DNA of 64,000 nucleotides. It comes from Actinomycetes bacterium (GTDB taxonomy: Bacteria > Actinomycetota > Aquicultoria > UBA3085 > Oleimmundimicrobiaceae). Made by a program: the position numbers and the translations under genes. Positions 1 through 64,000 of the stretch are shown here, one piece after another (positions within the stretch are counted from its first letter, which is position 1; each line of letters begins with the position of its first letter). The notes beneath the pieces are model-generated. The model was not told where the DNA came from. It saw only the letters and a list, made by a program, of their open reading frames with translations, and did no database searches. The DNA lies in the NCBI GenBank assembly GCA_030614255.1, contig JAUWKI010000003.1:1-64000 (forward strand), given 5' to 3'.

Positions 1-62
1 AGATTAAATAGAAATTAAGTGGTAATTGGGGAGATTAAATAGAAATTAAGTGGAAATTACCA
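1..62. repeat. Short tandem duplication, unit about 31 bp (agattaaatagaaattaagtgg[t/a]aatt...)
   Basis: Two adjacent near-identical copies of 'agattaaatagaaattaagtgg' at positions 1 and 32. Confidence 0.8.
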
Positions 63-111
63 TTAATTACAACAAATTACTATTAGTCTCAATTAATTTT
101 AAAGTACCTGA

Positions 112-300
112 TGACAGAGAGAGTATGGAGTATAGTAAAACCAGCAATCTGGCTAACAAACTCCCGACTGATAGAGCTTAGAGCAGAGAGAAGATAGAGT
201 ATAGAGTATAGGGTGTGGAGTATGGTAAAACCAGCAATCTGGCTAACAAACTACCGACTCCCCACTAAGAGACTACCGACTGATTGATATAAGGTATGGT
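112..300. repeat. Mosaic heptad-type intergenic repeat array (agagtat/ggagtat/gactccc units)
   Basis: In-phase 7-mers AGAGTAT AGAGTAT AGGGTGT GGAGTAT plus repeated 'accagcaatctggctaacaaact[c/a]ccgact'. Confidence 0.75.
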
Positions 301-338
301 GTATGGAATTACAGATTAAAAGTTAATAGGGAGGATTA

Positions 339-1742
339 ATGAATCCTAAGTTGTGGAGTGGTCGTTTTAAAAAGAATACAAATAAATTGGTAGATGAGTT
401 TACGTCTTCATTGCCCTTTGATAGCCGTCTATATAAACATGATATAGAGGGAAGCATTGCGCATGTAAAAATGCTCAGCAAATGCAAAATAATCTCTCCT
501 GATGAAGCAGTCAAAATTGAAGACGGATTGAGTGAAATTTATCGTGAGATAGAATCTAGTAAGTTTATTTTTAACATTGCCGATGAGGATATTCATATGG
601 CCATTGAACGAGCTTTAATAGATAAAATTGGCCCGGTGGGGGGGAAGCTTCACACCGCGCGGAGTCGCAACGACCAGGTAACTTTAGATGTGCGGCTTTA
701 TCTAAAGGATGAAGTTAAGTTTATCGGGAAATTAATTTTGGGTCTCCAGTGTGAACTAATGGAATTAGCCAAAGATAATATGGAGGTTATACTTCCAGGA
801 TATACTCATCTTCAGCATGCGCAACCAATTCTCTTTTCACATTATTTGATGGCTTATTTCTTCATGTTGGAGAGGGATTTTGAGCGATTAAAAGATTGTT
901 ATAAGCGAACCGATATTATGACGTTGGGTGCGGGAGCGCTTGCCGGAACAACATTCCCGATAGATCGAGAATATGTTGCCAAACAACTTGGCTTCTCTCG
1001 CGTGAGCGAAAACAGTTTAGATAGTGTGAGTGATAGGGATTTTATAGTGGACTTTTTATCAGCGGCATCGCTAATTATGGTTCATTTGAGCAAGTTCTGC
1101 GAGGAGCTAATCATTTGGTCTAGTTCCGAACTCAACTTTATAGAGTTAGATGATGCTTTTACCACGGGGAGTAGCATGATGCCGCAGAAGAAGAATCCAG
1201 ATGTTGCGGAGTTAATTCGAGGCAAAAGTGGCCGAGTTTTTGGTCACCTCATGGGGTTATTGGCAACCTTAAAAGCGCTTCCGATGGCCTATAACCGAGA
1301 TTTGCAGGAGGATAAAGAGGGTTTATTTGATACGATTGACACCCTAAAACTCAGCTTGGAGATTTTTACCGGCATGCTCAGCTCGATGAAAATAGAAGAA
1401 AAGAAGATGAAAGAGGCAGCTGAGGAAGGGTTTACCAACGCGACTGATGCTGCGGATTACTTAGCGACAAAAGGGATACCCTTTCGCGAAGCTCATGAAA
1501 TTGTCGGCAAGATGGTCGTGAACTGTATTGATAAAGGATGTCGTCTTTCAGATTTAAGTTTGGATGATTTTAAGAAATTTTCGTTGCTATATGATGAGGA
1601 TATTTTTGAAGTCATGAGTATTAAAAATTCTGTAAATAGGAAAAATAGCTTTGGTGGAACCTCTACAAAAAGCGTAAACAAACAGATAACAATCGCGGAA
1701 AAAATTATAGAAAAAGAGCAAACCTGGCTTACTTTGGAATAA
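339..1742 (+). CDS. argH: Argininosuccinate lyase
   Basis: MNPKLWSGRF start and GSSMMPQKKNPD signature. Confidence 0.97.
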   Translation: MNPKLWSGRFKKNTNKLVDEFTSSLPFDSRLYKHDIEGSIAHVKMLSKCKIISPDEAVKIEDGLSEIYREIESSKFIFNIADEDIHMAIERALIDKIGPVGGKLHTARSRNDQVTLDVRLYLKDEVKFIGKLILGLQCELMELAKDNMEVILPGYTHLQHAQPILFSHYLMAYFFMLERDFERLKDCYKRTDIMTLGAGALAGTTFPIDREYVAKQLGFSRVSENSLDSVSDRDFIVDFLSAASLIMVHLSKFCEELIIWSSSELNFIELDDAFTTGSSMMPQKKNPDVAELIRGKSGRVFGHLMGLLATLKALPMAYNRDLQEDKEGLFDTIDTLKLSLEIFTGMLSSMKIEEKKMKEAAEEGFTNATDAADYLATKGIPFREAHEIVGKMVVNCIDKGCRLSDLSLDDFKKFSLLYDEDIFEVMSIKNSVNRKNSFGGTSTKSVNKQITIAEKIIEKEQTWLTLE

Positions 1743-1862
1743 GCTTCTAAGTCGTTACTCCATCTTTTTAAAATCTCAGAAGGTTTTTTCATTAACAGCT
1801 CAACTAGGTTCTTTCGCTTAATTTAAAAATTGTAAACAACGATAATAAATAAACTGGAGAAA

Positions 1863-2438
1863 ATGAAAGTATTAAAGCAAGATTTTTATGAGAGGAATAC
1901 AAAAATAGTTGCCAAGGAGCTTCTGGGCAAAGTGTTGGTTCATCGATTGCCAGAAAGAGATTTAACTGGAAGGATTGTTGAAACTGAGGCTTATTTTGGT
2001 AATAATGACCCCGCAAGTCATGCTTCCAGGGGAAAAACGCCTAGAAGTGCGATAATGTTTGGACCACCCGGGCATGCTTATGTTTATTTTAATTACGGTA
2101 TGCACCATCTCTTTAATGTTGTAACGGAGAAAGAGGGGTTTCCCGGGGCGGTATTGGTTCGAGCCCTTAAACCACTTGAAGGTATTAATTTTATGTTTCA
2201 AAAACGGGGAGTTCAAGAATTAAAATCTCTCACAAATGGTCCGGCAAAATTAACCCAAGCGCTTGGAATAAGCATCCCACACAACGGGTTGGACTTAACT
2301 GGAGGAGAAATTTTTCTATGTGATGATGGGGAAGAGGTCTCCAATATAGTATCAGCTCCAAGGATAGGAATATCTGGTGGGAAAGATAGACTTTTGAGGT
2401 TTTACATCGAAGACAATCAATTTGTGTCGAAGAGATGA
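1863..2438 (+). CDS. mpg: 3-methyladenine DNA glycosylase (AAG/MPG family)
   Basis: AxxLLGKVLVH, GRIVETEAYFG, YGMHHLFNVV motifs. Confidence 0.93.
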   Translation: MKVLKQDFYERNTKIVAKELLGKVLVHRLPERDLTGRIVETEAYFGNNDPASHASRGKTPRSAIMFGPPGHAYVYFNYGMHHLFNVVTEKEGFPGAVLVRALKPLEGINFMFQKRGVQELKSLTNGPAKLTQALGISIPHNGLDLTGGEIFLCDDGEEVSNIVSAPRIGISGGKDRLLRFYIEDNQFVSKR

Positions 2439-2556
2439 TGGTTAATTATTTGAGCTCGCTTTCTGTTGGTGTATTATAGGGTTTTAAATATATATGTTTA
2501 AAGTTATTTGTATTTCAAAGTAAGTATTTGAAAGTTTGTCTTATGGAGGTGTTGGG

Positions 2557-3510
2557 ATGAAGGTTCAGGAGATATACGAATTGGCTATTAAAGAGGGAAT
2601 GAAAGCTGACCCAAGAGGTAAGGAAGGGCTAAAGAGGTTTTTGGAAAAATCAAAAAAGGAATATAAAAACTTAAAAGATGATGAAAGAGAATTTTTTGAT
2701 TTGGAGAAACTGACTAATCCGTATTCAGATACTCGCATTTTAACAGGGAATCCGAACACCGATGTCGGAACCATTCTTTGCGGAGTAGACATCGAAGTCG
2801 GTGAAGTATTGCTTGCAGATAGATTAAATGAAAGAGGGAAGAGTATCGACCTTTTATTTGCTCATCACCCAGAAGGCAAGTCGTTAGCCGGGCTACCCGG
2901 AGTAATGAAAGTGCAAGCTGATATTTGGCATCGTGAAGGTGTGCCGATAAATATAGGAGATTTTTTAATCGATAAAAGAATGAAAGAAGTCCAACGCTCG
3001 CTCATGCCGGTTAACCACAATAGGGCGGTTGATGCAGCAAAGCTTCTCGAGATTCCTTTTATGAATGTTCATACCCCAGCTGACAACATGGTTACTTCGT
3101 TTTTACAGAAGCAACTCGATAAACTTTCTCCCTATACGGTAAAAGATGTAATAGATTTTCTGAGAAATATTCCTGAGTATAATATGGCTGCAAAGATGGG
3201 GGCGGGCCCAACGATTCTGGTTGGAGATGGAGAAAAAAGGGCCGGAAGAGTAGTAGTGGATATGACGGGTGGGACCGAAGGGCCTGAGGAAGTTTTCGAG
3301 AAATTAGCTAATGCCGGTGTTGGCACTATCGTGGGAATGCACATGGGTAGCAAGCTTAGGGAAAAAGCAGAAAAGTATCATATTAATGTTGTTATCGCTG
3401 GACATATTGCTAGCGATAACCTTGGATTAAATTTATTCTTAGACAAACTAGAAAAAGAGGGCATCGGAATCATTGAATGCTCAGGATTTATTAGAGTCGG
3501 GCGTCTATAA
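2557..3510 (+). CDS. NIF3-like (NGG1p-interacting factor 3) family metal-binding protein
   Basis: FAHHPEGKSL and GxHxGS motifs; start moved to ATG 2557 after the ggaggtg SD. Confidence 0.8.
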   Translation: MKVQEIYELAIKEGMKADPRGKEGLKRFLEKSKKEYKNLKDDEREFFDLEKLTNPYSDTRILTGNPNTDVGTILCGVDIEVGEVLLADRLNERGKSIDLLFAHHPEGKSLAGLPGVMKVQADIWHREGVPINIGDFLIDKRMKEVQRSLMPVNHNRAVDAAKLLEIPFMNVHTPADNMVTSFLQKQLDKLSPYTVKDVIDFLRNIPEYNMAAKMGAGPTILVGDGEKRAGRVVVDMTGGTEGPEEVFEKLANAGVGTIVGMHMGSKLREKAEKYHINVVIAGHIASDNLGLNLFLDKLEKEGIGIIECSGFIRVGRL

Positions 3511-3511
3511 A

Positions 3512-5791
3512 TCAAGGGCTGCTTGTTGGCTCTTCATGTGGTTCTTCGGGTGGCTCTTCTGGTGCAGGTTCTTCTATTTCAGGTGGTTCTTCCTCGGGTG
3601 GGCCAAGGCTAACTATTATTGTTACGATAGTCTTTTCTTTTGCCATCTTGCCTGGCTCCGGAGTCTGTTTGACTATATGACCAATTGGTACAGTGTTACT
3701 ATATTCCATTGTTTTATTTACTTCGAACTTCATATTCTGAAGAGCGCTAATTGCCTGCTCTTCAGTTAAACCAATTACGTTAGGTACTTTAATACCCTTA
3801 TGAATCTCACATCTTTTGGTTGGCTGAGTTCCCTTAACAAAAGTTCCCACCGTTAACTTGGGACAAAATTCTGTTGGAAGAAGTCCTGTTTCTGCGCAGA
3901 TAGTTACCCTTACCAAGCCGGATTTTGGGACCGGAAATGCCGTTCGAGGGGTATCCTCCAGCGCTTTTACCATGAATCTTGCCCAGATTTGTGCGGGGAA
4001 GGAACCGCCTGTAACTCGAATTCCATGTACATTTCTCATGGGAATTTGTCCCTCTGGATGTCCAACCCAAACTGCAGTGGAAAGGTCGGGAGTATATCCC
4101 GCGAACCAGGCATCTTGATAATTTTGAGCGGTTCCCGTTTTTCCGGCTACCGGACGCCCAATTTTTGCTCTGTAACCAGTGCCCCTTGTAATGACATCTT
4201 GAAGTATGTTTGTAACAAGATAAGCGGTTGCGGGAGGAATTGCTTTTTTGTCTTGAGTTTTGTTCTCTTTAATAAGGTTTCCGTCGGAATCCGTAACTTT
4301 TAGTATGGCAATTGGTTTACAATAAGTTCCTTCGTTTCCAAGAGTTCCGTAAGCAGAAGCCATTTCGAGTGCACAAACTCCTGTTTTTAATCCTCCGAGG
4401 GCGATGGCGGGGTTTGCTTCCAGAGGGCTTGTTATGCCCATCTTTTTAGCTACTTTGACAACTTTTTCTGCTCCGACATCCATCATCAACCTTGCGTATA
4501 CGCCGTTTACAGACTTGACTGTTCCCTGCCATACTGTCATAGGTGGTCCACCACCACCCGAATAGTTTGTGACACGCCAGTCTTTTCCGGGTAACTTGAT
4601 GGTGGTTGGACCCGAATTATAGATTTTATTAGGGGAAATACCTTCCTCGATTGCTGCAACTAGAACGAATGTCTTAAAAGAAGAGCCCGCTTGTCTTCTT
4701 CCTTGAACCGCTAGGTTAAATTTTTGAGTGTTGAAGTCTTTTCCTCCCACCATTGCTCGTATGTATCCCGTTCTTGGTTCAACTGCAACAAGAGAAGCGC
4801 TGGGATCGCCTTCTCTATCAAGGGTTTTTGCTATCGCCTCCTCGGCATAGATCTGTTTCTGTAAATCTATTGTTGTATAAATTCGTAGCCCACCTTTAAA
4901 AACCGCGTTTTCACCAAGCTCTTCAATCAGTAACTGCTTGACGTATTCAACAAAGTAAGGTGCGCGAACGTTTTTCTCTATTATGGGTTTAACCTCTACG
5001 GGGGCACTTTTGGCGGCCTCAGCATCGGGTTTAGTTATAAAACCTAATTCCAGCATCTTATTTATGACTACACTTCTTCTTATCTTTGCTTTCTCAGGGT
5101 CTGTGTAAGGAGAATAGTTATTGGGTGAGTTTGTTATTCCTGCGAGAAGCGTGCATTCGGAGAGTGTCATCTCCTTTGCTTTTTTATTAAAGAAAGTTTC
5201 GGCTGTTGTTTCTACACCATAACAACCTGAGCCAAAATAGACTGTGTTTAAATATTTCTCCAGTATCTTATCCTTGCTGTATTTTTGCTCGACCTGATAA
5301 GCCAGAGCTGCCTCTTTAATCTTTCTGTCAAGGGTTTTTTCATGGGTTAAAAAAATATTTTTTACATACTGTTGTGTGATTGTGCTGGCTCCTTCAACAG
5401 GCTTACCGCCGGCTTTTATGTCAGTAAGGAGGGCCCCAATTATTCTCTGAGGGTCGAGACCACTATGTTGGTAAAATCTTTCATCCTCTATTGCTATTAT
5501 GGCGTTTTTCATGTTTTGAGGGATTTCCGAAAGCGGGATAATTACCCTGTTTTGTTCGGCATGAAAGGTTGTAATGAGTGTTCCATCTGAAGCGTAAATT
5601 TTTGAAGTTTGTGCTGACGCTGCTTGTGCTTGATCTTCAAGACGTGGAAGATCTTTGGCTAATCCTATTAAAAATCCAGTTCCTATTGAAAAAAAGGTAA
5701 GTGTTGTCAGGACTACTAGGACTAGGAAAATCTTTAGTATGCGACCGCTCTTTCTTTTTTTAGTTTTGCGGACTTTTCTACCGTAAGACAT
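3512..5791 (-). CDS. Penicillin-binding protein 1A (transglycosylase/transpeptidase) with C-terminal PASTA domain and Pro/Glu tail
   Basis: IEDERFYQHSG, STITQQYVKN, AGSSFKTF, AGKTGTAQN; PASTA 'VPNVIGLTEEQAISAL'; ends PPEEEPPEIEEPAPEEPPEEP. Confidence 0.95.
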   Translation of the reverse strand: MSYGRKVRKTKKRKSGRILKIFLVLVVLTTLTFFSIGTGFLIGLAKDLPRLEDQAQAASAQTSKIYASDGTLITTFHAEQNRVIIPLSEIPQNMKNAIIAIEDERFYQHSGLDPQRIIGALLTDIKAGGKPVEGASTITQQYVKNIFLTHEKTLDRKIKEAALAYQVEQKYSKDKILEKYLNTVYFGSGCYGVETTAETFFNKKAKEMTLSECTLLAGITNSPNNYSPYTDPEKAKIRRSVVINKMLELGFITKPDAEAAKSAPVEVKPIIEKNVRAPYFVEYVKQLLIEELGENAVFKGGLRIYTTIDLQKQIYAEEAIAKTLDREGDPSASLVAVEPRTGYIRAMVGGKDFNTQKFNLAVQGRRQAGSSFKTFVLVAAIEEGISPNKIYNSGPTTIKLPGKDWRVTNYSGGGGPPMTVWQGTVKSVNGVYARLMMDVGAEKVVKVAKKMGITSPLEANPAIALGGLKTGVCALEMASAYGTLGNEGTYCKPIAILKVTDSDGNLIKENKTQDKKAIPPATAYLVTNILQDVITRGTGYRAKIGRPVAGKTGTAQNYQDAWFAGYTPDLSTAVWVGHPEGQIPMRNVHGIRVTGGSFPAQIWARFMVKALEDTPRTAFPVPKSGLVRVTICAETGLLPTEFCPKLTVGTFVKGTQPTKRCEIHKGIKVPNVIGLTEEQAISALQNMKFEVNKTMEYSNTVPIGHIVKQTPEPGKMAKEKTIVTIIVSLGPPEEEPPEIEEPAPEEPPEEPHEEPTSSP

Positions 5792-5946
5792 ATACCCTCT
5801 TTTCAAATTATGCTAGTTTAAATTTGAAGCAAAAAAATTATAGCATACTTTGTGAATTGCACTGCCAATTGAAGTGGTTATTTGTTGGACAGCTTAAAGA
5901 AAACTGTGATAAGATTTTGGCACTTAGATTGAAAAGGTGAGAAGAT

Positions 5947-7170
5947 ATGCGCAATTTTGAGGAACAACTTAAGATGTTGGTTAAGAGCACGGAGGAAATT
6001 TTACCCCTGGATGAATTTAAGACCAAACTTAAGCGAGCGATTGATAAAAATAGGTCTTTGGTAATCAAATATGGGGTTGATCCCACCTCACCCGATCTTC
6101 ATATTGGTCACGCGGTTCCCTTGAGAAAATTAAGGCAATTTCAGGACCTCGGACATAAAGTAATTCTGCTGATTGGTGATTTTACAGCGCGGGTCGGGGA
6201 TCCTTCCCAGAAGTCTGCTACCAGACCACAGCTTTCTGAAAAGGAAGTTGCGTTGAATGCTAAAACATATACTAAGCAAGCGTTTAAAATTTTAGATGAA
6301 AAATCTACAATTATTGATTATAACAGCAGATGGTTTAGTAAGATGAATTTTGAAGAGGTTCTTGAATTGACTGCAAATTTTACAGTTGCGAGACTTTTGG
6401 AGCGGGATGATTTTTATAAACGTTATCAAAAAAATATTCCCATCGGACTCCATGAATTCCTCTATCCGGTAATGCAGGGATACGATTCAGTTATGCTTGA
6501 GTCTGACGTAGAGCTGGGAGGCACTGACCAGAAATTCAACATGCTGGCCGGGAGAAACCTTCAAAAGATTTACGGGCAGGAGCCGCAAGCCGTTTTTACT
6601 TTACCAATTTTAGAAGGAATTGATGGCGTTCAGAAGATGAGTAAGAGTCTTGGCAATCACATTAGTCTTACAGATGAACCTAAAGATATGTTTGGGAAGA
6701 CTATGTCGATCTCTGATGAGCTCATGATTAAATACTTTAGATTGGCTACCGTTTTACCGGAAGAAGAGATTGAAGCAATAGAAAAGGGACTTAGGGACAA
6801 GTCCTTGCATCCGGCGGAAATTAAACGCCGACTTGCTCGTGAAATTGTTTCCCAATATTACGACAACAAAATAGCTCAAGCTGCTGAAAAAGAATTTGAT
6901 ACTGTTTTTAAAAAGAAATCTTTACCTTCTGACCTACTGGAAGTCAAACTGGCCACTGATCTATTTACAAATGGCCAAATATGGATTGTACGGCTTATCA
7001 AGCACGCGGGTTTTGCAAAAACTAACGGAGAGGCGAAGAGGCTTGTTGAGCAAGGTGGAGTAAGATTAAACAATAAGGTTATAGAATCGGCGGATGTCGA
7101 TGTCACTATAGATAATGGAGATATTTTACAGGTTGGAAAACGAAGATTTGCTAAGTTTGTCTGTTTTTAA
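5947..7170 (+). CDS. tyrS: Tyrosyl-tRNA synthetase
   Basis: DPTSPDLHIGHAVPL, KMSKSLGN, C-terminal S4 domain. Confidence 0.96.
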   Translation: MRNFEEQLKMLVKSTEEILPLDEFKTKLKRAIDKNRSLVIKYGVDPTSPDLHIGHAVPLRKLRQFQDLGHKVILLIGDFTARVGDPSQKSATRPQLSEKEVALNAKTYTKQAFKILDEKSTIIDYNSRWFSKMNFEEVLELTANFTVARLLERDDFYKRYQKNIPIGLHEFLYPVMQGYDSVMLESDVELGGTDQKFNMLAGRNLQKIYGQEPQAVFTLPILEGIDGVQKMSKSLGNHISLTDEPKDMFGKTMSISDELMIKYFRLATVLPEEEIEAIEKGLRDKSLHPAEIKRRLAREIVSQYYDNKIAQAAEKEFDTVFKKKSLPSDLLEVKLATDLFTNGQIWIVRLIKHAGFAKTNGEAKRLVEQGGVRLNNKVIESADVDVTIDNGDILQVGKRRFAKFVCF

Positions 7171-7192
7171 GCTTAAAAAGGGGAGTTTTGGG

Positions 7193-7402
7193 ATGAGATC
7201 ACGCTGTAAAGATTGTAGATGGTATATGGAAATTACCAAGAGTTGTGTGCTTGGCAGAAAGGGAAAGACCTGTGATTCTCCTAAAGCAAGGCGCGGAGAT
7301 GATGGGTTGGCCGTTAGATTACTGGATGCCTACAAAGAAGGCCGTGTAGAATATGAAAAATTACGCAAAGAAGGTAAGATTTCTGAAGAAGAGACAAGAT
7401 AA
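7193..7402 (+). CDS. Small Cys-containing conserved protein
   Basis: ATG 7193 after gggag; MRSRCKDCRWYMEITKSCVLGRKGKTC. Confidence 0.6.
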   Translation: MRSRCKDCRWYMEITKSCVLGRKGKTCDSPKARRGDDGLAVRLLDAYKEGRVEYEKLRKEGKISEEETR

Positions 7403-7419
7403 GGAGTTTTAACTATCAA

Positions 7420-10071
7420 ATGATGCAAAAACTATTGCCCAAAATATATGATCCAGACGAGGTTGAGAATAGATGGTATAACTTTTGGTTGGAAAAAGGG
7501 TATTTCAGCACAGTTATTGATAAGAAAAAAGGGCCGTTTACTATAGTAATTCCTCCTCCCAATGTTACTGGCTCTCTTCATATGGGCCATGCTTTAAATA
7601 ACACCTTACAGGATGCTATTATTCGCAAAAAAAGAATGGAAGGAAAATGTGCTCTTTGGCTTCCAGGGACAGATCACGCCGGTATCGCTACTCAAAATGT
7701 GGTCGAAAAAGAGCTGGCCAAAGAAGGCTTAAGTAAGGAAGATCTCGGCCGCGAAAAATTTGTTGAGCGTGTCTGGCAGTGGAGAGAAGAGTATGGTAAC
7801 ACCATTGTAAATCAGTTAAAACGAATTGGTTGTTCTTGTGATTGGGAAAGAGAACGTTTTACGATGGATGAGGGTTACTCCGATGCTGTAAAGAAAGTTT
7901 TTGTGAAGCTTTACGAAGAAGGCCTAATTTATAAAGGGCATAGGATTATCAACTGGTGCCCACGTTGTTTAACGGCACTCTCTGATATTGAGGTGGAGCA
8001 CAAAGATACTAAGGGCCATTTGTGGCACATCAGATATCCATTTAAAAATTCTGATGAATATTTGACGGTTGCTACGACTCGGCCCGAGACGATGTTGGGT
8101 GATGTCGCGGTTGCTGTGCATCCTAATGACCCTCGTTATAAACAGTATATTGGAAGGATATTGATACTACCCGGTGTCGGCCGCGAGATACCTGTAATTG
8201 TTGACAAGGCAGTAGATCCTGATTTTGGTACCGGGGCTGTTAAAATTACACCGGCTCATGATCCCAACGATTTTGAGATGGGGCTTCGTCATAAGTTGAC
8301 GCAAATAAACATATTTACTCCGGATGCAAAAATTAATAAAAACGGTGGGGATTATCTCGGCATGGATAGATATGGTTGTCGAGAGGCGATAATTATGGAT
8401 TTAGAAAAGGCTCGATTAATCGAGAAAACCGAATCCCACCTACATGCAGTTGGCCACTGTTATAGATGTCACACTGTAGTCGAGCCATACCTATCTGAAC
8501 AGTGGTTTGTTGAGATGAAATCGCTGGCTGAACCTGCGATTAAAGCTGTAGAAGATGGAAGGATTAAGTTTATTCCTAAACGCTGGGAGAAAGTTTATTT
8601 TGACTGGATGAACAATATAAAAGATTGGTGCATCTCTCGCCAAATCTGGTGGGGGCACCAAATTCCCGCATGGTATTGTAACTGTGGCGAAGTCATTGTT
8701 TCAATTGATACACCCGAAAAGTGTAGTAAATGTGACAGCAACGCCCTAAAGCAAGAGACGGATGTCTTGGATACATGGTTTAGTTCAGCTCTCTGGCCTT
8801 TTGCTACCCTTGGTTGGCCCGAAGAGACCGATGGGCTTAAATATTTTTATCCGACTTCGGTTTTGAGTACTGCAAGGGATATCATTTATTTGTGGGTTGC
8901 AAGGATGAATATGATGGGTCTCAAATTTATGAATGATGTGCCTTATCATACCATTATAATTCACCCCACCGTTTTAACGATTGAAGGTAAAAGGATGAGT
9001 AAGTCGTTAGGTACGGGAATCGATCCCTTGGAACTCATCGAAAAACATGGGACCGATGCAACGAGGTTTGGTTTGATGTTTCAAGCTCAGGCCCAAGACA
9101 TGCGTTTTTCAGAAGAAAAGATTGAAATGAGCCGCAATTTTGCCAACAAGATATGGAATGCATCTAGATTTATCCTTATGAATCTTGATGGATACTCCAA
9201 AGAGGTTGATTTAAAGTATGAATTTGTCGACAAGTGGATACTTTCCAGGTTTGCTAAGTTACTGAAGAGCGTTAATGAAGATTTCGAGACCTTTAATTTA
9301 AGTTCTGTCTGTAAACAAATTTATGATTTTTTCTGGAGCGAATTTTGTGATTGGTATCTTGAGCTTTGTAAAGACAGACTCTATCAAAAAGATATAAAAA
9401 AGGATGATGAAAAAAGGATAAGCAAGCAAACAGCTCAATATGTTCTCTGTTTCATTATGGACAATGTCTTAAGATTGCTCCATCCTTTTATGCCATTTAT
9501 TACTGAAGAAATTTGGCAAAAATTTCCCTTTAATGAAGAGAGTTTAATGATTGCGTCATGGCCCAAGGAAGATGACTCTCTTGTGAATAACGAGGCGGAG
9601 GAAGATTTCGAGCTCCTTAAAGCCGTGACAATAGAGATTAGATCGATTAAATCGATGTTTTCACTACCTCCTTCAAAACAGATCGAAGTTAGTATTAAAG
9701 GAACAGATGAAGCAAGAAACTCCACGCTGAGAAATAATTTTAGTTGTGTTTCTAAGCTTGCAAACATCTCGGACTTTTCAATTGGTCAAGATATAATAAG
9801 ACCACCCGGATCTGCATGTACCGTCGTGTGTGGTTTTGAAATCTTTCTTCCCCTGACTGGATTAATCGGTGTAGAGAAGGAAAAAAGTAGATTAATAAGA
9901 AAGCTAGATGAAATCGAGAAAGATTTAGTAAAAATTCAAAACAAATTGTCAAAAAATGAATTTTTAGAAAAAGCCCCAGCGCAAGTAGTCGAAAAAGAGA
10001 GGGTTAAAGAAGCTGAGTTGGTTGACGGAAAAGATAAGATAAAAGCTCAACTGGAGCAGATTCTGCAATGA
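7420..10071 (+). CDS. valS: Valyl-tRNA synthetase
   Basis: PPPNVTGSLHMGHALN, KRMSKSLGTGIDP, C-terminal coiled coil. Confidence 0.97.
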   Translation: MMQKLLPKIYDPDEVENRWYNFWLEKGYFSTVIDKKKGPFTIVIPPPNVTGSLHMGHALNNTLQDAIIRKKRMEGKCALWLPGTDHAGIATQNVVEKELAKEGLSKEDLGREKFVERVWQWREEYGNTIVNQLKRIGCSCDWERERFTMDEGYSDAVKKVFVKLYEEGLIYKGHRIINWCPRCLTALSDIEVEHKDTKGHLWHIRYPFKNSDEYLTVATTRPETMLGDVAVAVHPNDPRYKQYIGRILILPGVGREIPVIVDKAVDPDFGTGAVKITPAHDPNDFEMGLRHKLTQINIFTPDAKINKNGGDYLGMDRYGCREAIIMDLEKARLIEKTESHLHAVGHCYRCHTVVEPYLSEQWFVEMKSLAEPAIKAVEDGRIKFIPKRWEKVYFDWMNNIKDWCISRQIWWGHQIPAWYCNCGEVIVSIDTPEKCSKCDSNALKQETDVLDTWFSSALWPFATLGWPEETDGLKYFYPTSVLSTARDIIYLWVARMNMMGLKFMNDVPYHTIIIHPTVLTIEGKRMSKSLGTGIDPLELIEKHGTDATRFGLMFQAQAQDMRFSEEKIEMSRNFANKIWNASRFILMNLDGYSKEVDLKYEFVDKWILSRFAKLLKSVNEDFETFNLSSVCKQIYDFFWSEFCDWYLELCKDRLYQKDIKKDDEKRISKQTAQYVLCFIMDNVLRLLHPFMPFITEEIWQKFPFNEESLMIASWPKEDDSLVNNEAEEDFELLKAVTIEIRSIKSMFSLPPSKQIEVSIKGTDEARNSTLRNNFSCVSKLANISDFSIGQDIIRPPGSACTVVCGFEIFLPLTGLIGVEKEKSRLIRKLDEIEKDLVKIQNKLSKNEFLEKAPAQVVEKERVKEAELVDGKDKIKAQLEQILQ

Positions 10072-10081
10072 CTTTAAGCAA

Positions 10082-11401
10082 ATGAATTTTATTGAAGCAA
10101 GTGAGTATATAAATTCGCTAGGATACAATGAAATTAATCCGGGACTTGAAAGAGTCGCGGTTCTTTGTGAGAAAATTGGTAATCCGCAAAATGACTTTTC
10201 TGTAATACAAATCACAGGCACAAATGGAAAAACCTCCACTGCGTGTATAGCTTCTTCCATTCTCTTTGCTCATGGTATAAAGACAGGTCTTTATACATCG
10301 CCTCACTTAGGTTCCATAACTGAAAGATTTGAAATAGACGGAGAGTCGATTTCAAAAAAAGATTTTGCGCTTACTCTAACTGCGATTATGCCTTACATAA
10401 ACGAGGTCAATAAGGAATTTTTTCCCGATAAGTTGAGTTATTTTGAGACCGTGACCGTTTTGGCATTTCTCCTTTTTAAAGAAAAAAATGTCGAGTGTGC
10501 TGTGTTAGAAGTTGGCATGGGGGGCAGATGGGATGCCACGAGTATTTCCAAGCCAAAAGTCTCCGTTATCACGAACGTAGAGTTAGACCACACTGATAGG
10601 TTGGGGGATACAATTCCTCAAATTACGTGGGAAAAGGCACATATAATTAAAAGCGGTTCAGTTGCCATCGCTGGCGAACTATCCGATGAATCTCTAGAGA
10701 TAGTTAAAGAGCGTTGTGTAGAGAAGGGAACCGATTTAAAAGTTTTTGGCAAAGACTTTTTTTTGGTTGATAAGGAGACGAATAATTTTTCAATAAATGG
10801 GATTTACAGACGCTACGATGGTCTTAGCTTGAATTTACTCGGAGCAAACCAACTAAAGAATGCGACCTTGGCGGTGACTGCGTCCGAAACTTTTTTAGGA
10901 AAATCTCTTTCCATCAAAAAGACAAGAGAGGGTTTGAGCAGAGTTAGATGTCCGGGGAGATTAGAGGTTTTATCTCAAAGACCTTTAATCATTTTAGACG
11001 GTGCTCATAATCCTGCGGCGGCAAAAGAGTTGGCGCGTTCCTTGAAAAATAATTTTATTTATGATGAGCTTATGCTGGTATTAGCAATATTTAAAGACAA
11101 AGACGTAAAAGGGATAATTGACGAGCTTGCTTCCGTGGCTTCTTTTGTTGTTCTCACAGAAAATAAGAACGAAAGATGTGCCCCTTGTAATTTTTTAAAG
11201 GAATATGTTGACAATATCGAATATAATTGTGCTAAAAATCTCCCCGATGCCTTAGAAATTGCATTAAAAAGAGCGAAGCTTTCAGATTTAATTTGTGTAG
11301 CGGGGTCTTTATCAACAGTTGCCGAAGCGAGAGAATTTTTTTCAACAAGGCGTGAAAAATTTTTTGAAGGTAAAAGAAGCAAACCATCGAAGTATAGCTA
11401 A
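10082..11401 (+). CDS. folC: Bifunctional folylpolyglutamate/dihydrofolate synthase
   Basis: ITGTNGKTSTACIASSIL, VLEVGMGGRWDATS, LDGAHNPAAA. Confidence 0.95.
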   Translation: MNFIEASEYINSLGYNEINPGLERVAVLCEKIGNPQNDFSVIQITGTNGKTSTACIASSILFAHGIKTGLYTSPHLGSITERFEIDGESISKKDFALTLTAIMPYINEVNKEFFPDKLSYFETVTVLAFLLFKEKNVECAVLEVGMGGRWDATSISKPKVSVITNVELDHTDRLGDTIPQITWEKAHIIKSGSVAIAGELSDESLEIVKERCVEKGTDLKVFGKDFFLVDKETNNFSINGIYRRYDGLSLNLLGANQLKNATLAVTASETFLGKSLSIKKTREGLSRVRCPGRLEVLSQRPLIILDGAHNPAAAKELARSLKNNFIYDELMLVLAIFKDKDVKGIIDELASVASFVVLTENKNERCAPCNFLKEYVDNIEYNCAKNLPDALEIALKRAKLSDLICVAGSLSTVAEAREFFSTRREKFFEGKRSKPSKYS

Positions 11402-11513
11402 CGTTAATTAACTTATGTTCACTGTTTTGGTTTGCTGCTTCTATCTTGACCTTTCTTTTTAAGTTAGGCCAATTGATTCTTATGTTTGCTTTTAGAAAAG
11501 GGGGTTTGAAGAA

Positions 11514-11951
11514 TTGGATTCTTTTTCATCTATATTAAGTTTTTTTAGTTCTCCGGTTTTTAAAATGTCGACCAGACTTTTTATCCTTTTTCTGTTTATT
11601 CTGTGGGTAAGTGCAATTTTCTGGGCTTATCGTGATGCTGAAAAAAGGGGAACTATTGGAACATATTGGGCTGCGGTAATCTTTTTCTTTAATATATTTG
11701 GGCTGATAATATATTTAATTTTGAGACCACCCGAATATCTGGCCGATGTTCAAGAGAGGGAGCTTGAAATTATAGCCAAAGAGGAGGCTCTCAGTTTAGA
11801 GCGGACTTGTTATGGATGCCACAAGCCAATCAAACCTGATTTTCTAATATGTCCGTACTGCATGAAAAGACTCAAAAAAAGTTGTCCTGCATGTAATCGT
11901 CCGCTGAACTTGGATTGGAATATTTGTCCTTATTGTAAGAGTTCTTTTTAA
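11514..11951 (+). CDS. Membrane protein with double zinc ribbon
   Basis: Two N-terminal TM segments then CYGCHKPIKPDFLICPYC...CPACNRPLNLDWNICPYC; TTG start. Confidence 0.75.
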   Translation: MDSFSSILSFFSSPVFKMSTRLFILFLFILWVSAIFWAYRDAEKRGTIGTYWAAVIFFFNIFGLIIYLILRPPEYLADVQERELEIIAKEEALSLERTCYGCHKPIKPDFLICPYCMKRLKKSCPACNRPLNLDWNICPYCKSSF

Positions 11952-12039
11952 CATAAAATAAAAATTTCTTGATAGAGAATTTAGACTATTGTAAAATCGC
12001 TTGTAACTGTGAGTTACTTTCTAGGAAGGATTGAGGGTT

Positions 12040-12450
12040 TTGGAGAAGACTTTTTTGATGATTAAGCCAGACGGTGTAAGACGAAAACTAATTGGTGAAA
12101 CAATAAAGCGTATAGAAGAGAAAGGTCTTACTCTAGAAGCCATGAAACTGATGGTGTTGGGAAAAGAGATGGCAAAAGAGCATTACGTGCAGCACAAAGG
12201 AAAATCTTTCTTTAACGATTTGATAGACTATGTTACCTCAGGTCCCGTTGTGGCTATGATTGTAAATGGGAAAAATGCTATATCCGTTGTAAGAAAGATG
12301 ATGGGGGCAACCGATCCCCTCAAAGCTGAGCTGGGCACTGTACGCGGAGATTTTGCTTTGGATATTTCCGAAAACATTGTTCATAGTTCAGACTCAGAAG
12401 AAAGTGCTAAAAGAGAAATTTCGCTTTTCTTTGGCAAGAAGAACCGGTAA
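12040..12450 (+). CDS. ndk: Nucleoside diphosphate kinase
   Basis: MEKTFLMIKPDGVRR; GTVRGDFALDISENIVHSSDS; TTG start with SD aggaagg. Confidence 0.95.
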   Translation: MEKTFLMIKPDGVRRKLIGETIKRIEEKGLTLEAMKLMVLGKEMAKEHYVQHKGKSFFNDLIDYVTSGPVVAMIVNGKNAISVVRKMMGATDPLKAELGTVRGDFALDISENIVHSSDSEESAKREISLFFGKKNR

Positions 12451-12464
12451 CGGAGGGATTTGCC

Positions 12465-13820
12465 CTGGCACAAAGCATTTTTAGTCAGCTTAAGACCCTT
12501 AAAAAAGGATTAACATTACCTCATAAATATGATTCTGCGAAAAAAGAACTTGGAAGGAAACCGATTAAAGAGGTTCCCTTGCCTGCGGAAGTTATTATTC
12601 CTCTTCAACAACACATAGGGGCACCGTGCAATCCCTTGGTGAAAGTAGAGGAGAGAGTTTTAGTAGGACAAAAAATTGGTGACTCCGATTCTTACGTTTC
12701 TGCTCCTGTGCATTCGAGTGTTTCAGGCAGGGTAGTGGCTATTGAACCGAGATTGATTCACACGGGAGACAAAGTTCTAAGTATAGTTATAGCCTCTGAC
12801 GAAAAACAAGAAGTCGCACCTTCTCACGGTCTTTCCGATGAAGAAGCGATGGATTCCGATAAAGTGCGTGCAGTAATCCGAACGGCTGGTTTGGTGGGGC
12901 TGGGAGGAGCAGCATTTCCCACTCATGTCAAACTTACGCCCCCAAAGGACAAACCAATCAGTGATGTCATAATCAATGGTTGTGAATGTGAGCCATATAT
13001 TGCCGGCGACCATCGAAATATGCTTGAAAATCCTGAAGCTATAGTAGATGGGTTAAAAATCATCCTTCGAATACTTGGAGCAAAGAAGGGTTACATCGCA
13101 ATTGAAACAAATAAAATTGATGCCATTCGTCATATAAATGACTTAATTTCCTCCGAGGAAAATATAAAAGTAGTTCCTTTGACAGCCAAATATCCGCAAG
13201 GAGCTGAAAAACAACTTATACAGGCTGTTTTATGTAAAGAAGTCCCAAGCGGTTGCATTCCTTGCGAGGTAGAAGCCTTGGTTCAAAATGTTGGAACGAC
13301 TATAGCTATATCAGAAGCCATAAGGAAAGGTAAGCCGCTTATTGAACGCGTTCTTTCCATAGCGGGAGATGGCGTAAGAGAACCTAAGAATTTGAGGGTA
13401 AAAATTGGAACCCCTGCAAGCCATTTAATTGAAGAATGTGGGGGCCTTAAAGGAAACCCTGGAAAAATTATCTTCGGTGGTCCAATGACAGGTTTTGCTC
13501 TTTTTGATTTAAACACCCCTATTGTCAAAGGAACATCCGGAATAGTTATTTTACCAAAAGAAATGGTGCCGGTGTCCGATCCCAGGGCTTGTATAAGATG
13601 TGGAAAATGTGTTCAGGTTTGTCCCATATACATCATGCCAAACTTCATCGGTCAATATATAGAGGTGGGGATGATAGACAATGCCGAAGAGGCAAGCGTG
13701 ATGGATTGCATAGAGTGTGGACTTTGTGGTTATGTTTGCCCGGCCCAAAGACCGCTCATTCAACTCATAAGACACGCAAAAGCTAAAATTACGGACAACC
13801 GAAGGAAGGGTGGGAAGTAA
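12465..13820 (+). CDS. rnfC: Rnf electron transport complex subunit C (probable CTG start)
   Basis: VIIPLQQHIGAP, CIRCGKCVQVCP, CIECGLCGYVCP; in-frame N-terminal extension begins at CTG 12465 after SD ggaggg. Confidence 0.9.
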   Translation: MAQSIFSQLKTLKKGLTLPHKYDSAKKELGRKPIKEVPLPAEVIIPLQQHIGAPCNPLVKVEERVLVGQKIGDSDSYVSAPVHSSVSGRVVAIEPRLIHTGDKVLSIVIASDEKQEVAPSHGLSDEEAMDSDKVRAVIRTAGLVGLGGAAFPTHVKLTPPKDKPISDVIINGCECEPYIAGDHRNMLENPEAIVDGLKIILRILGAKKGYIAIETNKIDAIRHINDLISSEENIKVVPLTAKYPQGAEKQLIQAVLCKEVPSGCIPCEVEALVQNVGTTIAISEAIRKGKPLIERVLSIAGDGVREPKNLRVKIGTPASHLIEECGGLKGNPGKIIFGGPMTGFALFDLNTPIVKGTSGIVILPKEMVPVSDPRACIRCGKCVQVCPIYIMPNFIGQYIEVGMIDNAEEASVMDCIECGLCGYVCPAQRPLIQLIRHAKAKITDNRRKGGK

Positions 13821-14774
13821 GTGGATTCACAGCTAATTGTTTCTGCTCCACCACACATAAAAAGCGGGGAAACGATAGGAAAATTGATGGGGTGGACATT
13901 TCTGGCTCTTCTACCCGTAGTGCTTTTAGATATTTATTTGTTTGGTGGCTGTGCTATTCGAATAATTTCTTTGTCCATGATTGCTGCAATTGCAACGGAG
14001 ACCTTAATTCTTCGGTACAGACATATGCCCATTACGGTTATAGATGGGAGCGCCGCATTGACCGGTTTGATTCTGGCACTTACCTTGCCGCCAAATGTTC
14101 CATACTGGATTCCTCTTGTGGGTGGTTTCCTCGCGGTATTCTTTGGAAAGCAGCTTTTTGGAGGTTTAGGATATAACATATTTAATCCTGCCCTTGTGGG
14201 AAGGGCCATGCTTTTTGTATCGTGGCCGGAAATAATGTCCAGCAGTTGGTTTGCTCCTCTGAGAGAGCTGGATGCAATCACGACTGCGACTCCTCTTGCG
14301 GCCTTGAGTCAGGTAAGAGCGGGGACACTTGTAGCCGATCTTTCAGTGGTTTACAAGCCGTTACTATTTTTAAACCGTGGAGGATGTCTTGGAGAAGTAT
14401 CCGCCTTAATGCTCATTTTGGGAGGTCTGGTTCTCATTGTAAGAAAGGTAACAGATTGGCGTATCTCGGTTAGCTTTATTGGTACAGTTATCTTTTTAAG
14501 TTTTCTGGCAAGGACGAATATATTACTAAATATCTTAGGGGGAGGGCTTCTCCTTGGAGCATTCTTTTTAGCATCAGATCCTGTAACTTCTCCTATTACC
14601 AGATCGGGGCGAGTAGTTTTCGGTATTGGTTGCGGGTCGGTTGTCATGCTTATAAGACTTTACTCAGGTTATCCCGAAGGAGTTATGTTTGCGATTTTGT
14701 TTATGAATGCTTTTGTTTCCTTAATAGATAAATACACTAAACCGAGGAAATATGGGCTGGTGAAAGCCGAGTGA
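13821..14774 (+). CDS. rnfD: Rnf complex subunit D
   Basis: SAPPHIKSGETIGKLM, FGGLGYNIFNPALVGRA, FFLASDPVTSP. Confidence 0.95.
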   Translation: MDSQLIVSAPPHIKSGETIGKLMGWTFLALLPVVLLDIYLFGGCAIRIISLSMIAAIATETLILRYRHMPITVIDGSAALTGLILALTLPPNVPYWIPLVGGFLAVFFGKQLFGGLGYNIFNPALVGRAMLFVSWPEIMSSSWFAPLRELDAITTATPLAALSQVRAGTLVADLSVVYKPLLFLNRGGCLGEVSALMLILGGLVLIVRKVTDWRISVSFIGTVIFLSFLARTNILLNILGGGLLLGAFFLASDPVTSPITRSGRVVFGIGCGSVVMLIRLYSGYPEGVMFAILFMNAFVSLIDKYTKPRKYGLVKAE

Positions 14775-15358
14775 AAAAGGTGTTTTACTTTTTGAGACTA
14801 TCTTTAACGCTTATGTTGGTCTGTGGTATTGCAGCGGGTACTTTAGCAGCCACTTATTCTGTTACACAACCGATAGTTGAGAAACGTGAAAAAGAAGAAC
14901 TCGTGAAGAAATATGAGGATTTGTTGAAACTTTTCCAGACAGAGGGAGCAGAACTAGTCGAAAATCTTGAAGCACTAGAGAAAGGCAGAGAGGTTATAGA
15001 AGGACTAGAAGCTGTTTTTAATGTGAACAAAGGAGACGAAAGACTTGGCGTTGCGATTATGACCGGAGCCAATGGTTATGGGGGGCCGGTTAAAGCAACC
15101 ATTGCTATCGATGATGATGGAGTGATAGTAGGGGTTAATGTTCTAGATATCTCCGGTGAGACGAAGGGAGTCGGTTCTAAAGTTGTCGAGGAGCCGGGAT
15201 TTATCGAGCAATTCATAGGAAAGACGGTAAATGATCCTATTCAAATAAACACCGATATAGATGCAATTTCCGGAGCTACCATAAGTTCAAGAGCTGTAAT
15301 TCAAGATGTTAGTGATGCGGCAAAGGTCTATAGGGAATTTGCGGGAGATGTTGAATGA
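14771..15358 (+). CDS. rnfG: Rnf complex subunit G (FMN-binding)
   Basis: Overlaps rnfD by 4 nt; DAISGATISSRAV. Confidence 0.94.
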   Translation: MKKVFYFLRLSLTLMLVCGIAAGTLAATYSVTQPIVEKREKEELVKKYEDLLKLFQTEGAELVENLEALEKGREVIEGLEAVFNVNKGDERLGVAIMTGANGYGGPVKATIAIDDDGVIVGVNVLDISGETKGVGSKVVEEPGFIEQFIGKTVNDPIQINTDIDAISGATISSRAVIQDVSDAAKVYREFAGDVE

Positions 15359-15963
15359 AACGAAGCATTTGGCGTGATTTTACCATTGGGATAATTGAAG
15401 AAAATCCCTTATTCACTCTTGTAATTGGGCTTTGTTCTGCTTTGGCGGTCTCAAGCAAGGTTGAAAATGCCATCTTTATGGGTGTGGCCGCCAGCTTTGT
15501 TATGGTTGCTTCAAATATTTTAGTTTCTGTAATTCGCAAAATGGTTCCAAATCAGATAAGGATTCCCATATTTATCGTGGTTATCGCCTCGTTTGTGACG
15601 ATTGTCGATTTGACCATGAAAGCGTTTTTTCTTGCCGGCTATGAAGCTCTGGGGGTATGGATTCCCTTAATCGTTGTCAACTGCATGATTCTTGGAAGGG
15701 CGGAGGCTTTTGCCTATAAACATGGAGTTATCCGCTCCATTGCGGATGGATTAGGTAAGGGTCTTGGCTATACGCTGGTAATCTTTATAATGGCTATCAT
15801 CCGTGAACTTGGCGGCACGGGTCAAATAGTTGCTTTTGAGAATACGATAATATCTTTGAGAGGTTTTCAGCCGCCTCAAATATTACAAAGTTTCCCCGGC
15901 GCCTTTTTCACATTTGGAATATTGATGGGCTTGCTGCAAAAGCTTCAAAGGAAGGGAGAATAG
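15355..15963 (+). CDS. rnfE: Rnf complex subunit E
   Basis: ENPLFTLVIGLCSALAVS, YxxLGVWIPLIVVNCMILGRAEAFA. Confidence 0.95.
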   Translation: MKRSIWRDFTIGIIEENPLFTLVIGLCSALAVSSKVENAIFMGVAASFVMVASNILVSVIRKMVPNQIRIPIFIVVIASFVTIVDLTMKAFFLAGYEALGVWIPLIVVNCMILGRAEAFAYKHGVIRSIADGLGKGLGYTLVIFIMAIIRELGGTGQIVAFENTIISLRGFQPPQILQSFPGAFFTFGILMGLLQKLQRKGE

Positions 15964-16575
15964 ATGGAACGACTGTTCTTAATATTTTTAGCCGCATTTT
16001 TAATAAACAATATTCTGCTTATTAAATTCATCGGATTATGTCCTTTTTTTGGAGTCTCCAGTAGATTTGAGACATCTATTGGAATGAGCATGGCCGTAAT
16101 CTTTGTTATGACTTTATCATCAGTGGCCTGTTGGGGAGCTTGGAATTTTTTGCTGGATCCCCTCGGGGTCGGAGACTTTCTATATATACCTGCCTTTATT
16201 CTTATCATAGCTTCACTCGTTCAATTCGTTGAGATGGTTATAAGAAAAGTTAGCCCCGCTTTGTTTAAAGCCATGGGCATCTATCTGCCACTTATCACGA
16301 CGAACTGTGCCGTTTTAGCGGCTGCAACTGAAAGCGTTAAGCCTGGTTTTTGGAAACTTAGTTTGGAATATAACTACGGTTTGGGTGAGGCTTTAGTCTA
16401 TACGATTGGCATCGCGATGGGATTCTCGATGGTAATTATAATGTTTGCGGCTATGAGGGAGAGGATTGAAATAGCCCCGATACCGCGTTCGTTTAAGGGG
16501 CTTCCCATAGCATTTATAGCGGCCGGTCTATCGTCTTTGGCTTTTTTGGGGTTTAAGGGATTATTCGGAATATAA
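15964..16575 (+). CDS. rnfA: Rnf complex subunit A
   Basis: NNILLIKFIGLCPFFGVS, ITTNCAVL. Confidence 0.95.
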   Translation: MERLFLIFLAAFLINNILLIKFIGLCPFFGVSSRFETSIGMSMAVIFVMTLSSVACWGAWNFLLDPLGVGDFLYIPAFILIIASLVQFVEMVIRKVSPALFKAMGIYLPLITTNCAVLAAATESVKPGFWKLSLEYNYGLGEALVYTIGIAMGFSMVIIMFAAMRERIEIAPIPRSFKGLPIAFIAAGLSSLAFLGFKGLFGI

Positions 16576-16677
16576 GATAGTTACTTAGAGACCTGGAAAC
16601 ATGGTGACTTAGAGTATTGTAAAGGATTTTAAGAATTTATAATTGGCAGGAATTTTTGAAGGGTGAAAGATTGAAAA

Positions 16678-17532
16678 ATGGATACTAGTATAATAATTAA
16701 AGCGGTTTTAGCGCTTGGCGGCGCGGGGCTTGTTTTAGGAGCTCTTTTAGCCGTCGCCTCGAAGATTTTTCATGTTGAAATAGACCCAAAGGTTGAGCTC
16801 ATTAGAGAATTTCTTCCCGGGGCCAATTGTGGTGCTTGTGGGTATCCCGGTTGTGACGGTCTCGCTGAAGCAATTGCAAAAGGCGAAGCTCTGTCTTCCG
16901 CTTGCGTGGCGGGAGGATCGGAGATTGCAGAACAAATTGCGGGTATAATGGGCATCGACATTAAAGAAGAAAAGGTTGCTAAAAAGGCGCTTGTTTGTTG
17001 TGGCGGAGGAAAAAATGAAGTTGCTCATCGTTATATTTATGATGGTGAGTTGGATTGCCGGATGGCCCAACAGATAGGCAAAGGTCCATCTCTCTGTTCT
17101 TACGGTTGTTTGGGGTTTGGAAGTTGTGCTGCGGCATGTCCTTTTGGAGCAATTATAATGGGAGAAGATGGTCTACCTCTCATTGATTGGAAAAAATGTT
17201 GTGGTTGTGGAGTTTGCGTTGAGATTTGTCCGAGGGGAATTATTGCTTTAGTTTCTGAGAATGAAGAAGTTCATGTTCTCTGTCACTCACACGATAAAGG
17301 TAAAACTGTTCGTTCAATATGCAAAAAAGGGTGTATTGGTTGTAAAGCATGTGAGAAGGTTTGCGAGTTTGATGCCATTCATGTAGTTGATAACCTTGCA
17401 GTCATTAACCATGAAAAATGCACCGGTTGTAAAAATTGTGTGGAGAAGTGCCCTACGAATTGTATCACCGTTCTCCTTGAATCTCCTCATGTCCACCCAA
17501 AGAAACAAGTTGTCACGAAAACGGTTAATTAA
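16678..17532 (+). CDS. rnfB: Rnf complex subunit B (Fe-S)
   Basis: LPGANCGACGYPGCDGLA plus repeated CxxCxxCxxxC ferredoxin motifs. Confidence 0.95.
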   Translation: MDTSIIIKAVLALGGAGLVLGALLAVASKIFHVEIDPKVELIREFLPGANCGACGYPGCDGLAEAIAKGEALSSACVAGGSEIAEQIAGIMGIDIKEEKVAKKALVCCGGGKNEVAHRYIYDGELDCRMAQQIGKGPSLCSYGCLGFGSCAAACPFGAIIMGEDGLPLIDWKKCCGCGVCVEICPRGIIALVSENEEVHVLCHSHDKGKTVRSICKKGCIGCKACEKVCEFDAIHVVDNLAVINHEKCTGCKNCVEKCPTNCITVLLESPHVHPKKQVVTKTVN

Positions 17533-17638
17533 TTCCGAATTTAAATTGCGGTTTTTTATTGTCGATATTCAGCTAGTAATGGTAAACTTAATTTTTGGGT
17601 ATTGGTCTAAAGATATGTGACTAAATTTGAGGTTAATT

Positions 17639-18022
17639 ATGTTAACCCGCTACGATAAGACTTTCATTTGCATCCTACTTTTCCTGGCTCTTTTTACCTT
17701 TATCGGAGGACTAAACGCATTTGGTTCAAATGAAAAAGGTAAGGAGGTTATAATTCTTGTGGGTGGGCACGAGGTGGAACGGTCTTCGCTCAATTTAGAA
17801 AAGTCCAGAAGAATTACGGTGGATGGGATACTCGGTGAGAGTTTAATTGAGATTGCGGATGGAAAAGCAAGGATGCTTTCTTCTCCATGCCCAAACCATA
17901 ACTGCATGATGCAAGAGTGGGTTAGCAGGCCGGGTGATGTTATAGTTTGTGTTCCTAATCAAGTTATCGTCAAAATTGTTGGAGACGATGTTGAAAATGA
18001 AATTGATGCATGCAACAGGTGA
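17639..18022 (+). CDS. NusG domain II-containing exported protein
   Basis: N-terminal TM; CPNHNCMMQEWVSRPGDVIVCVPNQVIVKI. Confidence 0.85.
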   Translation: MLTRYDKTFICILLFLALFTFIGGLNAFGSNEKGKEVIILVGGHEVERSSLNLEKSRRITVDGILGESLIEIADGKARMLSSPCPNHNCMMQEWVSRPGDVIVCVPNQVIVKIVGDDVENEIDACNR

Positions 18023-18027
18023 TTTAG

Positions 18028-18606
18028 TTGATAAATTCTTCCTATAATGTCAAAAGAATGATAATCTTAGCACTCCTTCTTGCGGCGGGAACAGCTATTT
18101 ATGTTATCGAGTCTCTCTATTTCCCAGCAGTTCCAATTCCTGGTGTCAAATTAGGTTTAACAAATATCATCACATTGATTTTGGTGGTATTTTTCTCTTG
18201 GAAGGATTGTATTTTTAATGCGATAGCTCGCACCCTTGTGGGTTCGATAATAACCGGGGTCTTCTTCACACCCGCTTTTGTTTTTAGCTTCGGCGGGGCC
18301 CTTGTGAGTACAATAGTTATGCTCATAACCTATAAGTTGTTTTATGGCAAATTTAGTTTGGTTGGCATAAGTGTTGCCGGAGCCGTTTCCCACAACTTAA
18401 CTCAGTTAGTTTTAGCCGCGACGTTATTTATTAAGCATTGGGGTATAGTTTTGCAAGTTCCCATCCTTATTTTATCCGCAACTGTAACAGGCACGGCGAA
18501 TGGGATGGTGGCGAACCTTTTCGTAAAAAAAGTTGCTTTTATTCCCGAACTTGCGAAAGTTCGTATTGCTACTGTCGATTTAAAAGGACCCAATGAGCAC
18601 CTCTAA
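18028..18606 (+). CDS. Gx transporter family / heptaprenyl diphosphate synthase component I-like membrane protein
   Basis: VPGVKLGLTNIITL...RTLVGSIITG. Confidence 0.85.
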   Translation: MINSSYNVKRMIILALLLAAGTAIYVIESLYFPAVPIPGVKLGLTNIITLILVVFFSWKDCIFNAIARTLVGSIITGVFFTPAFVFSFGGALVSTIVMLITYKLFYGKFSLVGISVAGAVSHNLTQLVLAATLFIKHWGIVLQVPILILSATVTGTANGMVANLFVKKVAFIPELAKVRIATVDLKGPNEHL

Positions 18607-19288
18607 CTACCGTTTAACCATGAAGAAATTGCCGCCTGACATAAGGCCTCGCGAAAGGCTTTTTCGTTATGGTGCGAGTGGTCTCTCTGATGCCGAGTTA
18701 TTGGCAATTCTTCTTGGGACGGGAACCAAAAAGGAGACGGCTTTACAACTTAGCCAACTTGTTTTGAGCAAATTTGAAACTTTAAGCAATTTAGCATCTG
18801 CCAGTCCTGAAGAGTTAGTTGAAATTGATGGTATAGGAAGAGCCAAATCATCTCAAATCATGGCGGCTATCGAGCTTGGCAAAAGAGGAAATATCGCATT
18901 CAATGGAAAAAAGAATTTTATATCGAATCCTAGGGATGCGGTCAATTTATTTATGGCGGAAATGAAACATCTTGATAGAGAGTGTTTTAAGGCAGTGCTC
19001 TTAAATACCAAGAACCGGGTTTTGAAAATTGCGGAAATCTCAACCGGGAGTTTAAACTCTTCTATTGTTCATCCGCGAGAATTATATAAGATTGCGATAA
19101 AATGTAGTTCGGCCTCTCTGATAGTTGTCCATAATCATCCAAGCGGAGATCCTACGCCAAGCGAAGAGGATATTTCTTTGACTCAACGGCTGAGTGAATC
19201 GGGTAAGATTTTAGGAATAGAATTATTGGACCATATCATAATCGGTGATGGAGAGTATACTAGCTTCAAAGAAAAAGGATTAATTTAA
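18593..19288 (+). CDS. radC: DNA repair protein RadC
   Basis: MKKLPPDIRPRERL; VVHNHPSGDPTPS JAMM motif. Confidence 0.95.
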   Translation: MSTSNYRLTMKKLPPDIRPRERLFRYGASGLSDAELLAILLGTGTKKETALQLSQLVLSKFETLSNLASASPEELVEIDGIGRAKSSQIMAAIELGKRGNIAFNGKKNFISNPRDAVNLFMAEMKHLDRECFKAVLLNTKNRVLKIAEISTGSLNSSIVHPRELYKIAIKCSSASLIVVHNHPSGDPTPSEEDISLTQRLSESGKILGIELLDHIIIGDGEYTSFKEKGLI

Positions 19289-19411
19289 AAGAAGGGGTTG
19301 CGACAAGGCGTTAAATATTATAATTTAACCTTTTGGTTTATTGTTTTGGCAAAATTTGTTAATATTTATTAATCTTAGTTAGTTTTTTATGTTTTTAGAA
19401 AGGATGATTTT

Positions 19412-20443
19412 GTGTTAGATTTTTTGATTGGTCCTTTTGGCAAAGATATGGCGGTGGATTTGGGAACCGCAACCACTCTTGTTCATGTGAAAGGCAAGGG
19501 CATCGTTTTAATGGAACCGTCTGTGGTCTCGGTTGAAAAACAGACGGGCAAGATTCTTGCCGTAGGGGCGGAGGCAAAGAGGATGTTGGGTAGAACACCC
19601 GGCAACATTGTTGCTATTCGACCGATGAGAGACGGAGTAATTGCGGATTTCGATGTAACGGAAAGCATGATTCGTTACTTTATTCAAAAAGTGCATAAAC
19701 GAAGATTCGCTGTTAAGCCACGGGTTGTTGTCTGTGTGCCATCCGGAGTAACGGAGGTTGAAAAGAGAGCGGTTTTCGAAGCAACAATTCAAGCGGGAGC
19801 AAGAGCCGCATACTTAATTGAGGAGCCGATGGCTGCAGCAATTGGTTCGGGTCTTCCAATTCAAGAACCAACCGGAAATATGATATGTGATATTGGGGGA
19901 GGAACTACGGAGGTTGCGGTAATATCGCTTGGTGGCATTGTATGTAGCGAATCAATTAGGGTTGGCGGAGATGAATTTGACGAAACCATTATCGCTCACG
20001 TAAAGAAAGAGTACAATGTGATGATTGGTGAGAGGACAGCGGAGGAGATAAAGATAGAGATAGGTTCGGCTTATCCTCTCGAAGAAGAAGAAGATGTGGA
20101 AGTTCGTGGCAGGGATCTTCTAACTGGCTTGCCAAGAAATATCACACTTTCCTCCGAAGAAATAAGAGTTGCCATCGAAGAGCCTCTGAACGCTGTTATT
20201 GCGGCAATAAAGATTACTTTGGAAAGAACACCACCCGAGCTTTCAAGTGATGTTATGGATAGGGGCCTCGTTCTCGCGGGAGGCGGTTCTCTTTTAAAAG
20301 GATTGGATGAAAGATTAAGACAAGAGACCGGGCTGCCGGTTTATCTTGCGGATGACCCCATAGCTTGTGTTGTGATAGGGTCCGGAAAAGCGCTAGAAGA
20401 AATAAGTGTACTTAAAAAAATACTCATTGGCGTGCAACGCTAA
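19412..20443 (+). CDS. mreB: Rod shape-determining protein MreB
   Basis: [39 protein letters not shown] start. Confidence 0.97.
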
Positions 20444-20482
20444 TGAGTATAAACATGTTAAAAAATTGAGAGGTGTCCCATT

Positions 20483-21337
20483 TTGCGATTTCGGAGGGGT
20501 AGTTTAAATAAGCTTACCCTCATTATTTTAATACTTGCAAGTATGTTGATTTTGACATTTTATCTCAGGGAAGCCAATGACGGAATCTTACATAAATCCC
20601 AAGTTTTGACCACGAACACTTTAGCATCTCTCCAATCGGGTGTATCAAAAGTAGCGTCTCCTTTTAATCATGCATGGGAATATGTAAATAACATTGGGCA
20701 CCTCAAAACAGAAAATGAAAGATTAAAAGACGAGGTGGTAAGCTTAAAACAGCAGATTATTACCATGCAGACCATGGAAAAAGAAAATGAGCGCTTACGT
20801 AAACTGGTTGGTTTCAAAGAAAAGACCCATTATTCCACTTTACCTGCAAGGGTTATAGGAAGATATTCAAGCAATTGGCAATTAATCCTGGTTATTGATA
20901 AAGGGTCTAAAGATGGAATTTCTAAGAACATGCCTGTTATGGTTGGGGAGGGTCTTGTTGGGCAGATAGTTAAGGTGTCATCTAGCGCTGCTCAAGTACA
21001 ATTGATAACCGATCGAAAAAGCGGAGTTGCCGCGCAATTAATAAATTCGGGGGAAACGGGGGTTGTAGAGGGTCAAGTAACCGGGGAATTGGTGATGAAT
21101 TACATCGCAAAGGATGTTGTTGTAAGCAAAAATGAACTCATCCTAACTTCTGGATTGGGCGGAGTCTTCCCAAAAGGGTTATTTATCGGAACTGTTTATG
21201 AGGTTAAAGAAACTCCCTACGGTTTATATAAAGATGTGCGCGTAAAGTCATATGTAAATTTCTCAGAGCTAGAAGAAGTTCTCATTATTACCGATGCTTT
21301 GCCCATTCTTCCTTTTTCACCTGAAGAAGGTGATTAA
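20483..21337 (+). CDS. mreC: Rod shape-determining protein MreC
   Basis: TM plus coiled coil, GEGLVGQIVKVSSSAAQVQLITDR. Confidence 0.93.
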   Translation: MRFRRGSLNKLTLIILILASMLILTFYLREANDGILHKSQVLTTNTLASLQSGVSKVASPFNHAWEYVNNIGHLKTENERLKDEVVSLKQQIITMQTMEKENERLRKLVGFKEKTHYSTLPARVIGRYSSNWQLILVIDKGSKDGISKNMPVMVGEGLVGQIVKVSSSAAQVQLITDRKSGVAAQLINSGETGVVEGQVTGELVMNYIAKDVVVSKNELILTSGLGGVFPKGLFIGTVYEVKETPYGLYKDVRVKSYVNFSELEEVLIITDALPILPFSPEEGD

Positions 21338-21338
21338 T

Positions 21339-21881
21339 GTGCAGTCTTTCTTTGTACTGTTTTTAGCTATATCGATAGCTTTTTTAACCCAAACTACAAT
21401 TATACCCTATTTTGAGATTGGTGGAGTTCAGCCCGACTTAGTCCTGATTGTAATTACAATTTACGCTTTTATTGAGGGGCCCGTTTGGGGTTCATTGGCC
21501 GGATTCATGGGTGGATTATTGCAAGACTTAGTGACTATAAGAAATATGGGGCTTGGCTCTTTATCGAAGACCATCGTTGGATATTTTGCTGGTTTAGCAA
21601 AGAAAAATGTAGTTAGCGAAAACGTTTTTTTACCTATGGTTGTGGTGTTTTTGACTTCTTTGGTTGCTCAAATAATTTACATTTCATTCTCTTTTTTGGT
21701 GGGTGACACCATTGCTTTGCGAGAAGTTTTCTTTAGACTAATCGTTCCAAGCGCTATTTACGATAGTCTCTTGGCAGTACCTGTTTACCTGTTATTTTTG
21801 AAGATATTGGCTCGAAAAAAGGGTGCCTATTATTTGGAGGAAGAGCGAGTTTCCAAGAAGCGGGAAAATTTTATAAGATAG
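21339..21881 (+). CDS. mreD: Rod shape-determining protein MreD
   Basis: Polytopic protein between mreC and PBP2; GTG 21339. Confidence 0.88.
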   Translation: MQSFFVLFLAISIAFLTQTTIIPYFEIGGVQPDLVLIVITIYAFIEGPVWGSLAGFMGGLLQDLVTIRNMGLGSLSKTIVGYFAGLAKKNVVSENVFLPMVVVFLTSLVAQIIYISFSFLVGDTIALREVFFRLIVPSAIYDSLLAVPVYLLFLKILARKKGAYYLEEERVSKKRENFIR

Positions 21882-21890
21882 GAAGATTAA

Positions 21891-23750
21891 ATGGTAAGAC
21901 TCGATGATTCAACACAAAAGAGATTGGCTATCGCCGGAGCCGTAGTTACTATTGTGTTTAGCGTGCTCCTGGGTCGTCTTTGGACTCTTCAGATTATTGC
22001 CGGAGAAAAGTATACCAAAATGGCGGAGAGTAATAGGGTTAGGACCATTTCTCTCAGCACTTCTCGGGGAGTAATTTATGACAGAAACGGCGAGGTCTTA
22101 GTCGATAATCGTCCAAGTTTAGTTGTTGCAGTTACTCCTTCAGAAGTAGAGAACGAAGATGTATCGTTTAGGTTGGGCAAGCTTTTAGATATGACATCCG
22201 ATGAAATTAAGGAAAAGTTGGAAGATAAGGCCGTTGACCCGCTGAAATCAAGAAAGGTTAAATATGATATAGATGAAAATATTGCGGTTTATATTAAAGA
22301 ACACTCCGCTGATTTTTCAGGGGTGGAAATAAAAGTTGAATCGGTTAGGAATTACTCCGCGCCTACCACGGCGGCTCATGTTCTAGGTTATCTCGGGGAG
22401 ATATCTGGAGATGAACTTGAGCACAATAAAGATAGCGGATACGAGCTGGGGGATTTAATTGGAAAGAGTGGGATAGAGAAACAGTATGAAGAAATTCTTC
22501 GCGGTATAAAAGGTTTTCAGCAGTTAGAGGTTGATGCTTCCGGAAAGGTTGTTCGGATACTTGATGAAAACGAGTCTGTTGCGGGAAATAATCTTCAGCT
22601 AACCATCGATAGCAGTCTTCAGCAAGCCACCGAAAAATCTTTAGAGGAGGCAATTAAGGTGGCTCAAAGAGATGGCCATGAGGACGCTAATGCCGGAGCG
22701 GCGTTGGTGATGGATCCAAATACGGGTGAGATTCTGGCTATGGCGAGCTATCCCACATTTGACCCTTCGCTTTTTATCGGAGGGTTTTCTTCAAAACAAT
22801 GGGCCGACTTAAACGATAAGTCTTCGGGTTTTCCTCTCATTAATCGCACCATGATGTGCTCTTATGCACCAGGCTCAGTTTTTAAACCCGTTACTTATTT
22901 GGCGGGCTTAATGGAGGGGGTGGTCTCCTATAGAAGCACTTTTGATTGTGAGGGTAAATGGACCGGCATGGGAGAAAGCTGGCCTCGATATTGTTGGAAT
23001 AGAGCCGGGCATGGGCGAATGAATCTAAGCTCAGGAATGAGCAACTCTTGCAACATTGTTTTTTACGAAATCGGGTATAAATTATATAAGGCAGGGGGAG
23101 AGAAACTTCAAAAATGGGCTCACGAGTTTAATTTAGGTTTAAGAACGGGCGTTGATTTACCATCTGAGACCAAAGGAAGGGTTCCTGATAAAGCATGGAA
23201 GAAAAAATTTAATGAAGAGCATCCGGATTATCAAGCATGGGTACCCGGCGACACGGTTAATTTAGCCATGGGTCAAGGCGATTTGTTGACCTCACAACTT
23301 CAGATTGCAAATATTTACAGCGCTATAGCCAATGGTGGAACAGTTTGGAAGCCACATTTGGGAAAAAAAGTTTTAACGGCTGAAGGAGAAGAAATTCACG
23401 AGTTTAATAGGGAAAAAGTGTTAGATATTCCCGTTCCTGAAGATATTATTGAAAAATTACAAAGAGACTTGCGAAGAGTGGTTGTCGATGGGACGGCAAA
23501 GAGGGCTTTTGAAGGTTTTTCTCTAGAGGTAGCCGGGAAAACGGGAACTTCTCAGGTTAAAGGCAAGGATGATTTTGCATGGTTTGCTTGTTACGCACCG
23601 TTAGATAATCCGCGTTACGTCGTGGTTGTTTTAATTGAACAAGGTGGACACGGTGGCTCCGTTGCGGCTCCAGCGGCTCGACGAATATTGGCTGCTGCAT
23701 ATGATATTTCCTCAACTGGTTCGTTGAGTGTTCCGGATAAATCCAGGTAA
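21891..23750 (+). CDS. mrdA: Penicillin-binding protein 2 (elongasome transpeptidase)
   Basis: TSRGVIYDRNGEVL, YAPGSVFKP, AGKTGTSQV. Confidence 0.95.
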   Translation: MVRLDDSTQKRLAIAGAVVTIVFSVLLGRLWTLQIIAGEKYTKMAESNRVRTISLSTSRGVIYDRNGEVLVDNRPSLVVAVTPSEVENEDVSFRLGKLLDMTSDEIKEKLEDKAVDPLKSRKVKYDIDENIAVYIKEHSADFSGVEIKVESVRNYSAPTTAAHVLGYLGEISGDELEHNKDSGYELGDLIGKSGIEKQYEEILRGIKGFQQLEVDASGKVVRILDENESVAGNNLQLTIDSSLQQATEKSLEEAIKVAQRDGHEDANAGAALVMDPNTGEILAMASYPTFDPSLFIGGFSSKQWADLNDKSSGFPLINRTMMCSYAPGSVFKPVTYLAGLMEGVVSYRSTFDCEGKWTGMGESWPRYCWNRAGHGRMNLSSGMSNSCNIVFYEIGYKLYKAGGEKLQKWAHEFNLGLRTGVDLPSETKGRVPDKAWKKKFNEEHPDYQAWVPGDTVNLAMGQGDLLTSQLQIANIYSAIANGGTVWKPHLGKKVLTAEGEEIHEFNREKVLDIPVPEDIIEKLQRDLRRVVVDGTAKRAFEGFSLEVAGKTGTSQVKGKDDFAWFACYAPLDNPRYVVVVLIEQGGHGGSVAAPAARRILAAAYDISSTGSLSVPDKSR

Positions 23751-23759
23751 GGTGATTTA

Positions 23760-24866
23760 GTGAAAAAGCGAGATTTTTTTGAATGGGTTAGGTTTATAGA
23801 TTTTAGTTTAATCGCAATAACAGCTTTACTGGTTGCGTATGGTAATCTGACGGTTTATAGTGCTACCTGCAGTTCGCAAACCGACCCATTTTTTTACTTA
23901 AGAAAACAGGTAATCTTTACTTTGCTAGGTATTTTGGTCGCGGCTGGAATAGTTCTTCTGAATTATAACTGGTTTAGACATTATATGATTCCATTTTATA
24001 TCGGTAACGCCGTTTTGCTGCTACTTGTGCTTTTTGTCGGGTTCACGACATATGGGGCTACCCGCTGGATATCGATAGGTTTTTTCAATCTCCAGCCCTC
24101 CGAACTAGCAAAGATAGTTCTAATCCTAACCTTAGCCGCGCTTTTGGCGGACAGAAAAGGGAATATCGACAAATTGTCTAAGTTGTTTATTATCTTTGCT
24201 TATGTGGGGCTGCCTTTGTTCTTAATCATTGCCCAGCCAGACTTGGGCACAGCCCTGGTTTTGGTGGCCATAATGCTGGGGATGTTATTAGTTTCTGGAC
24301 TGAAATGGCAACACGCTCTGTTAATTTTTGGTGTCGTTATTTTAGCTATTTTTCTTATTTTTCAATTCAACTTGTTAAGAGAGTACCAAATGAATAGATT
24401 GGTGGTATTTATTAATCCCAACGTTGATCCCACGGGGGCCGGTTACAATCTGTTACAATCTAAGATAGCAATAGGTTCAGGAGGTCTCTTTGGAACAGGG
24501 CTTTTTTCTGGAACCCAAACCGGTTTAAAGTTTTTGCCTGTGCGTCACGCAGACTTTGTGTTTTCAGTCGTTGGCGAAGAGCTAGGTTTTTTAGGCTCCT
24601 CTTTTCTTTTAGGTTTATATTTTCTTTTGATAACCAGGAGTCTGGCAATAGGAGCTTCGGCAGGAAATCTTTACGGCACATTGGTCGCCGTCGGGGTTTC
24701 ATCAATGTGGTTATTTCAGGTTTTGGTTAATATTGGCATGACGATGGGAATTATGCCAATAACCGGAATACCGCTTCCATTTTTTAGTTATGGGGGGAGC
24801 TCAATGCTGATAAACTTTGCCGGAGTTGGTCTTTTATTAAACATTTATGCTCGTAGATTTAAATAA
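23760..24866 (+). CDS. rodA: Rod shape-determining protein RodA (SEDS glycosyltransferase)
   Basis: TTYGATRWI, QPSELAKI, QPDLGTALV, LPFFSYGGSS. Confidence 0.95.
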   Translation: MKKRDFFEWVRFIDFSLIAITALLVAYGNLTVYSATCSSQTDPFFYLRKQVIFTLLGILVAAGIVLLNYNWFRHYMIPFYIGNAVLLLLVLFVGFTTYGATRWISIGFFNLQPSELAKIVLILTLAALLADRKGNIDKLSKLFIIFAYVGLPLFLIIAQPDLGTALVLVAIMLGMLLVSGLKWQHALLIFGVVILAIFLIFQFNLLREYQMNRLVVFINPNVDPTGAGYNLLQSKIAIGSGGLFGTGLFSGTQTGLKFLPVRHADFVFSVVGEELGFLGSSFLLGLYFLLITRSLAIGASAGNLYGTLVAVGVSSMWLFQVLVNIGMTMGIMPITGIPLPFFSYGGSSMLINFAGVGLLLNIYARRFK

Positions 24867-24878
24867 ACGGAGGAGACA

Positions 24879-25832
24879 ATGAGAAAAAGGAAATGGATAC
24901 CTCTCAAAACAAAAGTGATTTTAAAAGTATTAAAAGAGGTAAAAGGAGAATCTAATTTACCTATATTGGTTTTAGTTGTTGGAGAAGAGGGTGTAGGCAA
25001 AAAATCTATAATTGAAAAAATTGTTCCTGATTCTCGGAACAGAGTTGCGTCAGACGAGGTCTTCTCTGTTATTAACTTCAGTACAAAAAACGATTTGCCA
25101 AAACTTACTCCCAGGATAAATGAAGCGGATTTGGTCTTGGTAGTTGTAGATGCAACAAAGAAGATGAGCGATGGGATTATCGGCTTGTTAAAACATCTCA
25201 AGGAGAGCAAGGTGCCTTTTCTTCTGATTGTTAACAAGATTGATGTTTCAGAGGATCTGGGGATTCAACTTGAGCCCATGAGTAACTATCTCGAGCAGTT
25301 TCTTCCAAACGTCATTTTAACTTCGGTTTTAAAGGAAATAAACATAGGAGACAAGTTAATTCCGACGATAGTTCGTTGCTGTGAGAAAAAGAAGCTGTCT
25401 TTTGCGACTAGATTTCAGGCATTTAAGCTACCCGTTATAAAAGAGATTATAAAAACCACCGCTTTGCAAAATGCTGTTATTGCGGGTGTTTCTCTTTATC
25501 CCGGAGCCGATCTGCCCATACTTACTACAAATCAAATCAGAATGATATTGAAAATTGCCGCTGTGTATGACAGAGATATTAGTTTTTCAAGGGCAAAGGA
25601 GATAGTTATGGTTATAGGCGGGGGCTTTACCTTTAGAGCTATTGCCCGGGAGTTACTATCATTTTTACCCACGATAGGTTTTCTTATGAAAGCTGCGGTT
25701 GCTTACGGTGGAACGGTAGCAGTAGGGAGAACTGCTAATAAGTATTTCGAGAAAGGAATTAGCGATTTATCAGCCGAAGAAATAAGAGATATTATACTGG
25801 AAACGGCAAGGGAGTTGAAGGTTGTCCAGTGA
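24879..25832 (+). CDS. GTPase-like protein with DUF697-type membrane domain
   Basis: P-loop GEEGVGKKS, NKID; C-terminal membrane-helical region. Confidence 0.7.
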   Translation: MRKRKWIPLKTKVILKVLKEVKGESNLPILVLVVGEEGVGKKSIIEKIVPDSRNRVASDEVFSVINFSTKNDLPKLTPRINEADLVLVVVDATKKMSDGIIGLLKHLKESKVPFLLIVNKIDVSEDLGIQLEPMSNYLEQFLPNVILTSVLKEINIGDKLIPTIVRCCEKKKLSFATRFQAFKLPVIKEIIKTTALQNAVIAGVSLYPGADLPILTTNQIRMILKIAAVYDRDISFSRAKEIVMVIGGGFTFRAIARELLSFLPTIGFLMKAAVAYGGTVAVGRTANKYFEKGISDLSAEEIRDIILETARELKVVQ

Positions 25833-27745
25833 AGAACCTTTATCCCGAAATTGAAAATATTTTACCCTCAATTGAGAAACCTGTTAGGTATATAAACAGT
25901 GAATGGAACACAAAAAGAAAACCCGTCCAACCGGATGATATAGTTTTTGCTCTGGCTTACCCCGATGTCTACGAGATAGGTATGTCTAATCTAGCTCTCT
26001 GTATCCTATATGAAATTTTAAATGAGCAAGATGGTGTTATCGCCGAACGTGTCTTCTCCCCTTGGGTAGATATGGAAGAAAGAATGCGGGAAGAGGACAT
26101 TCCTCTTTTTACTCTCGAGTCTTATTCTCCGGTCAACGAATGCGATATTTTTGGTTTTACACTTCAGTGCGAGATGACATACACGAATATTCTTAATATG
26201 CTAGATTTGGCCAAAATTCCCCTCTTGGCCAAAGACAGAAGAGATGACAATCCCTTAATTATAGGTGGGGGACCTTGTGTTTTTAACCCGGAGCCCTTGG
26301 CACCCTTTTTTGACTTATTTGCGTTGGGTGATGGGGAGAATTTAATACAAGAAGTTGCGGATGAATTTAAAAAGTTAAAGAAAAAAGGAGCCAAAAAACG
26401 GGAGATTTTGAAATCTTTGGCTAAAATACAGGGTATTTACGTACCATCTCTATACAAAATCGATCATTATCCATCAGGGATAATAAAGACGATAAATCGG
26501 ATTTCCAATGAGGTCCCAAAAACAGTTAAAAAGAGATTGATTGGTGATTTGGATATGGCAAAATTTCCGGTATATCCGATAGTTCCGTTTGCCAGGGTTA
26601 TACACGATCGGTGTTCTTTGGAAATTATGAGGGGTTGTACCAGGGGGTGCAGGTTTTGCCAGGCAGGGATGATTTATCGTCCTGCAAGAGAACGCTCCAT
26701 AAATAAACTTAAAAATTTATCCCAGAACATTTTAAAGAATACCGGATATGAGGAGATATCACTCGTCTCTCTTAGCAGTAGTGATTATAGCGAGATTGAA
26801 ACCTTAGTCTCTGATTTGATAAATCGATACGGGGGAGATGGTGTCGCAGTTTCTCTACCATCTTTGAGAATGGATGCATTTTCTATAAATCTTGCAGAAC
26901 AAATTCAGCGAGTTAGAAGAACAGGTCTTACATTTGCGCCAGAAGCCGGGACCCAACGGTTAAGAGATGTTATTAACAAAAACCTGACCGAAGAGGATAT
27001 ACTTTCGACGGCCAAATTGGCCTTTCAAAATGGATGGAGAAGACTCAAGTTCTACTTTATGGTTGGTTTGCCCACGGAGACTAGAGAGGATTTGCAGGGG
27101 ATAGTTGAACTGGTCAACAAAGTAGTCAGTTTAGGTTTAGATATCATTCCACCCAAAGAACGATGCAGACTTAAAATAAATATTAGTATCGCTTCATTCG
27201 TGCCAAAAGCTCATACTCCGTTTCAGTGGGTTGAACAAAATACACTGAACCAATTGTTGAAGAAGCAGGCTTTTTTGAAGAAACATTTGCGGGGAAGACA
27301 TATTTCTCTCAGTTGGCACGAGGCAAAACTTAGCATCATTGAGGGTGTTGTGGCAAGAGGCGATAGGCGTCTTGCCGGGGTAATCAAAAAAGCCTGGGAA
27401 TTGGGCTGTAAATTTGACGCATGGAGAGAGCACTTCGATTTTTCAAAGTGGGAGAAAGCTTTAAAAGAAGAGGGATTATCCATTGACTTCTACACATATC
27501 GTGAGCGTTCTTTAGACGAAAATTTGCCTTGGGAGCATATAAGTGTGGGCGTAACTAAAGCATATTTTCAATCTGAATACGAAAAAGCGCTTCGGCAAGA
27601 GAGAACCGATGATTGCCGATTTAGTTCCTGTAATAAATGTGGGGTTTGTGAAGTGGCAGATGCTTGCCCGCCTCCCCGCCTGCCTACGTCTATTATGCCG
27701 TTAGGCATTGGCGGGCAGGTGGTGGGGCTGATGGCAGATAGCTGA
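25829..27745 (+). CDS. Radical SAM protein, TIGR03960-type
   Basis: IMRGCTRGCRFCQAGMIYRPARER; followed by DUF2344 partner; C-terminus runs into repeat DNA. Confidence 0.9.
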   Translation: MKNLYPEIENILPSIEKPVRYINSEWNTKRKPVQPDDIVFALAYPDVYEIGMSNLALCILYEILNEQDGVIAERVFSPWVDMEERMREEDIPLFTLESYSPVNECDIFGFTLQCEMTYTNILNMLDLAKIPLLAKDRRDDNPLIIGGGPCVFNPEPLAPFFDLFALGDGENLIQEVADEFKKLKKKGAKKREILKSLAKIQGIYVPSLYKIDHYPSGIIKTINRISNEVPKTVKKRLIGDLDMAKFPVYPIVPFARVIHDRCSLEIMRGCTRGCRFCQAGMIYRPARERSINKLKNLSQNILKNTGYEEISLVSLSSSDYSEIETLVSDLINRYGGDGVAVSLPSLRMDAFSINLAEQIQRVRRTGLTFAPEAGTQRLRDVINKNLTEEDILSTAKLAFQNGWRRLKFYFMVGLPTETREDLQGIVELVNKVVSLGLDIIPPKERCRLKINISIASFVPKAHTPFQWVEQNTLNQLLKKQAFLKKHLRGRHISLSWHEAKLSIIEGVVARGDRRLAGVIKKAWELGCKFDAWREHFDFSKWEKALKEEGLSIDFYTYRERSLDENLPWEHISVGVTKAYFQSEYEKALRQERTDDCRFSSCNKCGVCEVADACPPPRLPTSIMPLGIGGQVVGLMADS

Positions 27746-27790
27746 TGGCTGATAGCTTATGGAATATAGAGTATGGAGTATGGCTGATAG
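27726..27790. repeat. Mosaic heptad repeat array (9 in-phase units)
   Basis: GGCTGAT GGCAGAT AGCTGAT GGCTGAT AGCTTAT GGAATAT AGAGTAT GGAGTAT GGCTGAT. Confidence 0.93.
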
Positions 27791-27814
27791 TAGAAAGTGA
27801 GTGCAAAGATAAAC

Positions 27815-27870
27815 AAACTCCCGACTAAGAGACTCCCGACTAAGAGACTCCCGACTGATGGGCTGAAGGT
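27815..27870. repeat. gactcccgactaaga tandem repeats
   Basis: ctcccgactaagagactcccgactaagagactcccgactgatgggctg. Confidence 0.85.
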
Positions 27871-27881
27871 TGGTGATTAAT

Positions 27882-28574
27882 ATGCATAGATTAAGAATAA
27901 AATATGGGAAAATGGGCAGACTTAAATTTATATCTCATCTTGACTTTATATGCGCAATTGAAAGATCTCTGAGAAGAGCAAGTTTTCCACTGGTTTTAAC
28001 AAAAGGATTTAATCCTAGAGTTAAAATGTCATATGGACCTCCGCTTTCGGTTGGGGTAAGTAGTGAATCTGAATATATGGACATATTTTTAAACAACCAT
28101 CTTTCCTTGAAGGAGGTCGTGGATCTACTAAACATGGTTTTGCCCGATGGCTTGTACATCTATCGAGCAAAATATGTCTTACTGGATGAGCCATCGATAA
28201 CAAAATTTGTAAATTTTGCCGAATATCAGATAGAGGTTGCCGTACCATCATTGGGTGTTAGCGATATTAAAGATCGAATCGAGGAACTGTTTTCCAAAAA
28301 GGAATTCAAGTTTGTAAAAAAGGGGAAAGAAAAAGTTTTACCGACAAAGCAGGCAGTTTCTCGCATTGAAATTAACTATTTTGAGTTGGGGAAGGCGACA
28401 ATCAACGTCTTATTATCCATCGGGGACCTGGGGAGCGTGCGGCCCGAAGCGTTAATGAAATCGCTTTTTTCTAGACCTGATTGTGACGAGGACTATGTAA
28501 TATTAAATATCCATCGCATTGGTTTGTATGCTAAAATCGGGGATGAATTTTATAGCCCCATTGATACGAGGTGA
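27882..28574 (+). CDS. TIGR03936 family (DUF2344) protein
   Basis: KYGKMGRLKFISHLDFICAIERSLRRA...GFNPRVKMSYGPPLSVG. Confidence 0.88.
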   Translation: MHRLRIKYGKMGRLKFISHLDFICAIERSLRRASFPLVLTKGFNPRVKMSYGPPLSVGVSSESEYMDIFLNNHLSLKEVVDLLNMVLPDGLYIYRAKYVLLDEPSITKFVNFAEYQIEVAVPSLGVSDIKDRIEELFSKKEFKFVKKGKEKVLPTKQAVSRIEINYFELGKATINVLLSIGDLGSVRPEALMKSLFSRPDCDEDYVILNIHRIGLYAKIGDEFYSPIDTR

Positions 28575-28589
28575 AATAAGGGAATTACA

Positions 28590-30101
28590 ATGAAAGCAGA
28601 AATTAATGAAATAATGATTACCGCGGATGAAGATGAGGTCCGCGTAGCAATCGTCGAAGATGCAAAACTTGCTGAAATCTATATTGAACGCATCAACTTT
28701 CATTCCATTGTTGGAAATATTTATTTGGGGAGAGTAAAAGATGTCTTACCCGGGATGGAAGCTGCTTTTGTCGATGTTGGTTTGAGGAAGAGTAGTTTTT
28801 TATACGTCGACGAGGTGCTTTTTCCGGAAGAAGAGCTGGACCCCGCTTCTTTAAAAATACAACATATATTGAAGCAAGGTCAGGATATTTTGGTTCAGGT
28901 TGTACGTGATCCCATGGGGACCAAAGGAGCAAGAGTTACTACGTTCATTAGTCTGGCAGGCAAATATCTTGTCTTGATGCCTTACAGTGACTCAGTTGGG
29001 GTTTCAAGGCGTCTCCCCGAAAAGGAAAAAACAAGGTTAAAGGAGCTTGGTCAGAAAATTAAGCCACGGAATATGGGCTTGATTGTAAGAACCGCCGCGG
29101 AGGATGCCGGGCTGGATGATTTAAAAAAGGATTTAAATTATCTGAAGCGGTTATGGAAAGAAATCAGAGCGAAGGCCAACCGAAGCAAGCCCCCGAAGTT
29201 GATTCATTCAGAAGAAGAGCTGGCTTTAAAGATGGTTAGAGACGTATTTACTTCGGATTTCCAGCGTTTAATTATTGATTGTCCGACAAGGTATAAAAAA
29301 ATAATGAATTATTTGAAAAAATCAAATCCAGAGCTCAGAAGCAAAGTTCGATTATATAAAGACAGTATGTCTCTTTTTGATAAGTTTGACATTAACTCTC
29401 AAATTGAAAATTCTTTAAACAGAAAGGTTTGGCTTCGCTCAGGTGGCTATATAAGTATCGACTCAACAGAGGCTCTTATAGCAATCGATGTGAACACAGG
29501 AAAGTATATCGGTAAGACCAGTCTGGGAGAGACGATACTTAAAACAAATCTTGAGGCGGCAGAAGAAATTGTGCGTCAAATTCGTCTTAGAGATATAGGA
29601 GGCATTATTGTTATAGATTTTATAGACATGATGGATTCGCGCCATAAAAAACGACTTTCTCAGACATTTAACGAAGCTCTTACTCAAGATCGGACGAAAA
29701 GCAAGGTTGTCGAAATATCCAAATTGGGTTTAGTTGAGATGACAAGAAAGAATGTTTCTGAAGGGATAATGGGAGTCTTGCATGAGAATTGTCCTTGTTG
29801 TAACGGTACGGGCAAAATCTCTTCAGAGGAAACAATTTTCATAAATCTTAAGAGAAAACTATATGCGTATTGCGTATCACATTCAGAGAGAGCTTTTTTG
29901 TTTAAGCTGCACCCCGACGCAGCCGCCTTCATAACCGGCAAAAATCAGGAAGGTTTGCGAAGTCTGCGAAGGCGAACAAAGAAGACCATATATATCATCA
30001 AGAGTTTGGATATTTCACGTGATGAGTTTGAATTGGTTGCAGGAGGCCACAGGATTAGTGTAAAGAAAATTTTTGTAGATATGTCTAAATCTATGAATTG
30101 A
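28590..30101 (+). CDS. rng: Ribonuclease E/G family
   Basis: IYLGRVKDVLPGMEAAFVDVGLRKSSFLYV; IDVNTGKY; CPCCNGTGKI. Confidence 0.95.
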   Translation: MKAEINEIMITADEDEVRVAIVEDAKLAEIYIERINFHSIVGNIYLGRVKDVLPGMEAAFVDVGLRKSSFLYVDEVLFPEEELDPASLKIQHILKQGQDILVQVVRDPMGTKGARVTTFISLAGKYLVLMPYSDSVGVSRRLPEKEKTRLKELGQKIKPRNMGLIVRTAAEDAGLDDLKKDLNYLKRLWKEIRAKANRSKPPKLIHSEEELALKMVRDVFTSDFQRLIIDCPTRYKKIMNYLKKSNPELRSKVRLYKDSMSLFDKFDINSQIENSLNRKVWLRSGGYISIDSTEALIAIDVNTGKYIGKTSLGETILKTNLEAAEEIVRQIRLRDIGGIIVIDFIDMMDSRHKKRLSQTFNEALTQDRTKSKVVEISKLGLVEMTRKNVSEGIMGVLHENCPCCNGTGKISSEETIFINLKRKLYAYCVSHSERAFLFKLHPDAAAFITGKNQEGLRSLRRRTKKTIYIIKSLDISRDEFELVAGGHRISVKKIFVDMSKSMN

Positions 30102-30161
30102 CATGGAAAGATTCGTGCGATATTATTAGTGGCTGTGTAAACATAAAAGGGGGAGCTTACT

Positions 30162-30719
30162 CTGTACGCGTTAATTAAATCCGGAGGAAAACAGTATAAA
30201 GTTAAAGCTGGTGATGTTGTGTTACTTGAAAAGGTTGAGGGCAAAGCTGGCGATTCAGTCGAATTAAAAGATATAGTTTTTGTGTCAGATGAAGATAAAA
30301 AAGTAGTGAAACCCGATGCTCTATCTAAGGCCAATGTTAAAGGTACTATCATTGAACAGGCAAAAGGTAACAAGATAATTGTTTATAAACACAAAGCTAA
30401 AAAGGGTTATCGAAGGAAGAGGGGTCACCGTCAGCTTTTAACTAAAGTAAAAATAGATGAGATTATACTCGGCGAGAAAAAATCCAAGGCTTTAGAAAAA
30501 CCGAAGAAGACAGTTGTGAAGAAGACAACAAAAGCCGCATTAGAGAAGAAAGAAGCTAAAGAGAAAAAGGTACAGAAGAAGGTTGCGTCTAAACCGGCCA
30601 CAAAAGTAGCGGTTAAGACAACTGCAAAAAAGGAAACGAAAAAACCTGCGAAGTCAGTGAAGTCGTCAACCAAAAAGTCTTCATCAAGCAAAGGAAAGAC
30701 TGCTTCGAAATCTAAATAA
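30162..30719 (+). CDS. rplU: 50S ribosomal protein L21 with ~80-aa Lys-rich C-terminal tail (probable CTG start)
   Basis: [L/M]YALIKSGGKQYKVKAGD from CTG 30162 with SD gggggag; tail KKTVVKKTTKAALEKKEAKEKKVQKK... Confidence 0.93.
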   Translation: MYALIKSGGKQYKVKAGDVVLLEKVEGKAGDSVELKDIVFVSDEDKKVVKPDALSKANVKGTIIEQAKGNKIIVYKHKAKKGYRRKRGHRQLLTKVKIDEIILGEKKSKALEKPKKTVVKKTTKAALEKKEAKEKKVQKKVASKPATKVAVKTTAKKETKKPAKSVKSSTKKSSSSKGKTASKSK

Positions 30720-30740
30720 CTTATCTGAAATGCTTTTTCT

Positions 30741-30770
30741 TTGACAAAAGACTGCAATTTTTGTTAAAAT
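30741..30770 (+). promoter_or_regulatory. Predicted sigma70-type promoter for rpmA
   Basis: TTGACA at 30741, TAAAAT at 30765, 18-bp spacer. Confidence 0.55.
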
Positions 30771-30801
30771 CTTTATGGAAGATTTTTTTGGAGGAATTTA
30801 A

Positions 30802-31056
30802 ATGGCTCATAAAAAAGGACTAGGAAGTACCCGAAACGGAAGAGACAGCAATTCACAAAGACTGGGCGTAAAAAGGTTCGGCGGTCAGTTTGTTACTGCT
30901 GGAAGCATCATCGTTAGACAGAGAGGAACCAAATTTAAGCCGGGCTTAAATGTTGGCCTTGGTTGCGATGATACCCTTTTTGCAAAGGTTGATGGCACTG
31001 TTAGGTTTTACAAGAGCAAAAATAACAAGAAGATAGACGTTATAGATAACGCTTAA
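30802..31056 (+). CDS. rpmA: 50S ribosomal protein L27
   Basis: [29 protein letters not shown]. Confidence 0.97.
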
Positions 31057-31097
31057 CAATAGATTAAAAAGTAGAACTTAACATTTGTATTCAAGAG

Positions 31098-32446
<1,349 letters not shown>

Positions 32447-32470
32447 ATTAATTGCGTTAAGGAGAGCAAA

Positions 32471-33592
32471 GTGAAAAAGTGTCTTAATGGTCAGAAAAAG
32501 ATTGTTGTTAAGATAGGGACGAGTTTAATTGCAACCTCTTCTGGTCGGTTGAATTCAGACTGGATAGAGAGTTTGGTTAATCAAGTGGCTGCTTTAAAGA
32601 AACAAGGACACCAAGTTCTTATCGTAACATCTGGCGCGATTGCGGCTGGAGTCGAAGGATTGGGGTTAAAATGTCGGCCTAAGGAAATTCCCGAGCTTCA
32701 AGCGGCTGCTTCTGTCGGGCAAGGTTTGCTGATTGAACGCTATGCCAATCTTTTTAACAAATTTGGTTTTAAGGTTGGACAGGTTCTCGTGACTCAGTTT
32801 GATATTACTCATCGTCAGCAATATTTAAATACCAGAAATACTCTTAATAAGCTCTTTGAACTGGGAATTATTCCAATCGTAAATGAGAACGATACCACGG
32901 CAACAGACGAGATAAAGTTCGGTGATAACGATACATTGGCTGCATTGGTGGCTAGTTTGGTCAAAGCTGATCTCCTAATCTTACTTTCAGATATCGATGG
33001 TCTTCATACGGCTGACCCTCGTCTAAGCGGTGACGCAAAACCTGTTCGCGAAGTGGCGGTTATAACTCCAGAGATTGAGTCGTTGGCTGGTGACGCGGGG
33101 ACGAAATTTGGTTCCGGTGGCATGGTCACGAAAATTCAAGCTGGCAAAATTGCAACATTTTCGGGTGTTTGCATGATTATAGCGGATGGAAGAAAGTCCA
33201 ACGTTGTTCTCGATGTGGTCGAAGGAAAATCAATAGGCACTGTCTTTCTTCCCCGGAAGAAAAGAGTTTCAAGCAAAAAGCTCTGGATAGTATTTGGTCG
33301 CACACCTAGAGGAAAAGTAAAGGTGGATGATGGTGCGAAAAAAGCCATAATTGAGGGCGGAAAAAGTTTGCTTCCAGCAGGAGTAGTTGATTGTTCCGGA
33401 AAATTTGATGTCGGGGATGCGATAGATATTGTAGATTCTGTCGATGAAACTTTTGCGAAGGGTCTTACGAATTTTGGCTTTGAGGAGATTAAAACAATCA
33501 AGGGCCTAAAGAGAAGCGAGATTGTAAAGAAGCTTTCAGGTGAGCCAAGTGTAGAGATAGTTCACAGGGACTGCCTGGTAATTTTAGAGTAG
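32471..33592 (+). CDS. proB: Glutamate 5-kinase with PUA domain
   Basis: [31 protein letters not shown]. Confidence 0.96.
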
Positions 33593-33678
33593 AAAGTTAA
33601 AAGTGGAAAGTTTAATATAGAAGCTTAAGTCCGTCTAGTAATATTATTGCGAAAGTAAGATTATTTTGGAGGCAAGAT

Positions 33679-34926
33679 ATGAGCGAAGTTTTAGAGCTGG
33701 GAAAGAGAGCCAAGAAGGCATCGGTAAAACTCGCAAATGTTTCTACCGAGTTGAAGAATCGTGCGTTAAATGCTATGGCGGATGCGCTAATCGTAAATGC
33801 CAAAGAAATTATCAAGGCCAATAAAAAAGATTTAGAAGAGGGCAAAAGGAGAAATATTTCCACGGCACTAATGGATCGTCTGCTTTTAAACGAAGCTCGC
33901 ATTGAAGATATGGCAAGAGATCTCAAAGAGGTCGCTTTTTTGAAAGATCCGGTCGGTGAATTAGTAAAAGGGCGGAAATTGCCGAACGAGCTTGAAGTGT
34001 TGCAGGTCAGAGTCCCGTTGGGTGTAGTTGGTTTAATTTATGAAGCGAGGCCAAATGTAACCGTTGATGCGGCGGGTCTCTGTATCAAGTCAGGTAATGC
34101 CATTATATTACGAGGTGGTTCGGTGGCCATAAATTCAAACCTTGCTCTGACCGACATTATCGCTGATGCTGGAGTCAAAGAAGGGCTTCCTGAAAATTGT
34201 ATCCAATCCATTTCAACAGCGGATAGGGCAGCTGTCACAGAGTTGATGAAGATGCATGGCTACGTCGATGTCTTAATTCCTCGTGGAGGAGCATCTCTGA
34301 TTCAATCCGTAATTAAGAATTCAACGGTTCCGGTCATTGAGACGGGAGTTGGCAATTGCCATATATTTATAGATAAATCGGCAAATCTGAATATGGCCAA
34401 AGAAATTGTAGTAAATGCCAAATGTCAGCGTCCCGGTGTCTGCAATGCGGCGGAGACGTTGTTGGTTCACAAAGATGTGGCCGAAAAGTTTCTTCCTGGG
34501 ATTTTACGAAAGCTTCAGGAAAGAGATGTCGAAATTTTCGGATGTCCTATTACACACTCTATCTGCTCGGATGTAAATGAAGCGACTGAGGATGACTGGA
34601 AAACTGAGTATTTAGATTTAAAAATGGCTGTTAAGATTGTCCCATCCCTAAATGAAGCTATCTTACATATTCAAAAGTATGGGACAAATCACTCCGAGGC
34701 GATAGTGACCGAAGATTACTCTGCGGCTAAAAGTTTTACCGAGGAAGTCGATGCCGCTGCAGTATATGTAAATGCCTCAACGCGTTTTACCGATGGCGGA
34801 CAGTATGGTTTGGGGGCCGAGATGGGTATAAGTACTCAAAAGCTTCACGCAAGGGGTCCAATGGGGCTTGAGGCGTTGACTTCAACAAAGTATGTAATCT
34901 ACGGAAAAGGACAGATTCGCTCCTAG
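33679..34926 (+). CDS. proA: Gamma-glutamyl phosphate reductase
   Basis: VPLGVVGLIYEARPNVTVDAAGLCIKSGNAIILRGG; QRPGVCNAAETLLVH. Confidence 0.96.
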   Translation: MSEVLELGKRAKKASVKLANVSTELKNRALNAMADALIVNAKEIIKANKKDLEEGKRRNISTALMDRLLLNEARIEDMARDLKEVAFLKDPVGELVKGRKLPNELEVLQVRVPLGVVGLIYEARPNVTVDAAGLCIKSGNAIILRGGSVAINSNLALTDIIADAGVKEGLPENCIQSISTADRAAVTELMKMHGYVDVLIPRGGASLIQSVIKNSTVPVIETGVGNCHIFIDKSANLNMAKEIVVNAKCQRPGVCNAAETLLVHKDVAEKFLPGILRKLQERDVEIFGCPITHSICSDVNEATEDDWKTEYLDLKMAVKIVPSLNEAILHIQKYGTNHSEAIVTEDYSAAKSFTEEVDAAAVYVNASTRFTDGGQYGLGAEMGISTQKLHARGPMGLEALTSTKYVIYGKGQIRS

Positions 34927-34957
34927 ATATTGGCAAATGCTTGCCCGCCTCTGGCGG

Positions 34958-35027
34958 GGCAGATGGCTGATGGCTGATGGCTTATGGCAGATGGCTGATG
35001 GCTGATAGCAGATGGCAGATGGCTAAT
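34958..35027. repeat. Mosaic heptad repeat array (10 in-phase units)
   Basis: GGCAGAT GGCTGAT GGCTGAT GGCTTAT GGCAGAT GGCTGAT GGCTGAT AGCAGAT GGCAGAT GGCTAAT. Confidence 0.93.
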
Positions 35028-35147
35028 AGTAAATAAATGGGTAATGGGTAAAGTAAATAAACTAAAAGAGGAGAGCACGGAGCATAGAGCTTAGAAAAAG
35101 TTAACAAGCAAACTCCCGACTATCGACTAACAGACTACCGACTGATG

Positions 35148-35203
35148 GGCTGATAGCAGATGGCTTATGGCTGATAGCTGATGGCAGATGGCTTATGGCT
35201 GAT
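35148..35203. repeat. Mosaic heptad repeat array (8 in-phase units)
   Basis: GGCTGAT AGCAGAT GGCTTAT GGCTGAT AGCTGAT GGCAGAT GGCTTAT GGCTGAT. Confidence 0.93.
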
Positions 35204-35315
35204 AGAAAGTTGAGAGGGTAAAGGAAAAAACCAACAAACTACCGACTCCTCACTACGGACTACCGACTGATGGGCTGATGGTTTAGAAAGAGTTATTATA
35301 GTAAAATTGTTTTAG

Positions 35316-35960
35316 GTGATCACATTGCTCCAAAAAAGACCAATTAAAATCGGTATAATGGGTGGAACTTTTGACCCCATTCACAATGGTCATCTGGTTA
35401 CGGCCGAAGAAGCTTTAATCCAATTTGAATTGGATAAAGTGGTTTTTGTGCCCGCGGGATATCCTCCTCACAAGGAAGTAAGGAAGTCTTTGGACCCGGT
35501 TGAACGTTATCTTATGACAGTCATTGCAACGGCTTCGAATCCGGACTTTGAAGTGTCAAGGATTGAGGTAGATAGAAAAGGTCCATCATATACGATAGAC
35601 ACCGTTCGTGAGTTTAGGAAAGTTTATGGAGTTGAGGCGGAGATATTCTTTATTACCGGAGCCGATGCAATGCTTGAGATTATTACCTGGAAAGACGCGG
35701 ACGAGCTAGCCAAAATGTGTAAATTTATTGCCGCAACTCGCCCGGGATATTGTCTAAGGAAATTTGAGGAACTTCACGTTCTACCTTACGAAAACAAAGA
35801 ACCTGAGCCCGGCAAACTAAAGATACATATAATGGAGATACCGGCGCTTGCAATCTCCTCAACCGATATCAGACGACGCGTTTCACAGGGCTATCCCATA
35901 CGTTATCTTGTTCCGGAGGGAGTTGTAAATTATGTTCTTAAACGCGAATTTTATAGGTGA
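35316..35960 (+). CDS. nadD: Nicotinate-nucleotide adenylyltransferase
   Basis: IGIMGGTFDPIHNGHLVTAEEA; ISSTDIRRRV. Confidence 0.94.
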   Translation: MITLLQKRPIKIGIMGGTFDPIHNGHLVTAEEALIQFELDKVVFVPAGYPPHKEVRKSLDPVERYLMTVIATASNPDFEVSRIEVDRKGPSYTIDTVREFRKVYGVEAEIFFITGADAMLEIITWKDADELAKMCKFIAATRPGYCLRKFEELHVLPYENKEPEPGKLKIHIMEIPALAISSTDIRRRVSQGYPIRYLVPEGVVNYVLKREFYR

Positions 35961-35966
35961 TTTTAT

Positions 35967-36551
35967 TTGAGATACAGCAAAGAAGAAATTTTAGATTTGC
36001 TTGCCAATTGGTTGGATGAAGAGTTCTTTACCCACAGTTTAAGGGTTAGAGATATGGCTAAGGGGATGGCCGAAAAATTTGGAGTTGACACGGAAAAAGC
36101 GGCTCTTGCTGGTTTGCTTCACGATTATGGAAAAGGCATAAAAGAAATCGATATAATTTCCGAGGCAAAAAAACTCAATATTCCCGTGGGTTATATCGAA
36201 GAAAGCGACCCATATTTACTTCACGCACCCGTCGGAGCAGAATTAATATCTTCCCAACTGGGAATCGATGACTCTAATATTATAAATGCGGTGAGTCGGC
36301 ATACCGTGGGGGAGCCATCCATGTCTAAGTTGGATATGATAGTATATATAGCTGATATGGTTGAGCCGGCTCGCACTTTTTCTGGTCTGGAAAAAATCAG
36401 AGATTTTGATGGAAAACGGCTGATTGAAGTCTTTGAGTTGGCATATACTCATACGCTTTGTCACTTGGTAAGAAGAAAGAAACTAATTCATCCTAAAACA
36501 TTTGAGGTTTGGAATTGGATTCAACTGGTGAGGATAGAAGAAGGACATTAA
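35967..36551 (+). CDS. yqeK: YqeK-type HD-domain hydrolase (Ap4A hydrolase-like)
   Basis: HSLRVRDMAKGMA...LAGLLHDYGKG; SRHTVG; adjacent to nadD. Confidence 0.9.
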   Translation: MRYSKEEILDLLANWLDEEFFTHSLRVRDMAKGMAEKFGVDTEKAALAGLLHDYGKGIKEIDIISEAKKLNIPVGYIEESDPYLLHAPVGAELISSQLGIDDSNIINAVSRHTVGEPSMSKLDMIVYIADMVEPARTFSGLEKIRDFDGKRLIEVFELAYTHTLCHLVRRKKLIHPKTFEVWNWIQLVRIEEGH

Positions 36552-37615
36552 AAAAAGATTCCAGAGCAAGCAAAAGGCGGGAAAAAAAGCAAAAATTAAG
36601 ACGCCGAATTATGCTTATTGTTGGCGCTACGCTAATCGTTGCTTTGCTTATCGGGGTAGTTGGTTCTCATTTCTTTGGAGATGGAGATGCCGATAATCTT
36701 GCTACCTCAAACTCTTCGGCTACAACTTCGAATAAGAATGCTAAAGTGGATGACTCTTCCTCGAAACCGGAGCTTGGTGACTCAGTCATTTTCCTGGTAA
36801 TGGGCGTACAAGACGAGAATGGCGAAGAACTTGTGGTTGAAACGCTGGCCCTATTTTGTGATTTAAAAGCGGGCATTTTAAATGGGATATCTGTTCCAAA
36901 AGATACTATTATTGAGATTCCGGGGTTAGGTTTTGAAAGAGTTAGCGAGATGCTTTCTTTAAAGAAGGATTCAACAGCAGTATCTGCCGTTCAAAATCTT
37001 TTCGGGGTCGAGCTTCATGGCTATGCAAAATTAGACCTTTTTGATCTCGAGAGAATTATGGATAAGAACGATTTTGAAAAAGTATTTGATAAGGCAAAAA
37101 GTTCGGATATTATATCGGAGCATCAAGAGAAGATATCATTGGCAATTGCCTCGATGGATCACCATGAAGATATAAATATTTTGCCCCTTCCCGTAAAAAA
37201 TCATGCGGTGGGAGATAAAATCTATTATGAGCCCAACAGAGAAGAGCTGGAAGGACTGCTCGCACGTCTTTGGGGAGTAGAAGTTGAACAGTCTGAGAAA
37301 ACAAAGGTTATGGTTTTAAATGGATGTGGGGTTCCCGGAGTTGCGGGAGAAGTTGCGGATAAGCTGATAAATATGGGATACCAGGTAGTGGGCACAAAAA
37401 ATGCGGATAATTTCAGTTACAAAGAGACTCAAATATTAGTTTATGGCGACAATGATGATGCCGCAAACGACATTCAGAAAGCGTTGGGGGTAGGTATAAT
37501 TATCGATCGGGCCATCACCCAGGAAGTAACTGATATTGTTGTGGTCGTGGGGAAAGATTATAATTTTGATGAAGAGCAAGATTCTGACGAAGATTTTCAT
37601 GAGGAAGCAAATTAA
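36509..37615 (+). CDS. LytR C-terminal domain protein with degenerate LCP-like region
   Basis: N-terminal basic segment plus TM; VMVLNGCGVPGVAGEVADKLINMGYQV; located between yqeK and rsfS; start uncertain. Confidence 0.7.
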   Translation: MELDSTGEDRRRTLKKDSRASKRREKKQKLRRRIMLIVGATLIVALLIGVVGSHFFGDGDADNLATSNSSATTSNKNAKVDDSSSKPELGDSVIFLVMGVQDENGEELVVETLALFCDLKAGILNGISVPKDTIIEIPGLGFERVSEMLSLKKDSTAVSAVQNLFGVELHGYAKLDLFDLERIMDKNDFEKVFDKAKSSDIISEHQEKISLAIASMDHHEDINILPLPVKNHAVGDKIYYEPNREELEGLLARLWGVEVEQSEKTKVMVLNGCGVPGVAGEVADKLINMGYQVVGTKNADNFSYKETQILVYGDNDDAANDIQKALGVGIIIDRAITQEVTDIVVVVGKDYNFDEEQDSDEDFHEEAN

Positions 37616-37634
37616 GCAAGGAGGCGATTGTTTA

Positions 37635-38006
37635 CTGAACGCTAAAGAAATTGCGAGGATGGCTGCGGATGCGGCGGTCGGCAAAAAAGCTGAAGACATC
37701 ATCATTTTAGACTTGAGCGATCTGTTGGGAATTGTCGATTACTTTGTAATCTGTGAAGGTAAAAATGATCGACAGGTTGATTACATTTCGGACTCAATTA
37801 AAGAAGAGTTGAGAAAAGACAGAGTAAAACCGTTCGGGGTTGAAGGAAATGGTAGAGCAGGATGGGTTTTGCTCGACTATGGCAGCGTGGTTATTCACGT
37901 ATTTACAACTGAGGTGAGACAGTACTATCAAATTGAGCGTCTCTGGAAAGATGCGCCTCAACTTGAGTGGGAAGAAACTTCCCGGCAAAAAGCAAACGCA
38001 GAATAA
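37635..38006 (+). CDS. rsfS: Ribosome silencing factor (probable CTG start)
   Basis: [L/M]NAKEIARMAADAAVGKKAEDIIILDLSDLLGIVDYFVICEG; SD aaggagg 37617-37623. Confidence 0.9.
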   Translation: MNAKEIARMAADAAVGKKAEDIIILDLSDLLGIVDYFVICEGKNDRQVDYISDSIKEELRKDRVKPFGVEGNGRAGWVLLDYGSVVIHVFTTEVRQYYQIERLWKDAPQLEWEETSRQKANAE

Positions 38007-38008
38007 TA

Positions 38009-38037
38009 TTGACATAGTTAAGCTGCTTTTATATAAT
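38009..38037 (+). promoter_or_regulatory. Predicted sigma70-type promoter for T-box/tRNA-Ala leader
   Basis: TTGACA, 17-bp spacer, TATAAT. Confidence 0.8.
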
Positions 38038-38226
38038 AATTTGGCAATTAAATACGGAGCTTTGAAGAAGAGCAGTAGACCTTAGACAAGATTTTAGAGA
38101 GTTGGGATGGTGGAAACCAATATCTGGTCGAGTCGAATTTATCTCTAAGCTTGGAGCTAAAAGTCATTGTGCTATTAAGCTTCGCGTTTAGTAAACATTA
38201 AGTCACCAAAAGAGAGCGAGTTTTGT

Positions 38227-38301
38227 GGGGATGTAGCTCAGTGGGAGAGCGCCTCCTTGGCGTGGAGGAGGCCGAGGGTTCAATCCCCTCCATCTCCACC
38301 A
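38227..38301 (+). tRNA. tRNA-Ala (anticodon GGC), CCA encoded
   Basis: GGGGATG acceptor, GCTC/GAGC D-stem, CCTCC-TTGGCGT-GGAGG anticodon arm, GAGGG-TTCAATC-CCCTC T-arm, CATCTCC-A-CCA. Confidence 0.96.
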
Positions 38302-38338
38302 ATTTATATCGCTAAATAGGGTGGTACCGCGAAAGAAT

Positions 38339-38369
38339 CCTTTCGTCCCTTTGGGTGAAAGGTTTTTTT
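38339..38369 (+). terminator. T-box-associated Rho-independent terminator
   Basis: CCTTTCGTCCCTTTGGGTGAAAGG followed by TTTTTTT. Confidence 0.9.
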
Positions 38370-38449
38370 GTTAGTTTTGTAAAGTACCAGTTTATCTGAT
38401 GTATATATTTTAAATGAAGCATTTTTATTAAATTTTAATTTGTTCATTT

Positions 38450-38640
38450 TTTTGCGCGCCTACTCGCTTACTCTCGCAGAGCGAAATCGCTATTTACCCT
38501 TCGGGCACGCGATTCCTGTCTGCCCTGCCTACCGGCAGGCAGGGTGCCGCTTCTACTCGAGTTTCACTCGTTTAACGGTGTGCTCAGAGTCACTCCAAGC
38601 AAGAGCCACGAGATGTTTTAAAAGCCACAAAATCTATAAA
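38450..38640. repeat. Divergent copy of dispersed ~200-bp element (family C) containing a CCTGCCTACCGGCAGGCAGG palindrome
   Basis: gcgaaatcgctatttaccc...gggcacgcgattcctg...cactcgtttaacggt...agtcac shared with 54652-54849. Confidence 0.7.
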
Positions 38641-38703
38641 GACTCTATTGGTTTTTCTAAGGGCTAAAGGCTGGGGGGGCTAATGGCTAGAGGCTGTTTT
38701 AAA

Positions 38704-38757
38704 AAGCTCTTTTGCTTTTCCTGGTGGCTGAAAGCTGGCAGCTGGAGGCTGAAAGCT
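38704..38757. repeat. Heptad repeats (RGCTGRN type)
   Basis: GGCTGAA AGCTGGC AGCTGGA GGCTGAA AGCTATA. Confidence 0.8.
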
Positions 38758-38914
38758 ATATTTTAATGATATAATATTCCAATCACTGGCTCTGACGATA
38801 AAATTGAGACCAGATACTGATTAATGATTTAGCTAAAAAGTGAGACCAACTTGAGTTGGCAAGATATCGCTCGCATCGGGGCGGAAGTTTATACCAGTTT
38901 CTATTGGAGGCAGT

Positions 38915-41377
38915 GTGGAAAAGTACGATTTTGCGCGGATTGAGAAAGAGTGGCAGAAAAAGTGGGAAGAATCGAAGATATATGAGGTCTCAGAAGATTC
39001 TGCGCAAAATAAAAAATATATCCTCGAGATGTTTCCATATCCTTCAGGGAACATCCATATGGGCCACGTAAGAAACTATTCCATCGGTGACGTCGTTGCC
39101 CGTTATAACAGGATGAGGGGCTACAATGTACTTCATCCAATTGGCTACGATGCTTTTGGCATGCCGGCTGAAAATGCGGCGATAGCCCACGGGGTTCATC
39201 CCAAGAAGTGGACTACCAAGAATATTGATATCATGCGAAATCAATTAAGAGGCCTGGGTTTGAGCTATAACTGGGATCGTGAAATCACAACCTGTGAGCC
39301 GGATTATTATAAATGGGGCCAATGGTTGTTTCTGCAGTTCTACAAAAGAGACTTGGTATATCGCAAGAAAGCCAAGGTAAATTGGTGTAATTCTTGCGAA
39401 ACAGTTCTTGCTAATGAACAAGTTGAAGCGGGAGGTTGCTGGAGATGTGGTACTCCGGTTGAGCCGAAAGAGCTTGCGCAATGGTTCTTCAATATCACAA
39501 ATTATGCCGAACCCTTATTAAAAGATCTTGATAAACTCCCGGGTTGGCCTGAGCGGGTCAAGGTTATGCAGAAGAACTGGATTGGCAGAAGTGAAGGAGC
39601 TTGGGTTGATTTTTCATTGAAGGACGGTGAGACTGTCACCGTCTTTACAACGCGACCTGATACCCTTTTTGGCTGCACGTTTTTCTTGCTTGCTCCAGAG
39701 CATGCTCTCGTTGATGAACTCATCAAAGACACTCCTTATAAAGACGAGGTTGTGAAGTTTAGAAAAAAAGTTGCCAAAGAGACCGAGATAGATAGAACAT
39801 CTACTGAAATTGAAAAGAATGGGTGCTTTACCGGAGCGTATATTATAAATCCCGTAAACAGAAAAAAGATACCGATTTGGGTAGCCGATTATATTCTCAT
39901 GGAATACGGAACAGGAGCGGTCATGGCGGTTCCTGCCCATGATGAGAGAGATTTTGCTTTTGCCAAGAAATACAATCTTCCCATTGAGCCGGTTATCCAG
40001 CCGACAGGTGAAGATTTTAGTTTGGGTCTCAAAGAGGCGTATGTGAGCGAAGGAGTAATGATAAACTCCGGTCAGTTTACCAATATGCCCAGCAAAGAGG
40101 GAGCAAGAGCGGTAACCAAATGGTTAAAGAAGCAGGGTAAGGGCGATTTTGCGGTGAATTACCGCCTACGTGATTGGTTGATTTCTCGCCAGCGTTACTG
40201 GGGCAACCCAATACCTATAATTTATTGTGATGAGTGTGGTGTAGTTCCTGTTCCCGAAGAAGATTTACCGGTCGTATTGCCGGACGATGTGGAGATTACG
40301 GAAAAAGGCGGCTCTCCTTTAGCTAAACATGAGAGCTTTGTGAACACGACGTGTCCGAGATGCTCTAAGCCCGCCAAACGGGAGACCGATACTATGGATA
40401 CCTTCACTTGCTCTTCGTGGTATTTCCTTCGTTATACAAGTCCTCATGAAGACAAAGGGCCCTTCAGTGTTGAGGCGGCTAATTACTGGATGCCTGTCGA
40501 CCAGTATATCGGTGGCATCGAACATGCGATTATGCACCTGCTATACTCTCGTTTTTTTACTAAAGTTATGAAAGATATGGGTTTGTGCGATGTTGAGGAA
40601 CCATTTTCCAACTTGTTAACCCAAGGGATGGTTATAAAAGACGGGGCCAAGATGTCTAAATCTAAAGGCAATGTGGTTGATCCCAATGAGATAATCAAAA
40701 CCTATGGAGCAGATACCGCAAGATTGTTTATCCTTTTTGCTTCACCTCCGGAAAAAGAACTCGAATGGAGTGATCAGGGAGTTCAGGGCTCTTACAGGTT
40801 TTTAAACAGGGTTTGGAGAATCGTTAAAAAGAATATAGAAGCTTCAAAAACGGATAGAAAATCCAAGTTGGATGAGGTTGACAGAGAACTCCAGAGGGTA
40901 ATTCATCGAACGGTAAAGAAAGTTACAATCGATATCGAGCGCTTCAATTTAAACACAGCCATAAGCGCGACAATGGAACTCGTAAATGCCAATCATAAAT
41001 ATTATGATGATAAAAATGAAGTAGAAGTAAATTCGGAGATATTAGCCGAGGCCAACGAAAAGTTGCTACTCACTCTCGCTCCTTTCGCTCCCCATATCAC
41101 CGAAGAGCTATGGAAAATGACGGGAAAGACGGAGAGTGTTCATCGTGCCAATTGGCCGGTTTTTGATGAGAAGCTTGCAAAAGCTGAAGAGATAGCTCTC
41201 ATTGTCCAGGTTAATGGTAAGGTGAGGGACAAGATAACGGTCTCTGCAGATATAGGAGAGGAAGAGATGAAAGAAGTCGCGCTTTCCAGTGAAAGACTGA
41301 GGCAGTTTACTAAGGGGAAGGAAATTGTTAAAGTGATAGTTATTCCAAAAAAACTTGTCAACGTGGTTGTGAGGTAA
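38915..41377 (+). CDS. leuS: Leucyl-tRNA synthetase
   Basis: [38 protein letters not shown]. Confidence 0.97.
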
Positions 41378-41379
41378 TA

Positions 41380-41982
41380 GTGGAGGGAGAAAAAGAGATA
41401 GTTGAAAAGGAACAGTTGCTCAAGGATGAAGTTTCAGTACAGCCCTGTACCGAGAATCAGGAGTTAAGAAGTAACCCGTTTGTGGTCTTTATTAAAGAGA
41501 CTGTTTTTATCATTGTTGCAGCTCTTATCTTTTCATTTATAATACGTTTCTTTGTCGTTGAGGCCTTTACCATCCAACAACACTCTATGGACCCGACGCT
41601 CCATGACGGCGACAGAGTTCTCGTTAGCAAATTCATCTATCGCTTATCGGATATTGATTATGGTGACATCATAATTCTCGAGTCTCCCATGAATGAGACG
41701 GATTTCGTAAAAAGAGTTATTGCTACCGAAGGGGAGACGGTAGAGTTTAAAGAGGGCGATTTGCTTATCGATGGAGAGTATATTGATGAATCATATGTGA
41801 AGAAACATGATTCGAATAGCTCGGGACCGCTTGAGATATCCGAAGATGAAATCTTTGTTGCCGGTGATAACCGCGCTAACAGCTTTGACAGCCGTATTTT
41901 TGGGCCGATCTTAGAAGATGATGTGGTGGGGAAGGTGTTCTTCATCTATTGGCCGGTGGATAGAATAGGATATATAAACTAG
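41380..41982 (+). CDS. lepB: Signal peptidase I
   Basis: IQQHSMDPTLHDGDRVLVSK; DFVKRVIA; GDNRANSFDSR; GTG start. Confidence 0.95.
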   Translation: MEGEKEIVEKEQLLKDEVSVQPCTENQELRSNPFVVFIKETVFIIVAALIFSFIIRFFVVEAFTIQQHSMDPTLHDGDRVLVSKFIYRLSDIDYGDIIILESPMNETDFVKRVIATEGETVEFKEGDLLIDGEYIDESYVKKHDSNSSGPLEISEDEIFVAGDNRANSFDSRIFGPILEDDVVGKVFFIYWPVDRIGYIN

Positions 41983-42010
41983 TTTCCAAATTTGGAAGCT
42001 AGTTTTGTTT
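41977..42010 (+). terminator. Terminator overlapping lepB stop codon
   Basis: AACTAGTTTCCAAATTTGGAAGCTAGTTTTGTTT hairpin. Confidence 0.75.
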
Positions 42011-42091
42011 GACCGTTTATTTTTTTCTACTTGTTTTTCCTCGACTTTTACGGCTACTCTCTTTTCATAATTTCTGTTTTTAATTATTTTT

Positions 42092-42298
42092 GTGGGTTGC
42101 TCTCGACTCTTGATTCGAGCATTTCTCCTCCTTGCTTCACTTCTCGGCGGCGACCTGCCTGCCTGCCGGTAGGCAGGCAGAACTCACCCCGATAAATCGG
42201 GGCTCAAACAGCTTCGGTCGAAACCCCGCCTCGTCGATTGCTCGTCGGCGCTCTCATATGCCTGCCCGCCTCTGGAGGGTCGCCAACGAACAACCCAC
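42092..42298. repeat. Dispersed ~200-bp MITE-like element (family C)
   Basis: Terminal GTGGGTTGCTC...GAACAACCCAC inverted ends; internal CTGCCTGCCTGCCGGTAGGCAGGCAG and CCCCGATAAATCGGGG palindromes. Confidence 0.7.
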
Positions 42299-42318
42299 CC
42301 GGGTTTTAAAACCAAAAG

Positions 42319-42368
42319 ACAGCTTCGGCTTATTTCCTGAACAACCTATTTTTACGCCTAAAAATGAC
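42319..42368. repeat. 50-bp exact direct repeat (copy 1)
   Basis: acagcttcggcttatttcctgaacaacctatttttacgcctaaaaatgac, identical at 51227-51276. Confidence 0.95.
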
Positions 42369-42560
42369 CCCTCGTTTCACTCCCCTTTGTTCCTCCAGGG
42401 CCTGTGGCGGGGTCATCCCGGAACAGAGTGAGGGATGATATGGCGATTAAAAAAGTGTGCTCATATATCTGCTCGACAGAGCGTAGTTGTAGGTGGGTCG
42501 CCAATGAACAACCTACCCGGATTTTAAAAAAACCAACAACAAGCTTTTATTTTGATTTTC

Positions 42561-42595
42561 CTGGAAGCTGATAGCTGAAGTCTGGCGACTGATTT
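42561..42595. repeat. Heptad repeats
   Basis: AGCTGAT AGCTGAA GTCTGGC GACTGAT. Confidence 0.75.
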
Positions 42596-42831
42596 TAAAT
42601 GATATGGCGATTGTCATTTTTAATTTTTTATTTCCAAGCACAACAAGCAAAGTAATTTGTTGGTTTGGAAAGATTTCCTTAGTTAATTAAGTCTGCTACT
42701 CAATTGATAAAACTTTCTCTTATAAATATTGAGTTATTCATATCAGTATCCTCGTTTTCTTGCTATTTGCATTGGGACAGGCCCCAAAAGCAATATGGCG
42801 GTTTAATTTGTATTCATTTGCTGGCCTCCTC

Positions 42832-42859
42832 ATTTCCGAATTATCGATAATTCGGAAAT
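42832..42859. repeat. 28-bp perfect palindrome
   Basis: ATTTCCGAATTATCGATAATTCGGAAAT equals its own reverse complement. Confidence 0.97.
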
Positions 42860-43044
42860 AGTTTGAGATGAAACCCGAAGGGCTAAAAAATAAAGCATGA
42901 AGGAGTCTTTGGTTTTTTGTTGAATTATCTACATACAGTTAAATGCAATGGACTAAATACACTTCACACTTCAGTTGCAGTATACATTCTCTCAAAATTC
43001 CAACCAGCCAATAATAAATATCTATGGTTTAAGGAGGGATTAAA

Positions 43045-43476
43045 ATGAGGAAAATTCGGAAATGGCTTAATTCTTCATCTTTTTTAAGCATAGTTGTAAT
43101 AATTATTGGGGTAATATTTTTATTTGGTATTTTAGGTTGCGAGTTCACCTCACAAAAAGAAACACTTCCTTATGCTGAAGAGAAAATTGAATCTACGCAA
43201 AATGAAACGACACCGGTCGAAGAACCAAAAAAAGAAGCAACTGCTAACGGGGAAGCCGATACAGAAGTAATCCCAAAGGAATCAGAACAACCTCTGGAGT
43301 CACCAATTGAACAGCCTAAAGAAGAGAAGAAAGAAATTACCGTCTACATAACTAAAACTGGAGAGTGCTATCATAGCGCAGGCTGTCAATATCTTAGACA
43401 AAGCTGTATCCCAATAGGTTTGGAAGCTGCCAAACCTAATTATAGGCCATGAAGCCGTTGCAATCCTCCGCTGTAA
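43045..43476 (+). CDS. Small membrane-anchored protein with Ada-like YHxxxCxxL...(U/C)xxC C-terminal motif, interrupted by in-frame TGA (43450-43452)
   Basis: N-terminal TM/lipobox-like LGCEF, E/P-rich linker, TKTGECYHSAGCQYLRQSCIPIGLEAAKPNYRP-TGA-SRCNPPL-TAA. Confidence 0.6.
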
Positions 43477-43520
43477 GCGGATAATGTTTATAAAAATTTT
43501 TAGGGGGGGGGGTGAGATTA

Positions 43521-43658
43521 ATGCCAACAACAGGCGAGAAACCAGGAATTGGTAGATATGTTTGCTTGAGTTGTGGACAGGTTGTTCACTTAGATGATAA
43601 TGACGATACTTTGCCACCATGTCCACGCTGCAATGGAACTAAATTTAAAAAAGATTAA
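43521..43658 (+). CDS. Small zinc-ribbon protein (45 aa)
   Basis: MPTTGEKPGIGRYVCLSCGQVVHLDDNDDTLPPCPRCNGTKFKKD; below ORF-track cutoff. Confidence 0.85.
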   Translation: MPTTGEKPGIGRYVCLSCGQVVHLDDNDDTLPPCPRCNGTKFKKD

Positions 43659-43862
43659 TTAAACGCCTTTGCTTCGCCATTCACTGTCAGTTGGTAGCTG
43701 AAAGTTAGAGATTGACAATTGATTACACTTTTGATTCCCTCGACTACCGATTCCCAACTCCTAACTAAATGCAGGACAAAAGTATGTTTTGTTGAAATTT
43801 TAAAAATATGTCTAGTCATTAAACTTTTTTAAACAGATTAAATTAGGAGGTTATAGTCGAGA

Positions 43863-44990
43863 ATGAAGTCATTTACAATTAGTTTTGGCGGGTGGGAACG
43901 TTGTGGGCACCCTGATTTCCAGTGTTTTTTTCGAGTTAAAAGAGGAGAATTGAATTTCCCAATTTCAATTACTTTACAAGGGGTATGTGTTATGGCTCTC
44001 AATCTTAGCAAAGAGGAAGTTAAGGAATTGCTTCCAAAAATTGGACTTGAGTGTATTTTACGCAAGATAGCTGGGGGTGACTATCCTGACATAAGTACTA
44101 ATGGATTCCAAAATATTCTTATAGATTCACCTGAACAGCTTGACTCATACATCAATAAATACTCAAAAAAGAATTGTAAATTTCAAAGTGAAGAGACAAG
44201 GGGGTTGATGTGTAATGCTCATCCTATTACAGATGAGTTAGATGGGATGACTTCAAGGATATTGTGTCAGAAGTGTTTATTACCAGATTCGCGTACTCTG
44301 TGTTCTTATCTTGTGCACCCTCAGGTTGTTGGATCCAAATCACAAAAAAAATTGGAACGTCTCATATCTTGGGCCATTTGTGAAAAAGGTGTAGATGCGG
44401 GCAATACTTCGAAGTGTGTTCCTGGCGGCAATGATTGTTGGGAGTTTGTTTATGAACCACCTGAACTCATCTATGAAGTACCTTTAGATCTTCCAGATAG
44501 AGTAGCAGACGAAATGGATTTTATAAATCTTGTGTTTAAGGATGTTTGTAACAAAAGAGTTGTTAAACTGAGTCAGGCACGTTCTGTTGCGGGGCTGTAT
44601 GGTGATTGTAAGAGCGAAGAGGATTTTATGCACAAGGTAGCAGTCATTTCAGATATAATATCAAATACTTCTGTAAAATCTTTTTTGTCAAAAGAAAGAA
44701 TCAGTGATTTGGAAACAAACAAGAGGACAGGTTCTATAAATGAATTGGAAGCATTCTTAAGTGAACGGTTTCCAGGATTTGAAGAAAGTATTGTTTTAAA
44801 TCTTCGCAACATCCAAAAAATTAGAAATAGTTTTCCAATCCATTCTCGTTCTATGAACTTGATAAACAGCTTTAATGAACTTTATATTGAATACCCACCA
44901 TTGAACTGGAACGATGCTTACCTGAAAGTTTTATTTTCTTTTTGGCAAAGTTTTCGGGAATTAAGAAGACTTATGCAAGGCCGTAAGTAG
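43863..44990 (+). CDS. Uncharacterised Cys-containing protein, possible C-terminal HEPN-like motif
   Basis: SD aggagg at 43847; CNAHPITDELDGMTSRILCQKCLLPDSRTLC; C-terminal KIRNSFPIHSR (R-x5-H). Confidence 0.75.
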   Translation: MKSFTISFGGWERCGHPDFQCFFRVKRGELNFPISITLQGVCVMALNLSKEEVKELLPKIGLECILRKIAGGDYPDISTNGFQNILIDSPEQLDSYINKYSKKNCKFQSEETRGLMCNAHPITDELDGMTSRILCQKCLLPDSRTLCSYLVHPQVVGSKSQKKLERLISWAICEKGVDAGNTSKCVPGGNDCWEFVYEPPELIYEVPLDLPDRVADEMDFINLVFKDVCNKRVVKLSQARSVAGLYGDCKSEEDFMHKVAVISDIISNTSVKSFLSKERISDLETNKRTGSINELEAFLSERFPGFEESIVLNLRNIQKIRNSFPIHSRSMNLINSFNELYIEYPPLNWNDAYLKVLFSFWQSFRELRRLMQGRK

Positions 44991-45088
44991 GTCTTTTCGG
45001 AATCACACTGATTAATGGATTTTTCTAACAAACTGAGGACAAGAGTACTTCTTGTTAAACCTTAGGGCGTGGGAATGGAGATGTAAAT

Positions 45089-45862
45089 ATGAACCTGACA
45101 ATGTATAAACGGGAAGTTTTCGAAAACTATATAAGCAATTCACAAATTGCCCGTGTATTGTCTGAGAATTGGTTTTCTTCGGAAATGTATTGTCCTTGTT
45201 GTTTAAATGAAGAATTAAATCCTCATTCCGCTAACACCAAAGTAGCTGATTTTTTTTGCGAAAGATGTGGGAACGAATTTCAGTTAAAAAGCTCTAAAAA
45301 AAATTTTGGAAAAAGGGTTGTCGATGGCGAATTTTATACCATGATTAATTTTATTCAAGACAATAAAACCCCAAATTTTTTTCTGATGAGTTACTCGTCA
45401 GATGATTGGACAGTTAAAGATTTAGTTTTGGTTCCAAGATTCTTCATATCACCCTCAATCATAGAAAAGAGGAACCCTCTCTCCGCCAATGCCAGAAGGG
45501 CGGGGTGGACAGGATGTAATCTTTTAATCGATAGAATCCCCAAAGAAGGCAGAATTGGGATAGTGAAAAATCAAGAGATGGTTGATAAATTAAAGGTTAA
45601 TAAAGTTTGGAGAAAAATGTCTTTCTTGGGTAACAGGAAACCGGACTTAAGAGGTTGGACTTCTGATGTATTGAAATGCGTAGAAGAATTGAAAAAGAGG
45701 GAGTTCGAGCTCAGTGAATTATATAAATATGAGAACTATCTTGAAGAACTGCATCCAAGTAACCGACATATTAAAGCAAAAATTAGGCAACAATTACAAA
45801 TTCTTAGAGATAATAATGTTATTAAGTTCGAATCGCCCGGAAGATATTCTTTGATTGATTAA
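45089..45862 (+). CDS. DpnI-like type IIM restriction endonuclease (methylated GATC)
   Basis: YxSNSQxARxLxExW, YCPxC...VADFFCERCGNEFQLKS, NPLSANARRAGWTGCN, C-terminal HIKAKIRQQLQILRDNNVIKF closely matching remembered DpnI sequence. Confidence 0.93.
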   Translation: MNLTMYKREVFENYISNSQIARVLSENWFSSEMYCPCCLNEELNPHSANTKVADFFCERCGNEFQLKSSKKNFGKRVVDGEFYTMINFIQDNKTPNFFLMSYSSDDWTVKDLVLVPRFFISPSIIEKRNPLSANARRAGWTGCNLLIDRIPKEGRIGIVKNQEMVDKLKVNKVWRKMSFLGNRKPDLRGWTSDVLKCVEELKKREFELSELYKYENYLEELHPSNRHIKAKIRQQLQILRDNNVIKFESPGRYSLID

Positions 45863-45897
45863 GCTATTTAGAATTTAAAGTTGGAAGGAGCTGAATA

Positions 45898-46110
45898 ATG
45901 GAACAATATATAGGTATCGAAATCGGAGATTCTGCATATACAGAATTTATGATGAAGGATGGGGAGTTTAAGCAGACCGAAGACGGCGTTTTTTTAGGCA
46001 GGGTTACTGCGAGGAACAAACAAGAAGCTTTGGAGAAAATCAAATGCCTTGGGTGGAACAAAAACAGAGTTTTTGATGAAGTTATAATTGAAGAAATTTG
46101 TCTTAGATAG
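45898..46110 (+). CDS. Small uncharacterised protein downstream of DpnI-like gene
   Basis: 70-aa ORF with ggaag SD 36 nt after dpnI-like stop. Confidence 0.55.
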   Translation: MEQYIGIEIGDSAYTEFMMKDGEFKQTEDGVFLGRVTARNKQEALEKIKCLGWNKNRVFDEVIIEEICLR

Positions 46111-46326
46111 CAGATAACTTTTTATACACTCTACCCGTCGTTACCCTATACCCTTATTTTGATAGTGGCTGGTAGCTAGTTTTTGACACCCGACCAATGA
46201 TTTGCCCCTGTTATTTCTATGTTGGTTTCAAGCTCTCGGAAAAGAATCCCTCTTGTTTTTTGCTCATCTACAAGGTTAATCTATAATTAACTAAACTTAT
46301 CTTTATAAATTGTCAAAAGGAGCACT

Positions 46327-46866
46327 ATGCTAAGTGTTGAGAATACTGTCTTAATTGTAATCGATGTTCAGGAAAAGCTCGCGAAAGCGATGTATGAGAG
46401 AGAAAATCTCATTGAGAATCTTCAGAAGCTTATCAAAGGGATTAAGGTATTGGAAATCCCCATTATCTGGCTTGAGCAAAATCCTCAAGGGTTAGGGCCG
46501 ACTTTGCCTGAAGTCGCCCAGCTTCTTTCTGACCTTGAGCCTATAAGTAAATTTAGCTTTAGTTGCTGCGCAAGTGAGCGTTTTATGAAAGAAATGAAAA
46601 CCTTGAAACGCAATCATGTTTTATTGGCGGGCATTGAGACTCATGTTTGTGTTTATCAAACCGCTAAAGACCTGGTTAAATTGGGATACAAAGGGCAAGT
46701 TGTTGCCGATACTGTTTCTTCAAGAACGGCTGAGAATAAACAGATTGGTTTGGAACGGATAAAGGAAGTGGGCGGGAGTTTAACAAGCACAGAGACTGCG
46801 TTATTTGAACTGTTAAAGGTTGCCGAGGGCCCAAAATTTAAAAAAATCCTTAAAATAGTTAAGTAG
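46327..46866 (+). CDS. Isochorismatase-family cysteine hydrolase
   Basis: VLIVIDVQEKLAKAM; LLAGIETHVCVYQTA. Confidence 0.92.
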   Translation: MLSVENTVLIVIDVQEKLAKAMYERENLIENLQKLIKGIKVLEIPIIWLEQNPQGLGPTLPEVAQLLSDLEPISKFSFSCCASERFMKEMKTLKRNHVLLAGIETHVCVYQTAKDLVKLGYKGQVVADTVSSRTAENKQIGLERIKEVGGSLTSTETALFELLKVAEGPKFKKILKIVK

Positions 46867-46921
46867 TCTGTTGGGTGATTGATTTTATGGTTATTTTTAG
46901 AAATTCCCAATGTTGGTTTTA

Positions 46922-46958
46922 TTGATTCATACACATAATTATGGTATATTGTGTGTAT
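46922..46958 (+). promoter_or_regulatory. Predicted vapBC promoter/operator
   Basis: TTGATT-17 bp-TATATT, overlapping inverted repeat ATACACA...TGTGTAT (46929-46935 / 46952-46958). Confidence 0.5.
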
Positions 46959-46991
46959 CTGATATAGAAGCTGTGTTTTGAGGTGAGCGGA

Positions 46992-47198
46992 ATGAGAACA
47001 AATATAGTTTTGAACGATAAATTGGTAAAAGAAGGTTTAAAACTGACGAAGCTTAAAACCAAAAAAGACCTGGTTGATGTGGCTTTGAAAGAATTGGTTG
47101 AAAGAAGAAAGCGTAAGAGAATTTTGAAACTTGAAGGAAAGATTGCTTGGGAAGGGAATCTGGAAGAGCTAAGGGGCACTCGTTTTGATATTGATTGA
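46992..47198 (+). CDS. vapB: VapB-type antitoxin
   Basis: MRTNIVLNDKLVKEGLKLTKLKTKKDLVDVALKELVERRKRKRIL. Confidence 0.9.
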   Translation: MRTNIVLNDKLVKEGLKLTKLKTKKDLVDVALKELVERRKRKRILKLEGKIAWEGNLEELRGTRFDID

Positions 47199-47583
47199 TA
47201 CCTCGGTCTGGATAGATTTTTTCAGAGGTGCAGACACACTTCATAGGGTTGCTATGCACAAGTTAATTGAGGAAGACGACATCTGTCTCGCCGACATTAT
47301 CGTTGCTGAAATTTTACAGGGCATTAAATCAGATAAGGATTTTAAGGTTGTAAAATCTCGTCTTTTAGAGTTTCCGATTTATTCCTTAAAGGACGTTCAT
47401 TCCTATATCCAATCTGCCCAAATTTATCGAGCTTGCAGAAGAAGAGGACTTACAATAAGAAAGTTAGTAGATTGTTTCATTGCTCAAATTGCCATTGAAA
47501 ACGAACTTGCACTTTTCCACAATGATAAAGATTTCGACTCAATTGCTAAAACAATTAAAGAACTGCAAATCTATAGACTTTAA
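47185..47583 (+). CDS. vapC: VapC-type PIN-domain ribonuclease toxin
   Basis: ILIDTSVWIDFFRG; overlaps vapB; DCFIAQIAIENELALFHNDKDFD. Confidence 0.93.
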   Translation: MILIDTSVWIDFFRGADTLHRVAMHKLIEEDDICLADIIVAEILQGIKSDKDFKVVKSRLLEFPIYSLKDVHSYIQSAQIYRACRRRGLTIRKLVDCFIAQIAIENELALFHNDKDFDSIAKTIKELQIYRL

Positions 47584-47692
47584 AACGGGTGGTTAAAGCT
47601 TCTTGCTCCTGACCAACACATTTTACTTTTTTCTCTGTTCTTAAGTTCTTCTGAAAGCTGAATGCTGTTTCAATGACTCCTGACTAGCGAAG

Positions 47693-47738
47693 CCCCTGCC
47701 TACCGCCGTGCCTACCGGCAGGCAGGGCAGGCAGGGGG
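47693..47738. repeat. Palindromic CCTGCCTACCGGCAGGCAGG-type repeat, compound copy
   Basis: CCCCTGCCTACCGCCGTGCCTACCGGCAGGCAGGGCAGGCAGGGGG. Confidence 0.85.
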
Positions 47739-47884
47739 TGACCCTTAGGGTTACTCTCCTTAATCCTAATTCCTATCAGTTGGGAGTTTCTTAGTAAGAA
47801 GTCCCATTAGAGGCGGGCAAGCGAGAGTTTTCTAATTGGCTTGCTGGGTTTTTCTCTATTCTTTTATGCTCTCAGCTCTTAAGC

Positions 47885-47990
47885 TTTTCTGAAAGCTGGT
47901 AGCTGGCGTCTGGAAGCTGAATTTCCTTTCCCCATTACCCTGATTTTCCCTGGCGGCTGGAGACTGGAAGCTGGAAGCGGATAGCTAATT
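47885..47990. repeat. Heptad repeats (AGCTGGA type), two clusters
   Basis: AGCTGGT AGCTGGC GTCTGGA AGCTGAA; GGCTGGA GACTGGA AGCTGGA AGCGGAT AGCTAAT. Confidence 0.85.
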
Positions 47991-48051
47991 TTCCCTTGCG
48001 TAGTATATAATCTTCTGCAAAAATGGAAATTGAGACGGAAAGGTGGCTGAA

Positions 48052-48912
48052 ATGGAAAAAGTTATTTTGGCTGAGAAGATAGCTTATTCTTATAACAAGA
48101 CGCTCGCGGTGGACCACATCTCTTTCCACATCGATAAAGGCGAGATTTTGGGTTTTCTCGGCCCTAACGGAGCGGGCAAAACCACCACGATTAAGATGCT
48201 TATTGGTCTCCTAGCTCCCCAAGATGGAAAAATTTCTGTCCTCGGAATGGATACGGCAAAAGAGCTAAATAAAATACAAGCTCAAATCGGCGTCTGCTTT
48301 GAGGAGAAAAACCTTTACGAGGAGATGTCCGCTATTGAGAACCTCAAATTCTTCGCCTCTCTCTTCGGGATAAAAAAGATTGATGCTGCCGCGCTTCTAA
48401 AAAAGGTGAATCTCCTTGTTGAGAAGAGACAAAAGGTTGCTAGTTTTTCAAAAGGAATGAAACAGCGCTTGATGATGGCTAGGGCTCTTATAAACTATCC
48501 TAAAGTTCTCTTTTTAGATGAGCCAACGGATGGCTTGGACCCTGTTTCCGCGAGAGCCGTTCGAGATGTTATTCTTGAAGAGAAGGAAAAAGGGGCCACC
48601 ATATTTCTTACCACTCATGACATGATGGAAGCGGACAAGCTCTCAGACAGAGTCGCTTTCATAAACGAAGGTAAGATTTCCGTAATTGACACACCTGAAA
48701 ACCTCAAACACGAGTATGGAAAACGGATTCTTAAAATTCGTTACCGGTTAGACGGGAGAGTAGAAGAAGAAGAACTTTCCCTTGAAGATAAAGATATGAG
48801 CAAACGCATCGATGAAATTAATTCCAAACATTCTATTTTAGATATGCACACTGAAGAGGCGACTCTTGAGGATATCTTCATCAAGTTTACCGGCAGGAAG
48901 TTAGAAGGATGA
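48052..48912 (+). CDS. ABC transporter ATP-binding protein
   Basis: GPNGAGKTTTIKML, SFSKGMKQRLMMARAL, LFLDEPTDGLDP. Confidence 0.95.
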   Translation: MEKVILAEKIAYSYNKTLAVDHISFHIDKGEILGFLGPNGAGKTTTIKMLIGLLAPQDGKISVLGMDTAKELNKIQAQIGVCFEEKNLYEEMSAIENLKFFASLFGIKKIDAAALLKKVNLLVEKRQKVASFSKGMKQRLMMARALINYPKVLFLDEPTDGLDPVSARAVRDVILEEKEKGATIFLTTHDMMEADKLSDRVAFINEGKISVIDTPENLKHEYGKRILKIRYRLDGRVEEEELSLEDKDMSKRIDEINSKHSILDMHTEEATLEDIFIKFTGRKLEG

Positions 48913-49946
48913 ACCGCATTCTTTCAATCGTCAAAAAGGATGTTATCCAGATTTTCCGCAACCGTTTCATAGCGGTCATAACTTTTCTCGCGATTTTTGT
49001 TTACGCCATCATATTCCATGTTATGCCTTCTAAGGTTGAAGAAATGTACAGTATGGGTTTTTACTTTGAAAAAGGGCGAGAGGCTGTCGAAGAACAGATC
49101 TCTGAGGAAGAAGGCGTGGAAGTAGTATGGGCCGATGATGAAAATGAGTTAAAGAAGCTAGTTGAAGATGAGGATGTCCAGGTGGGGCTTTCTTTTACTT
49201 TACTCGAAGGAAAGCCAAAAATCGTTTTATATACTTCCACTCAAACTCCTGAAGAAATAAGGGAGGCAGGCGATGTTATTGCCAGAGAAGCTGCCTACAG
49301 CCTTTCAGGATATCCTCTCAATGTGGAATTTGACGAGGTTGTTATCGGACCAGATTTACTAGGGGAGCAGATTCCCTTTAGGAATAAGATGCGCATTCTC
49401 TTTGTGGTGATGATTCTCTCGGTTGAGTTTTTTGCGTTAGGTAATTTAATTTCAGAGGAGATTCGCAAAAAGACCGCGGATGCTATTCTTGTTACGCCCG
49501 TTAGCATCCCCGAGTTTATGACCGCCAAGGTAGCTACCGGCATCTTTTTGACCCTTTCCGAAGGAATTCTTGCTGCTTTTCTGCTAAATATTATTAGCTT
49601 CGATACTGTACTTCCTTTTGTTGTCCTTCTTTTTCTCGGTGCCCTCCTTGTTGTTGCCGTCTCATTTGTTTTGGGGACGATAAGCAGAAGTTTTCTGGGA
49701 TTAACCGCGTATGGGACTCTCTTTATGATTGTTTTTATGATTCCCACTTTTACTCTTATTTTCCCCGGTGGTTATTCCTTTTGGATTAAAGCTGTGCCTT
49801 CTTATCATTTAATTATCCCGCTGGATGGAATAATAAATTACGGATATGTCCTCTCTGATTATTTGCCCGAGATGGCTTATCTTGGTTCATTTAACATAGT
49901 CGTTTTATTACTTGGACTTTATGTTTTAAGAAGGAGGCTTACATGA
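48909..49946 (+). CDS. ABC-2 type permease
   Basis: Six-TM ABC-2 architecture, 4-nt overlap with ATPase gene. Confidence 0.88.
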   Translation: MNRILSIVKKDVIQIFRNRFIAVITFLAIFVYAIIFHVMPSKVEEMYSMGFYFEKGREAVEEQISEEEGVEVVWADDENELKKLVEDEDVQVGLSFTLLEGKPKIVLYTSTQTPEEIREAGDVIAREAAYSLSGYPLNVEFDEVVIGPDLLGEQIPFRNKMRILFVVMILSVEFFALGNLISEEIRKKTADAILVTPVSIPEFMTAKVATGIFLTLSEGILAAFLLNIISFDTVLPFVVLLFLGALLVVAVSFVLGTISRSFLGLTAYGTLFMIVFMIPTFTLIFPGGYSFWIKAVPSYHLIIPLDGIINYGYVLSDYLPEMAYLGSFNIVVLLLGLYVLRRRLT

Positions 49947-50992
49947 GCATATCACGTATTTTCTCCATAATGAAAAGAGAGTTAAGCCTAGGACCTCGTA
50001 GTCCGATGCTCTTATTCGCCCTTGCTCTTCCGCTAATATTAACTGCGGTTTTTCAGTTAATTTTTGGGGGACTATGGCAAGAAAAACCCGTATTAGCTGT
50101 TTACGATGTAGGTGATGGGGTTGTAATTTCTGAACTTGAAAAAAATAAAGCGATAGATATTATCGATGCTGATTCAGAAGATGAAATTTTAAATTTAGTT
50201 GAAGTTAGGGAAGCGGATGTGGGTGTAATTTTCCCCCAAGACATCGAAGACATATTAAAGGAGGGTAAAGAGGTTACCCTAAAAACTTATGTCGACGGTG
50301 AGGCATACGCAAAAGATAGAACGATAATCGCTGCAACTATGCTATCTGTTCTAAGGAGCATCGCACCTGAAGGCCCCGAGGTGGATTTCGAACAAATTCT
50401 TCTTGGGGAAGAGAGGGGGCTTGGTATTTTAGAGATGATGCTCCCGTTTCTTGTTTTGTATGGTGTCATGGGGGGCGCATTCTTAGGCCCCGCGATTCTT
50501 CTCGTTGGAGCAAAAGAAAAGAAAACCATCACAGCTCTTCTGGTTACACCCTCAAGCAAAGCTGAGATTCTTGCGGCGTTTGGTATTATGGGTGTGGTGC
50601 TTGCTGTGATTATGGGAATAGTGGTTCTTTTGTTAAATGGTGGCTGGACTCAACCGCCTCTGATGATTCCTTTGCTCATTCTAAGCTCTATTTTTATGGC
50701 TGAATTGGGGCTCATAGCGGGCCTTGCGGTTAATGATTTGAACACGCTTTTTGCTAACATGAAGATCTTCGGTATCCTTTTGGTGGCTCCAGAACTCTTC
50801 ATTATTTTTCCAAAATGGCCACAGTGGATTGCAAAGATTTTTCCCACTTACTACTTCATGCATCCTGTGTTGAGGATAAGTATTTATGGAGATGGTCTTG
50901 CTGAGGTTGGCTGGGAATTATTGGTTCTGCTCGGTTTTATAATCCTCTTTTTTATCCCCATTCCTTTTTTAGCCAAGAGATTGGGGAAGTAA
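49943..50992 (+). CDS. ABC-2 type permease
   Basis: ABC-2 architecture, 4-nt overlap with preceding permease. Confidence 0.88.
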   Translation: MSISRIFSIMKRELSLGPRSPMLLFALALPLILTAVFQLIFGGLWQEKPVLAVYDVGDGVVISELEKNKAIDIIDADSEDEILNLVEVREADVGVIFPQDIEDILKEGKEVTLKTYVDGEAYAKDRTIIAATMLSVLRSIAPEGPEVDFEQILLGEERGLGILEMMLPFLVLYGVMGGAFLGPAILLVGAKEKKTITALLVTPSSKAEILAAFGIMGVVLAVIMGIVVLLLNGGWTQPPLMIPLLILSSIFMAELGLIAGLAVNDLNTLFANMKIFGILLVAPELFIIFPKWPQWIAKIFPTYYFMHPVLRISIYGDGLAEVGWELLVLLGFIILFFIPIPFLAKRLGK

Positions 50993-51037
50993 AAAGGTAG
51001 GCGAAGACCGCCAGCCTTGTTTAATTGGCAATTTTTT

Positions 51038-51256
51038 GTGGGTTGCTCTAAAGCTCCGGTTTGTCTCCCTACTCATTCGACTCTTGCAGTGCGAAACTTT
51101 ACTTCCTTCATTTCCGTGCCTACCGGCAGGCACGGCAGAACTCGTCAGGCTAAACTATATCCTTCCCTTTGACTTTTAAGCCAAAGCTTCCAACTATGTT
51201 GTAAGTCGGGTATAAGCCTGGCTCAAACAGCTTCGGCTTATTTCCTGAACAACCTA
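51038..51256. repeat. Dispersed MITE-like element (family C), third copy
   Basis: GTGGGTTGCTC left end; CCGTGCCTACCGGCAGGCACGG palindrome; right end GAACAACCTA. Confidence 0.65.
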
Positions 51257-51276
51257 TTTTTACGCCTAAAAATGAC
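51227..51276. repeat. 50-bp exact direct repeat (copy 2)
   Basis: Identical to 42319-42368. Confidence 0.95.
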
Positions 51277-51538
51277 ATGGCATATAAAGAAGCGTGTTTC
51301 CGTATGCTTGTCTGCCTCTGGAGGGGCTGATAGTTAAATTTTCTCCTCCCTTGACGGGAGGGGATTAAGGGGAGGGTGAAAGAGTTCTAAGCATTTTTAG
51401 TTTTTATTTGAGCTTGCTCCCGACCCCTGACTAAGAGACTACCGACTAGTTAGGGCTGGTGGCTGTTTTTAATTTAAAGGATTTTGAATGCGTTTGGAGA
51501 ATTAAACCCTCGGTGTTTTCGTATAAAAAGAAAGCGGG

Positions 51539-52189
51539 TTGCCAGTGTCGATTTTAAACAAACTCAAAGAGCTAGCAGAGAAAATATTTGACGAATTTTA
51601 TTTAAGCAGGGGACAGGTTTATGCCGTGGGAACTATTGTTGCTCTTTTGGTTTTGGGAAGCGGGGTACTGTATTCAAGGAGTAAACCTGTGGTTGAGGTA
51701 AAGGAAATAACGGAAATAAGTGAATCAGGGTCTGAAGACATACAAGAGGAAGCCAACGAGGAAGCAAAAAAGATATATGTGCACGTCTGTGGGGCAGTGA
51801 AGAGTGCTGATGTTTATCTGTGCGAAGAAGGAGATAGAGTAAAGGATGCCATTGCTAAGGCAGGTGGCGCGAGAGATGAAGCCAATTTGGAAGCGCTTAA
51901 CCTGGCAGCGAAACTCATCGATGGCCAGAAAGTTTATGTGCCGAAAGTTGGAGAAAATATCACTGCTGATGTTTTTGGAGCATCCTTAACCGGAGCTCTT
52001 ATTAATCTTAATAGTGCGACCTGCAAACAACTTGAGGAGTTGCCCGGAATTGGTGAAGTGATTGCTCAAAGGATTGTCGATTACAGGACGGAACACGGAG
52101 GATTTAAAATAGTGGATGAGCTTCTAGAAGTGGAAGGAATCGGTTCAAAAAAGTTTGAGGACATAAAAGACAAGGTTGTGGTTAATTGA
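51539..52189 (+). CDS. comEA: Competence protein ComEA (SLBB plus helix-hairpin-helix)
   Basis: VHVCGAVKSADVYLCEEGDRVKDAI; LINLNSATCKQLEELPGIGEVIAQRIVDYR. Confidence 0.94.
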   Translation: MPVSILNKLKELAEKIFDEFYLSRGQVYAVGTIVALLVLGSGVLYSRSKPVVEVKEITEISESGSEDIQEEANEEAKKIYVHVCGAVKSADVYLCEEGDRVKDAIAKAGGARDEANLEALNLAAKLIDGQKVYVPKVGENITADVFGASLTGALINLNSATCKQLEELPGIGEVIAQRIVDYRTEHGGFKIVDELLEVEGIGSKKFEDIKDKVVVN

Positions 52190-54504
52190 AGGAGAAGGGC
52201 TTCCCGCCCATTTTCTGGCTCTCACTCTTATATATCCTCGGTCTTATTGTAAGCAGTTTTATCGATTTTCAAATTACCTATTTATTATTTGCTCTTATTG
52301 TGACTCTTCTATTTCTTTTCTTTGTTAACTCAAAGTCCTCAAAACTTGGGAAAGCGTCTGTTCTTCTTTTATTCTTGCTGCTCGGAGTGTTTTTAATTAC
52401 GTTGAATAAAAATAGTGTTGAAAGAAGCTTGCTCTCTCAGTTTGCCAAGGAACAGAAGACCATTGCTGTCAAGGGAGTTGTGGTCGGCAATTTAGTAAAG
52501 AAGGGCGAAAAAGTTGTCTTTGATTTGAAAGTAAACGAGGTCAGCGATGAAGAAGATGTTTATTTTATATCCGAAAAGACAAGGATAAGTGTTCAAAGAG
52601 GATACGATATTAAACTTAAACCGGGGCAATGTGTATCTATTGAAGGCACTCCTTATGTTCCTACCAGCATGGATTCATTTAATTACAAAGAGTATCTACT
52701 GAGAAAAAGAATAGCAACCCTATTTTCTGTATATCCAAAAAGTGTAGAGATTTGCGGCGAGAAGAAAACCTTTATTATCGAGTTACGCGAAAAGCTTAAA
52801 ACCCAAACCGAGATGGCTCTTAATTCTGAACAATCAGCACTTTTAAACGGAGTTTTACTAGGCGACCGTTCTCAAATTTCGGATATTACAAGAGAGGATT
52901 TTGCCAAAGCGGGAATAGCTCATCTTTTGGCGGTTTCAGGGTTGCACGTGGGAATCATTGCGGGAATTGTGTTCTTTCTTTTTGGCCGGGTGTCTCTTCC
53001 CATAAGAACAACTCTGGCAATTATATCTATTCTCTTTTACGCATTTTTAGTCGGCAACCAACCCTCTGTTCTTAGGGCCTCGACAATGCTTATAATTGGC
53101 TATTTCGGCTGGTTGCTTGCCAGAGAGAAGGACATCTTATCGGCGATTTCTGCTGCCGCGTTGATTTTATTGGTCTATGATCCCTTTATGATTTACAATG
53201 TCGGATTTCAATTATCTTTCTTAGCGACTCTTGGAATAATCTTTATAGCTCCCATCATCCAGTCTGTTTTAAGCTCTCCATTTAAAAAATTAAATATGGC
53301 TATTTCCGTAACGTTAGGTGCGCAATTGGGGATAGTTCCAATTTTAATCTACTATTTTCAGCGTTTGTCCTTGATGACAGTAGTTTCCAATTTAGTTGTC
53401 ACGCCTTTGCTTGCTCCGGTTCTTTTTGCCGGGATGATTGCCTCGTTTGTCGGATCTTTTTCTCAATGCTTTGCGGCTCCGTTTTACAAACTGACCGGAT
53501 TTTTTCTCGACCTCTTAAGGGGCGCTGCCGGGTTTTTCGCCTCTGCTCCTGGTGGGAGTATCAATTTTGCTCGCCCACCTCTCGTAGCTATCTTCGGATA
53601 TTATGCGGCACTTTGTGGTGGCTTATTTTGTGTAAAGCGTAAGAAGTTTTCGCTGAATTTGAAGTGGCTTGTGATTCTATTCCTCGTTCTTTTTTCGACT
53701 GTTGTTTGGTTTCAGGTGGGGGCAAGCTCTCTTCCCAAGGACTTTTCCGTCAGTTTTTTGGACGTAGGACAGGGAGATGCCATCTTGATTAGAACGCCAG
53801 AAGGGGAAACGATATTGATTGACGGAGGAGAAGCATATAATCGTTTGAATGATTGTCTGCTACAACTTGGTGTTAGGAAAATTGATTTGCTTGTGTTGAC
53901 TCATCCCCACGCCGATCATGTTGGAGGATTGGCAAAGATTTTTGGTGATTATAATGTGGGGATGGTTCTAGATGGTGGACAACCCCACGCTTCTTCGCTA
54001 TATCTGAATTTTCTTTCCATGATAGAGGAGACGAATACTTCTTATAAGCTGGCCCGGGCCGGACAAAAATTTTTAATCGGGGACGAGCTCGAAATTTTTG
54101 TTCTTCATCCCGGAAAAGAGTTCATAAAGGGGACAGATTCGGATTTGAATAACAACTCGGTTGTCATGAAGTTAGAGCATGGCGATATATCCTTCTTGTT
54201 TACCGGCGATGTGGAAGAGGAAGCAGAAAGGGAGATTCTTTTAGGTGGAGGAAATTTGACTAGCGATATTTTAAAAGTTCCTCATCACGGAAGTTCAAGT
54301 GGCTGTTATTTAAAGTTTCTCGAAAACGTAAATCCAAAAGTGGCGGTGATATCAGCGGGTGAGAATAATCGATATGGTCATCCGGCAAGTTCAACCTTGA
54401 ACAAACTTAAACAACTCGGCGTAGAAATTTACAGAACGGATAAGAACGGAACTGTGACTATAACATCTGACGAAAATAAACTTTGGGTGGGGACAGAGAA
54501 GTAA
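52186..54504 (+). CDS. comEC: Competence protein ComEC/Rec2
   Basis: GVLLGDRSQI, HLLAVSGLHVGI, C-terminal metallo-beta-lactamase VGQGDAILI / LTHPHADHVGG. Confidence 0.95.
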   Translation: MKEKGFPPIFWLSLLYILGLIVSSFIDFQITYLLFALIVTLLFLFFVNSKSSKLGKASVLLLFLLLGVFLITLNKNSVERSLLSQFAKEQKTIAVKGVVVGNLVKKGEKVVFDLKVNEVSDEEDVYFISEKTRISVQRGYDIKLKPGQCVSIEGTPYVPTSMDSFNYKEYLLRKRIATLFSVYPKSVEICGEKKTFIIELREKLKTQTEMALNSEQSALLNGVLLGDRSQISDITREDFAKAGIAHLLAVSGLHVGIIAGIVFFLFGRVSLPIRTTLAIISILFYAFLVGNQPSVLRASTMLIIGYFGWLLAREKDILSAISAAALILLVYDPFMIYNVGFQLSFLATLGIIFIAPIIQSVLSSPFKKLNMAISVTLGAQLGIVPILIYYFQRLSLMTVVSNLVVTPLLAPVLFAGMIASFVGSFSQCFAAPFYKLTGFFLDLLRGAAGFFASAPGGSINFARPPLVAIFGYYAALCGGLFCVKRKKFSLNLKWLVILFLVLFSTVVWFQVGASSLPKDFSVSFLDVGQGDAILIRTPEGETILIDGGEAYNRLNDCLLQLGVRKIDLLVLTHPHADHVGGLAKIFGDYNVGMVLDGGQPHASSLYLNFLSMIEETNTSYKLARAGQKFLIGDELEIFVLHPGKEFIKGTDSDLNNNSVVMKLEHGDISFLFTGDVEEEAEREILLGGGNLTSDILKVPHHGSSSGCYLKFLENVNPKVAVISAGENNRYGHPASSTLNKLKQLGVEIYRTDKNGTVTITSDENKLWVGTEK

Positions 54505-54559
54505 GTAAGCTGCCAGTCTCCAGCTTAATTGTTAATTAATTATGCAAAACTAAAAAGAA

Positions 54560-54603
54560 GTCATTGCGAGCCCTGCAGTATTTTTGCAGAGCATGGCAAT
54601 CTC
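54560..54603. repeat. gtcattgcgag...ggcaatctc-type interspersed repeat
   Basis: gtcattgcgagccctgcagtatttttgcagagcatggcaatctc. Confidence 0.75.
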
Positions 54604-54651
54604 GTTTTCAATTATAATAATTGCTCTTTTATTTATTCAATTATATTTTTT

Positions 54652-54849
54652 GTAGGTTGCTCTAATGTTCTGGTTTGCCTTCCTATTCATTTGACTCTTA
54701 CAGTACGAAATTGCTATTTGTCCTAAAGGGCACGCAATTCCTGCCTGCCCTGCCTGCCGGTAGGCAGGGCGGTGTAGGCACGGTGCCGCAACTGTTCGAG
54801 TCTCATTCACTTAACGGTCGGCTGCACAGTCACCTTACGAGCAACCTAC
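54652..54849. repeat. Dispersed MITE-like element (family C), best-preserved ends
   Basis: Perfect 11-bp terminal inverted repeats GTAGGTTGCTC / GAGCAACCTAC; internal GCCCTGCCTGCCGGTAGGCAGGGC. Confidence 0.8.
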
Positions 54850-54957
54850 CTGGGTTTAAACGATAAAGATAATCTTATTCTATCAAACAATTTTTTAAAG
54901 TTAAGATTTGATATATTATTAAAACAGTTATTTGTGAACTTAATTTAAGGAGAATTA

Positions 54958-55926
54958 TTGAAAAAAGAGAACACTAAATCATTAAAACCGGTTTATATAA
55001 TCTACGGAAAAGAAAAACTGCTTCTTGAGGAAGCGGTGGGCAGACTTAAAAAAAAGCTTTCCAATGTTGTGGATCTAACCCTAAATTACGAAGAATTCAG
55101 GGGAGCGGAAACGAGCGTTGATATTATTTTGGGAGCTGCGAATACGCCCCCTTTTCTTTCAGATAAGCGGCTTATAGTCGTCAAGGAGGCAGATAAATTA
55201 AAGGCCTCAGACGAGCTCATAAATTATCTCGAAAAACCACCTCCCTTTACTCATCTTATTTTGATGGCGGCTAAAATCGATAAAAGAAGCAGACTTTTTA
55301 AGACTGCGAAGAAAGAAGGTTACGATTACGAATTCAAGTCACCAAATCGAAGAGAGATGCCAGGGTGGATAGGGGAGAGGTTCTTGAAAAAGGGGAAGAA
55401 GATTAGTAGGGATGCAGTTAATTATCTTTGCCTAAATCTTGATAACGATTTAATGAGAATGCAAAGCGAAATTGAAAAAATATGTCTCTATCACGAGAAC
55501 AGGAAGGAGCTCAATCTAGACGACATTCGACCTTTGATAAAAAAATCTTCAGAAAGCTCGATATTTGAGCTTGTTGATTTAATTGGTAAACGTCAAGAAG
55601 GTAAGGCTCTTGATGTCTTAAATAACCTGATACAGAGTGGGGAAAAGTTGCCTTTTATATTTCATATGATGCTTCGGCAGTTTCGGTTACTCCTTAAAAC
55701 CAAGGTTCTTCTGGAAGTTAGAAAGATTCCACATTCAAAGCTAATTCAAGAACTAAACTTGCACCCCTTTGTGGTTAGCAATTATCGAGAACAAAGCAGA
55801 AATTTCACCATCGAGCAACTTAAGAAGGCGCATAAATTGTTTTTAGAAGCCGAGGTTGATTTAAAAACGGGCAAGAAGGAACCGCGATTAATATTAGAGA
55901 CTTTGATTGCGAAGGCTTTAGATTAA
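54958..55926 (+). CDS. holA: DNA polymerase III subunit delta
   Basis: YIIYGKEKLLLEEAV; architecture and position upstream of rpsT; TTG start. Confidence 0.9.
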   Translation: MKKENTKSLKPVYIIYGKEKLLLEEAVGRLKKKLSNVVDLTLNYEEFRGAETSVDIILGAANTPPFLSDKRLIVVKEADKLKASDELINYLEKPPPFTHLILMAAKIDKRSRLFKTAKKEGYDYEFKSPNRREMPGWIGERFLKKGKKISRDAVNYLCLNLDNDLMRMQSEIEKICLYHENRKELNLDDIRPLIKKSSESSIFELVDLIGKRQEGKALDVLNNLIQSGEKLPFIFHMMLRQFRLLLKTKVLLEVRKIPHSKLIQELNLHPFVVSNYREQSRNFTIEQLKKAHKLFLEAEVDLKTGKKEPRLILETLIAKALD

Positions 55927-56025
55927 ACCTTAAGAAATAAGGGTCTTAATAAAACCCAAGCTCAATTGAATAGTTTTTTGTCAGTTCGATAATTAACTGC
56001 ACCATAACTGCGTATTTTTTTAAAT

Positions 56026-56565
56026 CTAGTTCTTCTTTTTTGTAGCAGTCTTAGCCGTGTTTTTCTTTGTTGTGGATGCTTTAGATGCGGTCTTCTTTGT
56101 TGTCGTTTTTTTAGCAGCTGCTTTAGTTGCAGGTTTCTTTGTCTTTGTTGATTTGGTGGAAATTTTGGCTGCTGTTTTTGTGGTAGCTTTCTTCGCCTTT
56201 GTCGATTTGGCCGGAGTTTTGGTGGCTGTTTTTAGGGTTTTTGGTTTTTCGACCGTTTCGGAAACAACTTCAGGTGTCTTTTCAACTTTCTTCGCCGGTT
56301 TCTCTACCATAACACTCAGTCTTTTTACGAATTTTGCTTTTTTGTTGGCTGCGTTATTTTTGTGTATTATCTTTTTTGAAGCAGCTTTGTCCAAAGCCCT
56401 TATAACGGTACTTAAAATATTTGATGCCTTTTCTTTATCGCCCTCTTTAGTGGCTTTGTTGAATGTTAAACTTAACGTCTTTAGTTCAGATTTTATGCTT
56501 TTGTTTTTAAGACGCCTTACCTCAGATTGTTTTGCTCTCTTAATTTGCGATTTAATATTTGCCAA
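56026..56565 (-). CDS. rpsT: 30S ribosomal protein S20 with ~90-aa Lys/Thr/Ala-rich C-terminal tail
   Basis: MANIKSQIKRAKQSEVRRLKNKSIKSELKT core; tail KTATKTPAKSTKAKKATTKTAAKISTKSTKTKKPATKAAAKKTTTKK. Confidence 0.95.
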   Translation of the reverse strand: MANIKSQIKRAKQSEVRRLKNKSIKSELKTLSLTFNKATKEGDKEKASNILSTVIRALDKAASKKIIHKNNAANKKAKFVKRLSVMVEKPAKKVEKTPEVVSETVEKPKTLKTATKTPAKSTKAKKATTKTAAKISTKSTKTKKPATKAAAKKTTTKKTASKASTTKKNTAKTATKKKN

Positions 56566-56684
56566 AAGTTTTTCCTCCTATATATTTAAAAACAGTGGGA
56601 AGTATATCATATCATCCATGCTTCGACAAGATAATCAAAGGATGTGATATAATACTTTGATTATTAGAAGGAGTCAATTTAAGT

Positions 56685-58331
56685 ATGGAATCTTTCGATG
56701 AAGTAAGCGCCGAAGAGGCGGTAATATCTTCACCAATCTTACCCGAGGATAAAAAATCGGTTCAGACATCTTTCTTAGCCAAGGCAACGTTAATTGTTAT
56801 GATAGCGACTTTGGGTAGTCGTATGTTTGGCTTTTTGCGAGAAGTGGTCATGGCTGCCTATTTTGGAAACGGAATGGCCGCAGATGCTTACAGGGTGGCT
56901 TATGCAATTCCAAATCTACTATTGCAACTTTTTGGGAGCGCAGCCATTGGTTCTGCTTTTATCCCGGTAATTACGAAGTATCTGACCGATAAAGACGATG
57001 AAGGTGTCAATGTGGTCGCGAGTAGTGTGATAAATCTTCTGACTTTGATTTTTGCTTTTTTTATGATAATTTGTTTTGTTTTTGCTCCACAAATAAGTAA
57101 ATTAATAGCTCCCGGGTTTGTAAGTGATGCTGCCAAGTTTAACCTAACCGTGCAAATGACCCGCATAATGACTCCCGCAATTCTTTTTTTGGGGATGTCG
57201 GGTTTTGTGATGGGAATGTTGCATTCGTATAATCACTTCACAGCTCCGGCTGTTGCTCCCGTGTTTTTCAACATTTTAATCGTCTCTTCGATTGTAATTT
57301 TGACACCTAATGTGGGCCCGATTAGTTTAGCAGTTGGTGTTACGTTAGGTGCGTTAGCTCAATTTCTGTTCCAAGTACCTTTTTTACGAAACAGGGGTTG
57401 GACCTACTCTTTTAAATTATCGTGGAATCATCCTGGCGTAAAACAGATTGCGGCGCTTGTCGTTCCCATTGTTTTCAGTTTGGCAAGTATCGAAATCAAC
57501 GTATTTATTGATACTCGTTTTACATCAATCTTAGAAGCCGGGAGCGTTGCAGCTATACATTATGCTCTTAGGGTTTGGAATTTGCCCATGGGGATATTTG
57601 CGATTGCCATTTCAACTGTGCTTTTTCCTATGTTTTCAAGACAAGCTGCTTTAAAGGATTTATCCGGCTTGAAAGATTCATTTTCCTTGGGGCTAAGGGT
57701 GGTTTTTTTGGTAATGATTCCTGCCTCTGTTGGCTTGATAGTTCTTGCAAACCCTATTATTAAATTACTTTTTGAAAGAGGAGCTTTTGGCATCGATGCA
57801 ACCTCAGTGACCGCTTACGCATTGGTTTTTTATTCTTTTGGACTTACATCGGCCGGGGCGTTGCATCTAGTAAACAGAGCTTTCTATTCTCTCAAGGATA
57901 CTCTGACCCCAACGATAGTCGCAGTTATTGCCATAACGGTTAATTATTTTTGTGATTGGGCTTTGGTTGGGCCTTTGAAGCATGGGGGGATAGCACTCTC
58001 AACATCGATTGTTATGACTTTTAACTTTTTGTGTCTGCTTATCATTATGAGGAAGCGAGTTGGTCAGATGGGCGGACGCAAAATAGTCATCACCCTTTTT
58101 AAAATTTGTTTAGCTTCCGCGGTGCTTGGTGCGGGAGCATTTTATAGCTGGAAGTTAATGGTTTCTCTAGTTGGAGAATCTGCGCTTGGACAAGCTCTCT
58201 CCGTCGGCACGGGAATAGGTGTTGGAATTTTCGCCTACCTTTTAACCGCGAAAGTTTTAAAACTTGAAGAAATTTCAATTTTTACAAATTTAATTCGAAA
58301 CAAATTTAAGAGAGGCAAGAAAACAAACTAA
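56685..58331 (+). CDS. murJ: Lipid II flippase MurJ
   Basis: GSRMFGFLREVVMAAYFG; polytopic MVF family. Confidence 0.95.
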   Translation: MESFDEVSAEEAVISSPILPEDKKSVQTSFLAKATLIVMIATLGSRMFGFLREVVMAAYFGNGMAADAYRVAYAIPNLLLQLFGSAAIGSAFIPVITKYLTDKDDEGVNVVASSVINLLTLIFAFFMIICFVFAPQISKLIAPGFVSDAAKFNLTVQMTRIMTPAILFLGMSGFVMGMLHSYNHFTAPAVAPVFFNILIVSSIVILTPNVGPISLAVGVTLGALAQFLFQVPFLRNRGWTYSFKLSWNHPGVKQIAALVVPIVFSLASIEINVFIDTRFTSILEAGSVAAIHYALRVWNLPMGIFAIAISTVLFPMFSRQAALKDLSGLKDSFSLGLRVVFLVMIPASVGLIVLANPIIKLLFERGAFGIDATSVTAYALVFYSFGLTSAGALHLVNRAFYSLKDTLTPTIVAVIAITVNYFCDWALVGPLKHGGIALSTSIVMTFNFLCLLIIMRKRVGQMGGRKIVITLFKICLASAVLGAGAFYSWKLMVSLVGESALGQALSVGTGIGVGIFAYLLTAKVLKLEEISIFTNLIRNKFKRGKKTN

Positions 58332-60146
58332 ATGGATATATTAGATCCTCGAAGGATTCGGAACTTTTCAATAATTGCTCATATTGACCACGGAAAATCA
58401 ACTCTTGCAGATCGTTTGCTTGAGATTACTCACACCATTTCTGAGCGAGAGATGAAAGAGCAGGTTTTAGACCGCATGGATTTAGAGCGCGAGCGCGGCA
58501 TAACCATAAAAGCTCAGGCTGTAAGGATTTCCTATAAAGCCAAAGACGGGGAAAAGTACATTTTAAACTTGATTGATACACCTGGGCACGTAGACTTCAC
58601 GTACGAGGTCTCTAGAAGTCTTGCCGCATGCGAGGGAGCACTTTTGGTCGTTGATGCTTCCCAGGGGGTTGAGGCGCAAACTATAGCAAATACCCATCTT
58701 GCTTTAGACAATAATTTGGAGATAGTTCCCGTTCTTAACAAGATCGACCTACCCAGCGCTGAACCCGAAAGAGTTAAACACGAAATTGAAGAGAGTTTGG
58801 GAATTGATACATCTAATGCTCTCATGGTGAGTGCCAAAACAGGAGAAGGCATTGATGAGGTTCTAGAGGGCATAATTGAAATGATTCCCGCTCCCGACGG
58901 GGGTGCGGAGGCCCCTTTAAAAGCACTCATCTTTGACTCAATTTATGATTCCTACAGGGGTGTAATTATTTTTGTTAGAATTTTTGATGGAAAGATTGAA
59001 CCCGGTATGAAAATTAAAATGATGGCAACGGGAAAAGTTGCGGAAGTTGAAGACGTGGGGGTGTTTCGCCCCAACATGATGAGCGTTCCCAAGTTGTCCG
59101 TTGGTGAAGTGGGTTATGTCATAGCCGGAATTAAAAATGTGAAGGAAACAAAGGTAGGAGACACTATTACTGAGGAAAAGCGGTCCACAAGTAAACCGCT
59201 TGCCGGATATCGAGAAGCAAAGCCGGTGGTCTTTTGTGGGCTCTATCCGCTAGATGGTGGTGAGTATGAAACCTTGAGGGATGCGCTTGACAAACTTAAG
59301 TTAAATGATCCTTCCTTCGTTTATGAGCCGGAAACTTCAAGAGCTCTCGGGTTTGGTTTCCGATGCGGTTTTTTGGGTCTTTTGCATATGGAGATAGTGA
59401 AAGAGCGTTTAGAAAGAGAGTATAAACTCGATCTACTCGCGACTGCTCCTAACGTTGCATACAGTGTGGTGAGGGTCGGTAAGGCAGCGGAATTTATCAG
59501 TAACCCGGCAGATCTTCCCTCTCCTGGTGAAATAGAGAAAATTGAGGAACCCTACGTCTCGATTTCAATTCTGCTTCCTCCGGAATTTGTTGGAGGAATT
59601 ATGGACCTATGTCAGGATAGGCGCGGTGAATTCAAGGATATGCAGTATCTTAGCGTTAACAGAGTTCAACTTCACTATCACTTGCCTTTAAGCGAAATGA
59701 TGTATGGTTTTTATGACTCTTTAAAGTCTCGCACCAGGGGCTATGGCTCGATGGATTATGAGCACATTGGTTACAAAGAATCGGATTTAGTCAGATTGGA
59801 CATACTGCTTGCCGGAGAACCAATAGATGCTCTCTCTTTTATAGTTCACAAAGACTCCGCGTATTTTCGGGGCAGGGAGCTTGTTAAAAAATTGAGGGAG
59901 ATAATCCCACGTCAATTTTATGATGTCCCGATACAAGCGGCCATAGGAAACAAAATACTGGCTCGTGAAACCATAAAAGCTAAACGCAAGGATGTTTTGG
60001 CTAAATGCTATGGAGGAGACATTACTCGCAAAAGGAAGCTCCTTGAAAGACAAAAGGTGGGCAAAAAGAGGATGAAGAGTTTGGGCAAGGTTGAGGTTCC
60101 ACGAGAAGCCTTTTTGGCAGTTCTAAAGGTAGATAAAGAGAAATAG
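58332..60146 (+). CDS. lepA: Elongation factor 4 (LepA)
   Basis: [24 protein letters not shown]-terminal LepA domain. Confidence 0.97.
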
Positions 60147-60163
60147 GAATTAAGGTTGGATTT

Positions 60164-61333
60164 ATGGTGCTAAATAAGCCCCTTGGTTTATACATACATA
60201 TTCCTTTTTGTAAGCAAAGGTGCAGCTACTGCGATTTTAATTCGCACTCGGGTCTTGAAGATTTATATGACCAATATATTAAGTCTATTTGCGTGGAAAT
60301 TGAAAAATCTGTTCAAGAACAGACAACTTTCAGCGAGGTTGTTTCGATTTATTTTGGTGGTGGCACTCCTTCTATTTTGCCCACACATTGTCTTGAGAAA
60401 ATTCTTACGACCTGTTCTTCATTATTTCGCGTTTCAGAAAGGGCCGAGATAACTATCGAGGCAAATCCTGAAACGATAACGCGGGAGAAATTGAAAAAAT
60501 TAAAGACCGCGGGGTTCAATCGCCTGAGCATCGGGGCACAGTCCTTTGACGATGAATTGTTAAAAATTTTAGGTAGAAAACATTCTTCAAAAGAGGTTAA
60601 TAAGTGTTATTCGTATGCCAGAGAAGTTGGTTTCGATAACATTAATTTGGATTTAATCTTTGGAATTCCCGAGCAAACCATAGGTTGCTGGAACGACACG
60701 CTGGAAAAAACAGTTGGGCTTGGTCCCGACCATATTTCTGCTTACGGTCTTGAGGTTCATCAAGAAACCGTATTGTGCAAGCAGATAGATGATGGTTTGT
60801 TTAAGGTATCTGAAGAAGATATTCAAGCCGATATGTATCTTAACTGCATTACATTTTTAAGTGATAAAAGAATGATTCAGTATGAACTGTCGAACTTTGC
60901 TAAGCCTGGCAAAGAATGCAAACATAATCTGTTATATTGGAGAAACGAAAATTACCTTGGCTTTGGTGCCGGGGCTCATTCTCATATCGATAATCTACGA
61001 TTTAAGAATGCAGATAATCCAATTAGCTACATTAAAAAACTAAAAACCGGTCAAGATGTTTCGGAAAAATATGAAGAATTATCAGATAGTATTGCTTTAA
61101 GCGAAACTATCTTTTTGAATCTGAGACTTATAGACGGCATTAACTTAGAAGAATTTGAGGCAAAATTTGGTTTTAAATTGCACGATGTTTATTCAAGACA
61201 GATAGACGACTTGGTAAAAAAAGAACTTCTTGTTTACCACCCGCCATCGGGGGCAGGCGGAGAAAACCTTAGATTAACAAAGAAAGGCCTACTTTTGGCC
61301 AACCAAGTTTTTGCCGAGTTTATACCTGATTGA
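60164..61333 (+). CDS. hemW: Radical SAM coproporphyrinogen III oxidase-like protein HemW
   Basis: GLYIHIPFCKQRCSYCDF; YFGGGTPSIL; RLSIGAQSFDD. Confidence 0.95.
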   Translation: MVLNKPLGLYIHIPFCKQRCSYCDFNSHSGLEDLYDQYIKSICVEIEKSVQEQTTFSEVVSIYFGGGTPSILPTHCLEKILTTCSSLFRVSERAEITIEANPETITREKLKKLKTAGFNRLSIGAQSFDDELLKILGRKHSSKEVNKCYSYAREVGFDNINLDLIFGIPEQTIGCWNDTLEKTVGLGPDHISAYGLEVHQETVLCKQIDDGLFKVSEEDIQADMYLNCITFLSDKRMIQYELSNFAKPGKECKHNLLYWRNENYLGFGAGAHSHIDNLRFKNADNPISYIKKLKTGQDVSEKYEELSDSIALSETIFLNLRLIDGINLEEFEAKFGFKLHDVYSRQIDDLVKKELLVYHPPSGAGGENLRLTKKGLLLANQVFAEFIPD

Positions 61334-61367
61334 CATACCGAATTTAGGGTGATACGTTAATAAAATG

Positions 61368-61394
61368 TTAGCAGTCTATTAAGGAGAGTGCTAA
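61368..61394 (+). promoter_or_regulatory. CIRCE element (HrcA operator)
   Basis: TTAGCAGTC-N9-GAGTGCTAA, one mismatch to consensus TTAGCACTC-N9-GAGTGCTAA, 1 nt before the hrcA GTG. Confidence 0.93.
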
Positions 61395-61395
61395 A

Positions 61396-62433
61396 GTGCG
61401 AGCTCTTGATAGTCGTAAGGAATTTATTTTAAAAACTGTTGTTGAGGATTACATTGAGTACGCGGAACCCGTTGGCTCACAACGGATTGTTGAAGACTAT
61501 GGTTTAAAAGTTAGTTCCGCTACTGTTCGCAACGAGCTTGCTTTCTTAGAAAAAGCGGGCTACTTGTTGCAGCCGCACACGTCGGCCGGGCGAATTCCCA
61601 CGGACAATGGATACCGATATTATGTAGACGAGTTGTTTGAAAAAAACAAAGATTTTACTTTTTCTGATGAAAAATCTGTTTTTAAAATTTTCTCCGCATT
61701 AGACAATGAACTTGAGATGCTTATGCGTGAGGCCTCATGTTTATTATCGAAACTTACCAACTATGCAGCTTTTGTTCTTGCCCCTTGCACAAAAGAAAAT
61801 TACTTAAAACATATAGACTTAGTGCTGATTCGTGCCCACACAGTTTTGGTAGTTCTGATAACAAATACCGGTCATGTTTCAAAAAGATTCATAGACTTCG
61901 ATTACGAGTTGTCCCAGAGCTCTCTTCATAGTTTGGAGATTTTGCTCAATGAAAGACTTGCCAATCTGGGAGCAAGAGAGATTGCTACGGTCGGGCAAAG
62001 CTTAATTGAATTTTCACCCGAGGTTCGAAATGTGGCCGGAAAGGTAATGGAACACATCTTAGGTTGTCTTGTCGGCGATGATTATGAACGGCTTTTTCTT
62101 AGAGGAACTTCGAATATAATGTTGCAACCGGAATTTCAAAATTCAAGAAAGTTCAAAATAATCTTGGAAATATTGGAACAAGGTGATATTATTGCAAACT
62201 TATATAGTGATATTCCAAAACCTGGTCTTGTATCAGTGAAGATAGGTCATGAAAACCTTAAGGAAGAAGTTAGTGAGTGTAGTCTAGTGGTTGGCGCTTA
62301 TGGCGCAAAGGGTCAAAATTTAGGCGCTTTAGGGGTTTTAGGCCCGACTCGTCTGGATTATTTTCGCGCGATATCGGTAGTAAGTGGTATTTCTAGAAGC
62401 TTAAGTTATTTTATCGAATCTTTATATGTTTAG
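61396..62433 (+). CDS. hrcA: Heat-inducible transcription repressor HrcA
   Basis: SSATVRNELAFLEKAGYLLQPHTSAGRIPTDNGYRYYVD. Confidence 0.96.
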   Translation: MRALDSRKEFILKTVVEDYIEYAEPVGSQRIVEDYGLKVSSATVRNELAFLEKAGYLLQPHTSAGRIPTDNGYRYYVDELFEKNKDFTFSDEKSVFKIFSALDNELEMLMREASCLLSKLTNYAAFVLAPCTKENYLKHIDLVLIRAHTVLVVLITNTGHVSKRFIDFDYELSQSSLHSLEILLNERLANLGAREIATVGQSLIEFSPEVRNVAGKVMEHILGCLVGDDYERLFLRGTSNIMLQPEFQNSRKFKIILEILEQGDIIANLYSDIPKPGLVSVKIGHENLKEEVSECSLVVGAYGAKGQNLGALGVLGPTRLDYFRAISVVSGISRSLSYFIESLYV

Positions 62434-62442
62434 GGGATGTTG

Positions 62443-63519
62443 ATGGGAAAAAGAGATTATTATGATGTATTGGGTACAAATAGAGATGCAACCGAGAGGG
62501 AGATAAAGAAAGTCTATCGTAATCTTGCGCGTAAATATCACCCTGATGTCAACTGTGTCGATGCCGATGCTGAAGAAAAATTCAAGGAAATTGTCGAAGC
62601 TTATGAGGTGCTTTCTGATTCGGAGAAGCGGTGTCAATACGATAATTTCGGTCACACAAAAGCAGGGATGAGTTTCGATGGTTCCGGTGTCTTTGATGAC
62701 ATTTTCGGGATGGTTTTTAGAGACTTCGGGTTTCAAAACAGAACACGCCCGATGAAAGAAAGGGGTTCCAACTTAATTTTCGAAGTTGCCATTGAGCTTG
62801 AAGAAGTTTATCGAGGTGTCGAGAAGGTCGTAACTATTAAAAAAGCTGCTATGTGTGGGGAATGTAACGGTAGCGGGGCTGAGCACGGAACTCATGCCGA
62901 AACCTGTACTTTGTGTGGAGGTTCAGGCTTTATTCGGACAACTCATAGGAGTCTTTTTGGAAACTTGGTAAAAACCCAGACATGCAAAGAGTGCGAGGGT
63001 AGAGGGAGAACCATTTCTTCCGTCTGTTCAGTTTGTGGCGGAGAAGGGCGAGTTAATGAAAGTTGTGACATTACAGTCGAGATTCCAGCCGGAGTGCCCT
63101 CAGGGTCGCGACTTAAAATTACAGGTCAGGGTGAGGCGGGATTTCGTGGAGGTCCTGCGGGAGACTTATATATAAGTGTTTATGTTAAACCCCATCAGTT
63201 TTTTGAAGTGAACGGTAGCAACACAGTTTGTAATTACACCATTAGTTTTAGTCAGGCTGCTCTTGGAGCGACAGTTGAGATTTTGACTCTCGATGGGAAG
63301 GAAAAATTCAAGATTCCCCCAGGGGTTCAAAGCGGAACAATCTTTAACTTAAAAGGGAAGGGCTTGCCGTATCTTAACAGTAGAAAAAAAGGGGATCAAC
63401 TGGTAAGAGTTGTTGTTGCTACCCCTACCAAGTTAAATGAAGCACAAAAAAAATTGTTGAAAACTCTTGCCGAAATTGGCAAAGAAGATTTGGGTTTAAA
63501 AAAGAGAATCCTCAATTAG
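62443..63519 (+). CDS. dnaJ: Chaperone DnaJ
   Basis: [34 protein letters not shown]; four CxxCxGxG-type repeats. Confidence 0.96.
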
Positions 63520-63538
63520 TTTGTGAGGTATTTCTATT

Positions 63539-63634
63539 TTGAAATGGGTTGAGTTAACCTTAACTGTTCCTCGTCAAGATGAAGCACTTATGATAGCAAT
63601 TTTTTCTTTTTTGGTTCTCGGTGTTTGCTTTTGA
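63539..63634 (+). pseudogene. Probable N-terminal remnant of prmA (ribosomal protein L11 methyltransferase)
   Basis: TTG-started LKWVELTLTVPRQDEALMIAIF... then stop; located exactly where prmA usually follows dnaJ. Confidence 0.5.
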
Positions 63635-63736
63635 TAACAATGGAGAAAAGGACTTATTTTGCATTCATTTAGTCGATTTTTTAAAAGTTGAAGCACTCAT
63701 GGAAAAAGTATTTTAAAAGTGTATTAGGAGATAAAA

Positions 63737-64000
63737 GTGCTTAAATTTGCAATATGTACTTTAGGGTGCAAGGTGAACCAATATGAGTCAGAGTGTATCG
63801 CCGGTGATTTTATGCGCCGAGGTTTTAACCTGGTTAATTTCACGGAACCTGCTGATATATATATCATAAATACCTGCACAGTAACGAATATAACGGAAGC
63901 GAAGTCTAGAAAAATAATAAGACGAGCAGCAAGAAAAAATCCAGGAGCTTTCATCGTGGTAACCGGTTGTTATGCTGAGCTAAAATCCGATGACATAAAA
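63737..64000 (+). CDS. mtaB: MiaB-like tRNA methylthiotransferase (MtaB), truncated by window end
   Basis: KFAICTLGCKVNQYESECIAGDF; INTCTVTNITEAKSRKIIRRA. Confidence 0.9.
   Translation, partial: MLKFAICTLGCKVNQYESECIAGDFMRRGFNLVNFTEPADIYIINTCTVTNITEAKSRKIIRRAARKNPGAFIVVTGCYAELKSDDIK

Follow-up and report, generated by a model that had tools for sequence, protein, structure and literature searches.

A leucine T-box leader with a single-copy tRNA-Ala(GGC) gene at the predicted tip of its Stem III

The interval between rsfS and leuS

The window (the whole 64,000-nucleotide stretch of DNA analysed, from the genome here called G000) carries a T-box leader between rsfS and leuS, and within the leader lies a tRNA gene. 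The features are as follows.

37536-38006, + strand: rsfS, conserved upstream neighbour (PF02410, 1e-31)
38009-38037, + strand: sigma-70-type promoter TTGACA-17-TATAAT (12 of 12 positions fit the consensus)
38053-38353, + strand: T-box leader, full-length RF00230 match into which the tRNA is inserted (92.5 bits, E 4.9e-21, model positions 1-219)
38096-38101, + strand: Stem I AGAGAG motif (sequence; RF00230 alignment)
38105-38118, + strand: Stem I distal loop GGATGGTGGAAACC (sequence; RF00230 alignment)
38138-38140, + strand: specifier position, UUU (6-nt spacing to AAG/GAG)
38210-38219, + strand: purine string AAGAG and Stem III 5' strand AGCGA (RRRNG-helix-AA geometry; MFE and centroid folds)
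38227-38301, + strand: tRNA-Ala(GGC) with encoded CCA, predicted apical part of Stem III (ARAGORN; RF00005, 68.6 bits)
38309-38315, + strand: Stem III 3' strand UCGCU and conserved AA (geometry; MFE and centroid folds)
38318-38331, + strand: T-box sequence AGGGTGGTACCGCG, antiterminator with UGGU bulge (RF00230 alignment)
38339-38370, + strand: intrinsic terminator and T tract (10-bp stem at 38339-38362, 7 T)
38915-41377, + strand: leuS, leucyl-tRNA synthetase, GTG start, the regulated gene (TIGR00396, 1118.9 bits; Pfam)

The initial annotation, made from the letters alone, had proposed the consensus promoter, the AGAGAG motif of Stem I, a nested tRNA-Ala(GGC) and, 3' of it, a T-box sequence with its terminator, and all of these are borne out. 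The covariance models that it suggested as a check match both parts, and ARAGORN agrees with RF00005 on the tRNA, in which the cloverleaf, the anticodon GGC and the encoded CCA are all present. The T-box score is 0.5 bit below the Rfam curated cut-off of 93 bits, so that a default whole-window Rfam scan reported the tRNA alone; in a short-region search, the RF00230 alignment places an insert of ~85 nt at Stem III. The antiterminator of AGGGTGGTACCGCG and the terminator have the CGTCCCT strand in common, making the two folds mutually exclusive, and the antiterminator carries a UGGN bulge. The promoter region before the leader is kept in the relatives G001, G003 and G024.

The leuS gene begins ~540 nt past the terminator in the window, compared with roughly 60-120 nt in many relatives. 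The intervening spacer (38373-38914) contains palindromic and GGCTGAAAGCT-like repeats, the spacer is also long in G003 (~385 nt), and that of G002 has a GGGGTCAGGTCT inverted repeat. Such repeat-bearing spacers may uncouple leuS from its leader.

Structural studies reviewed in PMC7583486 and PMC7778990 assign Stem III, with 5'-RRRxG on one side and AA-3' on the other, to the domain that senses tRNA charging. In nested leaders, the order is RRRNG, helix, tRNA, other strand, AA, two bases and AGGGTGG, and the window reads AAGAG-AGCGA...UCGCU-AA in this frame. With the RRRNG-helix-AA geometry fixed, a helix of at least 4 bp occurs in 83 of 106 loci; this strict rule finds none in the other 23. 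The mean helix length is 5.58 bp when each strand is paired with its own partner and 2.61 ± 0.14 bp when partners are swapped among loci (maximum 3.10 bp in 200 swaps), and pairs 1-4 show compensatory changes among GC, AT, CG and TA. Both the MFE and the centroid fold of the window set the cloverleaf on top of AGCGA/UCGCU. Together, geometry, covariation and fold argue that the tRNA forms the tip of Stem III. A pairing of upstream UCACC with GGUGG of the T-box, also seen in the window fold, was given no weight, being absent from some relatives.

The tRNA is thus positioned between sensor and antiterminator, as originally described, but not in a loose gap, since it caps a stem that is part of the discriminator. 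The Stem III helix, as predicted from covariation, can tie the halves that hold the sensor and the antiterminator to each other. The original argument that maturation of the tRNA must part sensor from actuator overlooks this conserved helix, which holds both flanks of the tRNA.

Nested leaders across phyla

The same nesting had been proposed as something to look for in related genomes, and it is found in several phyla. A DNA search of relatives recovered it in G002 and G003 (the window's family), G024 and G012 (another family) and G013 (a third). We then scanned GTDB, taking one genome per species, for a tRNA 3' end followed by CCA, 5-35 nt and GGTGGNACCGCG. This pattern occurs at no fewer than 119 loci, and ARAGORN places a tRNA-Ala(GGC) correctly in at least 101, the window's own locus not counted. 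The tRNA-Ala(GGC) lies 11-33 nt before the T-box in 101 of the 119 pattern matches listed, and leuS is downstream (tblastn) in 94 of these 101, the other seven having <1.2 kb of downstream DNA. Bacillota (Syntrophomonas, Thermosyntropha, Desulfofundulus, Pelotomaculum and Symbiobacterium), Chloroflexota/Thermomicrobiota, Armatimonadota, Coprothermobacterota, Caldisericota and Actinomycetota are represented among the matches listed. A few odd host titles among them (Desulfovibrio, Bdellovibrionales) may stem from binning errors. Of 18 other loci tested, 8 give an RF00230 match that runs across the tRNA and exceeds the cut-off (93.7-129 bits).

No other tRNA species is convincingly nested among the matches listed, with a pattern that misses tRNAs lacking an encoded CCA. 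A tRNA-Ser beside GGTGGCACCGCG within a terminator hairpin (L072) was rejected as an apparent chance match; L080, L102 and matches in coding regions, such as that in G301, also looked like chance.

Within Syntrophomonadia, the class of Syntrophomonas wolfei, the strict pattern occurs in 43 of 63 genomes, once in each, and the reversed pattern, used as a control in the same 63 genomes, gave 0 matches. A leuS start could be obtained for 16 of the 20 genomes that did not match. Ten of these are nested with a T-box that ends in ACCACG, in two both tRNA and T-box have decayed (one of them, G102, has another tRNA-Ala), and four have neither. Overall, the tRNA is nested in 53 of the 59 Syntrophomonadia genomes in which leuS was found, and in none of these 59 did we see a leuS T-box that lacked it. 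Elsewhere, 15 of 399 genomes in a Chloroflexota sample match the pattern, all with tRNA-Ala acceptor ends, and nesting in an Actinomycetota sample is confined to the window's class.

At 42 nested loci, from Bacillota, Armatimonadota and Actinomycetota, the gene upstream is rsfS. A LeuS tree built for 60 nested loci has deep branches that mostly follow phylum. Synteny and tree together fit an old arrangement that, on this comparative evidence, was passed on largely by descent, with old transfers possible.

Several loci depart from the common layout. In the Desulfofundulus/Pelotomaculum group (L044, L060, L101 and L111), the nested T-box and leuS are separated by an acyl-CoA synthetase-like gene, which the same leucine leader apparently serves. 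In three Bacillota MAGs (L035, L054 and L097), the same arrangement of rsfS and nested tRNA leader precedes a very divergent LeuS (~44% identity); here the synthetase may have been replaced and the leader retained. At L010 (G012:C4) there are ~160 extra nt between tRNA and T-box, and RF00230 still aligns end to end with 89.7 bits. L018 (G037) has no T-box, and the tRNA-Ala(GGC) between its rsfS and leuS is encoded on the other strand. The G001 bin includes a divergent leuS with its own nested tRNA-Ala and a CUC specifier (L186, G001:C130), on a contig probably from another organism.

We found 43 tRNAs in the window's genome (assembly 97.2% complete), and the one tRNA-Ala(GGC) among them is the nested one; the other Ala tRNA gene found has the anticodon CGC. 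The Ala(GGC) pattern occurs once in 28 of 36 members of the window's class and never twice, and in Syntrophomonadia the nested copy nearly always accounts for the single tRNA-Ala(GGC). The nested tRNA is identical in G000, G002 and G003, although their whole leaders are 76-80% identical. The window's genome also has a T-box before a PLP aminotransferase gene (L002, G000:C10:12653-12899) with specifier GCC, which would read tRNA-Ala(GGC), so the leuS leader may supply this T-box with its ligand.

A proposed dual-output leader

What does the sensor read? A specifier context of AA-CUC-R-YY occurs in 93 of 102 nested leaders, against 0.6 in shuffles, and a spacing of 6 nt from the specifier to GAG/AAG gives CUC in 86 nested leaders other than the window's. 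The same spacing in the window's genome gives UUC for pheS, UGG for trpE and GCC for the aminotransferase T-box. Applied to the window, the rule gives UUU as the codon at the specifier position, and the fixed spacing rules out UUA, one base later. UUU is a codon for Phe and not for leucine, whereas relatives have nearly all CUC, and the pairing below the window's specifier contains an A-C mismatch. Covariation of Stem III and conservation of CUC indicate that a T-box can work with the tRNA in place; from these comparisons, the T-box appears to have stayed functional around the nested tRNA in the wider group.

We think it likely that the arrangement is a dual-output leader, in which a leucine T-box for leuS has a Stem III that ends in a tRNA-Ala(GGC) gene. 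This is the best supported of three alternatives in the initial annotation. Its basis is what the aligned sequences display: the leader anatomy and its conservation, the covariation of Stem III around the tRNA, the conserved specifier and the single-copy tRNA. At each initiation, the polymerase would transcribe Stems I and II, then the tRNA, then the antiterminator/terminator region. The tRNA lies 5' of the terminator and would therefore be present in every full leader transcript, regardless of leucine status, with a constitutive promoter and a terminator provided at no extra cost. Transcription of leuS would require antitermination by bound uncharged tRNA-Leu. Stem III would pair the two flanks of the tRNA and keep sensor and discriminator joined during the co-transcriptional decision. 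We infer that this decision, governed by tRNA-Leu, precedes processing and that both forms of the RNA are then processed, with RNase P and 3' trimming freeing the tRNA whether transcription stopped at the terminator or read through. A constitutive tRNA transcript, strongly promoted, combined with a regulated leuS transcript is the simplest reason for the stability of the arrangement. Weighing against this reading are, in the window, the UUU specifier, the A-C mismatch, the T-box score just under the cut-off and the long repeat-bearing spacer before leuS, and, beyond it, the T-box parts lost or damaged in the sisters G001, G003 and G004 and the 23 loci in which the strict rule finds no Stem III helix.

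Alternative readings and relation to known systems

For the window's own lineage, a different fate is a serious contender, though we lean slightly against it: the riboswitch would be a relic, its sensor blind to tRNA-Leu, with the locus kept solely as a tRNA-Ala(GGC) gene and leuS served by another promoter or by read-through. Signs of decay accumulate in the family. The specifier is UUU in the window and G003 and UUC in G001; G001 is without an antiterminator, that of G003 is altered (GGTGGTATTGCG), and G004 retains only tRNA and terminator. Elsewhere in the class, the tRNA follows rsfS, has a promoter close by and lacks a T-box. The identity of the tRNA within diverged leaders points the same way. 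However, the antiterminator, terminator, purine string and Stem III of the window are all intact, G002 of the same family retains CUC, and a search of the window for a strong second promoter before leuS found none. Sequence comparison suggests that, in the window's clade, the riboswitch is being lost around a tRNA that the cell cannot do without, and the leucine-sensing half in the window's genome may be in early decay. The relic reading covers the window's copy only and is compatible with a dual-output leader in the wider group.

It is improbable that the nested tRNA takes part in the switching itself, as a processing-gated or tRNA-capped discriminator in which the way it folds or is cut by RNase P alters the antitermination decision; if true, maturation of tRNA-Ala would be coupled to expression of leucyl-tRNA synthetase. 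Slightly more doubtful still is the processing-gated switch of the initial annotation, in which cleavage at the tRNA parts sensor from antiterminator, sets the outcome and ties leuS to tRNA maturation capacity; no measurement requires it. The tRNA does lie between sensor and actuator in every case. A G(-2)U(-1) dinucleotide, able to pair with A73-C74, precedes 56 of 104 nested tRNAs and 17 of 73 other tRNAs at the examined loci, in counts that ignore phylogeny. Pairing between the leader and RCCA slows RNase P, and GU is among the slow dinucleotides (PMC9433436), but GU is also frequent in E. coli precursors (18 of 87; PMC9433436). The excess can equally be read as selection that delays cleavage, and GU at -2/-1 could postpone cutting until the decision has been made. 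Against gating, Stem III can keep the two halves joined after cleavage.

It is very improbable that the nested tRNA-Ala acts on the T-box in cis, as ligand or competitor, through docking of its elbow on Stem I or through ACCA-UGGU pairing. A tRNA extended at its 3' end acts like a charged tRNA in T-box biochemistry. The nested CCA has RNA 3' of it until processing, making the cis pairing with the UGGU bulge that had been suggested for the window unlikely. A CUC specifier does not pair with the anticodon GGC, and its conservation means that tRNA-Leu must still be read. The idea draws on the fit of the UGGU bulge to A73 of both tRNAs and on the elbow-binding motif common to Stem I and RNase P (PMC4919913).

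The idea that a tRNA gene was recently inserted by chance and disrupted a single riboswitch, also raised initially, has nothing but the unusual arrangement to commend it and is refuted by a nesting kept across phyla with covarying Stem III pairing, intact specifier, purine string and terminator, and syntenic rsfS and leuS.

The proposed dual-output leader shares with the leuS class of transcriptional T-boxes (RF00230) the Stem I motifs, a leucine specifier in most cases, the RRRxG-Stem III-AA arrangement, the UGGN bulge, the antiterminator/terminator pair and leuS downstream. It differs in that the loop of Stem III is replaced by a complete, single-copy tRNA-Ala gene. Other tRNA genes are co-transcribed with mRNAs or rRNA, and RNase P and 3' nucleases excise the tRNA. 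Excision from a longer transcript would be common to both, but here the tRNA sits inside a folded regulatory domain, upstream of a regulated terminator. In the thrS and tyrS T-box mRNAs of B. subtilis, the leader is cleaved 5' of the terminator region once the decision has been made. Cleavage of nested leaders would likewise follow the decision, but the cut would come from tRNA maturation enzymes and would free a tRNA.

Insertions in every T-box domain have been noted, their structure and function being unknown (PMC7583486). No tRNA gene is among the insertions and tandem T-boxes described in the text searched, whereas the insert found here has an identified, essential product. The passages searched of TBDB, Zhang 2020 and Wels 2008 make no mention of a tRNA gene inside a T-box, and none is described in the open-access literature searched; prior notice in subscription journals is possible. 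Nested tRNAs would naturally account for some T-box insertions that have lacked an explanation, and the failure of default Rfam scans to report some nested leaders calls for caution in annotation.

Is the riboswitch read before it is cut? The question can be asked in cultured Syntrophomonas wolfei and Thermosyntropha lipolytica. Across phyla, the tRNA occupies the same structural slot, Stem III of the discriminator, in a domain found indispensable to sensing by recent structures. T-box leaders are usually viewed as purely deciding RNA; here, the leader doubles as a single-copy tRNA gene.
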